Shown piece after piece: positions 1 to 64,000 of a stretch of DNA of 64,000 bases. The notes beneath the pieces were generated by a model. That model ran no database searches, was not told the origin of the DNA, and saw only the letters and a program-made list of their open reading frames with translations. The stretch's first letter is position 1; each line of letters starts with the position of its first letter. Origin of the DNA: Desulfofustis sp. PB-SRB1 (GTDB lineage Bacteria; Desulfobacterota; Desulfobulbia; Desulfobulbales; Desulfocapsaceae). A program made the position numbers and the translations under genes. The stretch lies in assembly GCA_016722945.1 (NCBI GenBank), contig JAEQMT010000066.1, positions 186,001 to 250,000 on the forward strand, given 5' to 3'.

Positions 1-56
1 AATATTTTTTTGAGCAACGCTGAGATTGGCCGAATAGAGTATTATACAAAGTTCCC
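1..56 (-). repeat. Partial copy of the dispersed ~140-bp inverted-end repeat (copy A)
   Basis: The first 56 bases match, in reverse orientation, the GGGAACC end of the repeat seen at 12870, 26792 and 53584. They contain the TTTTTTGAGCAACG block, the AGATTGG block and the terminal AAGTTCCC. The rest of the copy lies left of the window. It ends about 24 bases before the first gene and so probably forms part of that gene's upstream region. Confidence 0.6.
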
Positions 57-79
57 ATAAGTATTAGATACGGGTTGCT

Positions 80-1480
80 ATGCATTCTTCTTCATCACAC
101 ACCTATGACGCGGTCGTGGTGGGCTCCGGGCTGGGCGGTATGACCACCGCCAACCGGCTTGCCCGTGCCGGCCATCGGGTACTGCTTCTGGAGCATCATC
201 ACCGGCTTGGCGGTCTGGCCACCTGGTTTAAGCGAAAGGGTCATATCTTCGATATATCATTGCACGGCTTTCCTCACGGGATGGTAAAAACCTGTAAAAA
301 GTACTGGAACCGTGCCATCACCGAATCCATCGTTCAGCTTGAAGAAATCGTCTTTGACAACCCGCAGTTCAGTTTGAAAACAAGCTTCGATAAAGAAGAT
401 TTCACCAGGCTACTGCAGGATCATTTTGGAATTGAGCGGGCCGTCATTGACAAGTTTTTTTCCCATGTCAGTGCCATGAACTTCTATGACGATCAGCGTC
501 AGACCACCCGGGAGTTGTTTGAAGATTTTTTCCCTGGACGCTCAGACGTGCATCGTCTGCTGATGGAGCCGATCACCTATGCTAACGGCTCCACTCTTGA
601 CGACCCGGCCATTTCATACGGTATCGTGTTTTCAAACTTTATGAGCAAAGGTGTATTCACCTTCAAAGGGGGAACAGACAGACTCATCGGACTCATGAAA
701 GAAGAGCTGGAGGAAAACGGAGTCGAAATCCGTACCAGGGCACGCGTATCTCAAATTGTTGTAGAACAGGGAGAGGTTGCCGGTGTTGTCGTGGACGACT
801 CTTTTATCGGCGCCAGATCAGTAATATCAAACGGCGACATTGTCCAGACCATAGACGAGATGGTTGGCCCCACTCATTTCGATCACTCATTTTTACGCAG
901 GCACCGTGGTGTCCGGGTCAATAATTCAAGCTGCCAGGTATACATCGGGATAGCCGCCGGTGAGAAAATTGATCCCATTGGAGATCTGATCTTTTTTTCC
1001 CATGCACCGCAATTTGATTCAGCCGAACTGCTCGACTTTGCAACCAGATCGAAAACATTTTCCATCTATTACCCGAAGACCCGGCCCGGCCACGACCGCT
1101 ACACCATCGTCGCCTCCATGAATGCCGACTATGACGCCTGGCATGCCCTGTCGCCATCCGCCTATGAGGAGGCAAAACAGGCCATGATGGAGCAAACGGT
1201 GACCGATCTGTGCCGCTATATTCCCGATGTCAGGGAGAAAATTGACTGGCTCGAAGCGGCAACACCGCTTACCTTCAAGCGCTATACCCTGCATACCGGA
1301 GGAACATCGTTCGGCACGAAATTTGAGGGGCTGGACATTTCACGTTCACTGCACAAACATATCGGCGGGCTATTTCATGTGGGCTCAGTGGGTATTATTA
1401 TGTCCGGCTGGCTGGGCGCCATAAACTACGGGGTTATTGTCGCCAATGATGTTGATGCATATCTCAGAGCCTGCCATTGA
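80..1480 (+). CDS. CrtI/phytoene-desaturase-like FAD-dependent oxidoreductase
   Basis: A 466-residue flavoprotein of the phytoene desaturase / retinol saturase (CrtI-like) superfamily. The N-terminal dinucleotide fold shows GSGLGG at residues 15-20 and an acidic strand end at E38, followed by an RLGG segment that normally contacts FAD. The C-terminal part has the GG-rich end (HVGSVGIIMSGW) typical of the family. Such enzymes desaturate, saturate or isomerise polyunsaturated hydrophobic chains. It runs directly into a FabG-like reductase (ATG 12 bases after its stop) and a FabZ-like dehydratase, which suggests an acyl-chain or polyene substrate rather than a carotenoid. No other carotenoid gene is visible. 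The exact substrate cannot be read from sequence. Start is the ATG at 80. Confidence 0.8.
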   Translation: MHSSSSHTYDAVVVGSGLGGMTTANRLARAGHRVLLLEHHHRLGGLATWFKRKGHIFDISLHGFPHGMVKTCKKYWNRAITESIVQLEEIVFDNPQFSLKTSFDKEDFTRLLQDHFGIERAVIDKFFSHVSAMNFYDDQRQTTRELFEDFFPGRSDVHRLLMEPITYANGSTLDDPAISYGIVFSNFMSKGVFTFKGGTDRLIGLMKEELEENGVEIRTRARVSQIVVEQGEVAGVVVDDSFIGARSVISNGDIVQTIDEMVGPTHFDHSFLRRHRGVRVNNSSCQVYIGIAAGEKIDPIGDLIFFSHAPQFDSAELLDFATRSKTFSIYYPKTRPGHDRYTIVASMNADYDAWHALSPSAYEEAKQAMMEQTVTDLCRYIPDVREKIDWLEAATPLTFKRYTLHTGGTSFGTKFEGLDISRSLHKHIGGLFHVGSVGIIMSGWLGAINYGVIVANDVDAYLRACH

Positions 1481-1491
1481 TTGGGCTGCTC

Positions 1492-2232
1492 ATGATTGAT
1501 TTTTCACATAAAAAAGTTGTTATTACCGGCGCCACGCGAGGCATCGGCAAAGCAATCGCCGAGAAATTCATCGCCCATAATGCCACCATAATCGGCATTT
1601 ACCACGCCAATTATGAGGCTGCCGCCCGGATGAGCGAGCAGTATCAGGCAAAGGGCGCTGATCTTACCCTATATCAATGCGATGTTGCCGATCCCGATGC
1701 GGTTTCAAAGCTTTACAAAGAACTTGAAGAAACACACGGTACTATAGATGTTTTGGTTAATAACGCCGGAATACGCAACGATGCAATTGCCGCCCTCATG
1801 AGCAGCGATCAGTGGCGTTCGGTGATCGATATTAACTTAGGCGGCTCGTTTTATATGGCGAAAGGGGCCATCCCGCTGATGCTCAAACAGAAGTACGGAC
1901 GTATCATCATGATCACCTCACCGGTGGCCTGGCTTGGGATTGCTGGACAGACAAATTACGGCGCCGCCAAGGCCGGGCAGATCGGGTTGATGCGCTCACT
2001 GGCAAAGGAAGTGGCCCGCAAGAAGATCACCGTCAATTGTGTGGCGCCAGGCTTTATCGAAACTGAGCTGATCGACTCCATCGACGAAAAACTGCGGGAG
2101 AGCTACCGGAAGATGGTGCCGATGAACCGTTTCGGCACCCCCGCCGAGGTTGCCGAGGCAGCCTTTTTCCTAGCCTCGCCGTATGCCTCCTACATCACCG
2201 GCGCGGTGCTCGACATAACTGGTGGATTATAA
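1492..2232 (+). CDS. SDR-family 3-oxoacyl-ACP reductase (FabG-like)
   Basis: A 246-residue classical short-chain dehydrogenase. It shows TGATRGIG at residues 12-19, NNAG at 90-93, and the catalytic set N115, S143, Y156 and K160. The family reduces 3-ketoacyl thioesters with NADPH in fatty-acid or polyketide chain elongation. A TTG codon at 1477 overlaps the previous stop, but the ATG at 1492 gives the normal SDR N-terminus and is preferred. It is translationally coupled to the FabZ-like gene downstream (stop and ATG share one base). Because the partners are a CrtI-like enzyme and a dehydratase, this is more likely a specialised paralogue than the housekeeping FabG. Confidence 0.85.
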   Translation: MIDFSHKKVVITGATRGIGKAIAEKFIAHNATIIGIYHANYEAAARMSEQYQAKGADLTLYQCDVADPDAVSKLYKELEETHGTIDVLVNNAGIRNDAIAALMSSDQWRSVIDINLGGSFYMAKGAIPLMLKQKYGRIIMITSPVAWLGIAGQTNYGAAKAGQIGLMRSLAKEVARKKITVNCVAPGFIETELIDSIDEKLRESYRKMVPMNRFGTPAEVAEAAFFLASPYASYITGAVLDITGGL

Positions 2233-2681
2233 TGATTGATTCGCGGATTGCAGCCCTGATCCCGCACCGCCCTCCTTTTTTGTGGGTTGATCGGATCATT
2301 GATATTACCGGGGACACCCTCACCTGCGAAAAAGATATCGATGCAAATCTTGACCTCTTTTCCGGGCATTATCCCGATTTTCCCATCATGCCTGGGGTAC
2401 TGGTGTGTGAGGCGATTTTTCAGGCAGGAGCGCTCTTATACGGTATTCTTCACCAGGGCAGACAGGAGGTAGACGGTGACAAGGTGCCGGTCCTGGCAAA
2501 AATAAATCATGCCAAGTTCAAGCGACCGGTCATGCCGGGGGCGAATTTGTTTATATCGGTATCCCTGGTGGAAACCTATGGTCATGTTTCACATTTTAAG
2601 GGATCGGCTCATGTGGGTGATGAACTCTGTGTAAAAACTGACTTCACCACTGCCCTCGCCCCGCGTTTGCAGTCATCGTGA
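2232..2681 (+). CDS. FabZ/FabA-like 3-hydroxyacyl-ACP dehydratase
   Basis: A 149-residue single hot-dog protein. The N-terminus carries the FabZ-type PHRPPFLWVDRI block (residues 11-22). The catalytic pair corresponds to H46, in the SGHYPDFPIMPG segment, and E60. The family dehydrates 3-hydroxyacyl-ACP to trans-2-enoyl-ACP. Its length is typical for FabZ. The ATG overlaps the stop of the upstream reductase by one base, so the reductase and dehydratase steps are co-expressed. It is the last gene of the left-edge cluster; a gap of about 115 bases then leads to the tol operon. Confidence 0.82.
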   Translation: MIDSRIAALIPHRPPFLWVDRIIDITGDTLTCEKDIDANLDLFSGHYPDFPIMPGVLVCEAIFQAGALLYGILHQGRQEVDGDKVPVLAKINHAKFKRPVMPGANLFISVSLVETYGHVSHFKGSAHVGDELCVKTDFTTALAPRLQSS

Positions 2682-2796
2682 ACTGATCGTGCCGGTCAAC
2701 ACAAATTATCTACCATTGCTTTACATCTGGAAAAATCCTGGTAATCTCTCTCCCACTTTTACCTAACTTCGGCACATCGCGTAAGGAAATACAATC

Positions 2797-3492
2797 ATGG
2801 ATTTATCCATAACTCAGATGATATTCAATGCGGGACCGGTGGGCCAGTTCGTCCTGCTGCTCTTGCTGCTGTTCTCCGTCGTATCCTGGTCAATCATCAT
2901 CATGAAGGCACGGTTGTTTCGCAACGTGCGGCTGGATTCGGAGGACTTTCTTGAGACATTCTGGTCGTCGGGCAATCTCAATGAAGCCAATGAGGCCGCT
3001 GGGGAATTCAACTTCAGTCCGGAGGCACGGGTCTTTGTCACCGGATTTTCTGAGTTAAAGAAAATAAACAAGGTGCGTACCCGTGAGCAGGCCGGCCCCG
3101 ACACCCTTGAAATGCAGATGGCCACCCTGGACAACCTCAAGCGTGCGATGCGCAAGGCCCAGCAGGAGCAGATCAACCAACTTGGCAGTAAGCTTCCTTT
3201 TTTGGCCACCACCGGCAGCGCCACCCCTTTTATTGGACTGTTTGGAACCGTTTGGGGAATTATGGTCTCCTTCCATGACATCGGTCAGCGCGGCTCCGCC
3301 TCCCTGGCGGTTGTCGCCCCTGGTATTTCCGAGGCTTTGGTGGCCACCGCGGCTGGGCTGGCAGCGGCCATCCCGGCGGTCATTTTTTTCAACCACTATG
3401 CCAATAAACTTGCCCATATCGAAGATAATATCGAGAGTTTTATCGCTGATTTTCTTAATCTGGTGGAACGTGATCTGCTAAGCAGGGTATAA
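2797..3492 (+). CDS. tolQ: TolQ, Tol-Pal proton-channel subunit
   Basis: A 231-residue MotA/TolQ/ExbB-family inner-membrane protein. It has an N-terminal membrane segment (about residues 13-36), a long cytoplasmic loop, and two further helices including GLFGTVWGIM and ALVATAAGLAAAIPAV, which line the proton path. With TolR it uses the proton motive force to energise TolA during outer-membrane constriction. AAGGA lies about ten bases upstream of the ATG. The next gene starts two bases after the stop, in the order tolQ-tolR-tolA-tolB. Position beside tolA and tolB makes TolQ a better call than ExbB. Confidence 0.95.
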   Translation: MDLSITQMIFNAGPVGQFVLLLLLLFSVVSWSIIIMKARLFRNVRLDSEDFLETFWSSGNLNEANEAAGEFNFSPEARVFVTGFSELKKINKVRTREQAGPDTLEMQMATLDNLKRAMRKAQQEQINQLGSKLPFLATTGSATPFIGLFGTVWGIMVSFHDIGQRGSASLAVVAPGISEALVATAAGLAAAIPAVIFFNHYANKLAHIEDNIESFIADFLNLVERDLLSRV

Positions 3493-3493
3493 T

Positions 3494-3913
3494 ATGGGTA
3501 TGCAAACCGGAAACGGGCGGCGCAAATTGGTCGCCGATATCAATGTCACACCGCTGGTTGATGTAATGCTGGTGCTGTTGATTATCTTCATGGTAACCGC
3601 CCCGATGATGACCCAGGGCCTCGACGTGGATCTGCCGAAAACCACCAGCAAATCATTGCGCCAGGAGGAGAATCCGATCATCGTGACGATTGCCGAAGAC
3701 GGCACTATCAGTCTGGGCGAAATCAGTCTCAGCCAAAACGTGTTGTTTGATGAATTATACCGATATAATCCAGCCGATAAAGAAGAACCCATCTACCTGA
3801 AGGCGGACAAGGATGTAGCCTACGGCGTAGTGGTCTCAATTATGGCCGACATTAAACGGGCGGGATTTGATAAACTGGGGATGATAACGGAACCATCAGA
3901 CGAAAAAAAATAA
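3494..3913 (+). CDS. tolR: TolR, Tol-Pal proton-channel subunit
   Basis: A 139-residue ExbD/TolR protein. It has a single N-terminal membrane helix (about residues 20-40) carrying the proton-relaying aspartate D23 in the VTPLVDVMLVLL segment, followed by a periplasmic domain. It pairs with TolQ to couple proton flow to TolA. It starts two bases after tolQ. Length and motif order are normal. Confidence 0.95.
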   Translation: MGMQTGNGRRKLVADINVTPLVDVMLVLLIIFMVTAPMMTQGLDVDLPKTTSKSLRQEENPIIVTIAEDGTISLGEISLSQNVLFDELYRYNPADKEEPIYLKADKDVAYGVVVSIMADIKRAGFDKLGMITEPSDEKK

Positions 3914-3919
3914 CCGGTA

Positions 3920-4789
3920 GTGAAGTATTTCAACACCTACAGCGGCTATGATAACTGGCCTCTGGCGCTCAATCTGGCGATAGCCGCCCACCTTCTGATT
4001 GGCGCCTCCGTTATCTTTCTGCCGGATATGTTCAGATCCGCACCTAAATATGAGGACATCTATACGGTAAGTCTTATCGAGATGAGCAGCCCGGTCGCTG
4101 CCGAGCCGGAACCGGCGGTGATTGAGGAGCAACCACCACCCGTTACCCCGGAACAAGTAGAACCCGAAGCAGTGGTGATAGAGCCGACCCCGACGCCGCA
4201 GATTGAGATAAAGCAGGAGCCGGTGAAGCCGGTGTCCATAAAGCCGCTCAAACGCAAGATAATAAAGCCGGTAGTTGAGCCGAAACCGGCGATTCAAGAT
4301 ATTGAAAAGCAACAACGCGAAATGCTGGCCGAGGCACTCCGAGCCGAGCAACTGGCGAGAGAACAGGCGCGACTGGCTGAAATTGAGGCTCAACGACAAC
4401 AGCGACTACTGGAACAGCAGCTGGCGCTGCTCAAGGATAAGGTACGCTCCACCAGCCGACCAGCCAGCCGGACGGGACCGGCAGGAGGTGGCCCCACCCT
4501 GATTGAAAAACAGTATTATGCGGCCATCATCAATCATATTAGCCAGTTCTGGACACTGCCCAATTTCAAAGTGTGGGATGAAGGCACCCAGGCAAAGGTG
4601 GTCGTTTATATCACAAAAGACGGTACCATCAGAAAGCATGAGATCGAACAACGCTCAGGCGACCCGACCTTTGATCAATTTGTCAGTAGAACTTTGGCGG
4701 ACGCCAGCCCAGTGCCCCCCATTCCACCCGCATTGGCAAAAAATGACATTGAATTAGGTTTTATTTTCTTACCAGGAACCATTCGCTGA
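3920..4789 (+). CDS. tolA: TolA, periplasm-spanning energy transducer
   Basis: A 289-residue protein starting at GTG 3920, six bases after tolR. It has an N-terminal membrane anchor (about residues 15-37), a Pro/Glu-rich stretch (about 55-115), a charged coiled-coil rich in Glu, Gln, Ala and Arg (about 125-175), and a C-terminal TonB/TolA fold (about 195-289) with HISQFWTLP. TolA spans the periplasm and contacts TolB and Pal at the outer membrane. The coiled coil is shorter than in enteric TolA (about 420 residues in E. coli), as is common outside Enterobacteria. Confidence 0.9.
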   Translation: MKYFNTYSGYDNWPLALNLAIAAHLLIGASVIFLPDMFRSAPKYEDIYTVSLIEMSSPVAAEPEPAVIEEQPPPVTPEQVEPEAVVIEPTPTPQIEIKQEPVKPVSIKPLKRKIIKPVVEPKPAIQDIEKQQREMLAEALRAEQLAREQARLAEIEAQRQQRLLEQQLALLKDKVRSTSRPASRTGPAGGGPTLIEKQYYAAIINHISQFWTLPNFKVWDEGTQAKVVVYITKDGTIRKHEIEQRSGDPTFDQFVSRTLADASPVPPIPPALAKNDIELGFIFLPGTIR

Positions 4790-4793
4790 TATT

Positions 4794-6095
4794 ATGAATC
4801 GAAAATCCATAACACTAGTGCTCATTTCATTGTGGCTCGCTGCCCTGACTGGATCGTCGCTATACGCAGCCGACCAACGGGTTTACCTGACGATCGGTTC
4901 CGCGGAGGCGCGGAAAATAAAATTCGCGGTACCGGAGTTTACCGATACCTCCCCTGCCGGCGGGAGCATTGCACCAGGCTTCGGCCTGACCCAAACCCTG
5001 ACTAAATCTCTTGAGTTTCACGGCATCATCGAAACGGTGCCGACCTTGGCCGGGCAAAACTCCGTTGAGGCCCTGCAGCGGGCAGGTGCCGATTATGGGG
5101 TGCTTGGCCGCTACACCGTTATTGATGAGGCGATCACCATACAGCTTCGGCTTTACGATCTGAGTCAGGGCGCCATGCTGTTCGGCAAGGAGTATCAGGG
5201 GGCTCTGAGTCAGGCAGAGGAGATGATCTTTACCTTTACCGATGCGGTAATAAACGAGCTGACCGGTGTGCCCGGCATTGCCTCCACCCAGATCGCCTTT
5301 GTCTCGCAACCGGCAAACAGCCGGGAACGTGAACTTTTCACTACCAATATCCTTGGGTCAAAGCTCAGGCAGGTAACCCGCCACAGATCGCTGGTGGTGT
5401 CGCCGCGCTTTACCAGAGACGGCAATTTTTTGGCCTACACCTCATATCATTCGGGTAACCCGAATCTCTATATCACCGATCTTCGCCAGAGCAAAACGAC
5501 GCAGGCACTCTCGCGAAGGCGCGGTATGAATCTTGCGCCCGCCTGGTACCAGGACGACTCCCGCTTTGTTCTCACCCTTTCCTATCTTGGTAATCCCGAT
5601 CTCTTTTTATTAAACCGAGACGGCAAAGTTGAAGGGCAGTTGACCAAAGACGCGGGCATCAACGTATCACCCACTATCTCACCGGATGGGACGCACATGG
5701 TGTTTGTCTCCGATCGAAGCGGCAAGCCCAATCTCTACCTGACGGAGCTGAAGACAAGCAAGGTACGAAGGCTCACCTTTGAAGGCAGCGAAAACGTCGA
5801 ACCCGACTGGTCACCTACTGAAGACCGGCTCGTCTTCACCTGTCTGCGCGGTGGCATCTACCAGTTATGTACCATGAATCCCTTCGATGAAGACTCAATT
5901 CAACAGATAACCAAGACCAGGTCTAATCATGAGATGCCGGCCTTTTCCCCAGACGGCAACCAGATTATTTTTGCCAAACGTGACGGTGCCAATCATAAAA
6001 TTTCAGCTATCCTGAAAAACGGCGCCTTCGAGCGAATACTCTTTTCATTTCCCGGTTCTCAGTCCTATCCGCGATGGGCGAGAAAATCGTACTAA
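4794..6095 (+). CDS. tolB: TolB, periplasmic beta-propeller
   Basis: A 433-residue exported protein with a signal peptide (about residues 1-25, ending SLYA), an N-terminal alpha/beta domain, and a C-terminal six-bladed propeller built from PD40/WD40-like repeats such as NLYITDL and NLYLTEL. TolB binds Pal and TolA and signals whether the Tol bridge is engaged. The gene starts four bases after tolA. The start of the next ORF overlaps its 3' end, but the true cpoB ATG lies 23 bases downstream of the tolB stop. Confidence 0.95.
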   Translation: MNRKSITLVLISLWLAALTGSSLYAADQRVYLTIGSAEARKIKFAVPEFTDTSPAGGSIAPGFGLTQTLTKSLEFHGIIETVPTLAGQNSVEALQRAGADYGVLGRYTVIDEAITIQLRLYDLSQGAMLFGKEYQGALSQAEEMIFTFTDAVINELTGVPGIASTQIAFVSQPANSRERELFTTNILGSKLRQVTRHRSLVVSPRFTRDGNFLAYTSYHSGNPNLYITDLRQSKTTQALSRRRGMNLAPAWYQDDSRFVLTLSYLGNPDLFLLNRDGKVEGQLTKDAGINVSPTISPDGTHMVFVSDRSGKPNLYLTELKTSKVRRLTFEGSENVEPDWSPTEDRLVFTCLRGGIYQLCTMNPFDEDSIQQITKTRSNHEMPAFSPDGNQIIFAKRDGANHKISAILKNGAFERILFSFPGSQSYPRWARKSY

Positions 6096-6118
6096 CCGCC
6101 ACCACCCAAGAGCATCCT

Positions 6119-7138
6119 ATGAAACGATCCGCACTTAACCTGACCGCCCTTCTCCTGACCTCGCCGCTGCTCGTTCAGTGCGCCGCGCAAGACGATATCA
6201 ATACCATAAACAACCAGATTTACCGGGTTAATCAGCGCGTCACTAATCTGGAAAACAACACCATAGAAGACCTGGTAAAGCGCCAGGCATCCACTGCCAA
6301 TAAGGTGGATAGCCTCGAGCGCGACCTGATTGCCCTGCGCAACGGCCTGGAGGAAACCGGTTATCTCAATCGGAAGCTTTCCGAGCAGAACAAGGAACTT
6401 GCCGTTGCCTTTCAGCAATACACCACGGAAGAACAGCAGAAAAGGGCCAGTGACATGCAACAACTTCAAGCTGAGATTACCGAGAAAGACCGACAGCTTG
6501 AAGTGCTTGCTCAGCAGTTGCAGATGCAGGAAAAAAATCTCGAGGAAATACAGCAGGCAAGGGTTGAAGACGCCAAGCGCAAAGCGGCCGAAGCAGCCCG
6601 GGCAGCTCAGGAGGCACGGGCCAAGGCGCAGGCCGCCGCGCAGATATCAACCGATGGTACGATTGTAAAAATAACGGCAACGCAAAATAAGAAGCTGTTC
6701 GATCCCGCTGCCCAGGCCCCGCCTCCCACCACCAGTCAAGCCCCATCCACCGCGGCACCGGCGGCAACGGCAACAGGTTCCCTGGCCAATGCCAGGGATC
6801 TATATGATCAGGGAGAGTACCGTCAGGCCTACCAGGCCTATGCAAACATCGCCAACTCAGAGCCGGCCGGCGACGACGCCATCGACGCCTTATTCATGAT
6901 GGGAGAGAGCCGTTACGCCCAGGGTGAATATGACCAGGCCATTCTCGAGTACCAGACCATCATCACCGGCCATCCGGCCAGCACCATGGCCTCTACGGCC
7001 ATGTTTAAACAGGCCATGTCATTTGAAAAGCTCAACGACAAGGAAACGGCAAAGATCCTGTACAAAAAACTGCTTGCCACCTACCCGGGATCACCGGAGG
7101 CGGGCCAGGCCCAGCAGCGACTTGATGCCCTAAATTAG
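6119..7138 (+). CDS. cpoB: CpoB/YbgF-type coiled-coil TPR protein of the Tol system
   Basis: A 339-residue envelope protein. The ATG at 6119 starts a clear signal sequence; an upstream in-frame ATG at 6074 inside tolB is unlikely. The signal ends LLVQC, lipobox-like but with Gln instead of a small residue before Cys, so lipidation is uncertain. A long coiled coil (about residues 30-180), a Pro/Ala/Thr linker, and C-terminal TPRs (about 220-339, beginning ARDLYDQGEYRQA) follow. CpoB/YbgF coordinates Tol action with peptidoglycan synthesis. Normally pal lies between tolB and this gene; here it is missing. Confidence 0.87.
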   Translation: MKRSALNLTALLLTSPLLVQCAAQDDINTINNQIYRVNQRVTNLENNTIEDLVKRQASTANKVDSLERDLIALRNGLEETGYLNRKLSEQNKELAVAFQQYTTEEQQKRASDMQQLQAEITEKDRQLEVLAQQLQMQEKNLEEIQQARVEDAKRKAAEAARAAQEARAKAQAAAQISTDGTIVKITATQNKKLFDPAAQAPPPTTSQAPSTAAPAATATGSLANARDLYDQGEYRQAYQAYANIANSEPAGDDAIDALFMMGESRYAQGEYDQAILEYQTIITGHPASTMASTAMFKQAMSFEKLNDKETAKILYKKLLATYPGSPEAGQAQQRLDALN

Positions 7139-7957
7139 GTGGTGAGTGGTCGCCGGCAGACTGTCCGTGGTGAGCGGCTTGATGCCATCCTGGTAAGCCG
7201 CGGGCTGGCTGATTCTACCACTCAGGCCGCCGCTATCATTCGGGCAGGTCTGGTCCTGGTGGCAGACAGGCGGGTTGACAAACCCGGCGCCGCGGTTCCG
7301 GCGGCGTCAGAAATTCGCATCAAGAACCGTTCTGATTATGTCTCTCGCGGCGGGCTTAAACTGGCGCAGGCGTTACAGGAATTCACGCTTGATCCCACCG
7401 GCTGGATATGTGCCGACATCGGCGCCGCTACCGGCGGCTTTACCGACTGCCTCCTGCAGCACGGCGCCGCTCATGTTTTTTCGGTTGACGTGGGCTATGG
7501 ATTACTCGCCTGGAAATTGCGCACTGACCAAAGAGTAACGGTATGCGAGCGGGTCAATGCCCGGGCCATAACCGCGGACCACATCACCATGGGCCTGGAT
7601 TTAGCGGTGTTTGATACCTCGTTTATTTCGCTGGCAAAAGTGGTGGTTCCCGTTCTTCCCCTGTTTCGCAAAACAGTGCGTATAGTCGCCCTCATAAAAC
7701 CGCAGTTTGAACTCCCCCCTAAAGACGTGGACACCGGCGGTATTGTCAAAGATGCTGCCAAACGGTTGGCCGCCATCCGCGAAATTCGTGATTTTTTCAA
7801 GGCCATGGGACTGGCGGTAAGCGAACCGCTCGCCTGCACAACGAAAGGGAAAAAGGGTAATCAGGAATATCTGATCTATATGAGCGGTGAACCTGACTTC
7901 ATTAGCCTTTCTGGATCCGCTCGATCAACTCGATACGAGCCAGACTCTCTTCCCTGA
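7139..7957 (+). CDS. tlyA: TlyA-family rRNA 2'-O-methyltransferase
   Basis: A 272-residue protein with an N-terminal S4 RNA-binding domain (about residues 10-70) and an FtsJ-like methyltransferase domain. The SAM motif DIGAATGG is at residues 93-100. The family methylates ribose in ribosomal RNA (capreomycin-sensitivity gene in mycobacteria) and is often misnamed haemolysin. The start is one of two tandem GTG codons at 7139/7142, directly after the cpoB stop. The last ~19 codons run 56 bases into the 3' end of the convergent protease gene, so the C-terminus is slightly longer than usual. Confidence 0.87.
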   Translation: MVSGRRQTVRGERLDAILVSRGLADSTTQAAAIIRAGLVLVADRRVDKPGAAVPAASEIRIKNRSDYVSRGGLKLAQALQEFTLDPTGWICADIGAATGGFTDCLLQHGAAHVFSVDVGYGLLAWKLRTDQRVTVCERVNARAITADHITMGLDLAVFDTSFISLAKVVVPVLPLFRKTVRIVALIKPQFELPPKDVDTGGIVKDAAKRLAAIREIRDFFKAMGLAVSEPLACTTKGKKGNQEYLIYMSGEPDFISLSGSARSTRYEPDSLP

Positions 7958-9305
7958 TCTCCTCGCTGACCCCGGGATGGTCGGCAACCCGCTTGAATTC
8001 GGATTGAGCAAGCTTGAGTTTGCCCTCATAGAGATGATAGGTCGCAAGATAGAACCGCGGTTCAATCTCTTTGCCCAGATCGGTGAGAACCCGGCCGAGG
8101 GCAAAATACCCCTCCGAGAACTCGGGCATTTCAGCAATAACAACACGATACAACCGCTCAGCTTTTTCTTTGTCGCCCACTCGCTCATACACCTGTGCCA
8201 GCTCATAGGCCCCATACATGTCATAAGGGTTTTTCCGGTAGTGTTCTTCGAGAATCTCCAGAGCCTGCGAAAATTCGCCCATTTGGGTGAGAATAACAGC
8301 CCGGTCAATTATCAGAATCTGCTGATGCGGCAGCGCCGCAATGACCTCGTCGAGAAATGCCAGACTCTGCTTGAGATTATTTTCCGCCAGGTTGAGCTGG
8401 GCAAGCCCATATTTTGCCATAACCCTGGCCATTTGTTCGGCGTTTGCGTCGCCAAGAATGCTGGCCAGATAGGCGCGGTTGGCGCGGTTATCCTTCTCCA
8501 TTGCCATGATTCGATATTTGAAGCGTAGAAACGCAAAATCCTTGTTGGCATCATCGTTTACGTCGATGACCTTTTCAGCCAGGATCATGGAGTCGACATA
8601 ATCAAGACGGGCTTCCGGATCGGGATGAGTAAGCAGATATTGCGGCACCTGCCCCATCCGGTAACGGGTAATCCGGCGCATGGTCTGCAGCATTTTTCGC
8701 TGTCCCTCCGGATCGCGGTCGAGCTCTCTAATCCATTGGTAGGCAAGGGCATCCGCCTCGATCTCGTCTTGCCGACTGTAATGGAGTTGGGCACTCTGTC
8801 CCGCCGCCAGCGAACCGGTCATCACCGTCTGCGCTGCCGCGCCGCCACCACCCAGGGCAAGGGCGGCAAGGGCCAGACCAAGTGAGGCGATATTGATGGC
8901 AGCGCTTTTTTGGACACGCGAGGAGAGATGTCGTTTGACCACATGCCCGATCTCATGGGCCAGAACCGATACCAGCTCATCCTCACTATTCATCGCCTTA
9001 ATCAGCTCGGTATAGAAAAATATCATCCCGGACGGGGCGGCAAAGGCGTTGAACTGATTGCTCTCGACAATGTAAAAACGGTAATCGAAAAACTGAATAC
9101 CGGCTACCTCCAGTACCTCCTTGCCAAGCTCATTGATGTATTGCTGCAGGTCCGGATCATCGATCACGGGAAAGCTGGATCGAACCGCATAGAGTAGTTT
9201 TTCGCCGATTTCCTTTTCCTCACCCACCGTGAAGGCCTGAACAGTGGCTGGTCGCCATGAAACAATCAGCACGGCGGCAAGGATATAGGTAAAAAATCGT
9301 TTCAT
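7902..9305 (-). CDS. Periplasmic M48 zinc protease with TPRs (BepA-like)
   Basis: A 467-residue exported metallopeptidase with a signal peptide (about residues 1-24), an M48 domain with HEIGH at 117-121 and a downstream DEIEADALAY helix supplying the third zinc ligand, then C-terminal TPRs (about 270-467). BepA-type proteins act in the periplasm on outer-membrane protein and LptD assembly. It starts eight bases after oleD and is probably co-transcribed with oleBCD, though a functional link is not obvious. Its 3' end overlaps tlyA by 56 bases tail to tail. Confidence 0.88.
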   Translation of the reverse strand: MKRFFTYILAAVLIVSWRPATVQAFTVGEEKEIGEKLLYAVRSSFPVIDDPDLQQYINELGKEVLEVAGIQFFDYRFYIVESNQFNAFAAPSGMIFFYTELIKAMNSEDELVSVLAHEIGHVVKRHLSSRVQKSAAINIASLGLALAALALGGGGAAAQTVMTGSLAAGQSAQLHYSRQDEIEADALAYQWIRELDRDPEGQRKMLQTMRRITRYRMGQVPQYLLTHPDPEARLDYVDSMILAEKVIDVNDDANKDFAFLRFKYRIMAMEKDNRANRAYLASILGDANAEQMARVMAKYGLAQLNLAENNLKQSLAFLDEVIAALPHQQILIIDRAVILTQMGEFSQALEILEEHYRKNPYDMYGAYELAQVYERVGDKEKAERLYRVVIAEMPEFSEGYFALGRVLTDLGKEIEPRFYLATYHLYEGKLKLAQSEFKRVADHPGVSEEIREESLARIELIERIQKG

Positions 9306-9313
9306 GGTTCTTC

Positions 9314-10306
9314 TTAGCTCTTTTTTAAAGCGGTTAACATCCGATCCTGTCCTTCAGCAATGGAAATACGGGGGCGATAGCCAAGCTCTTGGGCCGCTTT
9401 GTGGTGTGAGAAGTAGTGCGACCGCGAAAGCTGCAAGGCGACAAAACGGGTCATGGGCGGCTCGCCGGCAATCTTAGCCAATCGATACACCCCCTCCAAC
9501 AACCAGCCGATGGTATAGGCGACGAACAGCGGTACTTTTCTGGTGATCGGAGCGATACCCAACTCCCGGTACATCTCATTGACCCACTCCCATAGCTTGA
9601 CCGGCCTTTCCTGGCCGATAAAATATGACTGACCCGCACCACTGCCGGAATGGGTAAGATTTTCACCCGCCAGCACATGGGCAAAGGCGACGTTTTCAAC
9701 ATAGCTGATATCAACTATATTACTGCCAGATCCGATTATCCGCAATGTTCCCGACATACCCCGCTCGATTAAACGTGGGATGAGATGCGGATCATCGGGC
9801 CCCCATACCAGATGAGGGCGGATGGCGCAGGTCTTGAGAGAGTTGGAATTAGCAGTCAAAACCATTCGTTCCGCCGCAATTTTCGTTTTTGCGTACGCAC
9901 ACAGAGGACGGTCGGCGTAGGGTAGCTCTTCATTGCCATCGATAATGTCGGTACCATCGAACACCACCGAAGGGGTTGAGGTGTAGACCAGGCGGTTGAC
10001 CCTGTTGTATCGGCAGGCATCAATTACCCGTTGGGTGCCGGCCACATTGATTGCCAGGTAGTCACCCGGGTCGCCCCAGATTCCCGCCTTGGCGGCGACA
10101 TGAAAAACCGTATCAACCCCTTGAAACGCCTGCCTCAGGCCAGTGCCATCACTGATGTCGACTTGCACGCACTGAACCTCGGAACTCTCAAGATCGGGAT
10201 AATGACGACGACCGATAACGACAACGGAGCACCCCTTGTCGATGAGTTGCGCAACCAATGCCCGCCCGATAAATCCACCCCCGCCGGTGACCGCGACCCG
10301 CTTCAT
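9314..10306 (-). CDS. oleD: OleD-like NAD(P)-dependent 2-alkyl-3-ketoacid reductase
   Basis: A 330-residue extended SDR with the nucleotide motif GGGGFIG at residues 8-14 and the catalytic Y138xxxK142. On its own it would be called a 3-beta-HSD/epimerase. Downstream of an OleB-like hydrolase and an OleC-like ligase, in the order known from long-chain olefin clusters, OleD is the best call. OleD reduces the 2-alkyl-3-ketoacid made by OleA to the 2-alkyl-3-hydroxyacid. The start overlaps the oleC stop by four bases. Confidence 0.8.
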   Translation of the reverse strand: MKRVAVTGGGGFIGRALVAQLIDKGCSVVVIGRRHYPDLESSEVQCVQVDISDGTGLRQAFQGVDTVFHVAAKAGIWGDPGDYLAINVAGTQRVIDACRYNRVNRLVYTSTPSVVFDGTDIIDGNEELPYADRPLCAYAKTKIAAERMVLTANSNSLKTCAIRPHLVWGPDDPHLIPRLIERGMSGTLRIIGSGSNIVDISYVENVAFAHVLAGENLTHSGSGAGQSYFIGQERPVKLWEWVNEMYRELGIAPITRKVPLFVAYTIGWLLEGVYRLAKIAGEPPMTRFVALQLSRSHYFSHHKAAQELGYRPRISIAEGQDRMLTALKKS

Positions 10307-11922
10307 AAAACGCCCCCGGACTGTTTGGTAGCCCAGATGCTCAGCTGTTCACGAAATATCTTGGCGTTGTGACGGATATCAACGGGAAATGAAGGATGAA
10401 TAAATATCGTATCGATTGTCCTGGTCAATGTGCTGGTTTTGGCAAGTGCTCGTAATTGTGTAATGAGCAGAGTATCGTCAATAGTATTCGTTTTTTCTTT
10501 TTCAACTACAATAGCCGGCAGGGTGATGTCGTTTTTTCCCCTCACGCCAACCAGAGCGGAACGAAATACCGCCTCGTGGGTGTTGAATATCGCCTCACAC
10601 AAAATGGGATACATTGTACCTGCCGGGGTATGCACGCAGTGGGCCTTGCGCCCACAAAACCACAACCGGTTCGTATCGTCAAGGTAACCCATGTCTCCCA
10701 TACGGTGCCAGAGTCGATGGCCATCTGCTATTTTCGCACCTCTGGTCTCTTGGTCGCGCTGATAATATGAAGCGGTGATAACGGAGCCGCTGACGATAAT
10801 TTCACCGATTTCTCCCGCACCTTTGACGGTAATCTCAGATATGTCTTCAATTGGCCCGTCAACCGGTTCAATCACCAAGATTGAAATCCCCGGTAAAGGA
10901 AGACCGACGCACGCCCCCTTGCCCTGTTTTGTGAGCGCCCAGGTTTCACCCACTACCTGCTCCCCGGTAATGGAGACGATGGGCAAGCTTTCGGTGGCCC
11001 CGTAGGGAATATCTATCTGGGCGCCGGCCGGGAGAATGGCCGCCACCCGCTCTATCAGATCACCGGGCACCGGGGCGCCGGCCATCAACACTTTTCGCAG
11101 ACTGCTCAGTACTTTGTTTTTTCTCCGACAATAGTTGCTGACAACCCGCCAGATCGCCGGTGAGCCAAAGGAGTAGGTTACCTGATGCTGCTCGATGGAG
11201 GTGGTAAATTTCTCAGGGTCAACTAGGGCCGGACGGCTTGGATTCATATCCGGAACTATTACCCGTGCTCCAAGGGCGAGAGAAAACAGGGCAAAAAGTG
11301 GAAAACCCGGCTGATCTATGTCATCGGGTCCGATCCCGTAATAGTGTCTTATCAGATCCAGTTGAGCGGCAAATATTGCATGCGTATAACAGACACCTTT
11401 CGGCGGCCCGGTCGATCCGGTGGTAAAAAGGATGGCGGCCAAATCCTGGGAATCGGTTTTGCTGAATGTGCATGGGGGTTGCCCTCTATCAAGCTGTGCT
11501 CGTATATCGTTGCCAAATCCCCTACCGCAGCAGAATCGCTTGCCTATACTTCTGAACCGACGATAATACACCCATGAAAATACCAGTGCCGGCGGCGTGC
11601 CGATCAACACCTGGGGTTTTACATGGGCGATACAGCGGCGCAAATTGCTGAATCCCATACCAGGATCAATCAGGATGACCGTGGCACCGATGGTAAACAA
11701 GGCAAACGTCAAAGCGACAAAATCCATGGACGGCTTGACCATGAGCATGACCCGGGTTTCTTTCTCAACCCCCTGTCCATAAAGATATGCGGCATAGCTC
11801 ATTGAGGCCTGATGAACCTCGGCAAAGGTAAATGACCTGCCGGTGGCGGCCTCGATCAAACCGACTCTGGAGCCATGTAAAGAGGCCACCCCGGAGAGGG
11901 TCTCAGCGATATTCGCGACCAT
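10303..11922 (-). CDS. oleC: OleC-like beta-lactone synthetase (AMP-dependent ligase)
   Basis: About 539 residues of the ANL adenylating superfamily, with the phosphate-binding motif TTGSTGPPKG (around residue 170) and the PYGATE block further on. In Ole systems this family closes the 2-alkyl-3-hydroxyacid into a cis-beta-lactone using ATP. The ATG at 11922 is chosen over a GTG at 11928; either start lies inside the 3' end of oleB, so the two are coupled. A plain acyl-CoA synthetase is the alternative, but flanking OleB- and OleD-like genes argue for OleC. Confidence 0.82.
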   Translation of the reverse strand: MVANIAETLSGVASLHGSRVGLIEAATGRSFTFAEVHQASMSYAAYLYGQGVEKETRVMLMVKPSMDFVALTFALFTIGATVILIDPGMGFSNLRRCIAHVKPQVLIGTPPALVFSWVYYRRFRSIGKRFCCGRGFGNDIRAQLDRGQPPCTFSKTDSQDLAAILFTTGSTGPPKGVCYTHAIFAAQLDLIRHYYGIGPDDIDQPGFPLFALFSLALGARVIVPDMNPSRPALVDPEKFTTSIEQHQVTYSFGSPAIWRVVSNYCRRKNKVLSSLRKVLMAGAPVPGDLIERVAAILPAGAQIDIPYGATESLPIVSITGEQVVGETWALTKQGKGACVGLPLPGISILVIEPVDGPIEDISEITVKGAGEIGEIIVSGSVITASYYQRDQETRGAKIADGHRLWHRMGDMGYLDDTNRLWFCGRKAHCVHTPAGTMYPILCEAIFNTHEAVFRSALVGVRGKNDITLPAIVVEKEKTNTIDDTLLITQLRALAKTSTLTRTIDTIFIHPSFPVDIRHNAKIFREQLSIWATKQSGGVL

Positions 11923-12781
11923 CGGCACAAAAAAAATCTTTGATTATTGGCTCGACCACTCCATGACCATCTTCCAGTACATAATGGCCGGCTTCGGCCA
12001 GATAATGAGTGTGGGCATCGGGAAAGCGGATGCGCCACTGTTCGAAATAGTAGCGGTTAAAACAAAAATCTTTGCCTCCCCAAACAATCATCAAGGGTAC
12101 CTCGTGTTCTTTGATACGCGGCAGGCCAGCTTCTATGGTGCTGATCAGTGAATAGGTCGGATGTTGTTTTGAGAGTGGAATATCACGTACGAATCGATGC
12201 ACCCCGATCCGGTGGCGCCAGGAGTTATACGGCAGCAGATATGCCTTTTTGGTGGAAGGCGCCAGCGGTTTATTTACCGCCATCCAGGTGGCCGGCCAGG
12301 CAAATCCGTTGAGCCCCCGGACAATCAGGGCGCCGATGAAAGAAATGGCGCATACCCTGATGCGCCACGGTACATAAGGCGCGTGGAAGGCAGCCGTGTT
12401 GAGCACTACCAATCGCCGCAACCGTTCAATGTTTCTAGTAAAATACCCCAATCCGATGGGACCGCCCCAGTCGTGCACCACGAGGGAGGCTTCTTTGATT
12501 TCCAGTTCCTCCAGCAGTGATTCTAGATTGTCGATATGGTTTTGCAGTCTGTACGGATAGCGCTGCGGTTTGTCTGACAGGCCGCAGCCAAGATGATCAA
12601 CGGCAATCACCCTGAAGTTCTCAGATAACGCGCTGATCAGATGGCGAAAATAGTACGACCAGGTTGGGTTGCCATGCACCAGTAAAACAGCTGGTCCGGT
12701 GCCCTCGTCAACGTAGTGCAGTCTGCCCTCCGGTAATTGCAGAAAGTTGGAGGAAAATGGGTAATCTGGAAGTGTGGTCAT
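11903..12781 (-). CDS. oleB: OleB-like alpha/beta hydrolase (beta-lactone decarboxylase)
   Basis: A 292-residue haloalkane-dehalogenase-like alpha/beta hydrolase. It has the oxyanion motif HGNPTW at residues 36-41, nucleophile D104 in VVHDWGG, and the catalytic histidine near residue 266 in EAGHY. OleB decarboxylates the beta-lactone from OleC to a cis-olefin. It is the first gene of oleB-oleC-oleD. The 485 bases upstream hold repeat copy B and the cold-shock leader in the other direction. Confidence 0.82.
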   Translation of the reverse strand: MTTLPDYPFSSNFLQLPEGRLHYVDEGTGPAVLLVHGNPTWSYYFRHLISALSENFRVIAVDHLGCGLSDKPQRYPYRLQNHIDNLESLLEELEIKEASLVVHDWGGPIGLGYFTRNIERLRRLVVLNTAAFHAPYVPWRIRVCAISFIGALIVRGLNGFAWPATWMAVNKPLAPSTKKAYLLPYNSWRHRIGVHRFVRDIPLSKQHPTYSLISTIEAGLPRIKEHEVPLMIVWGGKDFCFNRYYFEQWRIRFPDAHTHYLAEAGHYVLEDGHGVVEPIIKDFFCADGREYR

Positions 12782-12869
12782 TGCGACATTCTGTTCCGCT
12801 GCTCATCTTGAATCTTATAGAGTCATCCACATGTTGCCACCATCAATTATAGATACTGGCACAGCTTCT

Positions 12870-13006
12870 GGGAACCTTGTAAAATGGGCACTTTACCCAA
12901 ACTCCTCGTTGCTCAAAAAATTCTATTCTAACACTATCAGGTCGGCCTGCGGTAAGATTTTCCTCGCGCCTCGATCTCGAACGAAAATTCTCATTTTTCA
13001 AGGTCA
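12870..13006 (+). repeat. Dispersed ~140-bp inverted-end repeat (copy B)
   Basis: It begins GGGAACCTTGTAAAATG and ends with ATTCTCATTTTTCAAGG, giving imperfect inverted ends. Inside are the family blocks CCTCGTTGCTCAAAAA, GCGGTAAGATTTTCCTCGCGCC and TCGAACGAAAATTC. It lies between oleB and the cold-shock gene and accounts for much of the 485-base gap. Confidence 0.8.
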
Positions 13007-13126
13007 TAGTCTCTCTTACACCGCCGGAATCGATAATGCAAAAGACGTCTGCTTCATATCCATGTGACAAGAAAAACAAGAAAATGTTTGCCTTAATCGG
13101 CTTACTATGCTAACAGTCAAACTATT

Positions 13127-13173
13127 ATTCGGGGTGAAAATAGTAAGATTTTTTTCTACCTTTTTCCCCGAAT
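13127..13173 (+). promoter_or_regulatory. Stem-loop in the cold-shock gene leader
   Basis: ATTCGGGG (13127-13134) pairs perfectly with CCCCGAAT (13166-13173). Flanking GAAAA and TTTTT tracts can extend the stem. It lies about 100 bases upstream of the cold-shock start. Long structured leaders are typical of cspA-type mRNAs, so temperature control is plausible, but no promoter was located to prove that it is transcribed. Confidence 0.4.
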
Positions 13174-13272
13174 CACGTATTATTTGGTAAAGGAAGTAGC
13201 GCGTTTTAGTGTTTTTGCACAATTCGCAAAATCTGTTCACACCCAGGAGGTAACCGAGAGAGGAGTATGAGT

Positions 13273-13473
13273 ATGGAAGAGGGCACAGTAAAATGGTTTA
13301 ACGATGCAAAAGGGTTTGGATTCATCCAGCGAGAGGGAGAGCCGGACGTGTTTGTCCATTATTCAGCAATTGCCGGCGATGGTTTCAAAAGCCTCGACGA
13401 GGGAGCTCGAGTGCGATTTGACATTGTAGATGGGCCCAAGGGTCCAGCCGCCGATAAGGTTGAGAAGCTGTAG
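13273..13473 (+). CDS. Cold-shock domain protein (CspA family)
   Basis: A 66-residue single cold-shock domain with both nucleic-acid motifs: [12 protein letters not shown] (RNP1-like) and VFVHYSAI (RNP2-like). It binds single-stranded RNA or DNA and melts mRNA structure, often in the cold. AGGAG at 13261-13265 sits seven bases before the ATG at 13273 but only one before the ATG at 13267, so the second ATG (MEEGTVKWF) is chosen. It is monocistronic, followed by a strong terminator. Confidence 0.93.
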
Positions 13474-13496
13474 AGCATTCGCTCAGCAAATGCAAA

Positions 13497-13524
13497 GGCC
13501 CCGCTGTGAAGCGGGGCCTTTTTT
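13497..13524 (+). terminator. Rho-independent terminator, probably bidirectional
   Basis: GGCCCCGC (13497-13504) pairs with GCGGGGCC (13511-13518) around a six-base loop and is followed by TTTTTTATT. It lies 23 bases after the cold-shock stop. On the other strand the same stem lies 12 bases beyond the pepA stop and is followed by TTTGCATTT, so it can serve both convergent genes. Confidence 0.93.
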
Positions 13525-13535
13525 ATTGCCGGTGG

Positions 13536-15065
13536 TTACGGCAATGTATTTTTCCAATCCCTGATAATTTCCAGCAACAACCGTACACCGATTCCCGACG
13601 GCCCCTTGGGGATATACGTTTTTTCAGTATACTCCCAGGCGGTTCCGGCAATGTCTAAATGAACCCATGGGGTATCGCCGACAAAATTCTGCAGGTAAGC
13701 CGCGGCGGTAATGGTACCTGCTCCCTTGCCGCCGATATTTTTGATATCGGCCACGTCAGATTCAATCTGCTTGCTGTATTCTTCACCAAGAGGAAGACGC
13801 CAAAGCCGCTCACCGGTCTTCTCTCCGGCCCGCAGCACGGTCTCGGCCCAACCGTCGTGGTTGCTCATCAGGCCGGCACGATGATGGCCAAGACCGATAA
13901 TCACCGCACCGGTCAAGGTGGCCAAATCAATGACGCCATCCGGCTCATACTGCTCAATCCCGTAGGCCAGTGCATCGGCAAGGATTAGTCTGCCTTCGGC
14001 ATCGGTATTGAGAATTTCACCGGTTACGCCGTTATAATGGGTAATGACGTCTCCTGGTTTTATGGCGCCTCCACCGGACATATTATCGGTTGTGGGCACT
14101 ATACAAACGACCCTGAGTTTGGGTTTTTCTCGCCCCACCGCAATCATCGTCGACAAGACGGCGGCGCCGCCGCACATATCGTACTTCATTTCATGCATGC
14201 CGGCCGCCGGCTTGATAGAGATTCCACCTGAATCAAAGGTAATGCCTTTGCCGACGATAAGAATTGTTTTTTTGAACGATTCTGGTCGATAATCGAGGAT
14301 TACAAGTTTCGGCGGTGTGGTGGAGCCTTGATTAACCGCGATTATGCCGCCCATACCGGCCTGTTTGATCTGCTTTTTATCTAGAACAGCGCAGGTGAAA
14401 CCATACTGGCCGGCTAGTTCTTCCGCAAAATCGGCAAATTTCTGGGGTATCCAGATATTTCCCGGTTCATTCGCCATCGATCTTGCCTGGCAGGCAGAAT
14501 CCGCCCCATTGCGCGCTTCGGCGATTGCTTTGCTCACCGCCGCCGTTTTTTTCACCTGATACAGAGTGAGTTGGCCGATTCCTGGAAAGGGCGGGTTTTG
14601 TTTGTCCTCTTTTTTATATGCCGAAAACCGGTAATCACCAAGCAATACGCCCTCCAGCAGCGGCTTGAGCATGGTGTGCGGGGGCTCCCCAAGAAAACCT
14701 GGAACAACGATGGAAATCTTAGAGCTTTTCACCTTGCCCGCCTGCTTGGCAATGCTGCCGCCGGCGCTGCGCAATCGCTCGGCCAGCACTTGCTTATCTT
14801 CTTTGTTCTCAATCGCACCGATACCGCATAGCAATACCCGCTCGGCACGCAGCGATGTGCTCTCATGAGCCGGTGGATAAAACAGCAGGGTTTCATCTTT
14901 TTTGCCGGAAAAATCTCCCAAACGTGACAGTTTACCGAGACTTTTTTTAATTGCGGCATCACCAATCGGTTTCTTTTTGGCACTGATGCCGACAACAAAG
15001 ACGATCAACGGACTGGTGTCGTTCTCTATTTTTTTTCCTGAAAACTGTATTTTCGTTATACTCAT
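13536..15065 (-). CDS. pepA: Leucyl aminopeptidase (M17 family)
   Basis: A 509-residue cytosolic aminopeptidase. The N-terminal macro-like domain is followed by the catalytic domain with the M17 signature NTDAEGRL and other metal and active-site blocks (GKGITFDSGG, MKYDMCGGAAV). It removes N-terminal residues from peptides using two metal ions; PepA proteins can also bind DNA in site-specific recombination. Length is normal. GGAGA lies shortly upstream of the ATG at 15065. Confidence 0.95.
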   Translation of the reverse strand: MSITKIQFSGKKIENDTSPLIVFVVGISAKKKPIGDAAIKKSLGKLSRLGDFSGKKDETLLFYPPAHESTSLRAERVLLCGIGAIENKEDKQVLAERLRSAGGSIAKQAGKVKSSKISIVVPGFLGEPPHTMLKPLLEGVLLGDYRFSAYKKEDKQNPPFPGIGQLTLYQVKKTAAVSKAIAEARNGADSACQARSMANEPGNIWIPQKFADFAEELAGQYGFTCAVLDKKQIKQAGMGGIIAVNQGSTTPPKLVILDYRPESFKKTILIVGKGITFDSGGISIKPAAGMHEMKYDMCGGAAVLSTMIAVGREKPKLRVVCIVPTTDNMSGGGAIKPGDVITHYNGVTGEILNTDAEGRLILADALAYGIEQYEPDGVIDLATLTGAVIIGLGHHRAGLMSNHDGWAETVLRAGEKTGERLWRLPLGEEYSKQIESDVADIKNIGGKGAGTITAAAYLQNFVGDTPWVHLDIAGTAWEYTEKTYIPKGPSGIGVRLLLEIIRDWKNTLP

Positions 15066-15337
15066 TATCTCTCCTTATGTGGGTATTGGCATGGGCCCTG
15101 TAAGATGTTGTTCCTGTAACACATAGAGACAATAAGGTGGCCTGCTGAGCATTTCAATGGAGCATGTTCATCGCCTATCATGGCAAAAATCTTCTCCCTT
15201 TACTATTATGCAGGAATGAGGAACGGCGATTCGGCAGTACTGGGCAGCTTTGGTGGTGTAAAAGAAGCGCCTTTACCTGTCTTTGATCGGCTTATTTCGA
15301 CAAAATCACTATTTGTTCACGATCCTGGAGAGCAATC

Positions 15338-16385
15338 ATGCTGCAAACTCTGGTAATTTCGGTATCTCTTGCAATCGTCGTATCAGCGCTCTGTTCAATA
15401 TGCGAGGCGGTTCTCTACTCCATCACCGCCTCTCAGGTGGAAATGCTCAGGAAATCGGGAGCAAAATCTGGATTGATTCTCACCAAGCTCAGAGCCGACA
15501 TTGACGAACCGATCACCGCTATTCTCACCCTCAATACGACTGCCAACACCATCGGCGCGGCCATAGCTGGGGCGGCGGCTGCTCATCTTTTCACTGAACA
15601 CAATGTGTATCTCTTTTCCATCGCGTTTACTCTGGCAATACTCATTTTCTCCGAGATAATTCCAAAAACCTTAGGGGTCTCATACTCCTCACGACTGGCG
15701 CCGATTATCGCACTCCCCATCCAGCTCATGGTTGTCACCCTGAAACCTATCGTAATCGTCTGCCGCACCATTACCCGCCTTATCCCCCAAGACAATGCCG
15801 ACAACACCATATCGGCCGAGGAGTTGCAGACCATTGCCGCTTTGTCCCGCGAATCCGGGCATCTTGAGGAGGTGCAGGAGCGGGTAATTTCCAACATCAT
15901 TGAGTTGAAACAGAAAACCATCCGTCAGGTCATGACGCCTCGCACCGTCACCTTTTCTCCTGGAAGAAAATCTCAGTGTCCATGACGCCATGACCATGAT
16001 CGAGAAATTACAAAGTCACAGCAGAGTGCCGATTTACAAAAACGAACCGGATAACGTCACCGGCATCATCATGCGCAAGGACGTGTTATTGGCCGCCGCC
16101 CAGCAAAACTACAAGCTTACCCTGAAAGAACTGAAAAGCCCGGTACACTTTGTCCCCGAGACAATGCCGCTGCATGTTGTGCTGATCGATTTTTTCGACA
16201 AACGACAACACCTGTTCGTGGTGGTTGACGAGTACGGCGCGGTTACCGGGATTATCTCCATGGAGGACGTGCTGGAGGAAATCGTCGGCGAGGAAATTAT
16301 CGATGAATCTGATCTGACCAAAGACATGCGGGAGTTGGCCCGCCGCCGAAACCGACGCATCCGGATTGCCCATCGGTTTCTCTAA
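15338..16385 (+). pseudogene. CNNM/CorC-type membrane protein, one-base frameshift
   Basis: Two frames together encode one protein of about 348 residues. 15338-15985 holds the DUF21/CNNM membrane domain (several hydrophobic helices, FSEIIPKTLG motif) and the start of the linker; the second frame carries the CBS pair ending VLEEIVGEEIIDE. Reading through needs removal of one C at 15959-15960, which gives VTFSLEENLSVHDAMTM. The family is linked to magnesium or cobalt handling. Either a recent inactivation or a sequencing error; all other residues look conserved. The ATG at 15338 follows GGAGAG. Confidence 0.85.
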
Positions 16386-16414
16386 CACCACCAAAACCGT
16401 CCGTGACGAGTCGC

Positions 16415-17512
16415 TTAGATCGCTATGAGCCGAAGACGCACCTGCATCGTTTCACCGTCTCGGATGAAACGCAGTGCTACCTCATCTCCTACCTGATACC
16501 TCTGAAGAGCAGTGCGCAGATCATCGTACGAGCCGATTTCATATGAATCCAGACCGACAATGATATCGCCCAGACTGATTTCACCTCCTGCCTGAACGGT
16601 TGGTCGCAGGCCGACCTGCTCGGCGGGTGAACCGTTTTCAATATCAAGAATGATTACCCCCTCGATGCCTAATCGTCTGGCTACCCGTTCATCCACTAAA
16701 CTGACGCCGAGACCCGGCTTGATCATCCTGCCGTGAGCGATCAGCTCCGGCACAACCCGATTTATCTCCGCTACCGGCACCGCAAAACCAATTCCGGCAT
16801 ACGCCCCGGAAGGGCTGAAGATCGCGGTATTCATGCCGATGAGGCGGCCGGCGCTATCCAGCAGGGGGCCACCTGAATTTCCCGGGTTTATGGCAGCATC
16901 GGTCTGAATAACGCCTCGTATTGTGTGCCCGGTAATAGCGTTGATTTCACGCTCAAGGGCTGAAATAATGCCTGAGGTAATGGTCTGATCGAGACCAAAT
17001 GGGTTGCCGATGGCAAACACCTTCTGCCCAACCAGCAGCGGGCCGGACTCGCCTATCGCAATGGGCCGCAATAGATGGGCGGGGGCGTCTACCTGCAACA
17101 CGGCGATATCCTTGTCCGGATCGGCGCCGATCAAAACTGCTTTATGCACCGATTGATCAGCCATGCCGACCTGGATCCGGTTGGCATTGGAGATAACATG
17201 ATAGTTGGTAACGACCCGGCCATAGGTATCCCAGACAAAGCCGGAACCGGTACCCTGTGGGATTTCAACGGCATTGAGCGAGAAAAACCCTCGACGCAGG
17301 GCGATGCTGTCGATGTAGACCACCGATGGCGCCGCATTGCGAAATATATCGATGGTGTTTTGCTCATCGGCCGCCAAATCTCCCCGTGGGGTGACGGCGC
17401 GTACCTCCACTCGACGATTTACCACCAGCGAACTGGTATCGCCAAAAAGCAGCCAGCCACCAATACCCAGCAGCAGGAGCAACAAAAAAGGATTGAGTCG
17501 GGGGACCTTCAT
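16415..17512 (-). CDS. DegS/HtrA-type serine protease with one PDZ domain
   Basis: A 365-residue protein with an N-terminal membrane anchor (about residues 7-23), a trypsin-like domain with triad H105, D135 and S213 (NPGNSGGP), and a single C-terminal PDZ domain (about 270-362). One anchor plus one PDZ is the DegS layout; DegS cleaves the anti-sigma factor RseA when misfolded porins accumulate. No rseA or rpoE is in the window, so the target is unknown. It follows mgtE by 43 bases and is probably co-transcribed with it. Confidence 0.87.
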   Translation of the reverse strand: MKVPRLNPFLLLLLLGIGGWLLFGDTSSLVVNRRVEVRAVTPRGDLAADEQNTIDIFRNAAPSVVYIDSIALRRGFFSLNAVEIPQGTGSGFVWDTYGRVVTNYHVISNANRIQVGMADQSVHKAVLIGADPDKDIAVLQVDAPAHLLRPIAIGESGPLLVGQKVFAIGNPFGLDQTITSGIISALEREINAITGHTIRGVIQTDAAINPGNSGGPLLDSAGRLIGMNTAIFSPSGAYAGIGFAVPVAEINRVVPELIAHGRMIKPGLGVSLVDERVARRLGIEGVIILDIENGSPAEQVGLRPTVQAGGEISLGDIIVGLDSYEIGSYDDLRTALQRYQVGDEVALRFIRDGETMQVRLRLIAI

Positions 17513-17555
17513 AGCAGTGTCCGCTGATCTTGATATCGTGCTTTTTCCACCGTGA

Positions 17556-18941
17556 TTACAGCCCTAAAATGAACCGTGCCGTGTAGAAGTAGAGCATGAC
17601 CCCTAAGATATCGATGGAAGTGGTGACAAAGGGACCGGTGGCTATGGCCGCATCAAATCCAAAACGTTTCAACACCAGCGGAACGAAGGTACCGATGGTT
17701 GCCGCCATAGCCATAATGACAAAGATGGATAAACCCACAACCAGACCAAGCAGCGGTGGTTCCTGATAAATAAGCGTACAGAGAATACCGAGAAACACAC
17801 CATAGACAAAACCGAGCAGGATGCCCACCCGCATCTCCTTGAAGATAACCCGCAGCAGCTCGTTCATGTTCACCCTGCCGGTGGCGATACCACGCACGAT
17901 AATGGTGGACGACTGGGTGGCAATGTTTCCTCCCATTCCCATAATAACCGGAATAAACGCCGCCAGGGCCAGCACCTTGGCAAGCTCGTACTCAAACGCA
18001 GTGATAATGAACATTGCCAGCACACCGCCAACCCAGGAGGCAAAAAGCCAGGGAGCCCTGAGCATGGCATTATCCAAGGTCGACTTGAGCAGGATCTCCC
18101 TATCCTTGCCGGCGCCGGCCATCTGCAAAAAATCCTCGGTCGCCTCCTCACGAATGACATCGATGATATCATCTACGGTAACAATGCCGACCAGGCGATA
18201 GCTGCTATCCACTACCGGTACCGCCAAAATATTGTATTGCGATACGGCGTGTGCTACATCCCCCTGATCGGTGTCGGTATTCACCGAAATGACATGGGGA
18301 TTCATTATATCTTTGAGTTTACGCTCCGGTCTGTTCATCAGCAGCTGACGCAAAGAAATGACCCCGGCGAGCTTGTCGTCCTCGGTGGTGATATAGAGAT
18401 AAAATACCATCTCCATCTCGCTGCTCTTCTCCTGGATGATGGCAATGGCCTCACCCACGCTGAGTTGCTGATCGAGGCTCATGAAATCAGTAGACATCAG
18501 GCCACCGGCCGATTCAGGATGATATTTGAGCAGGCCGTCAACCTCTTCCAGATCCTGCTTCTGCATGAACTGCCTGATCTGAGCAGCCAGCTCCTCGCCG
18601 ATGGTCTCAAGCAGGTCCACCGCATCATCAGATGGCATCTCCACGACGATATCAGCCAGTTGGCGCGGTTCCATGCGCCCAACAAGCTGGATCATGACGG
18701 CATCATCGAGTTCACTGAGAAAATCACCGATTTTTGTGGTCGTGACAACCACGTTGAATATCGTTTCCCGCTCCTCTTCATTAAGATGACGAAAGACCCA
18801 GGCGGTATCCGCCGGATGAGTCTTTTCGATCACCTTGCCGAGCGGACCGGAGGCGCCCTTGCGATTCAAACGCCTGATCATATCCAGCAGCACCATACCC
18901 TCATGGCCTATCATCTCGCGTTTGGTGTGATCATTTCGCAT
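17556..18941 (-). CDS. mgtE: MgtE-type magnesium channel
   Basis: A 461-residue protein with an N-terminal MgtE_N superhelix (about residues 35-140), a CBS pair (about 140-265), a plug helix and five C-terminal membrane helices, including the conserved PVIMGMGGNIATQSSTI segment. MgtE is a homodimeric Mg2+-gated channel whose cytosolic domains close it when Mg2+ is high. No magnesium riboswitch fold is obvious in the short upstream gap. The first gene of an mgtE-degS pair, divergent from the TPR-methyltransferase. Confidence 0.93.
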   Translation of the reverse strand: MRNDHTKREMIGHEGMVLLDMIRRLNRKGASGPLGKVIEKTHPADTAWVFRHLNEEERETIFNVVVTTTKIGDFLSELDDAVMIQLVGRMEPRQLADIVVEMPSDDAVDLLETIGEELAAQIRQFMQKQDLEEVDGLLKYHPESAGGLMSTDFMSLDQQLSVGEAIAIIQEKSSEMEMVFYLYITTEDDKLAGVISLRQLLMNRPERKLKDIMNPHVISVNTDTDQGDVAHAVSQYNILAVPVVDSSYRLVGIVTVDDIIDVIREEATEDFLQMAGAGKDREILLKSTLDNAMLRAPWLFASWVGGVLAMFIITAFEYELAKVLALAAFIPVIMGMGGNIATQSSTIIVRGIATGRVNMNELLRVIFKEMRVGILLGFVYGVFLGILCTLIYQEPPLLGLVVGLSIFVIMAMAATIGTFVPLVLKRFGFDAAIATGPFVTTSIDILGVMLYFYTARFILGL

Positions 18942-18991
18942 AAAAGCGCCTCATCTATACTCAGTTGGTTTTCCCACACTGCCGGCTCGAT

Positions 18992-19003
18992 CCGTTGCAA
19001 CGG
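18992..19003. promoter_or_regulatory. Perfect 12-bp palindrome in the divergent mgtE/methyltransferase gap
   Basis: CCGTTGCAACGG is perfectly self-complementary. It covers the likely -35 box (TTGCAA) of the rightward promoter and lies about 51 bases upstream of mgtE. It may be a binding site, or chance. Confidence 0.3.
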
Positions 19004-19023
19004 TTCCGCATTTATATTACAAT
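18995..19023 (+). promoter_or_regulatory. Sigma-70-type promoter for the TPR-methyltransferase gene
   Basis: TTGCAA (18995-19000) and TACAAT (19018-19023) are separated by 17 bases, matching consensus at 4/6 and 5/6. Transcription would start near 19030, which places the true translation start downstream of the TTG at 19033. Confidence 0.5.
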
Positions 19024-19033
19024 CGTTTGTAAT
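19016..19033. promoter_or_regulatory. Operator-like inverted repeat over the -10 region
   Basis: ATTACAA (19016-19022), four bases, then TTGTAAT (19027-19033) form a perfect 7-4-7 inverted repeat. It overlaps the -10 box and the expected transcription start, a position where a bound repressor would block transcription. Confidence 0.45.
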
Positions 19034-19062
19034 TGCACGACCTTTCTCATCGTCTCATAACA

Positions 19063-20298
19063 GTGTTGTTTATTTTGTCATCTTCTACCGAAACCCCTTC
19101 ACCATCTGATATCGCTGCCCGGTTGCACGATATTTCCGAGCTGTGCGACAATGGCAAGTTTAGTGATGCAGAGCATCTTTGCACCCTTTTGCTCACCCAT
19201 TTTCCTGAGGCATGGTCGCTCAATTACAACCTTGGCTTGATTCTTTTCCATCAAAACCGATACGAGGAGGCAATAAACTATTATCAGAAGGCTCTGGCGC
19301 ACGACCATACAGATAGTGATCTGCTCTTCAACTATGCTCTCTGCCTCTCAGCCAGCGGGCGGCTTGAAGATGCCGTCACTATTTATAAACAGGCCCACAT
19401 GCACTCTCCCGATGATGTCGATATATGCTATAACCTTGCCGGCTGTTACCATCGGCTCACCATCCTCGAAAAAAGCCGCCACTGGTATGAGCAGGTTCTG
19501 CGCCTCAATCCCAATCACGCCAGTGGTTTGAAAAATCTCGGCATTGTCCTGCTCAAGCTGAACGATACTATCTCGGCACACACCTGTTTTACCCGCCTGC
19601 TGGCTCTCGACCCAGGCGATGAAGGCGCCCGACACATGGTCGACGCCCTGGAAGGCAATGTGAGACAGGCTGCCCCCGCCGGGTACATAAAGGAACTTTT
19701 TGATGATTATGCCCCTCATTATGAGGCAAGTATGGCGGAAAAACTGTCGTACCAGGTCCCGGTACTTTTACAAGTGTATCTGAAACAATATGTGCGGTTC
19801 AAACGGCCGCTGATCCTTGATCTCGGTTGCGGCTCGGGGATCATCGGGCAAATCGTCCGGCAGCTCTACCAGTGCAGGTTGATAGGCGTTGACCTGTCAG
19901 CCAGGATGGTGGAACTGGCTGCCCTGAAAAATGTTTACGACCAGCTCATCGTTGCTGAAATAGCAGACTTTCTCAGATCAACACAGAGCAATCATTTTGA
20001 TCTTATCATTGCCGCCGATGTGTTCAACTATGTTGGTGCATTAGATACCGTGCTTGCCGAGGCAAGACGCGTCAGTAAAACCGATGGTATGCTCTTTTTT
20101 ACCGTGGAACACGGTATCGATCAGCAGGCTGATATCTGCCTTGCCACCACCGCAAGATTTCAGCACAGCATGCCTTACCTGCACCGTGTGTGCGAGCTCT
20201 CCGGCTGGCAGATAGAGGCCTTGGACAAGGTTGATCTTCGACTTCAGGGCGGAACCTGGGTGGCCGGCCTGATGGGGGTATGTACATCCGTCAACTAA
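19063..20298 (+). CDS. TPR-repeat SAM-dependent methyltransferase
   Basis: About 411 residues. The N-terminal half is tetratricopeptide repeats (NYNLGLILFHQNRYEEAINYY and further units to about residue 190). The C-terminal half is a class I methyltransferase with motif I in ILDLGCGSGIIG and an acidic residue in IGVDLS. The substrate is unknown; TPR-methyltransferase fusions usually modify proteins or lipids. No ATG start exists: TTG 19033 overlaps the operator-like repeat and the predicted transcription start, so GTG 19063 (or TTG 19075) is preferred. It overlaps the DUF2065 gene by eight bases tail to tail. Confidence 0.78.
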   Translation: MLFILSSSTETPSPSDIAARLHDISELCDNGKFSDAEHLCTLLLTHFPEAWSLNYNLGLILFHQNRYEEAINYYQKALAHDHTDSDLLFNYALCLSASGRLEDAVTIYKQAHMHSPDDVDICYNLAGCYHRLTILEKSRHWYEQVLRLNPNHASGLKNLGIVLLKLNDTISAHTCFTRLLALDPGDEGARHMVDALEGNVRQAAPAGYIKELFDDYAPHYEASMAEKLSYQVPVLLQVYLKQYVRFKRPLILDLGCGSGIIGQIVRQLYQCRLIGVDLSARMVELAALKNVYDQLIVAEIADFLRSTQSNHFDLIIAADVFNYVGALDTVLAEARRVSKTDGMLFFTVEHGIDQQADICLATTARFQHSMPYLHRVCELSGWQIEALDKVDLRLQGGTWVAGLMGVCTSVN

Positions 20299-20491
20299 AT
20301 AGAGAAGATTGTTGGACCAGCCAGCAGATGAAAATGCCAGCGGCCATCGAGACAAAGCCCATGATTCGTAACGTTTTTGGATCAACAGTGGTAAGTTGAA
20401 GAAGCCATTGTCGCATTTTTTCCGGTGCGGCGGCATAGGGAAGGCCTTCCACAACCAGCACCATACCGAATACGAGAAGTAAGAGTTTCAT
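20291..20491 (-). CDS. Small DUF2065 membrane protein
   Basis: A 66-residue protein with two hydrophobic segments: the N-terminal LLLLVFGMVLVVEGLPYAA block and a C-terminal IMGFVSMAAGIFICWLV helix. The pattern (two helices, EG-hP turn, RxxG between) matches DUF2065, small inner-membrane proteins often found near hflC or purA. Function unknown. The ATG at 20491 is used rather than the upstream TTG. Confidence 0.75.
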   Translation of the reverse strand: MKLLLLVFGMVLVVEGLPYAAAPEKMRQWLLQLTTVDPKTLRIMGFVSMAAGIFICWLVQQSSLFS

Positions 20492-20635
20492 AGTATATGT
20501 TTGCAAAAAAGGAAAATAATGATAGCATTACAAGTATTTGTGCCCTGGACGAATTTATGTCATCAAACAGGTTGACAGGCACACTTGCACACCGCATATT
20601 CGGGTCATATCATAGACTGCGGCGGGGATTAGCGC

Positions 20636-20731
20636 AAATAATTGAACATGGTCTGTTCGCCAAATCTCATGGTTGATAGAGAAGTTTTCATCCAGACACT
20701 TCCAACCCGCTCTGGGGTAAATTTTTTCCTG
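20636..20731 (+). repeat. Degraded copy of the dispersed repeat (copy J)
   Basis: The left two thirds of the family can be traced: ATGGTCTGTTCGCC, AAATCTCATGGTTG, then GGGGTAAATTTTTTCCT. The terminal block and the right third are lost, and a different element starts 14 bases later. No gene was found in 20492-20942 apart from these two repeats and the purM leader. Confidence 0.5.
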
Positions 20732-20744
20732 ATGAGTTAATTTT

Positions 20745-20877
20745 GATGAACTCGTAAAAACCTCGAACTTGCTTGCTAACGTCATTCCCGCGAAAGCGGG
20801 AATCCAGTAATTTCAAATGATTATTGATTTCGATTCAACTCCACAATGACCGTAATTGGGGTTTTTACGAAGCCATC
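20745..20877. repeat. 133-bp MITE-like element with 20-bp inverted ends
   Basis: The left end GATGAACTCGTAAAAACCTC and the inverse of the right end (20858-20877) agree at 16 of 20 positions, sharing the CGTAAAAACC core. Inside lies ATTCCCGCGAAAGCGGGAAT, a perfect stem around AA. It resembles non-autonomous elements frequent in proteobacterial genomes. No coding capacity. It ends about 65 bases upstream of purM. Confidence 0.7.
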
Positions 20878-20942
20878 AATTTTGGACGAACAATCTCACT
20901 ATTCCGAATTTCCATAACTACGAATCCACGGATAATCTCCAT

Positions 20943-21995
20943 ATGAATCAAAACGCAGGTGAACATTATCGTCGGGCAGGGGTGGACGTTGATAAGGGCA
21001 ACACATTTGTTGATCGCATAAAGCCGCTGGTCAAATCAACCCATCAACGAGGGGTACTCAGTGATCTGCGCGGCTTTGCCGGGCTTTTCGCCCTTGATGG
21101 AAACCGCTACGAACAACCGGTCCTGGTATCAGCCACCGATGGCGTCGGCACCAAGCTTAAAGTAGCCGTCATGAGTGGCATCAACGACACCATCGGGATT
21201 GACCTCGTTGCCATGTGCGTCAACGATATCATCGTCTGTGGGGCACAACCCCTGTTCTTCCTCGATTATCTTGCCACCTCCCACCTGGAAATCGATACCG
21301 CTGCAGCAATTGTCGAAGGCATAGTCAGCGGTTGCCAACAGGCCAAATGCTCACTGATTGGGGGTGAAACTGCTGAGCTACCAGGCATGTATCACGCCGG
21401 TGAATATGATGTCGCCGGATTTGCGGTGGGAATTGTAGAGCGCAATGAAATAATCGACGGTTCTGATATCAGCGTCGGCAATGTCCTCATCGGTCTCGGT
21501 TCCAACGGCCTGCACGCAAATGGATTCTCCCTGGTGCGAAAAATCTGCTTCGAGGATAACGACTTTACCTTAAGGAGCTCTTTGGAGGATTTAGACGACC
21601 CATTGGGCAAGGTTTTACTTACCCCCACCAGGATTTACGTACAGCCGGTGCTCAACATCATTAAGAGATTCAGTATTAATGGGATGGTTCACATCACCGG
21701 TGGCGGATTTTTTGATAATATACCACGTGTGTTGCCCGATGGCTGTCGGGTCACCATTGATCGTCGGACGTGGCCGACACCGCCGATTTTTACTTTTCTC
21801 GCCCGCACCGGCGCGTTGCCCGATGATGAAATGTTTCGCGTGTTCAATATGGGTATCGGCTTTATCCTGATCGTGGCCGCCGCTGACGCGGATGATATCT
21901 GTCATCAGCTGCGGGCGGTTGGCGAAAGCCCGTACATTATCGGTTCCGTACAACCACGCGACGAGAACCTCCCCATCGTCGAAATAAAGGGTTAA
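20943..21995 (+). CDS. purM: Phosphoribosylformylglycinamidine cyclo-ligase
   Basis: A 350-residue AIR synthetase, step five of purine synthesis: FGAM plus ATP to aminoimidazole ribonucleotide. It carries family blocks YRRAGVDVDKGN near the N-terminus, ATDGVGTKLKVA, MCVNDI, GGETAELPGMY and HITGGGF. The ATG at 20943 is chosen because upstream codons (from 20856) run through the MITE-like end and do not resemble PurM. It stands alone, convergent with the Mog-type gene 25 bases away. Confidence 0.95.
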   Translation: MNQNAGEHYRRAGVDVDKGNTFVDRIKPLVKSTHQRGVLSDLRGFAGLFALDGNRYEQPVLVSATDGVGTKLKVAVMSGINDTIGIDLVAMCVNDIIVCGAQPLFFLDYLATSHLEIDTAAAIVEGIVSGCQQAKCSLIGGETAELPGMYHAGEYDVAGFAVGIVERNEIIDGSDISVGNVLIGLGSNGLHANGFSLVRKICFEDNDFTLRSSLEDLDDPLGKVLLTPTRIYVQPVLNIIKRFSINGMVHITGGGFFDNIPRVLPDGCRVTIDRRTWPTPPIFTFLARTGALPDDEMFRVFNMGIGFILIVAAADADDICHQLRAVGESPYIIGSVQPRDENLPIVEIKG

Positions 21996-22020
21996 ATTCG
22001 CGGCTTTTGCTTAACGGTCG

Positions 22021-22515
22021 CTACGATACAGCCGCGCAGTCGCCATCATCGCCCTTGATTTTCAGCAATCCATGGTGAATGGCCGGCAAGACGGTGTGTA
22101 GATTTTCCAGTGCTCCCTTGCGGCTGCCCGGCAGGTTGATGATCATTGATTGTCCTCTGATACCGGCCCGGCCCCTGGACAATACGGCATGCGGGGTAAT
22201 TTTCAGGCTCGCGGCCCGCATTGCCTCGGCAATCCCGGGTATTTCCCGGGCAAAAACCTGATCCATTGATTCCGGAGTCACATCCCGTGGCGAAACCCCG
22301 GTTCCACCGGTGGTAAGCACCAGATCAGCACTCATATCATCAACAGCTCTGATTGTCGCGGCGCCAATCTGAGCCTGTTCATCGGGCACTATTTCGTAGT
22401 GGACGAGGGTAAAACCCTCACCTTCGAGCAATTGTTTCAGGCCAGCTCCGCTGGTGTCTATCCGTTTGCCGCTGGCACCTTTATCACTTATAGTGATAAC
22501 CGCAAAGGTGAACAT
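22021..22515 (-). CDS. MoaB/Mog-type molybdopterin adenylyltransferase
   Basis: A 164-residue MoCF-fold protein with the molybdopterin-binding TTGGTGVSPRDVTPE motif. The family adenylates molybdopterin before metal insertion into molybdenum or tungsten cofactor. The ATG at 22515 follows GGAGAAG and gives the usual MFTFAVITISDKGA start; an upstream ATG overlapping the EF-G-like gene is less likely. Mog is the more probable function, but MoaB cannot be excluded. It lies 16 bases downstream of the EF-G-like gene and is probably co-transcribed with it. Confidence 0.87.
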   Translation of the reverse strand: MFTFAVITISDKGASGKRIDTSGAGLKQLLEGEGFTLVHYEIVPDEQAQIGAATIRAVDDMSADLVLTTGGTGVSPRDVTPESMDQVFAREIPGIAEAMRAASLKITPHAVLSRGRAGIRGQSMIINLPGSRKGALENLHTVLPAIHHGLLKIKGDDGDCAAVS

Positions 22516-22531
22516 TGCTTCTCCGGCACCT

Positions 22532-24591
22532 TTATTGTGCGACTCGTTTGGCAACTATCTTCTCGGCGATATTGCCCGGCACCTCTTCATAATGGGAAAA
22601 ACCAATGGTAAATGCACCCAGTCCGGCGGTCATCGAGGTCAGCTCATTGGCATAGGTCTGAATCTCCGCCATCGGTACTTTAGCGGTAATGATTTCTCCC
22701 TTGGCAGACGAGTCCATTCCCAGAACTCTTCCTCTTCGCGAGTTAAGGTCGCCCATAACGTCGCCCACATGCTCCTTGCTCACGGTTATTTCTATATCCA
22801 TAATCGGCTCCAGCAGAACGAGCCCGGCCTCCGGCGCCGCCTTTTTGAAAGCAAGTGAGCCGGCCACCTTGAACGCCATCTCGGATGAATCAACGGTGTG
22901 GTACGAGCCGTCATACAGGGTAACTTTAACATCGGTTACCGGATAACCGGCCAGTACCCCTTTTTCCATGGCTTCCAGAATCCCTTTCTCCACCGCCGGC
23001 CGATACTGCTGCGGAATGACGCCGCCGACGATCTGATCGACGAATTCAAACTTCTCGCCGGGTATAGGCGCAACCTCGATCCAGCAATCACCAAACTGGC
23101 CTCGACCACCACTCTGTTTTTTGTGCCTGCCCTGGGCTTTAGCGGAACCTTTAATGGTTTCCATGTAGGGGATCTTGGGCAGTTCAAGTTCCATTTCAAC
23201 CCCAAATTTCTCTTTTATCCGGGAACCGACTACCTCCAGATGTACCTGGCTCATACCGGAAATAATGGTCTCGGAGGTTTGCTGCTCACGGGAAAGACGT
23301 AGGGACAGATCCTCGTCAAGCATCCGGTTGATGGCCGCGAATACCTTTTCCTCGTCGCCTTTTTTCGCTGATACCGCATAAGAAATAACCGGCTTAAGGG
23401 CAGCGGGAGGATCGATAATCAAGGGGGTGTCGGCACCGCAGAGGGTGTCGCCGGTGGTTGTTTCCTTGAGCTTGGCAACCGCTACGATCATGCCGGGACC
23501 GGCCTGATCGATATGCCGCTGTTCTTTTCCCTCAATAAGAAAAAGCTGGCCGAACCGCTCACTTGTTTTTTTATTGGCGTTATAAAAGGTATCACCTGAG
23601 AGGGTGCCTGAATAAACACGAAAAATCGTAAGACGACCGGCATAGGGGTCGGCCATGGTTTTAAAGACGAGGGCGGCAAAGGGTGCCTCTGTACTGGGCG
23701 CGCACTCAACTTCTTCGCCGTCTGATACCTTCTGAGCCTTTTTACCGGGCAGATCGGATGGCGCCGGCATGTATGCGTTGATGCTATCCAGAATATGGGC
23801 GGTACCTTTATTTATCGTGCCACTGCAAATGCACAGCGGAATGAGTTGTCCGTCACAAACCGCTTTGCGGAGTCCCTCCCGCATCTCAGCAATGCTTAAT
23901 TCGCCTTCTTCGAGAAACTTCTCGATCAGTTCATCATCGGTCTCGGCAATATCCTCCATCATCGCCTCACGAAGCCTCACAGCCTCATCGACGAGGTCGG
24001 CAGGGATATCGCATTCTTTGAGATTGCCGCTTTGCCCGGAGTCAAACTCATACCCTTTCTGGTGGATGATATCGACAACACCGGAAAATCCATCCTCAGC
24101 GCCGATAGGTATCTGTAAAACGGCCGTTTTAACCGGAAGCTCAGCACTGATCTGGTCAAGTGTACTGGTAAAATTGGCCCGTTCCTTATCCATTTTGGTG
24201 ATGACCAGCATGGCCGGGGTCTGGTTTTCGGCGATAAGATCGATAAATTTTCTGGTCTGGCCTTTTACACCGAGAACCGCGCCGATGGTGAGAATTGCAC
24301 TGTCACAGACACCGGTGGTAAAAACCGTTTCGTTAAAGAATGAATCATCACCGGGGTATCGATAAAATATGTTTCAACCTTGTTCCAGGTGTAATTCTGA
24401 AACGAGGCGTTAATGGTAATTTTCCGTTTAATCTCTTCACCATCAAAATCCAACGAGGCGGTACCGTCATCCACCTGGCCAAGCCGCTTAATTTTTCCCG
24501 CGGTATAGAGCATGGCCTCGGCCAGTGAAGTTTTGCCACTGTTACCGTGACCGATGAGGGCAATATTTCTAACCATGGCGGTATCCTGCAT
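22532..24591 (-). pseudogene. EF-G-like translational GTPase (FusA2 type), one-base frameshift
   Basis: The two frames together give a protein of about 685 residues. Frame one (24591 down to about 24352) has the P-loop GHGNSGKTS and reaches FIDTP; the second carries TKMD (G4), domains II-V and the normal C-terminus. One missing C/G in the run at 24351-24356 breaks the DTPG (G3) motif: restoring it reads DTPGDDSFFNETVFTTG and joins the frames. FusA2-like proteins differ from the main EF-G and have unclear roles. AAGGAG precedes the ATG at 24591. Sequencing error or recent inactivation. Confidence 0.87.
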
Positions 24592-24835
24592 CTGATTCTC
24601 CTTGGCAAATTAATGATGGATAGGTAATAACCGGCTCACCGCTTGCACAAAAAGCAAGCGCTGGACAATACGTTACTCATGAGCGGTTTTGCAACTATTT
24701 TATCTTTTGATTTGTTTTTCATGAAGTCTTGGTACATGGTGGTATACCTCAGCAGTGGCGCCAGTCCGTCGTTTCAGGTAAGCTAAGACACTGACGTCAC
24801 CTCCAGACGGAGTCGAAATCCACAAACACATCTTC

Positions 24836-26425
24836 GTGAACCGCCACCAGCACAACTCAGCTCGGCTCACCGCTTCCGCGGCGACCGTATCAGTCGCCGT
24901 TTTTATCAGCAGAATACTCGGTCTGATACGAGAGCAGGTATTTGCCTTCATGTTCGGCGCAGGCTATGCCTATGATGCCTTCGTCGTGGCGTTTCGCATA
25001 CCCAATCTGCTGAGAGACCTGTTCGCCGAGGGCGCCCTTTCCGCCGCCTTTGTCACCGTTTTTTCAGATTATGATGCCAACCGCGGCCGCGAACAGACCT
25101 GGCAACTGGCCTCACAGGTGCTCTGTTTTATCACCATTATCGTCTCGCTCATAACCCTGCTGGCAATCCTGTTTGCAGGTGAGATCGTCTCGCTGCTGGC
25201 CGGAGGCTACGGCAGCGTCGAAGGCAAGATCGAACTGACCACTACCCTCACCAGAATCATGATGCCGTTCCTGCTCTTTATCTCTTTGGCGGCGGTTGTC
25301 ATGGGCATACTAAATACAAAAGGCAGGTTCTTCGTTCCGGCCCTGGCCTCGAGCTTTTTCAACCTTGGCTCCATCGTGGGCGGCACGACTCTGGCCTTGA
25401 TATTGCCACGCTACGGGCATGAGGCAATCATGGGGATGGCGTTCGGCACCCTTCTGGGCGGTATATTGCAGTTAGCAGTTCAGCTCCCGTCATTGCGGGC
25501 CACCGGTTTTCGCTTCAAACTCAGACTGGTGCCTGTGGATCCGGGACTCAGGCGGGTTCTTTTGCTTATGGTACCGGCCGTTATCGGGCTTTCCGCCACT
25601 CAGATCAACATTCTCATAAACACACAATTTGCCGCCTCATGCGCCGAAGGTTCCGTTTCGTGGCTACAGTATGCCTTCCGCCTCGTTCAACTTCCCATCG
25701 GTATGTTCGGGGTGGCGATCTCCATCGCCTCATTGCCTCTTCTTGCCAAACAGGCATCGCAAAACAAGATTGACGAACTGAGGCAGACCTTCGTTTCGGC
25801 TCTGACTATGGTGATGGCGCTGTGCCTGCCGGCCTCCATTGGCCTGATTATCCTGGCCGAGCCCATCATCGCGGTGATTTTCGAACATGGCGCATTTACC
25901 AGCGCCGATACCCGCGCCACCGCGATGGCCTTATCTCTGTATGCGGTGGGACTGTTCGGTTATGCCGCCAATAAGGTTGTGGTGCCGGTTTTCTACGCCA
26001 TCAAGGCGCCTCGTTTCCCGGTAATCGCCAGCTTTATCGCCATCGCCGTCAATCTCACCATTGTCCTGATGACCATTGATCGGCTGCAACATCTTGCCCT
26101 TGCCCTTTCCGTCTCCATCACGATGACGCTCAACAGTCTCTTGCTGGTTACTATCTTGTATCTGAAAATTGGCGGTTTCTCAGTGCGCTATCTCGTTACC
26201 AGCGGGATCAAGATAGCAGGCGCCGTGGCCCTGATGGGGGGAGGCGTCGTTCTTGCAAAAGAAGTGGCTCTAGAGACATTGTCACAATCGACCCTATGGG
26301 GAGCCGTTTCGCTTGCTGTGGTGATTATCGCCGCGCTGCTGTCTTACATCACCATCCTTCACCTCATCAAACTCGAAGAGGTGATGATGCTGGTCACACG
26401 AATCAGAAGCCGATTTGGGAGATGA
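24836..26425 (+). CDS. murJ: MurJ, lipid II flippase
   Basis: A 529-residue MOP-superfamily membrane protein with about 14 hydrophobic helices. N-terminal family blocks include SRILGLIREQ, FGAGYAYDAFVVAFRIPNLLRDLFAEGALSAAF (conserved charged residues of the central cavity) and, later, LPIGMFGVAISIASLPLLA. It flips lipid-linked peptidoglycan precursor across the inner membrane. No ATG is found near the N-terminus; GTG 24836 fits the family. Its TGA stop abuts the stop of the convergent phasin gene with no spacer. Confidence 0.93.
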   Translation: MNRHQHNSARLTASAATVSVAVFISRILGLIREQVFAFMFGAGYAYDAFVVAFRIPNLLRDLFAEGALSAAFVTVFSDYDANRGREQTWQLASQVLCFITIIVSLITLLAILFAGEIVSLLAGGYGSVEGKIELTTTLTRIMMPFLLFISLAAVVMGILNTKGRFFVPALASSFFNLGSIVGGTTLALILPRYGHEAIMGMAFGTLLGGILQLAVQLPSLRATGFRFKLRLVPVDPGLRRVLLLMVPAVIGLSATQINILINTQFAASCAEGSVSWLQYAFRLVQLPIGMFGVAISIASLPLLAKQASQNKIDELRQTFVSALTMVMALCLPASIGLIILAEPIIAVIFEHGAFTSADTRATAMALSLYAVGLFGYAANKVVVPVFYAIKAPRFPVIASFIAIAVNLTIVLMTIDRLQHLALALSVSITMTLNSLLLVTILYLKIGGFSVRYLVTSGIKIAGAVALMGGGVVLAKEVALETLSQSTLWGAVSLAVVIIAALLSYITILHLIKLEEVMMLVTRIRSRFGR

Positions 26426-26752
26426 TTAGTTTTCCGGTTCGGCTGATGGCTCAGCCTGCGCCAGCCTTTCCTTAAGCTCGGAAATTTCGCTGCGCAACGC
26501 CTCGATATCGGACTTTCCGGCAATATCCATTTTAGCCATGGTACTCTTGACAACAGCCTTGATCTGCTCTTCCAACACGCTGCGAGTTTCCTCGGAACGT
26601 TTGAGCACATCATCGACAAACTTCTCGCCCTCTTTCTGAGACATGTTTCCCTTGTCAATGAGCTCGCCGACAACCTCTTCCACTTTATCCTTGGTAAGAG
26701 ACAGGACACCAATACCGATCAACATCGATTTCTTCATCAGTTCAATCATCAT
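26426..26752 (-). CDS. Short phasin-family protein
   Basis: A 108-residue, highly charged helical protein. The N-terminal MKKSMLIGIGVLSLTKDKVEEVVGELIDKG block is characteristic of short phasin/PhaF-like proteins, followed by a long amphipathic coiled coil and a SDIEALRSEISELKERL leucine-zipper-like end. Phasins coat polyhydroxyalkanoate granules; many short homologues occur in genomes without PHA synthase, so the role is not certain. No PHA gene is nearby. Confidence 0.75.
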   Translation of the reverse strand: MMIELMKKSMLIGIGVLSLTKDKVEEVVGELIDKGNMSQKEGEKFVDDVLKRSEETRSVLEEQIKAVVKSTMAKMDIAGKSDIEALRSEISELKERLAQAEPSAEPEN

Positions 26753-26791
26753 TTTTCTCCATAATTATCTAGATATTTCCCTTAACTGTAT

Positions 26792-26933
26792 GGGAACCTT
26801 GCACAATGGCCTTTTTGCCCAATCTCATCGTTGCTCAAAAAAAATCTTATCCTGACAATATCAGCCCGGCCCACGGTAAAATTTTCCTCGCGCCTTGATC
26901 TTGAACGAAAATTCTCATTTTTCAAGACCCCCG
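26792..26933 (+). repeat. Dispersed ~140-bp inverted-end repeat (copy C)
   Basis: A near-complete copy from GGGAACCTTGCACAATGG to TTCTCATTTTTCAAGACCCCC. GTAT stands immediately on both sides, which could be a 4-bp target duplication or part of the inverted end. It occupies the 300-base gap between the phasin and lipoprotein genes. Confidence 0.82.
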
Positions 26934-27053
26934 TATATCTCATCGTTTTTTGTTAACCACGGGATTGTCTGAAAATCCATCTGACAGGAAACTGTTCTTC
27001 AACCGTCAAAACGTTGCCGCACCACCTCAAAAAAAAATGGTCGCCAGACGGAA

Positions 27054-27536
27054 CTACTGGCTCACCGGCTCACCAAACGGATTGAGCCTCAGCCCTGCTT
27101 TAACGTCTACCGTGACATACATCTCCATATATGTCGTACCCAGTGATCCGCCAAAACCTTCTTTTACCATGACGATACAGGTTTTATTCGGCTTGACGAA
27201 GGCAAGCATCATCCTGTCGGAATAGACCTCGCCGACATGCTGCCATTTATTGTTTTTCATTGACGCCACCAAGAAATCACGCAGAGAATTAACTTCCACT
27301 TTGCCGGATAAATACAAAGCGCCACCACGAAATGATTCGGTGGTAATCTGGATGCTTTGCTTTTGATTAAATTTCATATCGGCGGGAACTTCAATATCTT
27401 CAAACGCTGTCATCGGGTTGCCAAGCGACTGGCTATTTTCGGCTGGCTGAGAGGTTTTTTGCGTTGCACAGCCAGCAAATAAAAGCGTCATCCCACACAG
27501 GCAGGCAATCAATAACAGTGGATTTTGTTTTTTCAT
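27054..27536 (-). CDS. Putative outer-membrane lipoprotein of unknown function
   Basis: A 160-residue protein with a signal peptide and lipobox LLFAGC (acylated Cys near residue 24). The mature part has a PADMKFN segment and a strand-rich fold ending KAGLRLNPFGEPVSQ. Lipoproteins of this look are common in Desulfobacterota, but no function is known to me. The ATG at 27536 gives a proper signal peptide. The gene sits between two direct copies (C and D) of the dispersed repeat. Confidence 0.7.
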   Translation of the reverse strand: MKKQNPLLLIACLCGMTLLFAGCATQKTSQPAENSQSLGNPMTAFEDIEVPADMKFNQKQSIQITTESFRGGALYLSGKVEVNSLRDFLVASMKNNKWQHVGEVYSDRMMLAFVKPNKTCIVMVKEGFGGSLGTTYMEMYVTVDVKAGLRLNPFGEPVSQ

Positions 27537-27613
27537 TGTCGGCTCTCTCTTGGTAAAGGTTATCTCTGATAAGATTGAGAAGATGTCGCCCCGCACCACG
27601 AGGCATAGTATAG

Positions 27614-27754
27614 AGAGCTTTGAAAAATGGCCTTTTCGCCCAACCTCATGGTTGCGAAAAGAATTTTATCCTCGGAATATTGAGTATATGCCTGCGGTAA
27701 AATTTTTCTCGCGCCTTGATCTTGAACGAAAATTCTCATTTTGCAAGGCCCCCT
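27614..27754 (+). repeat. Dispersed ~140-bp inverted-end repeat (copy D)
   Basis: It runs from GAGCTTTGAAAAATGG to CTCATTTTGCAAGGCCCCC. Its left arm contains the stem CTTTTCGCCCAACC / GGTTGCGAAAAG, present in several copies. It lies upstream of the lipoprotein gene on the same strand orientation as copy C. Confidence 0.8.
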
Positions 27755-27803
27755 ATAGTAATCAATACCGTTATACCGAAGCTAAAGATAAAAAACCACC
27801 CTC

Positions 27804-28025
27804 ATGACCGTCAAGACCATTGTTGTAGAAAAGTTTCCTATCAAGCTTGGCCAGTTTTTAAAACTCGCTGAGGTCACCGCTGATGGCATTGAGGCGAAAT
27901 ACCTTATTGCAGGCAGTATGGTGCTGGTAAACAATTGCGTCGAACAAAGACGCGGTCGCAAACTTGTTGCCGGAGATCGTGTCCAAGTCTATGATATATT
28001 ACTTGTCTGCTCGGACGGTCGTTGA
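27804..28025 (+). CDS. Small S4-domain RNA-binding protein (YbcJ/YaaA type)
   Basis: A 73-residue S4 domain covering nearly the whole protein, with KLGQFLKLAEVTADGIEAK and the loop GSMVLVNNCVEQRRGRKLVAGDRV. Such stand-alone S4 proteins bind structured RNA and are tied to ribosome assembly or quality control. It is a single gene, convergent with dnaJ; an imperfect GC-rich stem (28053-28089) lies between them without a clear T-run. Confidence 0.82.
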   Translation: MTVKTIVVEKFPIKLGQFLKLAEVTADGIEAKYLIAGSMVLVNNCVEQRRGRKLVAGDRVQVYDILLVCSDGR

Positions 28026-28097
28026 TGAGAGCTTTTTTGCACAAAACGCCTGCTCACCGGAAAAATGAAAATGCGCGGGTGCCGGCGAGTATTTTGT

Positions 28098-29036
28098 TTA
28101 CAAGCCGGCGTCTTTGAGTGATTGAATTATCTTAGACTGCTCCTGGCTGAGCGAGGCGGGAACGTGCACGCCAATAGTGACAAAAAGATCACCACGATCA
28201 CCGATCGGGCCTTGGGGCAGTCCCTGCCCCTTAATCCGCAACCGTGACTCACAATCCGTGCCGGGTGGAACGTTCACCTTAAAGGTTTTCCCATCGATTG
28301 AGCTTATTTCAATGGTCGTGCCAAGGCAGGCGTCACTAAATGGAATCAGCTTATGATACACCAGATCGTCGCCCTGCCGGGTGAACGAAGGGTCATCTTC
28401 CACGTGCACCTTTAGATAGAGATCACCGCGAACACCGCCGGGGGGGGCTTCACCGCCTTTTCCCTTGAGCCTCAGTCTTTTCCCCTCTTCGATACCTCTG
28501 GGGATCTTTACCGATACATTGTTGGCCCTGCCGTTGGTGCGCAGGGTCACTTCCCTTTCGGCGCCATGCAGCACATCATTGAGGCTTACCGATATCTGGT
28601 AAGTAAGATCGGGTCCCTTTGCGGGTTGTGCACATGCGCCCCCGGCGCATCCCCCCTGCTGATGACTGGTGTAAAAGGAACCAAATGGCTGCGCCCCGGG
28701 ATTCCCTCCCATGGTGCGAAACGATGCCGCACCGTCAAACCCGCCCGTTCTAAAACCAAACTGATTGAGGATATCGTTTAGGTTGAAATTCCTGAAGATA
28801 TCATCCTGGCTGAAATGCTTATGGAAGTTATCTGATCCGTAGCGATCGTAATGGGATTTTTTGTTCTGATCGGAGAGGACCGCATAGGCCTCATTGATCT
28901 CTTTGAATTTTTGTTCGGCGGACTTGTTTCCGTTATTTTTGTCGGGGTGATATTTTTGCGCAAGTTTCCGGTAGGCCTTTTTAATCTCATCGCCTTTCGC
29001 GCTCTTATCAACGCCTAAAACGTTATAGTAATCCAT
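28098..29036 (-). CDS. DnaJ-class co-chaperone (CbpA type)
   Basis: A 312-residue J-protein with a J domain including HPD at residues 30-32, a Gly/Phe-rich linker (about 85-140), and two substrate-binding beta domains. There is no four-repeat zinc finger, as in CbpA, although a short GGCAGGACA segment sits in the linker. It stimulates DnaK ATPase and delivers clients. The ATG at 29036 (MDYYNVLGV) is preferred to the upstream TTG. No dnaK or cbpM lies beside it. Confidence 0.88.
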
Positions 29037-29232
29037 ATCGCGTCTCAACCTCTGTGATGTACAGCGCAGGCATCAACTGATGCCATGACAATCACAAAAA
29101 TAGGGTGCGACGGGGGCTCAGTCAAGATTGGCCGGGTACAGAGCATTAAAAAATTGAACCTTACACGGCGTGCATCATTTACGCCGCGGCCCGCCCTGAA
29201 AATATAAGAAGTCCTTTATCCAGCCATACCGT

Positions 29233-29655
29233 CTAGAACGGTACGTCGTCGCCTACTCCCCCATAACTGGATGAAGATTCTTCGTAGTTGGGCGGTGGTG
29301 GTTCCTGCTCGTATGAGCCGGCGCCGGACTCGCGCCGATCAAGCATTTTCATCTCCCGGGCGACAATTTCAGTGGTATATCGGTCATTTCCGTTGTTGTC
29401 CTGCCACTTCCTCGTCTGGATCTTGCCCTCGATATATACCTTAGATCCCTTGTGAAGATACTCACCGCAAATTTCCGCTAATTTACGCCACGCCACAATC
29501 CGATGCCATTCCGTTGATTCCTGCTGCTGACCCTCCTGGTCTCGCCAGCGCTCCGATGTGGCAACACTGAAAGTTGCCACCGGGGCGCCGTTTTTGGTGT
29601 AGCGAATCTCCGGATCAGAGCCTAGGTTGCCGACGATGATAGCCTTGTTAATCAT
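29233..29655 (-). CDS. ssb: Single-stranded DNA-binding protein
   Basis: A 140-residue SSB with an N-terminal OB fold (about residues 1-105; [38 protein letters not shown]) and a Gly/Ser/Pro-rich tail ending GDDVPF, the acidic tip that binds SSB partners. Function is in replication, recombination and repair. A short hairpin-like CGGCGT/ACGCCG lies downstream but its distance to the T-run makes a terminator doubtful. Confidence 0.95.
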
Positions 29656-29696
29656 GATTTTTTACCCTCCTTTTCTCTTTCTCACTCATATTGACA

Positions 29697-29757
29697 TCGG
29701 GAAAATCTTCCCATGCCTTAATCTTGAACGAAACATCTCGTTTTGCAAGGCTCCCGT
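29697..29757 (+). repeat. Right half of the dispersed repeat (copy E)
   Basis: It holds AAATCTTCCCATGCC, TTAATCTTGAACGAAA and the terminal TTTTGCAAGGCTCCC, followed by GTAT. The left half is missing. It lies about 40 bases upstream of the ssb start. Confidence 0.65.
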
Positions 29758-29836
29758 ATGAAACAAAACATTTTTTTAGCCGATGGCGCACCAGATATTT
29801 TTACTCAGCATTTCAATAAGTCTCCAGGTACCATAT

Positions 29837-29872
29837 GGGAACCTTGCAAATTGGCCTTTTCGCCAACCCTCT
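29837..29872 (+). repeat. Left end of the dispersed repeat (copy F)
   Basis: GGGAACCTTGCAAATTGG and CCTTTTCGCCAACC match the left arm; the sequence then runs into the end of the SplB-like gene and the rest is absent. Together with copy E it suggests two separate truncated insertions, or one copy split and rearranged. Confidence 0.6.
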
Positions 29873-29898
29873 TATCCACTTATCCGGACTCCATGGCT

Positions 29899-31020
29899 CT
29901 AGCCAATGGAACGATCCATGGCAGCAGCATCAAGCATTGCCTGCAAACCGTTTCGATCTGATGGCACGAAGCCCATAACCTCATGCCAGATTTCATCACT
30001 TTCCATACAAAAATAGATGCATGTTCGTGGATCAGCATAGGCTTTAAGTAAATCATAAACATGTTTATAAAGTTCTACCCTTAGTGATCTGAAATATCGT
30101 TTTTTTTGATCAAGTCCAGTGATGAATTCATGGCTGAAAATCTCTGAGTATGGAAATCGTTCGCCGCCGATTTTTTTCAGCTTCGGCATGAACCGAAATG
30201 CCCCCATTGATATCCATTTAATAGAGTTTGCCGGGACTGCTGCGAAGAGTTGTTCGATGGTATTTTCATATCCCTCACGCCAGCCGTGATGGGCGATGAT
30301 AGGATCAAAATGAAATGCGAGCGGATACCCCCATGAAGAGCATTGAGCAGCAGCCGCAAGGCGCTGGCCGAGGGATGCACTGCCATGTTCCTCACAGGCG
30401 ATTATCTTTTCGCTATTAAGCGACCACGAGACAATGGTGTTTTTATGGTGAGAAATATCCTTAAGACCATCAATCGAGGCCGATTTGGTTTTCAGCTCGA
30501 GCAGCGCCCGGTCTTGGGATGCAAATAATGGAACCAGGACACTACTAAGATTGGTGATCGGATCAAGTGCCAGAGAGTCGGTGAATTCACCACTGCCGTA
30601 TCGCAGAAAGAGCTGCATATCCGCGTTCAACTCACCTTTCAACTCGGTGGTGAGATCCTCAACATTGACAAAACTGGTAATGCACGGCTGGTTCAGATAC
30701 GCCTGCAATATGCAATAGCTGCAATCCATCGGACAACCGCCGCCGATGTATAGAATTCGGTAGCGACAGCACCGATAACAGCGCGTCGCCGGGCACTGCT
30801 TGATAAAACCGCCTTTATTGGTTCTCAGTAGCAATATTTTTTTCCCGGCGCTCAGAGAGCCGGCCGTCAGCCTGTTAAGCACCTCATCCACCGCACCATC
30901 ATCGATAACCTCGTGAGGCAGCCGACTCCGGGTGAGGATTCGTTCTATCTCAGGATGGTGTTGGCAACTTCTGACTACCAGAATACGGCTGATTGCATGC
31001 GACGGGTCGGACGGGTTCAC
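29899..31020 (-). CDS. Radical SAM protein, spore photoproduct lyase (SplB) family
   Basis: A 373-residue radical SAM enzyme. The cluster-binding C96xxxC100xxC103 lies in GGGCPMDCSYCILQAY, preceded by the SPL-type CPATRCYRCCRY block. The C-terminal IYFCMESDEIWHEV segment is also typical. SPL directly reverses the spore photoproduct thymine dimer in Firmicutes; homologues in non-sporulating Gram-negatives have unproved substrates, probably DNA photolesions. It is the second gene of a pair with a glycosyltransferase, 19 bases apart. The last ~180 bases lie close to repeat copy F. Confidence 0.83.
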   Translation of the reverse strand: MNPSDPSHAISRILVVRSCQHHPEIERILTRSRLPHEVIDDGAVDEVLNRLTAGSLSAGKKILLLRTNKGGFIKQCPATRCYRCCRYRILYIGGGCPMDCSYCILQAYLNQPCITSFVNVEDLTTELKGELNADMQLFLRYGSGEFTDSLALDPITNLSSVLVPLFASQDRALLELKTKSASIDGLKDISHHKNTIVSWSLNSEKIIACEEHGSASLGQRLAAAAQCSSWGYPLAFHFDPIIAHHGWREGYENTIEQLFAAVPANSIKWISMGAFRFMPKLKKIGGERFPYSEIFSHEFITGLDQKKRYFRSLRVELYKHVYDLLKAYADPRTCIYFCMESDEIWHEVMGFVPSDRNGLQAMLDAAAMDRSIG

Positions 31021-31039
31021 GCTGGAGATACCGGGCTAG

Positions 31040-31879
31040 CTAGAAATCGAATAGTTTCGGAAGAGATACATAATAGCTGCCTTCCAGCTCTTTATCATGC
31101 TTTATACAGCCATTGCCATATATCTCGCATTTTTTCCGCAGCTCCTTCAAGGCCATGCAATAGTGCTCATCATCAAGTCCACCGGAGTGCAGCAGGGAGG
31201 CCAGTGCCTGAATACGAAAACGATCCATACCGATGCGGTATTGGGCCGATACCTGATCTGGTCGTCCCCCGTTTTTTATGGTTAGCGGTTCGTCAACCAG
31301 CAAAAATTGTTCATGGCTGGCAACTCTAAGCCACATATCATAATCTTCGCAGCAGCGAAGCGTCTCATCAAACAACCCGTAACGTTCAAACAAATCCCGA
31401 TGCACTATCACGGTTGACATGCCCACGCAACAAAGCGGCAGACAATAGGCAAAAATGTCACCATGGCGTGGATAGTGAATAGATTTCTTGTTGCGATTTC
31501 CACCCTTATATATCCACGACTCATTGGTGTGTGAGATCAGATACGCCGGCGCCGCCCGCATCGCCTCGAACTGAAGCGCCAATTTGTTTGGCCGCCAACT
31601 GTCATCAGAATCGAGAAATGCAATAAAAGGTGATGTCGCCCTCTGGATACCAGCGTTTCGAGCCGCCGCCGGCCCCCTGTTTGGATGCAAAAGATAGAAA
31701 ATCGGCAGCGGTGTGTCTTTTTGCATACACTCAACAACAGTGGCGGTATCATCTAATGATCCGTCATCCACGACAATTAGTTCCGCTGCCGGCAGTCTTT
31801 GGGCCAGAACCGATTCGATGGCATCTCGGACTCGAACGCCGCGGTTATACGTGGGTATGATTACGGTTATCGGCGCCAT
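31040..31879 (-). CDS. Family 2 glycosyltransferase
   Basis: A 279-residue GT-A fold enzyme with IIPTYNRGVRVRDAI at the N-terminus, VVDDGS at 37-41 and the metal-binding D90SDD93 in IAFLDSDDSW. No membrane helices. It transfers a sugar from a nucleotide donor; acceptor unknown. It precedes the SplB-like gene on the same strand, apparently an accidental or local pairing. No polysaccharide cluster is nearby. Confidence 0.85.
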   Translation of the reverse strand: MAPITVIIPTYNRGVRVRDAIESVLAQRLPAAELIVVDDGSLDDTATVVECMQKDTPLPIFYLLHPNRGPAAARNAGIQRATSPFIAFLDSDDSWRPNKLALQFEAMRAAPAYLISHTNESWIYKGGNRNKKSIHYPRHGDIFAYCLPLCCVGMSTVIVHRDLFERYGLFDETLRCCEDYDMWLRVASHEQFLLVDEPLTIKNGGRPDQVSAQYRIGMDRFRIQALASLLHSGGLDDEHYCMALKELRKKCEIYGNGCIKHDKELEGSYYVSLPKLFDF

Positions 31880-32069
31880 CTGATTTAGGTGCTGGAATCG
31901 TAATCAACTGTATGATTTTTCAAAAAGCTCAGGTATAGTAGCGGATCGCATACAACTACTTTAGCTCCCGATACCCTCCGGCGCGGTTTCACAACGGTTT
32001 CTTCTTACCCGATGAACTGTATTTTCCAAACCACCCGTAGTATGGTCGGATATATTATATACTCTCTAG

Positions 32070-33593
32070 ATGACAACTGAAATCCTCATAAACTCAAGAA
32101 GATATGAGGCCAGAATTGCCCTTGTTGAGCAGGGCAATCTAACCGAATTCCACCTACAGCGGCCCACCGAAAAAGGCTTTACCGGAAATATCTATCTGGG
32201 GCGCGTTGTTCGGGTGCTGCCCGGGATGCAGGCGGCCTTCGTGGATATCGGCCTCGAACGAACCGGTTTCTTATACGTTGACGATGTATTCATACCGCCC
32301 GCCGAATTGCCCGACACGCACTCAGACGGCAACAGTGTCGGCAATGGAAGTGTCGATGTTGCATCATCCGCGGACAAACGTCGACCGCAATATACCATAG
32401 AAGAATTGCTCCGTGAAGGTCAGCCGCTTATCGTCCAGGTCAGCAAAGACCCCATCGGCACCAAAGGGGCACGGCTGACCTGCCAGATAACCTTGCCCGG
32501 TCGTAATCTGGTCTTCATCCCCTACACTGAGCACATCGGTATTTCACGCAAAATTGAGGACGAGGAGAAAAAAGAGGCGCTCCGCGCCATGATCGAGCGA
32601 CTCCGACCGAAAAACGTCGGTTTCATCGTCCGCACCGTTGCCGAAAACTTGGGAGACGAAGAAATTGAAGCGGATATGGAGTTTCTTATGTTGTTGTGGG
32701 AAGAGATCAAGGATCGCGCCCAGTCGGCGCATATCCCCTCTCTCTTATATGAGGATCTTGATATCGTTCTCCGTTCGGTAAGGGATCTTTTCACCAGCGA
32801 CGTCGATTATCTGATCATCGATGATCTGAAATCCTATGAAAAACTCACGCACTTCGTCAATACCTTCACCCCTCACCTGAAAAACAAGATATCTCTGTAT
32901 CGGGGGGAGTTGCCGCTTTTTGAGGCTTACGGGATCGATGTTGAAATTGCCAAGGCCCTGGAAAAGAAGGTGTGGCTGCGTTCGGGGGGCTACATCATTA
33001 TCGAAAACACCGAGGCTCTGACCGTCATCGATGTGAATACCGGTCGGTTTGTCGGTAAAGACGACCTGCATGAAACCATCTTTAAGACCAATTTGGAGGC
33101 CGCCAAGGAGATCGCCTATCAATTGCGTCTTCGCAACATCGGCGGGATAATTATCATCGATTTCATCGATATGGAAGACGAGGCCCACCGCGAACAATTG
33201 TTCAGTGTATTCAAGGATGCGGTACAGAAAGACAAAAGCAGAATCAATATTCTCAAATTATCTGAGTTCGGCCTCGTTCAGATGACAAGGAAGCGAAACA
33301 GTGAGAATCTCAACCAGATGATGTGCGAACCGTGCCATTACTGCCTGGGAGAGGGAGTTCTCAAGTCTCGTCGCACCATCTGCTACGAAATATTTAGAAA
33401 AATTGCCCGCAGCTCCGATCATGCCGGCGGCTCCACCGTGACCATACGGGTGCATCCGCGAATTGCCGAAATGCTGCAGAAAGAAGAAATCACCACCCTG
33501 AGTCTTCTTGAAAGCGATACCGGCAAGCGAGTCATCATCGCTCCGGCCAAGGATCTGCATATCGAAAAATATGAAATAATCTGGCAACGTTGA
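32070..33593 (+). CDS. rng: Ribonuclease G
   Basis: A 507-residue RNase E/G family endonuclease. It has an N-terminal S1 RNA-binding domain (about residues 38-130, FTGNIYLGRVVRVLPGMQAAFVDIG), the catalytic DNase I-like domain with VIDVNTGRFVG and DFIDM, and the zinc-link Cys pair in CEPCHYC. It lacks the long C-terminal scaffold of RNase E. It matures 16S rRNA 5' ends and degrades mRNA. It heads the plus-strand run rng, M23 peptidase, lptF, nnrDE, CBS gene. Confidence 0.93.
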   Translation: MTTEILINSRRYEARIALVEQGNLTEFHLQRPTEKGFTGNIYLGRVVRVLPGMQAAFVDIGLERTGFLYVDDVFIPPAELPDTHSDGNSVGNGSVDVASSADKRRPQYTIEELLREGQPLIVQVSKDPIGTKGARLTCQITLPGRNLVFIPYTEHIGISRKIEDEEKKEALRAMIERLRPKNVGFIVRTVAENLGDEEIEADMEFLMLLWEEIKDRAQSAHIPSLLYEDLDIVLRSVRDLFTSDVDYLIIDDLKSYEKLTHFVNTFTPHLKNKISLYRGELPLFEAYGIDVEIAKALEKKVWLRSGGYIIIENTEALTVIDVNTGRFVGKDDLHETIFKTNLEAAKEIAYQLRLRNIGGIIIIDFIDMEDEAHREQLFSVFKDAVQKDKSRINILKLSEFGLVQMTRKRNSENLNQMMCEPCHYCLGEGVLKSRRTICYEIFRKIARSSDHAGGSTVTIRVHPRIAEMLQKEEITTLSLLESDTGKRVIIAPAKDLHIEKYEIIWQR

Positions 33594-33603
33594 GTCTACT
33601 ACC

Positions 33604-34974
33604 ATGACAAGATTGAGAAGGTCATCAAGCCCCAGGCGTACCATATTCATCCTTTTTCTTCTCCTGCTGGCCGGTTCCGCGGTAGCAGCGTATCTGCTCT
33701 TTTTTGAGAGCACCAAACCGGATGTGGAATTCACCGGCCCCACCATCTACCTGGGTAAACAGGGTGCCGTCTCTTTTCACGCGCGGGATGGAGAAAGCGG
33801 CTTGAGACAAATTATCGTAACCCTGAGCCAGGGCGATCTGGAAAAAGAAATCTATCGACTCGAGGTGGCTCGAAACGGGTTTATCGGAACGGTGGGCCTG
33901 CCCGACAAACACCATACCGTTGAGATTTCGCCGCCTGATCTTGGTTTTGACGATGGTGACGCACGGTTGCGGATCATCACCAGAGACTTCAGCTTAGGCA
34001 ATTTCTTAAGGGGAAATGAAACAAATTTAGACAAAGAGATTACCATCGATACCAAGCCGCCCCGCATTACCATGCTCCATAGCGAACGATACATCAATCC
34101 CGGCGGCAGCGGCATCGTGATGTATCGAGTTGATGAAGAGGTAGAAGGCGGCGCCGTTATCAATGACCATTTCAACCCCGGTTTTCTTGTGGATGAAACC
34201 CTCGACGATGTCTACATAGCCTACTTTGCCCTGCCCTTTGATGCTTCTGAAATCAGTTCCGCGGTGGTTGAGGTATCTGATAAGGCAGGAAATATAGCCT
34301 CTCATAGTTTTCAGCCAATTTACAGGGCGCAAAAGTATAAAGAGGATCGGATTAATGTCGGCGATGGGTTTCTCTCCGCCAAGATGCCTGAGTTCACCCA
34401 ATATTACCCTGACATGCAAGGTTCTGCAGTTGACAAGTATCTTTTTGCCAACAATGAGATACGTCGGCTTAACAATGAACGTATCAGCGAGCTATGCGCG
34501 GATCCCCACCATCACAGATTATGGGAAGGACGATTTACCCGGATGGCCGGCAGCACCAAGGCAGGGTTCGCCGATCAGCGCACCTATTACTACCAGGGCG
34601 CCGCAATTGATAATCAGGTGCATCTTGGCATCGACATCGCCTCCACCAGACACGCCGAAGTAAAGGCGGCGGCAACCGGCATTGCCATATTTGCCGATTA
34701 TCTCGGTATTTACGGCAATTCGGTGATTCTCGATCACGGCCAGGGGGTGTTCAGCCTCTATTCGCATTTAAGCCGGCTCAATGCGGAAGTAGGCGCCACT
34801 TTCAATCAGGGTGATGTCCTTGGCCTCACCGGTACGAGCGGAATGGCGGGGGGGGATCATCTCCATTTCTCCATGTTGGTTAACGGAATTTTTGTCACCC
34901 CCGTTGAATGGTGGGATCAACACTGGATCGATGTAACCATAGAAGAACCCCTGACTGAAATCAGATTCCAGTAA
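33604..34974 (+). CDS. M23-family peptidoglycan endopeptidase, membrane anchored
   Basis: A 456-residue protein with one N-terminal membrane segment (about residues 14-36), a long periplasmic region, and a C-terminal lysostaphin-like M23 domain. Zinc ligands appear as H340 and D344 (HLGID) and H419xH421 (HLHFS). The domain cuts peptide cross-links in peptidoglycan, as MepM does, or activates other hydrolases if inactive; the ligands here are present. It starts ten bases after rng. Confidence 0.88.
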   Translation: MTRLRRSSSPRRTIFILFLLLLAGSAVAAYLLFFESTKPDVEFTGPTIYLGKQGAVSFHARDGESGLRQIIVTLSQGDLEKEIYRLEVARNGFIGTVGLPDKHHTVEISPPDLGFDDGDARLRIITRDFSLGNFLRGNETNLDKEITIDTKPPRITMLHSERYINPGGSGIVMYRVDEEVEGGAVINDHFNPGFLVDETLDDVYIAYFALPFDASEISSAVVEVSDKAGNIASHSFQPIYRAQKYKEDRINVGDGFLSAKMPEFTQYYPDMQGSAVDKYLFANNEIRRLNNERISELCADPHHHRLWEGRFTRMAGSTKAGFADQRTYYYQGAAIDNQVHLGIDIASTRHAEVKAAATGIAIFADYLGIYGNSVILDHGQGVFSLYSHLSRLNAEVGATFNQGDVLGLTGTSGMAGGDHLHFSMLVNGIFVTPVEWWDQHWIDVTIEEPLTEIRFQ

Positions 34975-35026
34975 CGAAGCCGCACGCCCAAGATTTTGTG
35001 GGTAGGTAGCCCACCCGATCTGACTT

Positions 35027-36472
35027 ATGCGAACATCTCTCACCGTAAAACGGCCACCATTTTTGCTCTACAGCTATCTGGCCGGTGAAATTATGGCGCC
35101 ATTTCTGGCCAGTTTCATCATCATGAACGGAGTTTCTTTTCTGGTCAGACTCATTCCCTTTCTCAACACCGTCCTGGAATACGATATCAGCCCGGCCGAT
35201 TTCATTCGTCTTTTCTCGTATCTGTTTCCCACCATGCTTTCATATTCCATCCCGATGGCCGCCATGCTCGGGGTCACCATCGGCTTTTCCAGACTGGCAA
35301 ACGATTCGGAAATGCTCGCCTTTAAAGCAAGCGGCATCAGCATTTACCAGGTGGTGCCGCCCCTGCTTGTTTTTTCATTCCTGGTGGCATCTGTTACCGC
35401 CTATTTCTCCGTCAGTCTTATTCCGGCCGGCAATATTTCCCTCCAAAAAATGATGTACCAGCTGGCCAAGGAAAAAATCGATCGGGGCATCCGCGAACAG
35501 ACCTTTACCGAGGCCCTTGGCGATCTGGTCGTACACGTCGGCACCATCGATCGTGAAAACAGAACATGGCATAATGTCTGGGTATCTGATAATCGAGAGC
35601 GCGCCATTCCCGCCATCACCATGGCGAATTCAGGCACCATGAGAAGTGATGTGGAAGAGATGAAGGCAACCCTCATCCTCAACGACGGCAGCATGCACGT
35701 TCCCGAACCGACAAGTTCGCAAATCATCACCTTTGATCGCTACATCCTCGATATACCCCTCAAACCGTTGGCCAACGCAACACTGCGGCAAACCAGAGGC
35801 ACCATGAACCTTTCCGAACTACTGGCTCAGACAGAAAAGGTGGGGGCCGATACAGAAGCAGGAGGAAGTTATTTTACCGAATATTTAAGCAGACTGGTTT
35901 TGCCGGTTGGCTGTTTCACGCTGGCGCTTTTCGGTCTCCCCCTTGGCCTGCAGGCCGGCCCCGGCAAACGGGCCATTGGCATACCGCTGGGGTTGGGGAT
36001 CTATATCATCTATTATGTCGTTTTTTCCATCGCCCGGGGTATAGCCAGCAACGGTGGCACAGTGGCGGCAATGACCACAACCATGTGGCTGCCCAATCTT
36101 TTCTTTCTTGCTCTCGCCGTTGTATTGATTCGGCAAACTGCCCATGAACAACAATTCGTGCCGCCGGTGATCAGCTCCATATTGGCGATTCAGGTCAGTA
36201 TCATCCAATCACTGTTTCATCGGGCAGTATCGTTTGTTTTTCCATCCAGGCGTAAAGACCCACCGCCCACCTACCAGGCGGGCGATTTTGAGTCATCACC
36301 GCCTTCGCCGAACAATCTGCATGGGCATGTTGCCACTCGCGTCTTTCATTTTCCCAGTTGTCCCTACTATCACCTGAGCCACACCATCGAGTTCAAAAAT
36401 GTATCGATGGCGCTTGACGCCGGTTTTACGCCCTGCCCTCGCTGCCGGCACATAATGGATAAAGAAAAGTGA
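35027..36472 (+). CDS. lptF: LptF-type LPS export permease with extra C-terminal zinc-finger-like tail
   Basis: A 481-residue YjgP/YjgQ-family permease. Three N-terminal helices (including the LFSYLFPTMLSYSIPMA block), a periplasmic beta-jellyroll (about residues 130-260), and three C-terminal helices (to about 370) match LptF, which with LptG and LptB2 extracts LPS from the inner membrane. Residues about 436-481 form an added cytosolic module with FHFPSC and CPRC that resembles the Ada-type zinc-binding domain. lptG is not adjacent. LptF rather than LptG is a tentative assignment. Confidence 0.83.
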   Translation: MRTSLTVKRPPFLLYSYLAGEIMAPFLASFIIMNGVSFLVRLIPFLNTVLEYDISPADFIRLFSYLFPTMLSYSIPMAAMLGVTIGFSRLANDSEMLAFKASGISIYQVVPPLLVFSFLVASVTAYFSVSLIPAGNISLQKMMYQLAKEKIDRGIREQTFTEALGDLVVHVGTIDRENRTWHNVWVSDNRERAIPAITMANSGTMRSDVEEMKATLILNDGSMHVPEPTSSQIITFDRYILDIPLKPLANATLRQTRGTMNLSELLAQTEKVGADTEAGGSYFTEYLSRLVLPVGCFTLALFGLPLGLQAGPGKRAIGIPLGLGIYIIYYVVFSIARGIASNGGTVAAMTTTMWLPNLFFLALAVVLIRQTAHEQQFVPPVISSILAIQVSIIQSLFHRAVSFVFPSRRKDPPPTYQAGDFESSPPSPNNLHGHVATRVFHFPSCPYYHLSHTIEFKNVSMALDAGFTPCPRCRHIMDKEK

Positions 36473-36563
36473 TAGATGATTTATACGAATCGCTTAATAG
36501 ATAAAGAAACTTCAAACCGACACCCTTTTTCTATACAATTGCCTACTTAGGTTCAAATCCCCA

Positions 36564-38165
36564 ATGATAGTGACAACCCGTGAAGAGATGGCGGCAATTG
36601 ATCGTACCGCCATCGATCAATACAAGATTGCCGGCATCGTTCTGATGGAAAATGCCGGCCGCGAGATCGTCCGCTTGATGACGGCGCGCTATGATCTGCC
36701 TAAGGGCGCATGCATACCTATTTTTATCGGGCCCGGCAATAATGGCGGCGATGGGCTGGTTATCGCCAGACATCTTTTGCAGCAGCAGTGTCGGCCAATA
36801 CTATTTTACCTCATCGACCCTGGATCACTGCAAGGTGACGCTTTGATTAATCAGCGCATTGTCGATCAGCTCCCCATTGAAGCATGCATCATATCCGATA
36901 GTTCACGGGTTCAGCTACTTGCTCAACTGCTCATTCAGGTTGCGGCCGCTGACTCTATCAAGGTGATGGTTGACGCAATTTTTGGAACCGGCCTTGACCG
37001 AGACATTCGCTCCCATTTCGCCGAAGCCATCACAACCATCAACAGCTTCTCGCGCAACCATAACATAGAAGTTGTTGCGGTCGATATTGCCTCCGGGCTA
37101 GATGGTAATACCGGGCAGATCCATAACACCTGTATCAAAGCATCTTTGACCGGCACCCTCTGCTACCCCAAGATTGGCCATTTCAGCGGTTTCGGCCCGA
37201 AGATGAGCGGCGAACTCGTAGTGCTTGACATCGGCATCCCGCATACCATCGCACCCCAAAAAAACATTACCCGCACCGCCCTTACCCTTTCGGAAATCGG
37301 ATCCACGGTTGATACCCACAACAAAAAATACGATACCCACAAGGGAGATAATGGACACTTGCTCATACTGGCCGGCAGTGTCGGCAAAACCGGCGCCACT
37401 ATCCTTGCCGCCCGCGGTGCTCTGCGCAGTGGCTGCGGGCTGGTCACCATTGCCAGTCCACAGCAGCTGCACGCTATTTTTGAAACAGCGGTAGCCGAAG
37501 CAATGACCAGTGTTCTTCCCACCCAGCAGCCAAAACTCACCATGAGTGAGTATGATTTGATCGGTGCCCTGTGCGAAAACAAAAAGGCCGTCGTCCTAGG
37601 CCCGGGGATCGGCACCGACGACCAGACCGCCGAACTGGTTATCGCCCTGTATGAGCGATGTCCGCTTCCGATGATCGTGGATGCCGACGCGCTCACCGCC
37701 ATTGCCGCCGTCAAGCACACCCTTAAGCCGCCCGCCGGAATTCGTATCCTCACCCCACATCCGGGAGAGATGGCCCGCCTGCTGCAATGCGAGACAGCCG
37801 ATGTACAGAATGACCGGATGGCGGCGGCACTGCGCTGCCTTGAGATCTACGGTCAAGCCGCACATGAGGTAATCATTGCCCTGAAAGGGGCCGGCACCGT
37901 CATCGCTTCCAGGAAAAGAATAGCGATCAACACCACCGGTAATCCCGGGATGGCGACGGGAGGTATGGGTGATGTCCTGGCCGGTATTATCGGCGCATAT
38001 ATCTGTCAAGCGATACCACCGGCAACAGCTGTGGAACACGGAGTCTTTTTTCACGGCAGAAGCGCCGATTTGCTGCTGGAAACATCGGGTATCGGCTACA
38101 ACGCCGGTGAAGTCGCCGATATGGTACCGTTTTGCGTTAAACATTGTAAGGAAATCAGCATATGA
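36564..38165 (+). CDS. nnr: Bifunctional NAD(P)H-hydrate epimerase/dehydratase
   Basis: A 533-residue fusion. The N-terminal YjeF_N epimerase (about residues 1-215) has GPGNNGGDGLVIARHL; the C-terminal ribokinase-like ADP/ATP-dependent dehydratase (about 235-530) has HPGEMARLL and NPGMATGGMGDVLAGI. It repairs hydrated NADH and NADPH. Length is normal. The next gene overlaps by four bases (ATGA). Confidence 0.94.
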   Translation: MIVTTREEMAAIDRTAIDQYKIAGIVLMENAGREIVRLMTARYDLPKGACIPIFIGPGNNGGDGLVIARHLLQQQCRPILFYLIDPGSLQGDALINQRIVDQLPIEACIISDSSRVQLLAQLLIQVAAADSIKVMVDAIFGTGLDRDIRSHFAEAITTINSFSRNHNIEVVAVDIASGLDGNTGQIHNTCIKASLTGTLCYPKIGHFSGFGPKMSGELVVLDIGIPHTIAPQKNITRTALTLSEIGSTVDTHNKKYDTHKGDNGHLLILAGSVGKTGATILAARGALRSGCGLVTIASPQQLHAIFETAVAEAMTSVLPTQQPKLTMSEYDLIGALCENKKAVVLGPGIGTDDQTAELVIALYERCPLPMIVDADALTAIAAVKHTLKPPAGIRILTPHPGEMARLLQCETADVQNDRMAAALRCLEIYGQAAHEVIIALKGAGTVIASRKRIAINTTGNPGMATGGMGDVLAGIIGAYICQAIPPATAVEHGVFFHGRSADLLLETSGIGYNAGEVADMVPFCVKHCKEISI

Positions 38166-38614
38166 AAACTGCGCGTGACATCATGACCAGCACCATTATC
38201 AGCGTTACCCCTGAAACCTCCATTCAGGAAGCGGCCCAGATCTTTATCGATAAAGACATCAATGGCCTGCCGGTACTGGATGAAACAGGCAACCTTTTCG
38301 GTATTGTCACCGAAAACGATCTGCTCTTTCAGAATAAACGGATCAAGGCGCCGGCGGTAGTTACCATCCTCGATTCATTTTTCTTTCTAGACTCACCTGA
38401 AAAGATGAATCGTGAAATACAGAAAATTGGTGCAACCTTCGTAAAAGATATCTGTTCAAGACCGGTGGTAACGGTAACCGCCGACACCTTACTGGATGAA
38501 ATAGCGACCCTGATGATTGAGCAAAACGTTCATACTCTTCCGGTGCTTGATGACAACGGTACAATGGTCGGCATTATTGGGAAAAAAGATATTATTCGCA
38601 CAATTATATTGTAG
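38162..38614 (+). CDS. CBS-pair domain protein
   Basis: A 150-residue protein of two CBS motifs (about residues 8-60 and 92-147) separated by a short linker, with no other domain. CBS pairs bind adenine nucleotides such as AMP, ATP or SAM and act as energy sensors. Overlap with nnr suggests a link to nucleotide metabolism, but the target is unknown. It ends six bases from the ung stop, on the opposite strand. Confidence 0.83.
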   Translation: MKTARDIMTSTIISVTPETSIQEAAQIFIDKDINGLPVLDETGNLFGIVTENDLLFQNKRIKAPAVVTILDSFFFLDSPEKMNREIQKIGATFVKDICSRPVVTVTADTLLDEIATLMIEQNVHTLPVLDDNGTMVGIIGKKDIIRTIIL

Positions 38615-38620
38615 GAGCAT

Positions 38621-39304
38621 TCACCACTCGATCGGTGTTATCCCATGCTCAACGAGATAGCTGTTGCAGGTAACAAAAATACCGGAGCCGAGAAACCCAC
38701 GATGGGCGGAAAGCGGTGATGGGTGCGAGGTTTTTAGAACAAGATGACGTGCATGATCAATCAGAGCGGATTTTTTTTGGGCGAACGCACCCCACAGCAT
38801 GAAAACGAGGTGATTCCTCTTTTGTGAAAGCGTCTCTATGATATTATCGGTAACGCGCTGCCATCCCAGGCGGGCATGCGAATTTGATTGCCCTGCCCGC
38901 ACCGTCAAGGTTGCATTGAGCAGCAGCACCCCCTGAAGTGCCCATCGGGTAAGATCGGTATCCACTGATTTTTTCCTGCCGCTATAGACCGAGCGATCTA
39001 TTTCTGAAAAAATATTCTGCAGCGAAGGCGGCGCCGGTATGCCCTTGCGGACTGAAAAAGACAACCCATGTGCTTCCGGTCCATGTTTCAGATGTTTGTT
39101 GATGTAGGGGTCTTGCCCTAAAATGACGACCTTGACGGTGTTGAACGAGGTCAAACGCATGGCATTAAATACCTGTCCGCGTGGCGGATAGACCTCTCTG
39201 CCGTGCGCCTCTTGACCGTAGGCGGTGTCGCGCAAAGTTCTGTGATATCCCTGTTTGAGAAGCGGAACCGCCTCTTCCCAGAGAACCTCTTGGTCACCAT
39301 TCAT
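38621..39304 (-). CDS. ung: Uracil-DNA glycosylase (family 1) with a loop insertion
   Basis: A 227-residue Ung. The water-activating motif GQDPY is at residues 63-67 with catalytic D65; the usual next residue H is found only at H74 after an inserted INKHLK (68-73), followed by the normal GPEAHGLSFSV. The DNA-intercalation and second catalytic motif HPSPLSAHRG begins at H194. It excises uracil from DNA. Apart from the insertion all known key residues are there. Monocistronic. Confidence 0.9.
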   Translation of the reverse strand: MNGDQEVLWEEAVPLLKQGYHRTLRDTAYGQEAHGREVYPPRGQVFNAMRLTSFNTVKVVILGQDPYINKHLKHGPEAHGLSFSVRKGIPAPPSLQNIFSEIDRSVYSGRKKSVDTDLTRWALQGVLLLNATLTVRAGQSNSHARLGWQRVTDNIIETLSQKRNHLVFMLWGAFAQKKSALIDHARHLVLKTSHPSPLSAHRGFLGSGIFVTCNSYLVEHGITPIEW

Positions 39305-39426
39305 GAAAACGGATATATCGCTACTGAGTAAATTATCACATCTTTTTTGCTGGGCACCTTAATTGACGAATATGTTTCCCAGTCGCTGAAAACAATGGTG
39401 AAAGTGGGCGAAAGGCGCGGATGATA

Positions 39427-40638
39427 TTATTGCAAAAATCGTTCGGGAATCAGCCCGGAACATAATGAGACAAGATCATTTTTGTCGATGATCCAATCAA
39501 TACTGCATTTTCGCAGAATATTTTCACTCATTTCAGAATATACACAATACGCCGAATTCAGCACGGCGACGGTACCGCCATGTTGCGTTATTGCCGTGAT
39601 ACCGTGTTCGCCGTCAGGCTCTTTTCCCGACAAAATAATACCGATCGTCCGTTCGCTAAAAATGCGGGCAACCGAAGTCATTAATAGATCAACCGGTCCC
39701 CCTTTAGGTGCGGTGTCAACTTTTTTGAATCGGTAGGCGCCGCTAGCTTTTTCGACGATCATATATTCGTCGGTAACCCCCAGATAGAAACCATTTTGTT
39801 CAATGGAAACGCCATCCTCTATTGCGGTGGCCTGTATACCGCAGACATTATTGATGTAATCTCTTAACGAACTGACGTAATCACTCTTATCATGGATGAA
39901 AATGATGTTAGTACCGACATAGTCATGGTGGATACGGGCAGTTACATCAAGAAGTAGCGGATAACTGCCGGATCCACACCCAATGACTGAGATGGAATTA
40001 ATTGGGCGGTTCTTTGCGCTCAGTGTCACCGTCAGTTTGTCGCCACAACCCTTACAGGTAAGTTCAATCGACCCGCTGGTTGAAGTGGTGGTAAAATTAT
40101 TACGAGTACCGCACTCTTCGCAAAATAGTGCATGCTGGTGAACCCGTCTTTCAGATTCAACCACTCTGTGCTCCTCATCACCAGCCGGCTGTTGTATGCG
40201 GCCCGCCATTGCCGCACCATGAATGATCTTATCGATGAGTTCAAGACCGACTGCCGGATTACCAGAACGTGTAATCCAGTCGCGCTGATCAATACAATCA
40301 ATCGCACCATTTTTGATGGTGAGCAAACACGATGTTTTACTTCCATCTATGGCGGAATCAATCACGGCGATGATCGGCGTTGGCTGGTGTTCCATAATCT
40401 GTGCCAGAACAGTCATTCCGTCCACCAGCCCAATATCCATCCCAAGTATAATAAGGTCGAAATTGTTGTTTCTTACTGCACTGAGGACCTCGAAACCGTC
40501 CGTGGCTTCTCCGGCCAGTTCAATACCCTGATGAGGATCGATACTCTCACGGACAAGTGTTCTGAACCTGTCAGATCGAACTGCTACCATAATTTTGACC
40601 GGCGGCGGTTGGGATAGATGAAGAGAAGTGGTGCTCAT
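39427..40638 (-). CDS. Degenerate CheB-like protein: receiver, zinc ribbon, methylesterase fold
   Basis: A 403-residue protein with the CheB order of domains. The receiver-like part (about residues 14-135) lacks the phospho-acceptor (G66 where Asp is expected) and the acidic pair. A four-Cys ribbon (C173, C176, C195, C198) sits in the linker. The methylesterase-like part (about 215-400) keeps H249 and D342 but has G222 in place of the nucleophilic Ser. Catalysis as in CheB is therefore unlikely; a binding or regulatory role is inferred. The ATG at 40638 overlaps the nadD stop (ATGA). No chemotaxis gene is in the window. Confidence 0.78.
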   Translation of the reverse strand: MSTTSLHLSQPPPVKIMVAVRSDRFRTLVRESIDPHQGIELAGEATDGFEVLSAVRNNNFDLIILGMDIGLVDGMTVLAQIMEHQPTPIIAVIDSAIDGSKTSCLLTIKNGAIDCIDQRDWITRSGNPAVGLELIDKIIHGAAMAGRIQQPAGDEEHRVVESERRVHQHALFCEECGTRNNFTTTSTSGSIELTCKGCGDKLTVTLSAKNRPINSISVIGCGSGSYPLLLDVTARIHHDYVGTNIIFIHDKSDYVSSLRDYINNVCGIQATAIEDGVSIEQNGFYLGVTDEYMIVEKASGAYRFKKVDTAPKGGPVDLLMTSVARIFSERTIGIILSGKEPDGEHGITAITQHGGTVAVLNSAYCVYSEMSENILRKCSIDWIIDKNDLVSLCSGLIPERFLQ

Positions 40639-41339
40639 AGTCGATTGTGCCACGATGAGAGGTGGTTTTCGCCTGGCGAGTGCTCCCGCTGGGTTATTTC
40701 ATACAACTGATGTGCCGCAATGTAATCGCCGACTGGACCGGGAACCATATGGCGCCATTTTCTCTGGTGCGCCACCTTCCGCCGGATTGATGTTGAAGAG
40801 ACATCATCAATCGCACCTTGTAAGAGGCGTACCCTGCGGCTGCGAAGAACGTCAGTCCATACGGCGATACCATCTTCCAAGTTAAATGAGTAGTCGTTTT
40901 GTTCCAGAATTGCGCCTATACCGTGTCTTTCATATCCAGGTCTCATGCCGATTAAAAAATCTATCTCCGCCAGAAGTTCACGCCAGCAATACCACAATTT
41001 GATGGTTAGAAACGCATCATCACCGACGATAAAGTAATACCTATCTTTGTCCCCCCCACTTTGTAAAAAACTTCGTACCGTTTCAACGGAGTAAACGACT
41101 CGGTCGGTGTTACGCTCAGCCGGTGAAATCGAAAATACGGGATAAGGCGCCAGCGCCAGTTCCAGCATCGTATATCTATGTTGGATCTCGGTAATATGCT
41201 GATCTTTGTGCGGCGGGTGAGCGGCCGGAATAAAGACGACCTCATCCAGGCAGACCTCTTCAAACGCCGCCCTGGCAAGTTGAATGTGCCCCACATGCAC
41301 TGGGTCAAAGGTGCCGCCAAGAAGGCCGACCGTGCCCAT
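40635..41339 (-). CDS. nadD: Nicotinate-nucleotide adenylyltransferase
   Basis: A 234-residue NadD with the nucleotidyltransferase motif GGTFDPVHVGH at residues 8-18 and the STSIRR end motif. It converts nicotinate mononucleotide to deamido-NAD. The ATG at 41339 shares one base with the proA stop; the in-frame TTG just before is not needed. The C-terminal end is about 20 residues longer than usual. In relatives nadD is usually followed by rsfS; here it is followed by the CheB-like gene. Confidence 0.92.
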   Translation of the reverse strand: MGTVGLLGGTFDPVHVGHIQLARAAFEEVCLDEVVFIPAAHPPHKDQHITEIQHRYTMLELALAPYPVFSISPAERNTDRVVYSVETVRSFLQSGGDKDRYYFIVGDDAFLTIKLWYCWRELLAEIDFLIGMRPGYERHGIGAILEQNDYSFNLEDGIAVWTDVLRSRRVRLLQGAIDDVSSTSIRRKVAHQRKWRHMVPGPVGDYIAAHQLYEITQREHSPGENHLSSWHNRL

Positions 41340-42607
41340 CAAATCCGGATCTGACCGTCGCCGAAGACGACAAATTTCCGGGTGGTCAGCTCTTCCAGTC
41401 CCATCGGGCCGTAAGCGTGAAGCTTGCTGGTGCTTATCCCGATTTCGGTGCCAAGACCTAACTCCCCACCATCGTTGAAACGGGTCGAGGCGTTAACCAC
41501 GACCGCCGAGGCATCAACCCCGGCGAGAAACGCCATGGCCGCGGCATGATCCTCGGTGATGATCGCCTCGGTATGTTTGCTGCCATAGGTTGCTATGTAG
41601 TCTTTCGCCTCATCCATCGAATCTACCACCTTGACACAGAGTTTAAGATCGAGAAACTCTCGCCCCCAGTCGTCGGGTTGAGCGTCAGAGATCAGTGAGG
41701 AAAAGGCAACAGACCGCGGACAACCCACCAGCACCACTTCTGCTTCGCGTAATTTTTTTGCAATTTCCGGCAGATAGTGAGAGGCGACAGCTTCATGGAT
41801 AAGAAGTCCTTCCAGTGCGTTACAAACGCCTGGCCGCTGGGTTTTGGCATTGATGATAATGGGCGTGGCCTTTTCTAAGTCGGCCATCTTGTCAACATAG
41901 ATGTGGCAGACCCCTTTGTAATGTTTGAGCACCGGAATTCTGGAGTTTTCGGCTACCATGCGAATCAACCCTTCGCCACCCCGGGGAATGACCAGATCGA
42001 TGTATTCATCATGCTGAAGCAGCGCGTGAATTCCCTGCCGATCAGTGGTGGGAACCACCTGAACGCAGTCAGTGGGTAAATTATGTTGGGACAAGGCACG
42101 TCTGATCACTTTCGCGAGCACCATATTTGAATGAAACGCCTCGGAGCCGCCGCGCAGGATAACACTGTTGCCGGCCTTAAGGCAGAGTGCGGCCGCATCA
42201 ACGGTAACATTTGGCCGCGATTCGTAAATCATGGCGATAACGCCGAGGGGAACGCGCATTCTGCCCACCAGCAGGTTATTGGGCCGCCTGGTCAAGGTTT
42301 CGATGCTGCCCACCGGATCCGGCAAGGCGATTACCTCACGCAGCCCACTTTTCATGGCCTCAATTACGCCATCACTGAGCGCCAGCCTGTCCAGCATTGC
42401 GCCACTGAGACCACGTTTACGGCCATTTTCCAGATCTTTTTCATTTTCCAGGCGCAGCGTACTTTTGTTATCTTCCAGCAGAGTGAGCAAATCCCCCAGA
42501 ACCGAATTTTTCGTCTGTGTATCAACCGTGCCCAGCCGAGTCGAGCTTTCCCGCGCCTTTTTGGCGACAGCCTCGATCACCTCATATATCGCCGCCGAAT
42601 CATTCAT
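41339..42607 (-). CDS. proA: Gamma-glutamyl phosphate reductase
   Basis: A 422-residue aldehyde-dehydrogenase-fold enzyme. The catalytic Cys lies in KTQRPGVCNALEGLLIH; VIPRGGEGLIR and the ASTRFNDGGELGLGTEIGIST block are also family signatures. It reduces gamma-glutamyl phosphate to glutamate semialdehyde in proline synthesis. Its start overlaps proB by four bases. Confidence 0.95.
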   Translation of the reverse strand: MNDSAAIYEVIEAVAKKARESSTRLGTVDTQTKNSVLGDLLTLLEDNKSTLRLENEKDLENGRKRGLSGAMLDRLALSDGVIEAMKSGLREVIALPDPVGSIETLTRRPNNLLVGRMRVPLGVIAMIYESRPNVTVDAAALCLKAGNSVILRGGSEAFHSNMVLAKVIRRALSQHNLPTDCVQVVPTTDRQGIHALLQHDEYIDLVIPRGGEGLIRMVAENSRIPVLKHYKGVCHIYVDKMADLEKATPIIINAKTQRPGVCNALEGLLIHEAVASHYLPEIAKKLREAEVVLVGCPRSVAFSSLISDAQPDDWGREFLDLKLCVKVVDSMDEAKDYIATYGSKHTEAIITEDHAAAMAFLAGVDASAVVVNASTRFNDGGELGLGTEIGISTSKLHAYGPMGLEELTTRKFVVFGDGQIRI

Positions 42608-43773
42608 ACCCTCTCCTGTTTAATCACCATATTGTCTCTGTGAATCAGTTCATCACTATCCTTATACCCCAGGATCGGCGCTATCTCATCAGAGCGACGC
42701 CCCATTATTCTGGAGGTGTCATGAGCATCGTAATTTATCAGGCCGATGGCGATAAGCTGATCGGCCGCGGAAACACATCGCACCGCATCACCTACCACGA
42801 AATGCCCCTCAATCCCGACAACACCGCTGGGCAGAAGGCTCTTGCCACGATCCAGCAATGCCCGGCAGGCCCCCTCATCAAGAATCAGGGTGCCTTGCGT
42901 TTTGAGGATAGAATCAATCCAGCGCTTACGGCTGGATCGTTTGTCTTTATCAGGCAAGAAAAAGGTGCCGATCGGCTCGCCTTCAAACAGGCGCCTGATT
43001 ATGCCAGATTCCCGACCTCCACCGATTATCGCACAGCCGCCGGCCGATACCACCATGTGTGCCGCTTTGATCTTGGACAGCATCCCGCCAGAGCCAAGCG
43101 CACTGGTGGTATTGTCCACCATCGCCTCGATATCAGATGATATTTTTTCCACCATCAAGATCTCTTTCGCATCACTATGCAGGCGTGGATTCTCGGTAAA
43201 CAATCCGGCAACATCGGTCAGACAGATAAAGAGATCGGCATCGATTACGTTGCAGATATAGGCCGCCAGCATGTCATTGTCACCAAAACGGAGCTCTTTG
43301 ACGGATACCGTATCATTCTCATTGACAATGGGAATTACATTGTGCTGCAAAAGGGTAAAAAGGGTATTGCGGACATTCAGGTAACGATCCCGCTTGGCCA
43401 GATCAGAGTGGGTGAGCAGTATCTGCGCGATTGTCTTACCTTTCTCCGCGAACGCCTTTTCATAGCTCTGCATCAGATAGGACTGGCCTATTGCTGCTAC
43501 CGCCTGTTTTTCCGGCAAACTCAACTCCGCCGAGGCAAGCCGGGGGAGCTTGCGGCGCCCAGCCGCCACCGCACCGGAGCTGACCAGAACCACCTGCTTT
43601 GACCGGTTGGTCAAATACGATATCTCTTCGACAATGTTGTTGATTGCCGAGATCGCCAGAGTAGTATGATCAGTGAGCACCGCACTGCCTACCTTAACGA
43701 CAATTCGCCGTGCTCTGGACAACAGGCTGACGCGCTCGGCAAGCGGGGTGGATGACTGGATATTTTTACTCAT
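42604..43773 (-). CDS. proB: Glutamate 5-kinase with PUA domain
   Basis: A 389-residue enzyme with an amino-acid kinase domain (about residues 20-280; VVKVGSAVLT, VSSGAVAAG, NENDTVS, GGMLSKIKAA) and a C-terminal PUA domain (about 295-385). It phosphorylates glutamate in the first step of proline synthesis and is normally feedback-inhibited by proline. It lies 18 bases after obgE. Confidence 0.95.
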   Translation of the reverse strand: MSKNIQSSTPLAERVSLLSRARRIVVKVGSAVLTDHTTLAISAINNIVEEISYLTNRSKQVVLVSSGAVAAGRRKLPRLASAELSLPEKQAVAAIGQSYLMQSYEKAFAEKGKTIAQILLTHSDLAKRDRYLNVRNTLFTLLQHNVIPIVNENDTVSVKELRFGDNDMLAAYICNVIDADLFICLTDVAGLFTENPRLHSDAKEILMVEKISSDIEAMVDNTTSALGSGGMLSKIKAAHMVVSAGGCAIIGGGRESGIIRRLFEGEPIGTFFLPDKDKRSSRKRWIDSILKTQGTLILDEGACRALLDRGKSLLPSGVVGIEGHFVVGDAVRCVSAADQLIAIGLINYDAHDTSRIMGRRSDEIAPILGYKDSDELIHRDNMVIKQERV

Positions 43774-43791
43774 GGCGTGGGGTGTTGCCGG

Positions 43792-44805
43792 CTACACACC
43801 TGAACGGTCATCACTGGATTCCGAAGCCGCCTCAATAAGCGTACCACGCAATGTATCGATCCCTTCTCCGGTACGTGCGGAGACACCGACGACACCGGCA
43901 GCAAAATGACCTGCCTTCTCATACACCTCTGCTCGTTGCCGGTCGTCGAGCAGATCAATTTTGTTTAATACGACAATTTTGACCCGGCCGATCAAAGATC
44001 TATCGTAGATTGATAATTCTTCATTGATGGCATGGTAGTTACGCTCAAAATCGCCTAATGCACAGTCCACCACATGCACCAGAATAGATGTTCGCTCAAC
44101 GTGGCGCAAAAAATGGTGGCCAAGCCCTTTGCCGGCATGGGCTCCCTTTATCAACCCGGGTATATCAGCGAGTATGAGAGGTTCCATGAAGCCGTGCTGC
44201 AATACCCCTAATTGCGGGGCCAAAGTTGTAAACGAGTAATCAGCGACCTTCGGAGTCGCTGCCGTAAGGGCCGCCAGCAGGCTGGATTTGCCACCATTGG
44301 GCATGCCGATCAAACCGATATCGGCAATCAGTTTTAACTCAATGGTAAGCCATCGTTGTTCGCCTGCCTTGCCCTTACCGGCGAATTTGGGCGCCCGTCG
44401 AGCCCCTCCAGCATACTGTCTGTTGCCACTTCCGCCCCTTCCTCCCTTTGCCGCCACATAGTATTGCCCGTCCGAAACCAGGTCGGCGAGCACACGTGCT
44501 TCATCATTTTTTGCATAGACTGTGGTCCCCACCGGAACCTCAAGGATGCAATCGGCACCACTTTTGCCATGTTTGTCGGCACCGCTTCCGTGGCCTCCAG
44601 GCGCGGCTTTGAAATGGTGTTTTCTGCCATATTCCGCCAGGGTTCGCACCCCGGCCGATGCCCGCAGGATGACATCTCCTCCGCGCCCACCGTCGCCGCC
44701 GTCAGGGCCGCCTCTGGCGACATACTTCTCCCGGCGGAAACTTACACAACCGTTACCGCCATCACCGGCCGTGACGTGAATATGGGTTCGGTCAACAAAA
44801 GACAT
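43792..44805 (-). CDS. obgE: ObgE/CgtA ribosome-assembly GTPase
   Basis: A 337-residue Obg protein with a Gly-rich Obg fold (about residues 1-158; GDGGNGCVSFRREK) and a G domain with P-loop GMPNGGKSS, DIPG (G3) and NKID (G4). It binds the 50S subunit and ppGpp and controls late ribosome assembly. The ATG at 44805 is chosen; upstream codons in the same frame (to 44928) overlap rpmA and carry no Obg-like sequence. It lacks a long C-terminal extension. Confidence 0.94.
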   Translation of the reverse strand: MSFVDRTHIHVTAGDGGNGCVSFRREKYVARGGPDGGDGGRGGDVILRASAGVRTLAEYGRKHHFKAAPGGHGSGADKHGKSGADCILEVPVGTTVYAKNDEARVLADLVSDGQYYVAAKGGRGGSGNRQYAGGARRAPKFAGKGKAGEQRWLTIELKLIADIGLIGMPNGGKSSLLAALTAATPKVADYSFTTLAPQLGVLQHGFMEPLILADIPGLIKGAHAGKGLGHHFLRHVERTSILVHVVDCALGDFERNYHAINEELSIYDRSLIGRVKIVVLNKIDLLDDRQRAEVYEKAGHFAAGVVGVSARTGEGIDTLRGTLIEAASESSDDRSGV

Positions 44806-44827
44806 TGATGATGGGTAATTGAAGCAT

Positions 44828-44863
44828 AAAAAAAACTCGGCCCCATAGTGTAATGAGACCGAG
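44828..44863 (-). terminator. Rho-independent terminator or attenuator between rpmA and obgE
   Basis: On the minus strand CTCGGTCTC pairs with GGGGCCGAG (nine pairs, two of them G-U) around a ten-base loop and is followed by eight T. It lies 46 bases after rpmA and 23 before obgE. It may partly terminate transcription so that the ribosomal-protein genes are expressed more than obgE-proBA-nadD. Confidence 0.75.
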
Positions 44864-44908
44864 CTAATCACGGGGAAACCGCGGTGGAACCGCGCTTCGG
44901 TAGGATGC

Positions 44909-45166
44909 TCAACCGGCCGGATACACACTTACCCGTTTTTTGTTCCTACCAAACTCTTCATAGCTGACAACACCATCGATTTTGGCAAACAGGGTATAAT
45001 CCCTTCCGCACCCGACATTGGCGCCGGGATGGATTTTCGTACCAAGCTGCCTGACCAGGATATTGCCGGCTTGCACTCCTTCGCCGCCGAATTTCTTGAC
45101 CCCACGTCGCTGTCCGGCACTGTCCCGACCGTTACGCGAGCTTCCTCCTGCTTTCTTATGAGCCAT
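44909..45166 (-). CDS. rpmA: Ribosomal protein L27
   Basis: An 85-residue L27 with the typical N-terminus [16 protein letters not shown], which reaches toward the peptidyl-transferase centre, followed by LGVKKFGGE-type and [12 protein letters not shown] blocks. No N-terminal extension needing processing, unlike Firmicutes. Second gene after rplU (43 bases). Confidence 0.96.
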
Positions 45167-45209
45167 TTCCCTTTCCTATTTCAATGTATTCATGTGAAGA
45201 TGGAGCAAT

Positions 45210-45521
45210 CTATGCGGATATGTCATTTATCAGCAGAGTCGTGAAATGCTGCCTGTGTCCCTGCATACGGCGATACCCTTTTCTTCTCTTCTTTTTGAAG
45301 ACCAGAATTTTCTTCCGTTTGCCCTGCTCGGCAATGGTCGCCGTTACCTTGGCCGTATCCAGAACAGGCCGTCCCACGAAAACCGTCTCTTCGTCAGCCA
45401 GCAAAAGGACCTGATCCAGTTCGACCGGATCACCCACATTGCCGGACAACTTCTCAACCCGCAGCCGGTCGCCCACGGCAACCTGGTACTGCTTCCCGCC
45501 AGTTTTTACAATAGCGTACAT
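45210..45521 (-). CDS. rplU: Ribosomal protein L21
   Basis: A 103-residue L21 with MYAIVKTGGKQYQV at the N-terminus and KKRRKGYRRMQGHRQ near the C-terminus. A 50S component next to rpmA in the standard order. It heads the minus-strand series that ends in nadD and the CheB-like gene. Upstream AT-rich sequence holds a TATAAC box but no well-spaced -35. Confidence 0.96.
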   Translation of the reverse strand: MYAIVKTGGKQYQVAVGDRLRVEKLSGNVGDPVELDQVLLLADEETVFVGRPVLDTAKVTATIAEQGKRKKILVFKKKRRKGYRRMQGHRQHFTTLLINDISA

Positions 45522-45767
45522 AGTGCATTCACCTGCATATAGTAATTGTTATAATTCAATGATATTTAAGCAATCTCATAGTTAACCATAACGTACCCCT
45601 TCTCGTCAACACCTATCCAAAGAGTAAATAGTGCCATCGGAAGAGCTTGAGAGATAGGGTTTCCACCCTCCTCTTTATCGCTTACCAAATATTATGCGGG
45701 TTGAGGTGGGATCAACTGAGGTGCGGTAAATTAAGTTAGCCCCCTAATACTGAACAAAAAATATACG

Positions 45768-45905
45768 ATAACCTTGTGAAATGGCTTATCGCCTAACCCC
45801 ATTGTAGCTCAGAAAGTCTTATCCTGACAATACCAGGTAGGCCTCCACTAACGCGTTCTTCGCGCCTCGATCTTCAACCAATATTTACACGTTGCAAGGT
45901 CCCCA
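45768..45905 (+). repeat. Dispersed ~140-bp inverted-end repeat (copy G)
   Basis: A more diverged copy, from GATAACCTTGTGAAATGG to CACGTTGCAAGGTCCCC, with CTCAGAAAGTCTTATCCTGACAATACCAGG and TTCGCGCCTCGATCTTCAACC inside. It fills the central part of the 458-base gap between rplU and the AP2-like gene. The remaining ~240 bases of that gap show no gene or clear signal. Confidence 0.75.
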
Positions 45906-45979
45906 TCATTTCTCAAAGCTCCCGGCGGAGCGTCGATTGATTCACCGTCGCTTATGAGATTGCTGGCACATTGACTGAT

Positions 45980-46423
45980 TTATGAGCTCAAACGAAGGTC
46001 CTCGCGTTCTTTTCTGATGGAGCAGGCTCTTTCAAAAGCGGCCTTCTTGCCGTGTTTATTGATGGAAACTGATGTCTTGCCCTGTTTCCCCTCAGGCGTA
46101 ACCCAGCTCACCTCATAACGGTTCAACTTTTCGTTAAGGCGAACTCCCACAACACCGGTTTTAGAATTGCTCACCGTGACCATGTGTTTGTTGGTACGAA
46201 CTTTGCCCAGTTTCTTTTCGGTCTGATCGCGCCATGAAATAGCTGAGAGCAGGCTTGAATAGCGCCCCCCACATTTACGATCGGAGAAAAATTTAGAATG
46301 AGTCTTACCCTTGAACCTGACGCGCACGTACCACCCATGGGTGCGTTTGGACTCTTGATCAATTCTGGCGATATCCTTATGCTTTTCTTTTAACAGCTTT
46401 TGCTGTTCAGCGTTTTCACTCAT
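45980..46423 (-). CDS. Small AP2-like DNA-binding protein
   Basis: A 147-residue basic protein with two AP2/integrase-N-like units: residues about 30-72 (HGWYVRVRFKGKTHSKFFSD) and about 86-143 (SKTGVVGVRLNEKLNRYEVSWVTPEGKQGKTSVSI, then GKKAAFERACSIRKERE). The three strands plus helix pattern is that of AP2 DNA-binding domains, which in bacteria mostly sit in homing endonucleases or phage proteins. Here no nuclease domain is present, so a transcription factor or selfish-element remnant are both possible. Confidence 0.65.
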   Translation of the reverse strand: MSENAEQQKLLKEKHKDIARIDQESKRTHGWYVRVRFKGKTHSKFFSDRKCGGRYSSLLSAISWRDQTEKKLGKVRTNKHMVTVSNSKTGVVGVRLNEKLNRYEVSWVTPEGKQGKTSVSINKHGKKAAFERACSIRKEREDLRLSS

Positions 46424-46619
46424 CTGCCTTCCCCTCTTGTTTTGATTTGTTTATAATGGACAATTTTGCAAATGGCACCTTAGAAGTATCCTTTCATCTA
46501 AGAGTCAAGAAATTGTCGGCATCACAAGTAGGTAGTTAGTCAGGTAACAATTGTCAACGTATTTTTACTGCCTCATGTTTGCAGGCACCGCCATATTCAC
46601 CATTATCACCACACACATA

Positions 46620-47015
46620 ATGAATGCTCCTCTCAGTGCCGTAAACGATCTGATCCACACAATCGACACCCTCCGTGGCCCTGGTGGCTGCCCATGGGAC
46701 GGGAAACAGAGCTTGATCAGCCTGAAACGCTATCTGCTGGAAGAAACCCAGGAACTCGCCGAGGCCCTTGAAAGCGGAGACAGACAAAATATTTGCGAAG
46801 AATTAGGTGATGTTCTCTACCTGGTAATGATGCTCTCACGGATCGGCGAGGAAGAACAGAGCTTTGATTTCGAATTAGTATGTTGCCGGATCAATGAAAA
46901 ATTGATCAGGCGCCACCCGCATGTCTTCGAAACCCCGCAACCACTTGACGACGATGCCTTGAAAAAGCAGTGGGAATCTATAAAAAAACAGGAAAAGGCA
47001 ATGCAAAATCGTTGA
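46620..47015 (+). CDS. Single-domain MazG-type nucleoside triphosphate pyrophosphohydrolase
   Basis: A 131-residue all-alpha MazG domain with GGCPWDGKQSL, the EETQELAEALE metal-binding ExxE pair and EELGDVLYLVMM. It hydrolyses NTPs or dNTPs to monophosphates and PPi. E. coli MazG has two such domains; this is the short form. The ATG at 46620 is chosen because the upstream residues are not MazG-like. It stands before the rpsF operon. Confidence 0.86.
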   Translation: MNAPLSAVNDLIHTIDTLRGPGGCPWDGKQSLISLKRYLLEETQELAEALESGDRQNICEELGDVLYLVMMLSRIGEEEQSFDFELVCCRINEKLIRRHPHVFETPQPLDDDALKKQWESIKKQEKAMQNR

Positions 47016-47084
47016 CTATTTTCAAATTATCGATATGCTTAAAGGTTAATTTATAATCTGAAGGCACAAGCCCTTCATCACATA

Positions 47085-47168
47085 CCTCCTCGCTCTCTGG
47101 TGATCAGCGTGAAGCGAGGGCCACATGGCAGCCTAGCTGCCGAGGTAACTGTCCATGAGGAGGACCAC
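47085..47168 (+). promoter_or_regulatory. Structured rpsF leader, possible autoregulatory element
   Basis: Three pairings can be drawn: CCTCGCT (47088-47094) with AGCGAGG (47113-47119); a perfect hairpin GGCAGC-CTA-GCTGCC (47127-47141); and CCTCCT (47085-47090) with the ribosome-binding AGGAGG (47158-47163). The first and third are mutually exclusive, giving an on/off switch for rpsF translation. S6:S18 feedback on rpsF leaders is known; a CCG follows the hairpin here, but the full motif is not proved. Confidence 0.4.
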
Positions 47169-47612
47169 ATGCGTAGATACGAGCAGATCTACATCCTGCG
47201 CCCGACGCTCAGTGAGGAAGAAATTGACGCGTTACTCAACGCGGTCAACGAAATCATCACAAACGACGGGGGAACGATCATTTTCCATGACAAGTGGGGA
47301 ATGAAAAAGCTTGCCTATCCAATTGAGAAGCAGATCCAGGGCTACTACGTCTACACCGATTTTGCCGGCATACCCCAATCAGTTAAGGAAATTGAGCGTA
47401 GATTTCGAATTGACGATTCAGTTCTCAAGTACCTCACCGTTAAACTTCAAGATTCGATAACCGATGAAGAAATAGCCTCGGCCCAAGCCGAAGCGAAACC
47501 AAAAGCTCCGTGGGAACCAGAAGAAAAACCCGAGCAAAGACCCGCGGTTGAAGAAGACGACGGCGACCACGACGAAGACAAAGGATCTCCGGACGACAAC
47601 GCTGAAGCCTGA
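47169..47612 (+). CDS. rpsF: Ribosomal protein S6 with long acidic tail
   Basis: A 147-residue S6. Residues 1-100 form the core (MRRYEQIYILRPTL, WGMKKLAYPIEKQIQGYYV, FRIDDSVLKYLTVK). The last ~40 residues are an extension rich in Pro, Glu and Asp. S6 binds S18 in the 30S platform. AGGAGG lies five bases before ATG 47169; upstream in-frame codons (from 47100) are leader RNA. Confidence 0.95.
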   Translation: MRRYEQIYILRPTLSEEEIDALLNAVNEIITNDGGTIIFHDKWGMKKLAYPIEKQIQGYYVYTDFAGIPQSVKEIERRFRIDDSVLKYLTVKLQDSITDEEIASAQAEAKPKAPWEPEEKPEQRPAVEEDDGDHDEDKGSPDDNAEA

Positions 47613-47762
47613 TGCCTGCTGCCGAAAAGAGAAGATCGCACCCCGGAATCAACATCACCCCCTGACCGTGATGCTATGGTGGCTGGAGCGACTGTTGATG
47701 TCGACCAGTCAGCGGCACTAACATCGTAAGCTATTTAGCAAGAATATAGAGAGGAATTTCAT

Positions 47763-48011
47763 ATGGCTACGCGCCCCCCACAAAAAAAACTGTTCAGCAG
47801 AAAAAAGGTTTGTCGTTTCTGCGCCGATAAGATTGAGACAATTGATTACAAGGATTACAAAACTCTGAGAAGTTGTGTTACCGAGCGTGGCAAGATAATC
47901 CCGCGGCGTATTCTTGGTACCTGCGCCACTCATCAGCGACAGCTCTGCAGTGCCGTCAAGCGAGCCCGCCATATAGCCTTGCTGCCTTACTCCGGCACTG
48001 TGCAAAGTTAG
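47763..48011 (+). CDS. rpsR: Ribosomal protein S18
   Basis: An 82-residue S18 with [22 protein letters not shown] and [20 protein letters not shown]. The CxxC plus two later Cys make a zinc-binding form likely. S18 pairs with S6. In the 150-base gap after rpsF a stem (CTGG..CGAC with GTCG.CCAG, 47683-47708) can form, which may regulate or process the mRNA. Confidence 0.95.
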
Positions 48012-48023
48012 GAGTACAGATTC

Positions 48024-49007
48024 TTGGGAACCATGGCACTACACCGAGCCATGCGCGGGACGAACAATACCGTTTTGATCGCGGTTGCCGCCTGTGGTGT
48101 GCTCTTTTTTCTCCCGACAATTCCCATCGGCCTGTTCACGCTGCTGCATTTCTGCATCCCCGCCATAGTCGTCTTTTATCTTTACAAGTGGCCTCATGGT
48201 GGGCGCTACATCGGCGGTGGGCTTGTTTTTGCCATTGTTCTCAGCGCGGTCACGGGCACCCTCCCCGCCCTGCTTTTTTCAGCAATCCTTATCCCCTGCG
48301 GGTTTTCGCTGGCATACGCGGCTTTTGCCCAACACTCGGTGATATACTCAGGGCTGCGTGGTTTTTTTACCTTGGGGCTGTGCTGGCTCGTTCTTTTAGG
48401 CGGAATAATGGTAATAACGGGAACCAACCCGTTTTCCGAACAGGTGGTAGCCCTTGAACTCGATCGTGAAGCAATCATCGATTTTTATGCATCAAGAAAT
48501 GTACCGGTTCCAGCCATATTTGAGGAACAGAACTTTGCCGCGGCTACCCAATTGGCGGTAAAAATTTTTCCTTCGCTGATAGTAAACAGCATGCTGTTCA
48601 TAATCTGGATCAGTCTCATGCTGTCAAATCGATTCGTTACCCGGTATACCCCATACCGTCCATGGCCACCGATTTCCTCATGGCATCTGCCTGAACGTTT
48701 TATCTGGGGATTTATCGTATCGGTGGTCTGCGTCCTGCTGCCCAGCGCAACCCTTAAGATACTCGGGATAAACGGCTGCCTCGTCTTCAGCCTGCTTTAT
48801 TTTTTTCAGGGATTTTCAGTGGTTATATACTTCATAAACAAGTGGAAAGTTCCCGTGGTTCCCCGCTTTATGATTTATACCATGATGCTGTTCACTTTGT
48901 TTGGATCTATCTTGCTACTCATCGTCGTCGGCGTGGCTGATACCTGGCTTACCTTGAGAAAACCCACATCATCCCCACCGGGGTCACCGCACAACCCGGC
49001 TTCATAA
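48024..49007 (+). CDS. DUF2232 integral membrane protein
   Basis: A 327-residue protein with about eight hydrophobic segments. Its position between rpsR and rplI, ahead of dnaB, is the typical place of DUF2232 (YybS-like) proteins. Function unknown; some relatives resemble ECF-transporter S-components. AGGAG at 48010-48014 is nine bases before TTG 48024 and 18 before ATG 48033, so the TTG is used. Confidence 0.78.
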   Translation: MGTMALHRAMRGTNNTVLIAVAACGVLFFLPTIPIGLFTLLHFCIPAIVVFYLYKWPHGGRYIGGGLVFAIVLSAVTGTLPALLFSAILIPCGFSLAYAAFAQHSVIYSGLRGFFTLGLCWLVLLGGIMVITGTNPFSEQVVALELDREAIIDFYASRNVPVPAIFEEQNFAAATQLAVKIFPSLIVNSMLFIIWISLMLSNRFVTRYTPYRPWPPISSWHLPERFIWGFIVSVVCVLLPSATLKILGINGCLVFSLLYFFQGFSVVIYFINKWKVPVVPRFMIYTMMLFTLFGSILLLIVVGVADTWLTLRKPTSSPPGSPHNPAS

Positions 49008-49038
49008 AAACTAATAACGATATTGTAGAGGCACACTC

Positions 49039-49491
49039 ATGGAACTCATCCTCAAAGAAACCATTGATTCCCTTGGACAAGAAGGAGATATCGTAAACGT
49101 CAAACCCGGCTATGGAAGAAATTTTCTCCTCCCCCAGGGCAAGGCGGTGCAGGCAACCGCTGAAAATCTCGCAATTCTCGAACAAAATAAGGCCGAGATC
49201 GAGGCCCGGCTTGATGCTCAGCGTCAAAAGGCTCAGTCACTTTTTAACAAGCTCAATAATATGACGGTGATCTTCGAGGAGTTGGCCGCCGAAGACGAGC
49301 GCCTGTTCGGATCGGTCAGCGCCCATGACATACATGAAAAACTCTCTCAAAAAGACGTGGTGATAGAGCGAAAGAGCATCCTGCTCAATGAACCGATCAA
49401 AAATCTAGGCGAACATAGTATCTCGATAAAAGTGGGCTTTGACATGCTCGCCGAGATTGTCGTCCATGTCGTTGCCCGTACTGATGAATGA
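49039..49491 (+). CDS. rplI: Ribosomal protein L9
   Basis: A 150-residue L9 with its N-terminal domain (MELILKETIDSLGQEGDIVNVKPGYGRNFLLP), long connecting helix (about residues 42-75) and C-terminal RNA-binding domain ending VHVVARTDE. It binds 23S rRNA at the L1-stalk base. Fourth gene in rpsF-rpsR-DUF2232-rplI-dnaB. Confidence 0.96.
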   Translation: MELILKETIDSLGQEGDIVNVKPGYGRNFLLPQGKAVQATAENLAILEQNKAEIEARLDAQRQKAQSLFNKLNNMTVIFEELAAEDERLFGSVSAHDIHEKLSQKDVVIERKSILLNEPIKNLGEHSISIKVGFDMLAEIVVHVVARTDE

Positions 49492-49644
49492 TGGGGCCGT
49501 TACCCTCTACTTTTTTACCTGATGTGTCGTGGTAAGGTTTGAACCTCTTTATCTGTCTCTCGGGTCAGGACGGACATTATTATTCTGTGATACACCACAG
49601 CCAACAAGGTAAACGGGTAGTTCAGCCTACTATTCGTCTTTGCT

Positions 49645-51012
49645 ATGAGCCATGATGCGGAAAAGAAAAACAGTGGTCGGTTACCGCCTCATAACTATGA
49701 GGCCGAGCAATCGGTGCTGGGCTCTATCCTGCTTGACAACGAATCATTCAGCCCGGTTGTCGAGGTAATCAGCGCCGAAGATTTCTATCGCAAGAATCAT
49801 CAAACGATTTTTGCGGCAATGGTTGCGCTCTACAACCGCAACGACCCCCTCGACATTCTCACTCTCACTTCATTTCTCAATGATAACAATATTTTGGCAG
49901 AATCAGGCGGAGCTGCTTACATTGCCTCACTGACCTCCATTGTACCGGTAACCGCCCATATCGGGACATATGCGAAGATCATCAAAGAGAAAGCCCTGCT
50001 ACGCAATCTTATTTCCGCCTCACACCATATTGCCGATCGCTGCTACTTTGAACAAGACGAAATAGAGGAGTTGCTGGACGACGCCGAAAAAAGAATTTTT
50101 GATATAGCCAGGGTTCGTAAGAGCCGCAGCTTCGAACAGCTCGGCCTCTTTTTACCATCCTGTTTCGCTCGCATTGAGCAGCTTGCCGAGGCAAAATCAT
50201 CGATTACCGGCGTTTCCAGTGGCTTTGTGGACCTTGATAAATATACCGCCGGATTTCAAGACTCCGACCTGATTGTTCTTGCCGGCAGACCTTCCATGGG
50301 TAAAACCGCCTTTGCCCTCAATATTGTTCAGCATGTGACCATCGAAAAAGGTGAAGGGGTCGCCTTTTTCAGTCTCGAGATGTCCCGCGAACAACTCGCC
50401 ATGCGGCTGCTCAGTTCAGTGGGCCATATCGATTCGCAGAAAATTCGTACCGGCAGGCTGCATGAAGAAGATTGGCCCAAGCTGATCAGATCGGTGGGGA
50501 TCCTGGAACACGCACCGATCTATATTGACGACACCCCCGCTATTTCGGTACCGGAAATGCGCTCTAAAATCCGCCGTCTCGTCACCCAGCTCAGTGACAC
50601 CACAATACGGCTGGTAGTGCTTGACTACCTCCAGTTGATGCAGAGCAAACGTTCAGAAAACCGTACCCAGGAAATCAGTGATATCTCCCGCTCTCTCAAG
50701 GCCCTTGCCAAAGAGCTCGATATTCCCGTGCTCGCCTTGTCGCAGTTAAACCGGGGCCTTGAAAGCAGAACGGACAAACGGCCGGTGATGGCCGATCTGC
50801 GGGAATCCGGCGCCATCGAACAGGACGCTGATGTCATTTGTTTTATTTATCGAGACGAGGTTTACAATAAAGCTGAGGACAATCCGGAAAAAGGTTTTGC
50901 TGAAATCATTGTCGGCAAACAACGCAATGGTCCCACCGGAGTTGTAAAGCTCTTTTTTCACAAGGAGTACACCATGTTTGAGAATTACACTCCGCTGGAA
51001 GAGCCGCATTAA
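49645..51012 (+). CDS. dnaB: Replicative DNA helicase DnaB
   Basis: A 455-residue helicase with an N-terminal primase/loader-interaction domain (about residues 10-115; LPPHNYEAEQSVLGSILLD) and a RecA-like motor with Walker A GRPSMGKT and Walker B VVLDYLQLM. It unwinds DNA at the replication fork as a hexamer. No intein is present. A 150-base spacer separates it from rplI and contains nothing identifiable. Confidence 0.96.
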   Translation: MSHDAEKKNSGRLPPHNYEAEQSVLGSILLDNESFSPVVEVISAEDFYRKNHQTIFAAMVALYNRNDPLDILTLTSFLNDNNILAESGGAAYIASLTSIVPVTAHIGTYAKIIKEKALLRNLISASHHIADRCYFEQDEIEELLDDAEKRIFDIARVRKSRSFEQLGLFLPSCFARIEQLAEAKSSITGVSSGFVDLDKYTAGFQDSDLIVLAGRPSMGKTAFALNIVQHVTIEKGEGVAFFSLEMSREQLAMRLLSSVGHIDSQKIRTGRLHEEDWPKLIRSVGILEHAPIYIDDTPAISVPEMRSKIRRLVTQLSDTTIRLVVLDYLQLMQSKRSENRTQEISDISRSLKALAKELDIPVLALSQLNRGLESRTDKRPVMADLRESGAIEQDADVICFIYRDEVYNKAEDNPEKGFAEIIVGKQRNGPTGVVKLFFHKEYTMFENYTPLEEPH

Positions 51013-51061
51013 CCAGGGCACCTAAACCTAAGACCTTCCCCTCAAGATACTTCACAATATT

Positions 51062-53536
51062 ATGGCACAGGGCTCCGAACATCGATATGATTTTTCCGCC
51101 ATCGAGAGAAAGTGGCAGAAAAAATGGGAACAAGAAGCGACCTATCGGGTAGAAGAACGGTCCGATAAAGAAAAATATTACGTCCTTGAAATGTTCCCCT
51201 ATCCCTCCGGCCGGATCCATATGGGCCATGTGAGAAACTATACCATCGGCGATGTGGTGGCACGCTACAAGAGACTGCGCGGCTATAACGTCCTCCACCC
51301 CATGGGCTGGGATGCGTTCGGGCTGCCGGCTGAGAATGCGGCAATTAAGCACAATACCCATCCAGCTGTCTGGACGCTGAGCAACATCGATTACATGCGT
51401 GATCAGCTTAAGCTCCTCGGTTTCTCTTATGACTGGTCCCGCGAACTCGCCACCTGTTTACCGGAATACTATCGGTGGGAGCAGCGCCTCTTTATCGAGA
51501 TGTACGAAAAGGGGCTGGTGTATCAAAAAATAACTACCGTTAACTGGTGTGAATCGTGTCAGACCGTGCTTGCCAATGAGCAGGTAGTGGACGATGCCTG
51601 CTGGCGCTGTGACCTGCCGGTTGTTCAGCGCAGTATGAGCGGATGGTTTTTTAGAATCACCGATTACGCTGAAGAATTGCTCGATGAACTCGATAACCTC
51701 TCCGGCTGGCCGGAGAAAGTTATTACCATGCAGCGCAACTGGATCGGCAAATCCACTGGTTTGCACTGTGAATTTCCCATTGTTGACAGTGAACTCAGCC
51801 TGGCAATATTCACTACCCGCCCCGACACCATCTTCGGGGTCACCTTCATGTCGATTGCCTGTGAGCATCCTTTGCTTGATGAACTGATCAGTGGTTCCGA
51901 GTATGAACAGGCAGTGCGTGCATTCGTCGAAAAGACCACAACCGAAAAAATTCGCCGCAATCTCAGTGAAGAACCGGAAAAAGAAGGGGTTTTTACCGGA
52001 CGCTACTGCATCAACCCCTTCACAAATGAACAGATACCTATCTATGTGGCCAACTTCGTTCTGATCGAATACGGCACCGGTGCGGTGATGGCGGTACCGG
52101 CCCATGATCAGCGTGATTTTGAGTTCGCCAGAAAGTATCAATTACCAATACGAGCGGTAATCACCGAAGACGGCAATACCATCGATACCGATCAAATGGA
52201 TGAAGCTCGCACCGAACCCGGCATATTAACCCAATCGGGCCATTTTGACGGGATTGACTCAATTACCGCTCAGCACAGGATTGTTGCCCATGCCCAGGAA
52301 AAAAACTTTGGCCGCGCCCAGGTAACTTACCGACTCAGGGATTGGGGAATATCACGGCAACGCTACTGGGGGGCGCCGATTCCCATGATCCATTGCCCTT
52401 CCTGCGGGGTTGTACCCGCCGCCCTGGAGGAATTGCCGATAACCCTGCCCGATGACGAACCACACTCAAAAAGTGACTGCGCACCGCTGAGCCAGCGTCC
52501 TGATTTTATTGCAACCACCTGTCCTCGATGTCAAGAGCCGGCCCGGCGCGAGACCGACACCATGGACACCTTCGTCGAATCGTCCTGGTATTTTGCCCGT
52601 TTTGCCTGTCCGTTGAGCAAAGAACCCCTCGATACACAGCAAGCAGATTACTGGTTGCCGGTGGATCAATACATCGGTGGCATTGAACATGCCATTCTGC
52701 ATCTACTCTATGCCCGATTCTTTACCAAGGTATTGCGTGATCTCGGCTATATCAACGTCAGTGAACCATTTGCCAACCTGCTTACCCAGGGAATGGTTAT
52801 CAAAGACGGGGCAAAAATGTCCAAGTCAAAAGGCAATGTCGTCGACCCTGACGATCTTCTTAGTCAATACGGCGCCGACACGGTGCGGTTGTTCAGCCTG
52901 TTTGCCGCCCCTCCTGAAAAGGATCTGGAATGGAACGATCAGGGCGTCGAGGGAGCCCACCGTTTTTTAAACCGGCTGTATCGAGCCATCACCATCTGCG
53001 TTCAGAAAGTAGCGGAAGATGAAGTGGTTGAAACAACGGATGTATCGGACCGAATCATCCATCGAAAAATGCATCAAACCATCAAGAAAGTTCAGTCTGA
53101 TATCGAAGCTAATTTTCATTTCAACACCGCCATCAGCGCCATAATGGAGCTGTTCAATCTCACCAGTGAGGAGCGCACTACCCATCGGTTCAGCCGCCCC
53201 GCCCTGCGCCAATGTTACCAAACCATCCTTGTTTTGCTCTATCCCATGGTGCCTCATTTCTGCTCGGAGATGTGGCATCTGCTGGGCAACACTACAGAAC
53301 TTGAGCAGCAAACGTGGCCCGAATATGATGATGAAGCAGCACGTGAGGAACTACTGACCATCGTAGCCCAGGTATGCGGCAAGGTTCGCTCCCGCCTTCA
53401 GGTTCCTGCTGGTATCAGTGATGACACCCTACAGGAAATGGTCTTGGCCGATGCCAACGTACAGCGTTTTATCGACAATAAACCGATTAGAAAGGTAATC
53501 GTCGTCAAAAACAAACTGGTTAATGTGGTTGTGTAA
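51062..53536 (+). CDS. leuS: Leucyl-tRNA synthetase
   Basis: An 824-residue class Ia synthetase. HMGH is at residues 53-56, the zinc-binding CESC segment near 160, the CP1 editing domain (about 220-410; TTRPDTIFGVT), and KMSKS near 595. It charges tRNA-Leu and edits norvaline and isoleucine. Length is normal for bacterial LeuS. Confidence 0.97.
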   Translation: MAQGSEHRYDFSAIERKWQKKWEQEATYRVEERSDKEKYYVLEMFPYPSGRIHMGHVRNYTIGDVVARYKRLRGYNVLHPMGWDAFGLPAENAAIKHNTHPAVWTLSNIDYMRDQLKLLGFSYDWSRELATCLPEYYRWEQRLFIEMYEKGLVYQKITTVNWCESCQTVLANEQVVDDACWRCDLPVVQRSMSGWFFRITDYAEELLDELDNLSGWPEKVITMQRNWIGKSTGLHCEFPIVDSELSLAIFTTRPDTIFGVTFMSIACEHPLLDELISGSEYEQAVRAFVEKTTTEKIRRNLSEEPEKEGVFTGRYCINPFTNEQIPIYVANFVLIEYGTGAVMAVPAHDQRDFEFARKYQLPIRAVITEDGNTIDTDQMDEARTEPGILTQSGHFDGIDSITAQHRIVAHAQEKNFGRAQVTYRLRDWGISRQRYWGAPIPMIHCPSCGVVPAALEELPITLPDDEPHSKSDCAPLSQRPDFIATTCPRCQEPARRETDTMDTFVESSWYFARFACPLSKEPLDTQQADYWLPVDQYIGGIEHAILHLLYARFFTKVLRDLGYINVSEPFANLLTQGMVIKDGAKMSKSKGNVVDPDDLLSQYGADTVRLFSLFAAPPEKDLEWNDQGVEGAHRFLNRLYRAITICVQKVAEDEVVETTDVSDRIIHRKMHQTIKKVQSDIEANFHFNTAISAIMELFNLTSEERTTHRFSRPALRQCYQTILVLLYPMVPHFCSEMWHLLGNTTELEQQTWPEYDDEAAREELLTIVAQVCGKVRSRLQVPAGISDDTLQEMVLADANVQRFIDNKPIRKVIVVKNKLVNVVV

Positions 53537-53583
53537 TCAGAACGTATTGTTTAGTGTTGGGGCGGGTATATTTATACCTATGC

Positions 53584-53723
53584 GGAAGCCTTGAAAATGA
53601 GGATTTTCGTTCCCAATCAAGGCGCGAGGAACATGTTTCCATTGGCATATACTTGATATTGTCAGGATAAAATTTTTTGATAACAAAAATTTTAAGTGAA
53701 AAGGCCATTTTGCAAGGTTCCCG
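53584..53723 (-). repeat. Dispersed ~140-bp inverted-end repeat (copy H)
   Basis: A near-complete reverse copy from AGCCTTGAAAATGAGGATTTTCG to GGCCATTTTGCAAGGTTCCC, with AATCAAGGCGCGAGGA and ATATTGTCAGGATAAAATTT inside. It fills the gap between leuS and lptE and ends about 37 bases before the lptE start. Confidence 0.82.
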
Positions 53724-53759
53724 TGAATCTTGCGGGAACCTCGATTATAGGAGTAACCG

Positions 53760-54284
53760 GTGAATAACTTAGTACTAGGTTTGACCACCTTTCTAGTTGG
53801 TGCTCTGCTCTTCTCGGCATGCGGCTATCACAACCCCTACGTGTACACTGGTCCGACAAAATCAATCTACGTCACCACCTGGTCAAATCGCACCAGTGAA
53901 CTCCTTCTGGATGCGAAAATATACCAGGCGCTGCTAAGATGGTATCAGAAATCAGGTTCCCTTCGAGTTACCAAAACCAAAGAAGGCGCCGACTATATCC
54001 TGGCTGGTGAAGTTATCTCCATTGACCGTCCAAGCCTTACGTTTCGCGGTACAAACACCACCACTCAGGTAAATTTACGTCTGCGTGTTCGCTATGTTCT
54101 CAAGGATCTCGTTTCCGATGAAATCGTTGTCGAACAGCCATCGGAGGAGTGGATCGAACCATACCGCGTCGGTGCCGATTCAACCCGGACGCGCGATAAT
54201 GAAGATGAAGCGCTGGAAACCATTATCGACGAACTCTCCCAGAGTATCTACCAGCGCTCTCTGCTTGAGTTTTCCCAAAGATAG
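53760..54284 (+). CDS. lptE: LptE, LPS-assembly outer-membrane lipoprotein
   Basis: A 174-residue lipoprotein with signal peptide and lipobox LFSAC (Cys near residue 21), then GYHNPYVYTGP and an alpha/beta LptE fold. LptE plugs the LptD barrel and helps insert LPS in the outer leaflet. The gene starts at GTG 53760 after TAGGAG. leuS-lptE is a common order; the usual next gene holA is replaced here by dusB. Confidence 0.85.
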   Translation: MNNLVLGLTTFLVGALLFSACGYHNPYVYTGPTKSIYVTTWSNRTSELLLDAKIYQALLRWYQKSGSLRVTKTKEGADYILAGEVISIDRPSLTFRGTNTTTQVNLRLRVRYVLKDLVSDEIVVEQPSEEWIEPYRVGADSTRTRDNEDEALETIIDELSQSIYQRSLLEFSQR

Positions 54285-54313
54285 CACGCCGCCGTCCCAG
54301 CATTTTTTCTCAT

Positions 54314-55333
54314 TTGCCCAGCTCAACCGACTCTTTTTCTTCTGCCGGTACTAAGGAAAACCGCTGCCCGGCAGCGGCATCCGGACCCTTTTCCATCGGC
54401 ACTATCACGCTGGGAAACCGGTTAGTACTGGCGCCGCTTGCCGGCTATTCCAACCTCGCCTTTCGTTTGATCTGCCTGCAGTGCGGCGCCGGTCTGGCGG
54501 TGTCTGAGATGATCAGCAGTCACGGCCTCGCCTATGGACAGAAGAAAACGCTTAACTTACTGCAAACCTGTGCCGACGAGAACGTCTTCGTTGCCCAGCT
54601 TTTCGGGGCCGAACCCTCCATAATGGCTGAAGCAGCCACTGTGCTGAATTCACATAAAGTCGATATCGTCGATATAAATATGGGCTGTCCGGTAAAGAAA
54701 GTTACCAAACGAGGCGCCGGTGCCGCCCTTATGGCAGATATCACCCGGGCATCTGAGATTATCGACGCCGTTATCTCCGCTACCAGTAAACCGGTTACCG
54801 TCAAACTACGGGTCGGGGTACACAATGACCAGATTACCGTGTTTGACCTTGCCCACCAAGCAGATAAACTCGGTGCCGCCGCGATCACCGTGCATGGCCG
54901 CACCTGGAAACAGGGGTTTTCCGGTCTGGCGGACTGGGATATTATCCGCCGCGTCAAGCGAAGCGTATCAATTCCGGTCATCGGCAACGGCGACATCACC
55001 TCATATCACCAGGCAGCGACGGCCCTCAGCGAGTGGGGGTGTGATGCGGTGATGATCGGCCGGGCCGCGATCGGCAACCCGTGGGTTTTCTCACCCTCGG
55101 GCACCCCTCCCGAATCCGCGGCAATAACCGCTACGGCACTGCACCACCTTGATCTGATCAGCCGGTTTCATGGTCATCTGACCCATAGTCCCGGCCTTAT
55201 CAAAAATCAGATCAGTCGTTACTTCAAGGGTTTTGCGGGAGCCTCCACATGGCGCCGCCGGATCAATGAATCATCCACTATCAATGACCTAAGGACTCTG
55301 CTGACAAACCATGCTGAGCATTACAAGTTCTAG
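54314..55333 (+). CDS. tRNA-dihydrouridine synthase (DusB-like)
   Basis: A 339-residue flavoenzyme with APLAGYSNLAFR near residue 40, the catalytic Cys in MGCPVKKVTKRGAGAALM, VTVHGRTWKQGFSG and VIGNGDI. It reduces uridines in the D-loop of tRNA using FMN. No ATG is near the N-terminus; TTG 54314 is the likely start, so the first ~20 residues are uncertain. Its end overlaps priA by four bases tail to tail. Confidence 0.88.
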   Translation: MPSSTDSFSSAGTKENRCPAAASGPFSIGTITLGNRLVLAPLAGYSNLAFRLICLQCGAGLAVSEMISSHGLAYGQKKTLNLLQTCADENVFVAQLFGAEPSIMAEAATVLNSHKVDIVDINMGCPVKKVTKRGAGAALMADITRASEIIDAVISATSKPVTVKLRVGVHNDQITVFDLAHQADKLGAAAITVHGRTWKQGFSGLADWDIIRRVKRSVSIPVIGNGDITSYHQAATALSEWGCDAVMIGRAAIGNPWVFSPSGTPPESAAITATALHHLDLISRFHGHLTHSPGLIKNQISRYFKGFAGASTWRRRINESSTINDLRTLLTNHAEHYKF

Positions 55334-57861
55334 AGCATACTTTCCGGATCAACATCGATTATGACGGTTCCGGCTTTGGCGACAGCTCTATTTCTGTCTA
55401 CAAAATCTACCAAATCGTGCAGTACCCCAAGATCCATCGACTTTATAATAAATTGGTAACGGTAATAGTCCCGCAACTTCTCCAGAGGTGCCGGCGCCGG
55501 CCCTAAAAGCTGAACCGATGTAACCTGCCCATGGCGAGCGCACCACGATTGTGCCGCCTCCAGTAACTGATGGGCGCCCAGGCGGGCGGAATTGAGATCT
55601 TTATGCTCGATGCGGATGAGCACCAGACGGGAAAACGGTGGGAAGCCGACACTTTTCCTGATCTGCTGTTCGCATTCGGCCATCTCTTCATAACCATGGC
55701 GGGTGGCCATAGATATCGCATAATGGTTAGGCTGCATTGTCTGAATGATTACCCGACCGGCTTCATCGCCGCGACCGGCCCGCCCCGCTACCTGAGATAT
55801 GAGCTGATAGGTCTTTTCGGCGGCCCGGAAGTCTGGAAATGACAAACTGGTGTCTGCCGAGATTATACCCACCAGGGTGACGCGGGGAAAATGCAACCCT
55901 TTGGCGATCATCTGGGTGCCGATGAGAACATCGATCTCATGGTTTTTCATCCGGTTGATCACATCCAGCACCTGAGTGCGATCCGTTGCGGTATCTGAAT
56001 CCAGTCGGCCGATCCGCGCGGTCGGCATGAGAGTTTCCAGCTCGCTGACCACCCGTTCGGTACCAAAGCCGATTGGGTGAAGCCGGGTCGAGCCGCATGT
56101 GGGACACGCGCTATCAGCAGCTTGTCGAAAGCCGCAGTAGTGACACAACAATGTCCGACTATGATGATGCAGATGTAAACCAATGTTACAATGAACACAC
56201 TCAACCTGCCGACCACACTCAACGCAGATAACCGAAGAGGCAAATCCACGCCGGTTGAGCAGCAACATGCTCTGATATCGATTGGCAAAGTTGTCCAGCA
56301 GCTCCGTTTTCAATCTATCATGAAAAATACGGTCACGAAGCAGTCTACCGGCAGGTTTTCTAAGATCAACCACCTCCACGTGAGGTAATCGCTGGCCGCC
56401 GATCCGGCCGGCCATGGTGATAAGCTGATATTTACCGCTTTTAGCGTGGTAGTAGCTCTGCACGGCCGGTGTAGCCGAACCGAGAATTACCGTGGCATTG
56501 ACTTGTCTGGCGCGCATCAAGGCAACGTCGCGCCCGTTATAGCGCAGCCCCTCCTCCTGCTTGTAACCGCCGTCATGTTCTTCATCGACAATTATCAAAC
56601 CGGGTGAGTCAAGTGGAGCAAAAACAGCCGAGCGGGCGCCGATTAACACCCTTGCATCGCCATCAAGTACACGACCCCACTCATCATAGCGGGCGCCTCT
56701 GCTTAAGCCGGAATGAAGCACTGCCACCTTCTCGCCAAAACGGGAGATAAAATACGGTTCGATTTGGGTGGCCAGGGCAATTTCCGGCACCAGGATCAGC
56801 ACCCCCCGCCCTTGTGCCAAAGAGACTTCTGCCGCCTTCAGATACACCTCGGTTTTTCCACTTCCGGTTATCCCATGGAGCAAAAACGTGGCCGGCTCTC
56901 GAGCGTGTAACGCAGAGGTGATCCGGCTGATGGCATGCAACTGTTCAGCGGTGTGTTCAGCAGGTTCACTATACAGAGGCAGCAGCTCACCCAGTGGGCC
57001 GCGATACATACGGCGCTGGTCAATGTGAATTAATCTCTTGTGGGCAAGCCTGGAAACAATGCGAACTCCATGGGGATAGAGATCGGCCAGCTCTTTCTTG
57101 GGGACCTCGTCTCTATTGATTCGGTGCTGAAGAAACAAGAGCGCCACAAGGGTTTTTGCCTCCGCCGCGCTGATCCCATACGTCTTGAACCTGTCGCGCA
57201 GCGAGCTGATCTCGCCTGGCCATGTTGCATGGCAAACTTCTAATTCAGAAAGCATACGGTACGTACCCGCCAGCATGCGATAGCAGGTCTCATAACGCTT
57301 TGCTACTCGGTCAGGGACAGCCTCCCGCGAAAGTACCAGCACATTTTTCTCAACAAGCTCATCGATGAGGCGCCGGTCTTTGCTGCTCTGTAAAAGCCGC
57401 TTTGTCTCAGACCCGGTGAGGACGTTTCCAGCCAACAGGGCTTGCACCCAGCTACATTGTTCCCGGTATTGTTTAAGGGCAAGGCGAGCACCCTCGCCAT
57501 CACTGAGGCACAGACACACGCTACTCTTACGGGTCAACCCGGACGGCAGGGCCTGACGGATAACCAGTCCCAGGGGATAGTGATAGTAGTCCGCCACCCA
57601 TCTAAAAAGATCAACCATGGAAGCGGGAAAGAGCGGGCTATCATCGATACACTCAAGAGCCGGCTTGAGTTTGAATTTACTTTTCCTGACAGGTCCGGCA
57701 CCGACCACATAACCGATGCATGATCGGCGGCCAAGCGGAACCTCTAGCCTTTTGCCGATAAACGTCTCACCGGTATCACCATCATCGCACTCAGAGTGAG
57801 GTGGCAGATAGCTATAGGTTTCGCGGACGGGGGCGGAAACCGCCACCTCCAGTTGGATCAT
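55330..57861 (-). CDS. priA: Primosomal helicase PriA
   Basis: An 843-residue superfamily 2 helicase. The N-terminal 3'-end-binding domain is followed by Walker A GITGSGKTE, DEEH, and a zinc-binding insertion with repeated CxxC pairs (CVECG, CVHC, CHYCG, CPTCG) before the second helicase half. It restarts stalled forks by loading DnaB. Length is slightly above E. coli PriA (732). The ATG overlaps galU by four bases (ATGA). Confidence 0.94.
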   Translation of the reverse strand: MIQLEVAVSAPVRETYSYLPPHSECDDGDTGETFIGKRLEVPLGRRSCIGYVVGAGPVRKSKFKLKPALECIDDSPLFPASMVDLFRWVADYYHYPLGLVIRQALPSGLTRKSSVCLCLSDGEGARLALKQYREQCSWVQALLAGNVLTGSETKRLLQSSKDRRLIDELVEKNVLVLSREAVPDRVAKRYETCYRMLAGTYRMLSELEVCHATWPGEISSLRDRFKTYGISAAEAKTLVALLFLQHRINRDEVPKKELADLYPHGVRIVSRLAHKRLIHIDQRRMYRGPLGELLPLYSEPAEHTAEQLHAISRITSALHAREPATFLLHGITGSGKTEVYLKAAEVSLAQGRGVLILVPEIALATQIEPYFISRFGEKVAVLHSGLSRGARYDEWGRVLDGDARVLIGARSAVFAPLDSPGLIIVDEEHDGGYKQEEGLRYNGRDVALMRARQVNATVILGSATPAVQSYYHAKSGKYQLITMAGRIGGQRLPHVEVVDLRKPAGRLLRDRIFHDRLKTELLDNFANRYQSMLLLNRRGFASSVICVECGRQVECVHCNIGLHLHHHSRTLLCHYCGFRQAADSACPTCGSTRLHPIGFGTERVVSELETLMPTARIGRLDSDTATDRTQVLDVINRMKNHEIDVLIGTQMIAKGLHFPRVTLVGIISADTSLSFPDFRAAEKTYQLISQVAGRAGRGDEAGRVIIQTMQPNHYAISMATRHGYEEMAECEQQIRKSVGFPPFSRLVLIRIEHKDLNSARLGAHQLLEAAQSWCARHGQVTSVQLLGPAPAPLEKLRDYYRYQFIIKSMDLGVLHDLVDFVDRNRAVAKAGTVIIDVDPESML

Positions 57862-58730
57862 AATGTGGCGGCGATCTCCTTGATGTGCTGCCTGAACTGG
57901 GCGCCGATCTCGGCGTGCTTCATCCCATATGCCACCACCGCCTGTAAGAAGCCGAATTTATCACCGGCATCATAGCAGGTTCCGGTAAACTCATAGGCGA
58001 ACATCGACCGTTGCTTGCTGAGCGCCAGTAAGGCGTCGGTCAGTTGGATTTCGCCTCCGTGGCCCGGGGTGGTCCCGCTTAAGATCTCAAAAATTTCAGG
58101 TTTCAATATGTAGCGGCCGATAATGGCCAGATCGGAATCGGTAGTTCCCGGGGCCGGTTTTTCAACCATGCGGACGACCCGAAAGGTATTGTCGCGCCCG
58201 TTCGGTTCGCCTTCGACAATACCGTAACGCTGCCTATGCTCAGGAGCCACTCGCTGTACCGCAACGATTGACTCGCCGACGTCCTCATACAGATCAAGCA
58301 TCTGCTTGGCGCAGGGTACCGTGCTGAGTACCAGATCATCTCCCAGACAGACCATGAACGGTTCGTTGCCGACGATGTGACGAGCACTCCAGATGGCATG
58401 GCCGAGACCAAGCGGTTTTTTCTGGCGAACCGAAACGATATCAATAAGATTTGATATCATATCGAGCTCTTTACCCAGCGCCGTTTTCTTTTTCTCCTTG
58501 AGGATCGCATCAAGCTGGTAATCATAATCGAAATGGTTTTCGATAGCCGATTTACCATCGCTGGTGATAAAAATGATCTGCTCAATACCGGAGTTAACCA
58601 CCTCCTCGACGATATATTGGATTGTCGGCCGATCCACTATGGTCAACATTTCCTTGGGAATCGCCTTGGTGGCTGGTAAAAATCTGGTACCGAGACCGGC
58701 AACAGGGATCACTGCTTTTCTTACTTTCAT
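57858..58730 (-). CDS. galU: UTP-glucose-1-phosphate uridylyltransferase
   Basis: A 290-residue nucleotidyltransferase with AGLGTRFLPATKAIPKEML at the N-terminus, the VNSGIEQIIFITSDGK block, LGDDLVLS and the GHGGEIQLTDAL end motif. It makes UDP-glucose for envelope sugars. First gene of galU-priA. Confidence 0.95.
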   Translation of the reverse strand: MKVRKAVIPVAGLGTRFLPATKAIPKEMLTIVDRPTIQYIVEEVVNSGIEQIIFITSDGKSAIENHFDYDYQLDAILKEKKKTALGKELDMISNLIDIVSVRQKKPLGLGHAIWSARHIVGNEPFMVCLGDDLVLSTVPCAKQMLDLYEDVGESIVAVQRVAPEHRQRYGIVEGEPNGRDNTFRVVRMVEKPAPGTTDSDLAIIGRYILKPEIFEILSGTTPGHGGEIQLTDALLALSKQRSMFAYEFTGTCYDAGDKFGFLQAVVAYGMKHAEIGAQFRQHIKEIAATL

Positions 58731-58756
58731 TGCTTCTCTCTTCTCGTTAAACGTTT

Positions 58757-58898
58757 GGGTTTTTTGAATAATGAGACTTTCCGCTCAAGATCGCAGCGCC
58801 AGAAACATGTTGCCGCAGGTATATACCTACAAATGCCTGGAAAAGATTCTTAAAGCATCGAGGAGGTTGGGCGAAAAGGCGATTTTAAGCGGCTCCCG
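58757..58898 (-). repeat. Dispersed ~140-bp inverted-end repeat (copy I)
   Basis: A diverged reverse copy: TTTTTTGAATAATGAGACTTTCCGCTCAAGATCGCAGCGCC at the left, GAGGTTGGGCGAAAAGGCGATTTTAAGCGGCTCCC at the right. It lies between the divergent galU and hrpA genes and so covers both upstream regions. Confidence 0.65.
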
Positions 58899-58965
58899 TT
58901 AAATTGACTTGTAGAGTATCAAACCGGTCATTTAACCACAAATAGCTTTTATCAGCTATCGATTT

Positions 58966-61900
58966 ATGGAATTTTCCTGCCCATCACATCTTCCCATCGC
59001 CCCCTATTGCGATGAAATTTCCTCCCTGCTGAAAAAGCATCCGGTACTCATCGTCGCCGGAGAGACGGGCTGCGGCAAAACAACGCAACTGCCGAAGCTC
59101 TGTCTCACTAATCATCTCGACACATCGGGTATCATCGGCTGTACCCAACCCCGCCGGGTCGCCGCCGCATCGGTAGCGGTCCGAGTTAGTCAGGAATTGG
59201 GAAAATACGGCCATCTGGTCGGTCACAAGGTTCGTTTTCACGATAAAACCACCCCCCACACCCGCATCAAATTTATGACCGACGGCATCCTGCTGGCGGA
59301 AACCAGACAGGATCGCATGCTTCAGAACTATTCGACAATTATTGTCGACGAGGCCCATGAGCGAAGCCTCAACATCGACTTTCTTCTCGGCTATCTTACC
59401 AGACTTCTTAAAAAAAGAGAGGATCTGTCGGTAATTATCACCTCCGCCACCATCGATACCAAACGGTTTTCCAGCCACTTCAACGATGCTCCGGTGGTGC
59501 TGATCGAGGGTCGTTCATACCCCATTGACATTCGCTACGAGCCCATCCCGGACGATGATGATCAGAACAACTATCTTGATCATTGTGTCGGAGTGGTTAA
59601 ACACCTGATAGCCAATGAACCCCCCGGTGATACTCTGGTCTTTCTGCCGACGGAAAACGACATTCACCTCGCCGGTAAAATGCTCTCCGACCTCGGCCCC
59701 AACCACCTCGTTCTTCCGCTCTATGGACGGCTGCCCTTTAAGGATCAACAGCGGATATTTACCCATACAAACAAGACCAAGATCGTCATTGCCACCAACG
59801 TAGCGGAGACATCGGTGACGGTCCCCGGTATTCGCTATGTGATTGACTCCGGTCTGGCCCGTATTTCCAGATACAACCATCGCCAGCGCATTGTCAGCTT
59901 GCCGGTAAGCCGTATATCGCAATCGAGCTGCAACCAGCGGGCCGGCCGTTGCGGGCGGGTTGGCCCCGGGTTGTGCCTGCGCCTGTTCAGCTACGAGGAT
60001 TTTCTCGATCGAGATCAATTCTCATTGCCGGAGATTCAGCGTGCCAATCTTGCCGAAGTCATCTTGCAGATGATCTATCTGGGACTTGGCAAGCCGGCTG
60101 AGTTCGATTTTATCGATCCGCCGTCAACGGCGTCAATTCGTAGCGGGTATCGATTGCTGGAAGAACTCGACGCCTTAAACCCCATGCAGAAACTGACTAA
60201 AACCGGCTCAATCATGGCCCGGCTCCCGGTCGATCCCCTCATCTCCCGTATTCTGATCGAGGCCTCCAGACGCGACTGTTTGCGAGAAATTACCATAATC
60301 GCCGCTGCTCTGGCTATTCAGGATCCGCGTGTTCGGCCTCCGGCACAGACCAGCGAAGCGGACAATGCCCACGCCACATGGCATCATCCACACTCAGATT
60401 TTCTTGCCTATATCAATCTCTGGGACCACTGTTTCTCAGAGATGAAACCTTTTTCATGGTCTGCCCTCAAGCGTTTCTGTAAAACTCACTATCTTTCTGT
60501 TCAGCGTATGCGTGAATGGATTGACCTGCACGATCAACTCCGGATGCTGCTCACCAAACGATTTAAATACAGACTCAATACCCGGGCCGCTCCCTACGAC
60601 GCCATTCACCAGAGCCTGCTCACTGGGCTCTTCATGTTCTCAGCAAGCCGTCAAAAATCCTCAACATACAGTGCCACCAATTCACGGGAGGTAGTAATAC
60701 ACCCGTCCTCCAGCCAGTGTAAAAAAGGCGGCGATCTGATCATGGCGGCGCATTTTCTGCGAACCAGTCAACTTTTTGCCCACACCGTGGCCAAGATCGA
60801 GCCGCAATGGCTCGAAAACGTTGCTGAGCGATGGTGCTCGTATCATTGGACAAACATACAATGGGACAAAAAGAGCGGCCGGGTCATTGCCGATGAACAG
60901 GTGAGTTTGCGCGGCCTGATATTTATATCAGGCAGGCGGGTCAACTACCCCCATCGAGATCCTCAAAATATCGATCAGGCACGCGAATTGTTCATCAGAG
61001 AGGGGCTGCTTGCCGGCAAACTTTACAAGCCGCCCACTTTTTTAAAGAGCAATATGGCGTTGGTGGACTCCTACCGCGAGTATGAAGATAAAATCAGGCA
61101 GAAAAACATCATCATCGACGATGAGGCAATGTTTGGCTTCTACCATAATCGTCTGCCCGCTGACGTCTATGACAGCGCTACCCTACACCGATACCTTAAA
61201 AGAGAGGGTGGCAAGAGGCTTACAATGACAGAAGAGGATATCCTCGGCCGCATACCGGATCGATCAGAATTTTTCGACTATCCAGACCATTTAAGTTACG
61301 GCAACCTCACCTTGCCCCTCTCCTATCATTTTGAACCGGGACACCCTGATGACGGGGTCACCGTCACGATATTCGTAGATTTGCTGGACTCGGTACGAGA
61401 TGATTTCTTTGAATGGCTTGTCCCGGGTCTGCTGGTGGAAAAAACTCTCGTCATTCTCAAAGGTTTCCCTAAAAGAATACGCAAACAGTTGGTTCCACTG
61501 AACCATTCGGCTGAACGTCTGCTTGACGGAATGACCCCCTACCAGGGAAACTACTATCAACAACTGGCTGGACGTATATTTACCCTGTTTAAGCTGGGTA
61601 TCCAACCGGACGACTGGCTCCGAGACATCCCCGACCACCTGAGAATGCGTTTTGTAATCGTCGATGGCACGGATAAGGAAATAACCTCTGGCCGAGACCT
61701 TGGATTTTTGCGAAAAACCATGCATGGTAAAAATCCGCACGAGCAGGCCAGCATCGATAAGAAAGCGCAGGAGATAATCGATCAGGCGGCGGAGAAGATT
61801 TTTACCGATTACCAGTTTGATCATTATCCGAACCACTTATGCCTGCGCAACGAAGTTGGAGAGATCACCGGCATGCGATATGCGGCGCTTGATTTGGCGT

Positions 61901-62730
61901 CAGGTCAGCAAGGTGTCAAACTGATCTATGTAGATAGCCGGGAAGAGGCCGATCACCTCAACGATTCAGGAACTTTGCTGCTGTTTAGATTCTACCTGAA
62001 AGAGGTATTCGTACCCTTGAGAAAATATGCCAAGATTTATCTGAGCGGCCCTTCAGCAAAATGGCTCAAACAACTAAGCTCCCAGCCCACAGGCCTTGTC
62101 GATGAGGTACTCATCGCCGTTGCCAGGAATAATTTCACCACCCACCGCTATCCTGAACTTAGCCAAAAGGAGTTTGCTGAAGCAGTGGAAAAAGCACGGG
62201 CTCACAACCTATACAACAAAGGCAAAAACCTCATTGACGCAATTCTTGAGCTGGCACGAATGCGCGAGGAGGCAGTCAGCCTTATCGTCAGATTATCAAG
62301 CAAAGCCAAAGCAATCGGCGCCGATACGGGCGAGATGGTTGAGGACTTTCATAGCCATCTTCACGAGATCCTGCCCGATGATTTTTTCTCCATTATATCA
62401 AGTACAGCCGCGCAAGATATGAAACGCCGCCTGCAGGCACTTTTCCTGCGCATTGAAAGAGGCTTTGCCAATCCTGCGAAAGATGGGCAAAAGCGAGCCA
62501 TTATCAATCCCTTCATCAGTAAATTGAGGTCAGTCTCCGGTACTTCTGCGACCAATCGTGATGAGTGTAGAGAACACCTACAGGGTTTTCAAGAGGCTAT
62601 TGCCGAACTGCGTATCGCGGTCTTTTCACCCGAGGTAAAGACAAAATGGAAAGTGTCGGAGAAAAAACTGCTTAATCTATGGAAGGAGGTCCAGACGCAG
62701 TGTACCGGCAGACCAGAAATCGGCGGTTGA
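58966..62730 (+). CDS. hrpA: HrpA-type DEAH RNA helicase with DUF3418
   Basis: A 1254-residue protein with Walker A GETGCGKTT at residues 32-40 and DEAH at 127-130, then the SAT motif (TSATIDTKRFS), the second RecA domain (NVAETSVTVPGIRYVIDSG, QRAGRCGRVGPG), the winged-helix/ratchet and OB regions, and a long C-terminal DUF3418 region (about 690-1250). E. coli HrpA (1300 residues) resolves stalled or collided ribosomes. Single gene on the plus strand. Confidence 0.93.
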   Translation: MEFSCPSHLPIAPYCDEISSLLKKHPVLIVAGETGCGKTTQLPKLCLTNHLDTSGIIGCTQPRRVAAASVAVRVSQELGKYGHLVGHKVRFHDKTTPHTRIKFMTDGILLAETRQDRMLQNYSTIIVDEAHERSLNIDFLLGYLTRLLKKREDLSVIITSATIDTKRFSSHFNDAPVVLIEGRSYPIDIRYEPIPDDDDQNNYLDHCVGVVKHLIANEPPGDTLVFLPTENDIHLAGKMLSDLGPNHLVLPLYGRLPFKDQQRIFTHTNKTKIVIATNVAETSVTVPGIRYVIDSGLARISRYNHRQRIVSLPVSRISQSSCNQRAGRCGRVGPGLCLRLFSYEDFLDRDQFSLPEIQRANLAEVILQMIYLGLGKPAEFDFIDPPSTASIRSGYRLLEELDALNPMQKLTKTGSIMARLPVDPLISRILIEASRRDCLREITIIAAALAIQDPRVRPPAQTSEADNAHATWHHPHSDFLAYINLWDHCFSEMKPFSWSALKRFCKTHYLSVQRMREWIDLHDQLRMLLTKRFKYRLNTRAAPYDAIHQSLLTGLFMFSASRQKSSTYSATNSREVVIHPSSSQCKKGGDLIMAAHFLRTSQLFAHTVAKIEPQWLENVAERWCSYHWTNIQWDKKSGRVIADEQVSLRGLIFISGRRVNYPHRDPQNIDQARELFIREGLLAGKLYKPPTFLKSNMALVDSYREYEDKIRQKNIIIDDEAMFGFYHNRLPADVYDSATLHRYLKREGGKRLTMTEEDILGRIPDRSEFFDYPDHLSYGNLTLPLSYHFEPGHPDDGVTVTIFVDLLDSVRDDFFEWLVPGLLVEKTLVILKGFPKRIRKQLVPLNHSAERLLDGMTPYQGNYYQQLAGRIFTLFKLGIQPDDWLRDIPDHLRMRFVIVDGTDKEITSGRDLGFLRKTMHGKNPHEQASIDKKAQEIIDQAAEKIFTDYQFDHYPNHLCLRNEVGEITGMRYAALDLASGQQGVKLIYVDSREEADHLNDSGTLLLFRFYLKEVFVPLRKYAKIYLSGPSAKWLKQLSSQPTGLVDEVLIAVARNNFTTHRYPELSQKEFAEAVEKARAHNLYNKGKNLIDAILELARMREEAVSLIVRLSSKAKAIGADTGEMVEDFHSHLHEILPDDFFSIISSTAAQDMKRRLQALFLRIERGFANPAKDGQKRAIINPFISKLRSVSGTSATNRDECREHLQGFQEAIAELRIAVFSPEVKTKWKVSEKKLLNLWKEVQTQCTGRPEIGG

Positions 62731-62747
62731 ACGCAACACGCCAGGCC

Positions 62748-64000
62748 TCACCGAACTTTATTCTGAGCAAAAATCTTGTCCCGGAAAAAATCAATCAGTC
62801 GCCGCCGACCATCTCTTGTTTTCATCAACTCAGGAATGAGATCGGATTTGGGTACGGTAAGCACCGACATCTTATACTCAATGTGATGGGCAAACCGATT
62901 ATCCAGATACCACGCATAGAGGAGTCCCATTAATAGACCGGGGGGGGTGAAACCTTCTTCACCATTGATAATCCTGGTGAAATGAGTGGGATGTTGCTCA
63001 ACCATTCTCGCCAAACGCAGATAATAACGAAGATCATTATCAGTCAGAAAACAATTCCGCTGGTCGGCAGTGACAAGCCACAACTGGTAAATCAGTCCGG
63101 TCTGCAGGCCTTCGTGAAAAATGGGGCTGAGACTTTTTTTATCCGCGTAATTGCCGAGAAGGGCCTGACCAACGGTGATGAGAAAGGCAATTTCAAGGTG
63201 GGTAGGGTCAAAAAAACGATCGCGGCGGATCTTGACCAGCCGGTCGGCCGGATCATAAAAAGAAAATACCCTGTCCCATCGCTGGTCACGATTCCACTGG
63301 CTTTCATCAACACAGCAGACTCCAGAAATGTTATGCAGATGAGAATATGAGATGTCCTGATGTTTCCAAATTATATCGATTAAGGTGTGCCGTATGGTTG
63401 ATCCACTCAATGGTCCCGTATCGTATGCACTGACGATCGGCAGCCGGTTTACCCAATCGGTTATAGTACGATATTTTCGGGCGGAGTGTTCAATAAAGCG
63501 CAAACCTGTTTGGGCAGGTTGAGATTGGCACACAACTGATTTATCGACTGCAGCCGAATCTATTCTGTCAAGTTTGCGGGTCAGAAAAAGCGTCTTTACC
63601 GCATCTGCGACCTTACCCGGATCATGCTGGATCACATGGCGCTCACGCATTGCCTTTTCTGAGAAAATAGGAGCTGCAATGGTAGCAAACCCCTGCCTGG
63701 TCAGGACATCGCGGTCCAGATAAATGGGGATTTTGTCTTCCAAGGCGTAATTCTCAATGATTGAGGCCGGAACATCGCTCAGATTAAGGCACAAAATCCT
63801 GTCAACCAGGGAGCCGATTCCACCCGGCACATTACGCTCGTATGCTCTAATCAGATCAGAGACATGAAACTTGCGCTCCGGATCGAGCACACTTCTATCC
63901 GTTTCTCCGCTCTGAACCCATATATTTGCCACCAGCAACTTCAGGGCCCGGCGGTTTTCCCGTAATTTTTCGACAATTGCCGGTACCTGTAACACAGGGA
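62748..64000 (-). CDS. CofD/YvcK-like protein with a long extra C-terminal region (5' end outside window)
   Basis: The frame is open to the right edge, so the N-terminus is missing; 415+ codons are visible. The first ~130 residues match the C-terminal part of the CofD/YvcK fold: LLVANIWVQSGETD corresponds to the NVMTQPGETD block, then an HVSDLIRAYERN helix and a VPASIIENYALEDKIPIYLD segment. About 280 further residues after that have no domain I recognise. CofD makes the F420 lactyl chain; YvcK controls carbon and envelope metabolism. The long tail hints at the CofD-related branch seen in some Desulfobacterota. Confidence 0.6.
   Translation of the reverse strand, partial: PVLQVPAIVEKLRENRRALKLLVANIWVQSGETDRSVLDPERKFHVSDLIRAYERNVPGGIGSLVDRILCLNLSDVPASIIENYALEDKIPIYLDRDVLTRQGFATIAAPIFSEKAMRERHVIQHDPGKVADAVKTLFLTRKLDRIDSAAVDKSVVCQSQPAQTGLRFIEHSARKYRTITDWVNRLPIVSAYDTGPLSGSTIRHTLIDIIWKHQDISYSHLHNISGVCCVDESQWNRDQRWDRVFSFYDPADRLVKIRRDRFFDPTHLEIAFLITVGQALLGNYADKKSLSPIFHEGLQTGLIYQLWLVTADQRNCFLTDNDLRYYLRLARMVEQHPTHFTRIINGEEGFTPPGLLMGLLYAWYLDNRFAHHIEYKMSVLTVPKSDLIPELMKTRDGRRRLIDFFRDKIFAQNKVR

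Follow-up and report, generated by a model that had tools for sequence, protein, structure and literature searches.

The window, a 64,000-nucleotide stretch of a contig from Desulfofustis sp. PB-SRB1 (JAEQMT010000066.1), contains an lptF open reading frame at 35027-36472 on the forward strand (481 amino acids plus stop), which encodes an LPS-export permease of the LptF type with a C-terminal extension. The gene order across 32070-38614 is RNase E/G, M23 peptidase, lptF, NAD(P)H-hydrate repair (nnr) and a CBS protein. Residues 17-369 (35075-36133, forward strand) form the LptF core of six transmembrane (TM) helices and a periplasmic beta domain, and match PF03739 (LptF_LptG) at 5.5e-75 with 253 bits (cut-off 27.9). 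The 481-residue protein scored 219.8 bits (4.1e-65) with the LptF equivalog TIGR04407, just under the cut-off of 230, and 112.9 bits with the LptG model, far under its TIGR04407 score. It is the only LptF of the source genome, in which LptG is encoded by a separate, unlinked gene on another contig and has no tail.

The whole-protein AlphaFold model, built from a 60-sequence alignment (mean pLDDT 86.9), places TM helices at residues 12-51, 56-92, 110-154, 277-308, 318-341, and 346-372, and its best Foldseek matches are LptF chains (5x5y_F, 1.2e-13). The solved LptF subunits of LptB2FG exporters (5x5y, 6mit, 9dok) share the whole core fold and family with the window LptF, but the solved chains found, of 365 residues or fewer, match it in the core only, and tail-less LptF relatives from the same order end shortly past TM6. 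In the window protein, AlphaFold, conservation, and hydropathy delineate a predicted post-TM6 helix (residues 380-404) followed by a disordered linker to residue 430 (together 36164-36316, forward strand), with low model confidence at residues 416-424, before the tail module.

An Ada-type domain with predicted zinc ligands

By sequence, profile, and predicted fold, the LptF tail is a member of the Ada zinc-binding fold family. The domain comprises 46 residues (approximately 431-476; 36317-36454, forward strand) and contains the module RVFHFPSC...DAGFTPCPRC at the LptF C-terminus. A sequence-only reading of this DNA had proposed an Ada zinc-binding-like module at 36333-36472; the identification is borne out, but that span starts about 16 bases inside the module and ends with the stop codon (36470-36472), so that 36317-36454 describes it better. 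Scanned alone against PF02805 (Ada_Zn_binding), the 77-residue tail scored 23.7 bits (E 4.8e-5), and tail-alone scores range from 23.7 to 25.3, over the curated cut-off of 23. The full-length LptF reaches 19.3 bits, under that cut-off, and the tail would therefore be overlooked by routine annotation; at E 0.001, PF02805 is matched by just 9 of 60 relatives scanned in full length, so Pfam mostly misses it. When 32 tails were compared with PF02805, every one matched with an E value no worse than 0.1.

The best PDB sequence match of the tail alone is the E. coli Ada N-domain (E 0.0012), and a profile of the 32 tails matches E. coli Ada at 3.7e-5. The pLDDT of the tail in the whole-LptF model is 92-97. 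A tail-only model gave Ada structures 1wpk, 1u8b, and 1zgw as the top three Foldseek matches (probability 1.00, TM 0.57-0.65 on the query), with modest E values of 0.02-0.03 because the domain is small; structures of the E. coli Ada N-domain were its only confident PDB matches. The NCBIfam sunset domain (NF051437), present for example on ribosomal proteins, is weakly similar to the tail (E 0.0062) and was rejected, since its 16.6 bits fall below its cut-off of 27.

Alignment with Ada (1adn) identifies four predicted zinc ligands, all on the forward strand: His441 (36347-36349), Cys445 (36359-36361), Cys470 (36434-36436), and Cys473 (36443-36445), equivalent to Ada Cys38, Cys42, Cys69, and Cys72, respectively. 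All four are invariant in the 56 aligned tails and, with F456, A462, and G466, make up the seven invariant columns. A pattern kept in dozens of genomes is not due to chance, and the family match together with these Cys ligands upholds the Ada-like assignment of the sequence-only reading. Profile, ligand order, and predicted fold are common to the tail and the Ada_Zn_binding family (PF02805; Ada 1adn, 1u8b, 1zgw, 1wpk), three of the four ligand Cys residues of the Ada N-domain are kept, and we infer that the His-Cys3 site of the tail would hold zinc. Several features set the tail apart from Ada: the basic face is absent, there is no AraC-type or methyltransferase partner domain, and the domain is joined to a membrane permease. 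Ada Cys38 is the methyl-group acceptor (PMC4437013), and this position is His in every LptF tail aligned. An Ada-type methyl-phosphotriester sensor, to which the module had also been likened, is thereby excluded, because the nucleophilic Cys38 is absent; the basic surface of the nuclease-type domain is gone as well. Of 56 relatives, 54 have an extra Cys in the loop, and 41 have a second one there. The window copy and one relative (L144) have no loop Cys; at 36368-36382 (residues 448-452) the window copy has His residues (YHLSH) where the 54 relatives have the loop Cys.

Distribution and selection

Loci of relatives, sampled mostly from metagenome-assembled genomes (MAGs), were gathered by a profile search of genome contigs with the LptF alignment. 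The tail is found in 73 of 80 named relatives from the Desulfocapsaceae and Desulfobulbaceae, two families of sulfur-cycling bacteria, including Desulfofustis, Desulfocapsa, Desulfopila, Desulforhopalus, Desulfobulbus, Electrothrix, Desulfogranum, and other genera. Among 58 relatives, it is present in most members of the family of the window (f1), and an order-wide search found it across families f1 and f12, in most genomes of both. M23 peptidase and nnr genes adjoin most lptF genes of relatives whether the tail is present or absent, and gene order was rejected as a correlate of the tail because these neighbours are kept beside tail-less lptF too.

On a tree of 109 LptF core sequences, the tail label needs eight changes. 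For the clade of f1 and f12, the tree reads as a single old gain followed by approximately seven losses; the copy in f4, another family of the order, would stem from a separate gain or from an ancient one. Repeated loss indicates that the tail is not required for basic LPS export. In the tail-less genomes, we found no tail split off as a separate gene, and no tail remnants were found downstream of tail-less lptF at the eight loci with enough sequence.

Mean pairwise identity among the 56 aligned relatives is 48% for the tail, 16% for the linker, and 61% for the core. Pooling 118 close pairs gave dN/dS values of ~0.13 for the tail, ~0.31 for the linker, and ~0.09 for the core, which are rough because pairs overlap and dS is high. 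As judged from these comparisons, the tail is under purifying selection and the preceding linker is not conserved; the tail is selected for, yet dispensable in some lineages.

Ada-type LptF tails also occur in two genera of f4 (L036 in G039; L190 in G452), where they are closer to, or midway to, the nuclease-type domain described below, and these are possibly a separate fusion event. In another class of the phylum, a distant LptF with an adjacent LptG carries an Ada-type tail, FRGNIVSGKFHKADC...GFKPCSSCNP (L208:2136-3581, reverse strand, in G418). This protein passes the PF02805 cut-off in full length (25.9 bits); among 17 genomes of that class only this one shows the fusion, which therefore rests on a single MAG. 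The occurrences in f4 and in another class indicate that the pairing of LptF with an Ada-type domain recurs. A contig labelled Aminicenantes bacterium (L098) encodes a Desulfocapsaceae-type LptF with the tail, and it was the one LptF fusion among 297 genomes of that phylum, the only other phylum sampled. A fusion in another phylum was rejected, since the contig is probably misbinned Desulfocapsaceae: it clusters with L095 on the tree, and the genome already possesses a tandem pair of the LptF family. None of the other long open frames checked in that phylum was LptF. In a 492-residue open frame (L212, G325), residues 422-467 form an Ada-type domain, and the start of the protein, judged by eye, resembles a flagellar FlhF-type GTPase. 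No description of an LptF-Ada fusion or an LptF zinc tail turned up in the literature searched.

Relationship to nuclease-type domains

The nearest relatives of the tail within the phylum are C-terminal domains of SNase-type nucleases and small proteins, apparently secreted and with starts that resemble signal peptides, where signal peptides and nuclease type were both judged by eye; a resemblance to nuclease-borne Ada domains had been noted from the sequence, and these are indeed its closest kin. The consensus of the nuclease-type domain, YHGNxxSxxFHxPxCxYYNCKxCTAxFxSREEAIxAGYRPCKxC, shares with the LptF tail the His-Cys-Cys-Cys pattern and the GN...S...FH start, and the loop Cys pair is common to most members of both groups. 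The probable source of the tail is such a C-terminal domain, borne by a nuclease or by a small secreted protein within the same phylum.

The two groups differ in their surface. The nuclease-type kin look exported and are basic (+5), whereas the LptF tails are predicted to be cytosolic and are neutral, with hydrophobic and acidic substitutions. Mean net charge is +0.1 for LptF tails and +5.3 for the nuclease and stand-alone relatives (p = 9e-11, in a test that uses related, not independent, sequences). Changes specific to LptF are Arg to Glu or Asp after the second ligand, Arg and Glu to Val or Ile in the helix, and Arg to Glu or Thr before the PC motif; relative to the nuclease kin, basic charge has been lost and a hydrophobic/acidic face gained. 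Since the nuclease-borne domain lies outside the cytosol, its properties may not transfer to the LptF tail.

Topology and possible roles of the tail

The N-terminus of LptF is basic and basic loops lie on the same side, a positive-inside pattern that, with the six predicted TM helices, places the LptF C-terminus in the cytosol. The predicted topology agrees with the cytosolic attachment proposed from the sequence, and from it we infer that the tail is cytosolic. The window's post-TM6 segment is fairly hydrophobic (19-residue mean 1.64), and a post-TM6 helix that crossed the membrane would put the tail in the periplasm, in keeping with the secreted look of the domain's relatives. We regard such an arrangement as quite improbable, since across the family this segment has a median of 1.02, compared with 2.0 for TM6, only 4 of 56 members exceed 1.6, and the six-TM model and positive-inside pattern point to the cytosol.

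Our preferred reading, to which we give an even chance, is that the His-Cys3 Ada-type finger is a zinc-stabilized docking module near LptB2 that binds a cytosolic protein and tunes or positions the exporter. In this proposal, a nuclease-type domain would have been acquired and then reshaped by loss of its basic face and gain of a hydrophobic/acidic one. The tail would hang from the cytosolic end of TM6 by a flexible linker, next to the LptB2 ATPase, and would most likely bind a cytosolic protein, be it LptB or a factor involved in LPS biosynthesis or stress; binding of the partner would then tune or position the exporter. LptB contacts LptF through TM1 and a short helix between TM2 and TM3 (PMC6286764), and a cytosolic tail would be near this contact. 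The lost basic charge speaks against nucleic acid as the partner, and the newly acquired hydrophobic/acidic face favours a protein; with the reactive Cys and the basic surface of Ada both lost, the tail probably docks or regulates the exporter rather than binding DNA.

The invariance of the four ligand residues would also suit a zinc or redox sensor, in which oxidation of Cys ligands or loss of zinc alters the tail and throttles LPS export, for example when these anaerobes are stressed by oxygen or sulfide, and the extra loop Cys residues of most relatives and the reactive zinc Cys known in Ada and Hsp33 (PMC4999995) are in its favour. We nevertheless think sensing unlikely: neither the window copy nor L144 has the loop Cys, the reactive Cys38 is represented by His in the ligand set, and the loop Cys pair is also present in the secreted nuclease relatives, and is therefore ancestral and no adaptation of LptF. 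Of the roles suggested from the sequence alone, docking of a partner appears better supported than metal or redox sensing. Binding of nucleic acid, by which the tail would hold DNA (the chromosome) or RNA (a message) at the inner membrane, could be expected of a domain whose nearest relatives are nuclease domains and whose counterpart in Ada is a DNA binder; it becomes very improbable with a net charge near 0 in LptF tails against approximately +5 in the relatives and Ada, with Glu or Thr mostly replacing the Arg before PC, and with the methyl-acceptor Cys38 gone in every copy. The roughly seven losses, with neither a remnant nor a compensating stand-alone tail found, would fit an inherited fusion that has no real job and is retained by inertia. 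Such a passenger is improbable given a tail dN/dS of ~0.13, an invariant ligand set, the sharp contrast between linker and tail, the retention of the tail across two families, and the recurrence of the fusion elsewhere.

This finger bears on the open question of how the cell matches its LPS export to supply and stress. No cytosolic accessory domain is present on the solved LptF chains found, and a conserved finger fused to the only LptF of the cell offers a direct handle on an input to the exporter. Tentatively, and with less confidence than in docking as such, we suggest that the lineage-wide, recurrent Ada-type finger on LptF may pass a cytosolic signal (metal, redox, or an LPS-synthesis enzyme) to LptB2FG. 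It is likewise only a tentative suggestion that such an input would operate in the LptB2FG of the Desulfocapsaceae and Desulfobulbaceae and, perhaps separately, in a few other lineages. In the LptF tail, a nuclease-type zinc domain has apparently been reused away from nucleic acid.
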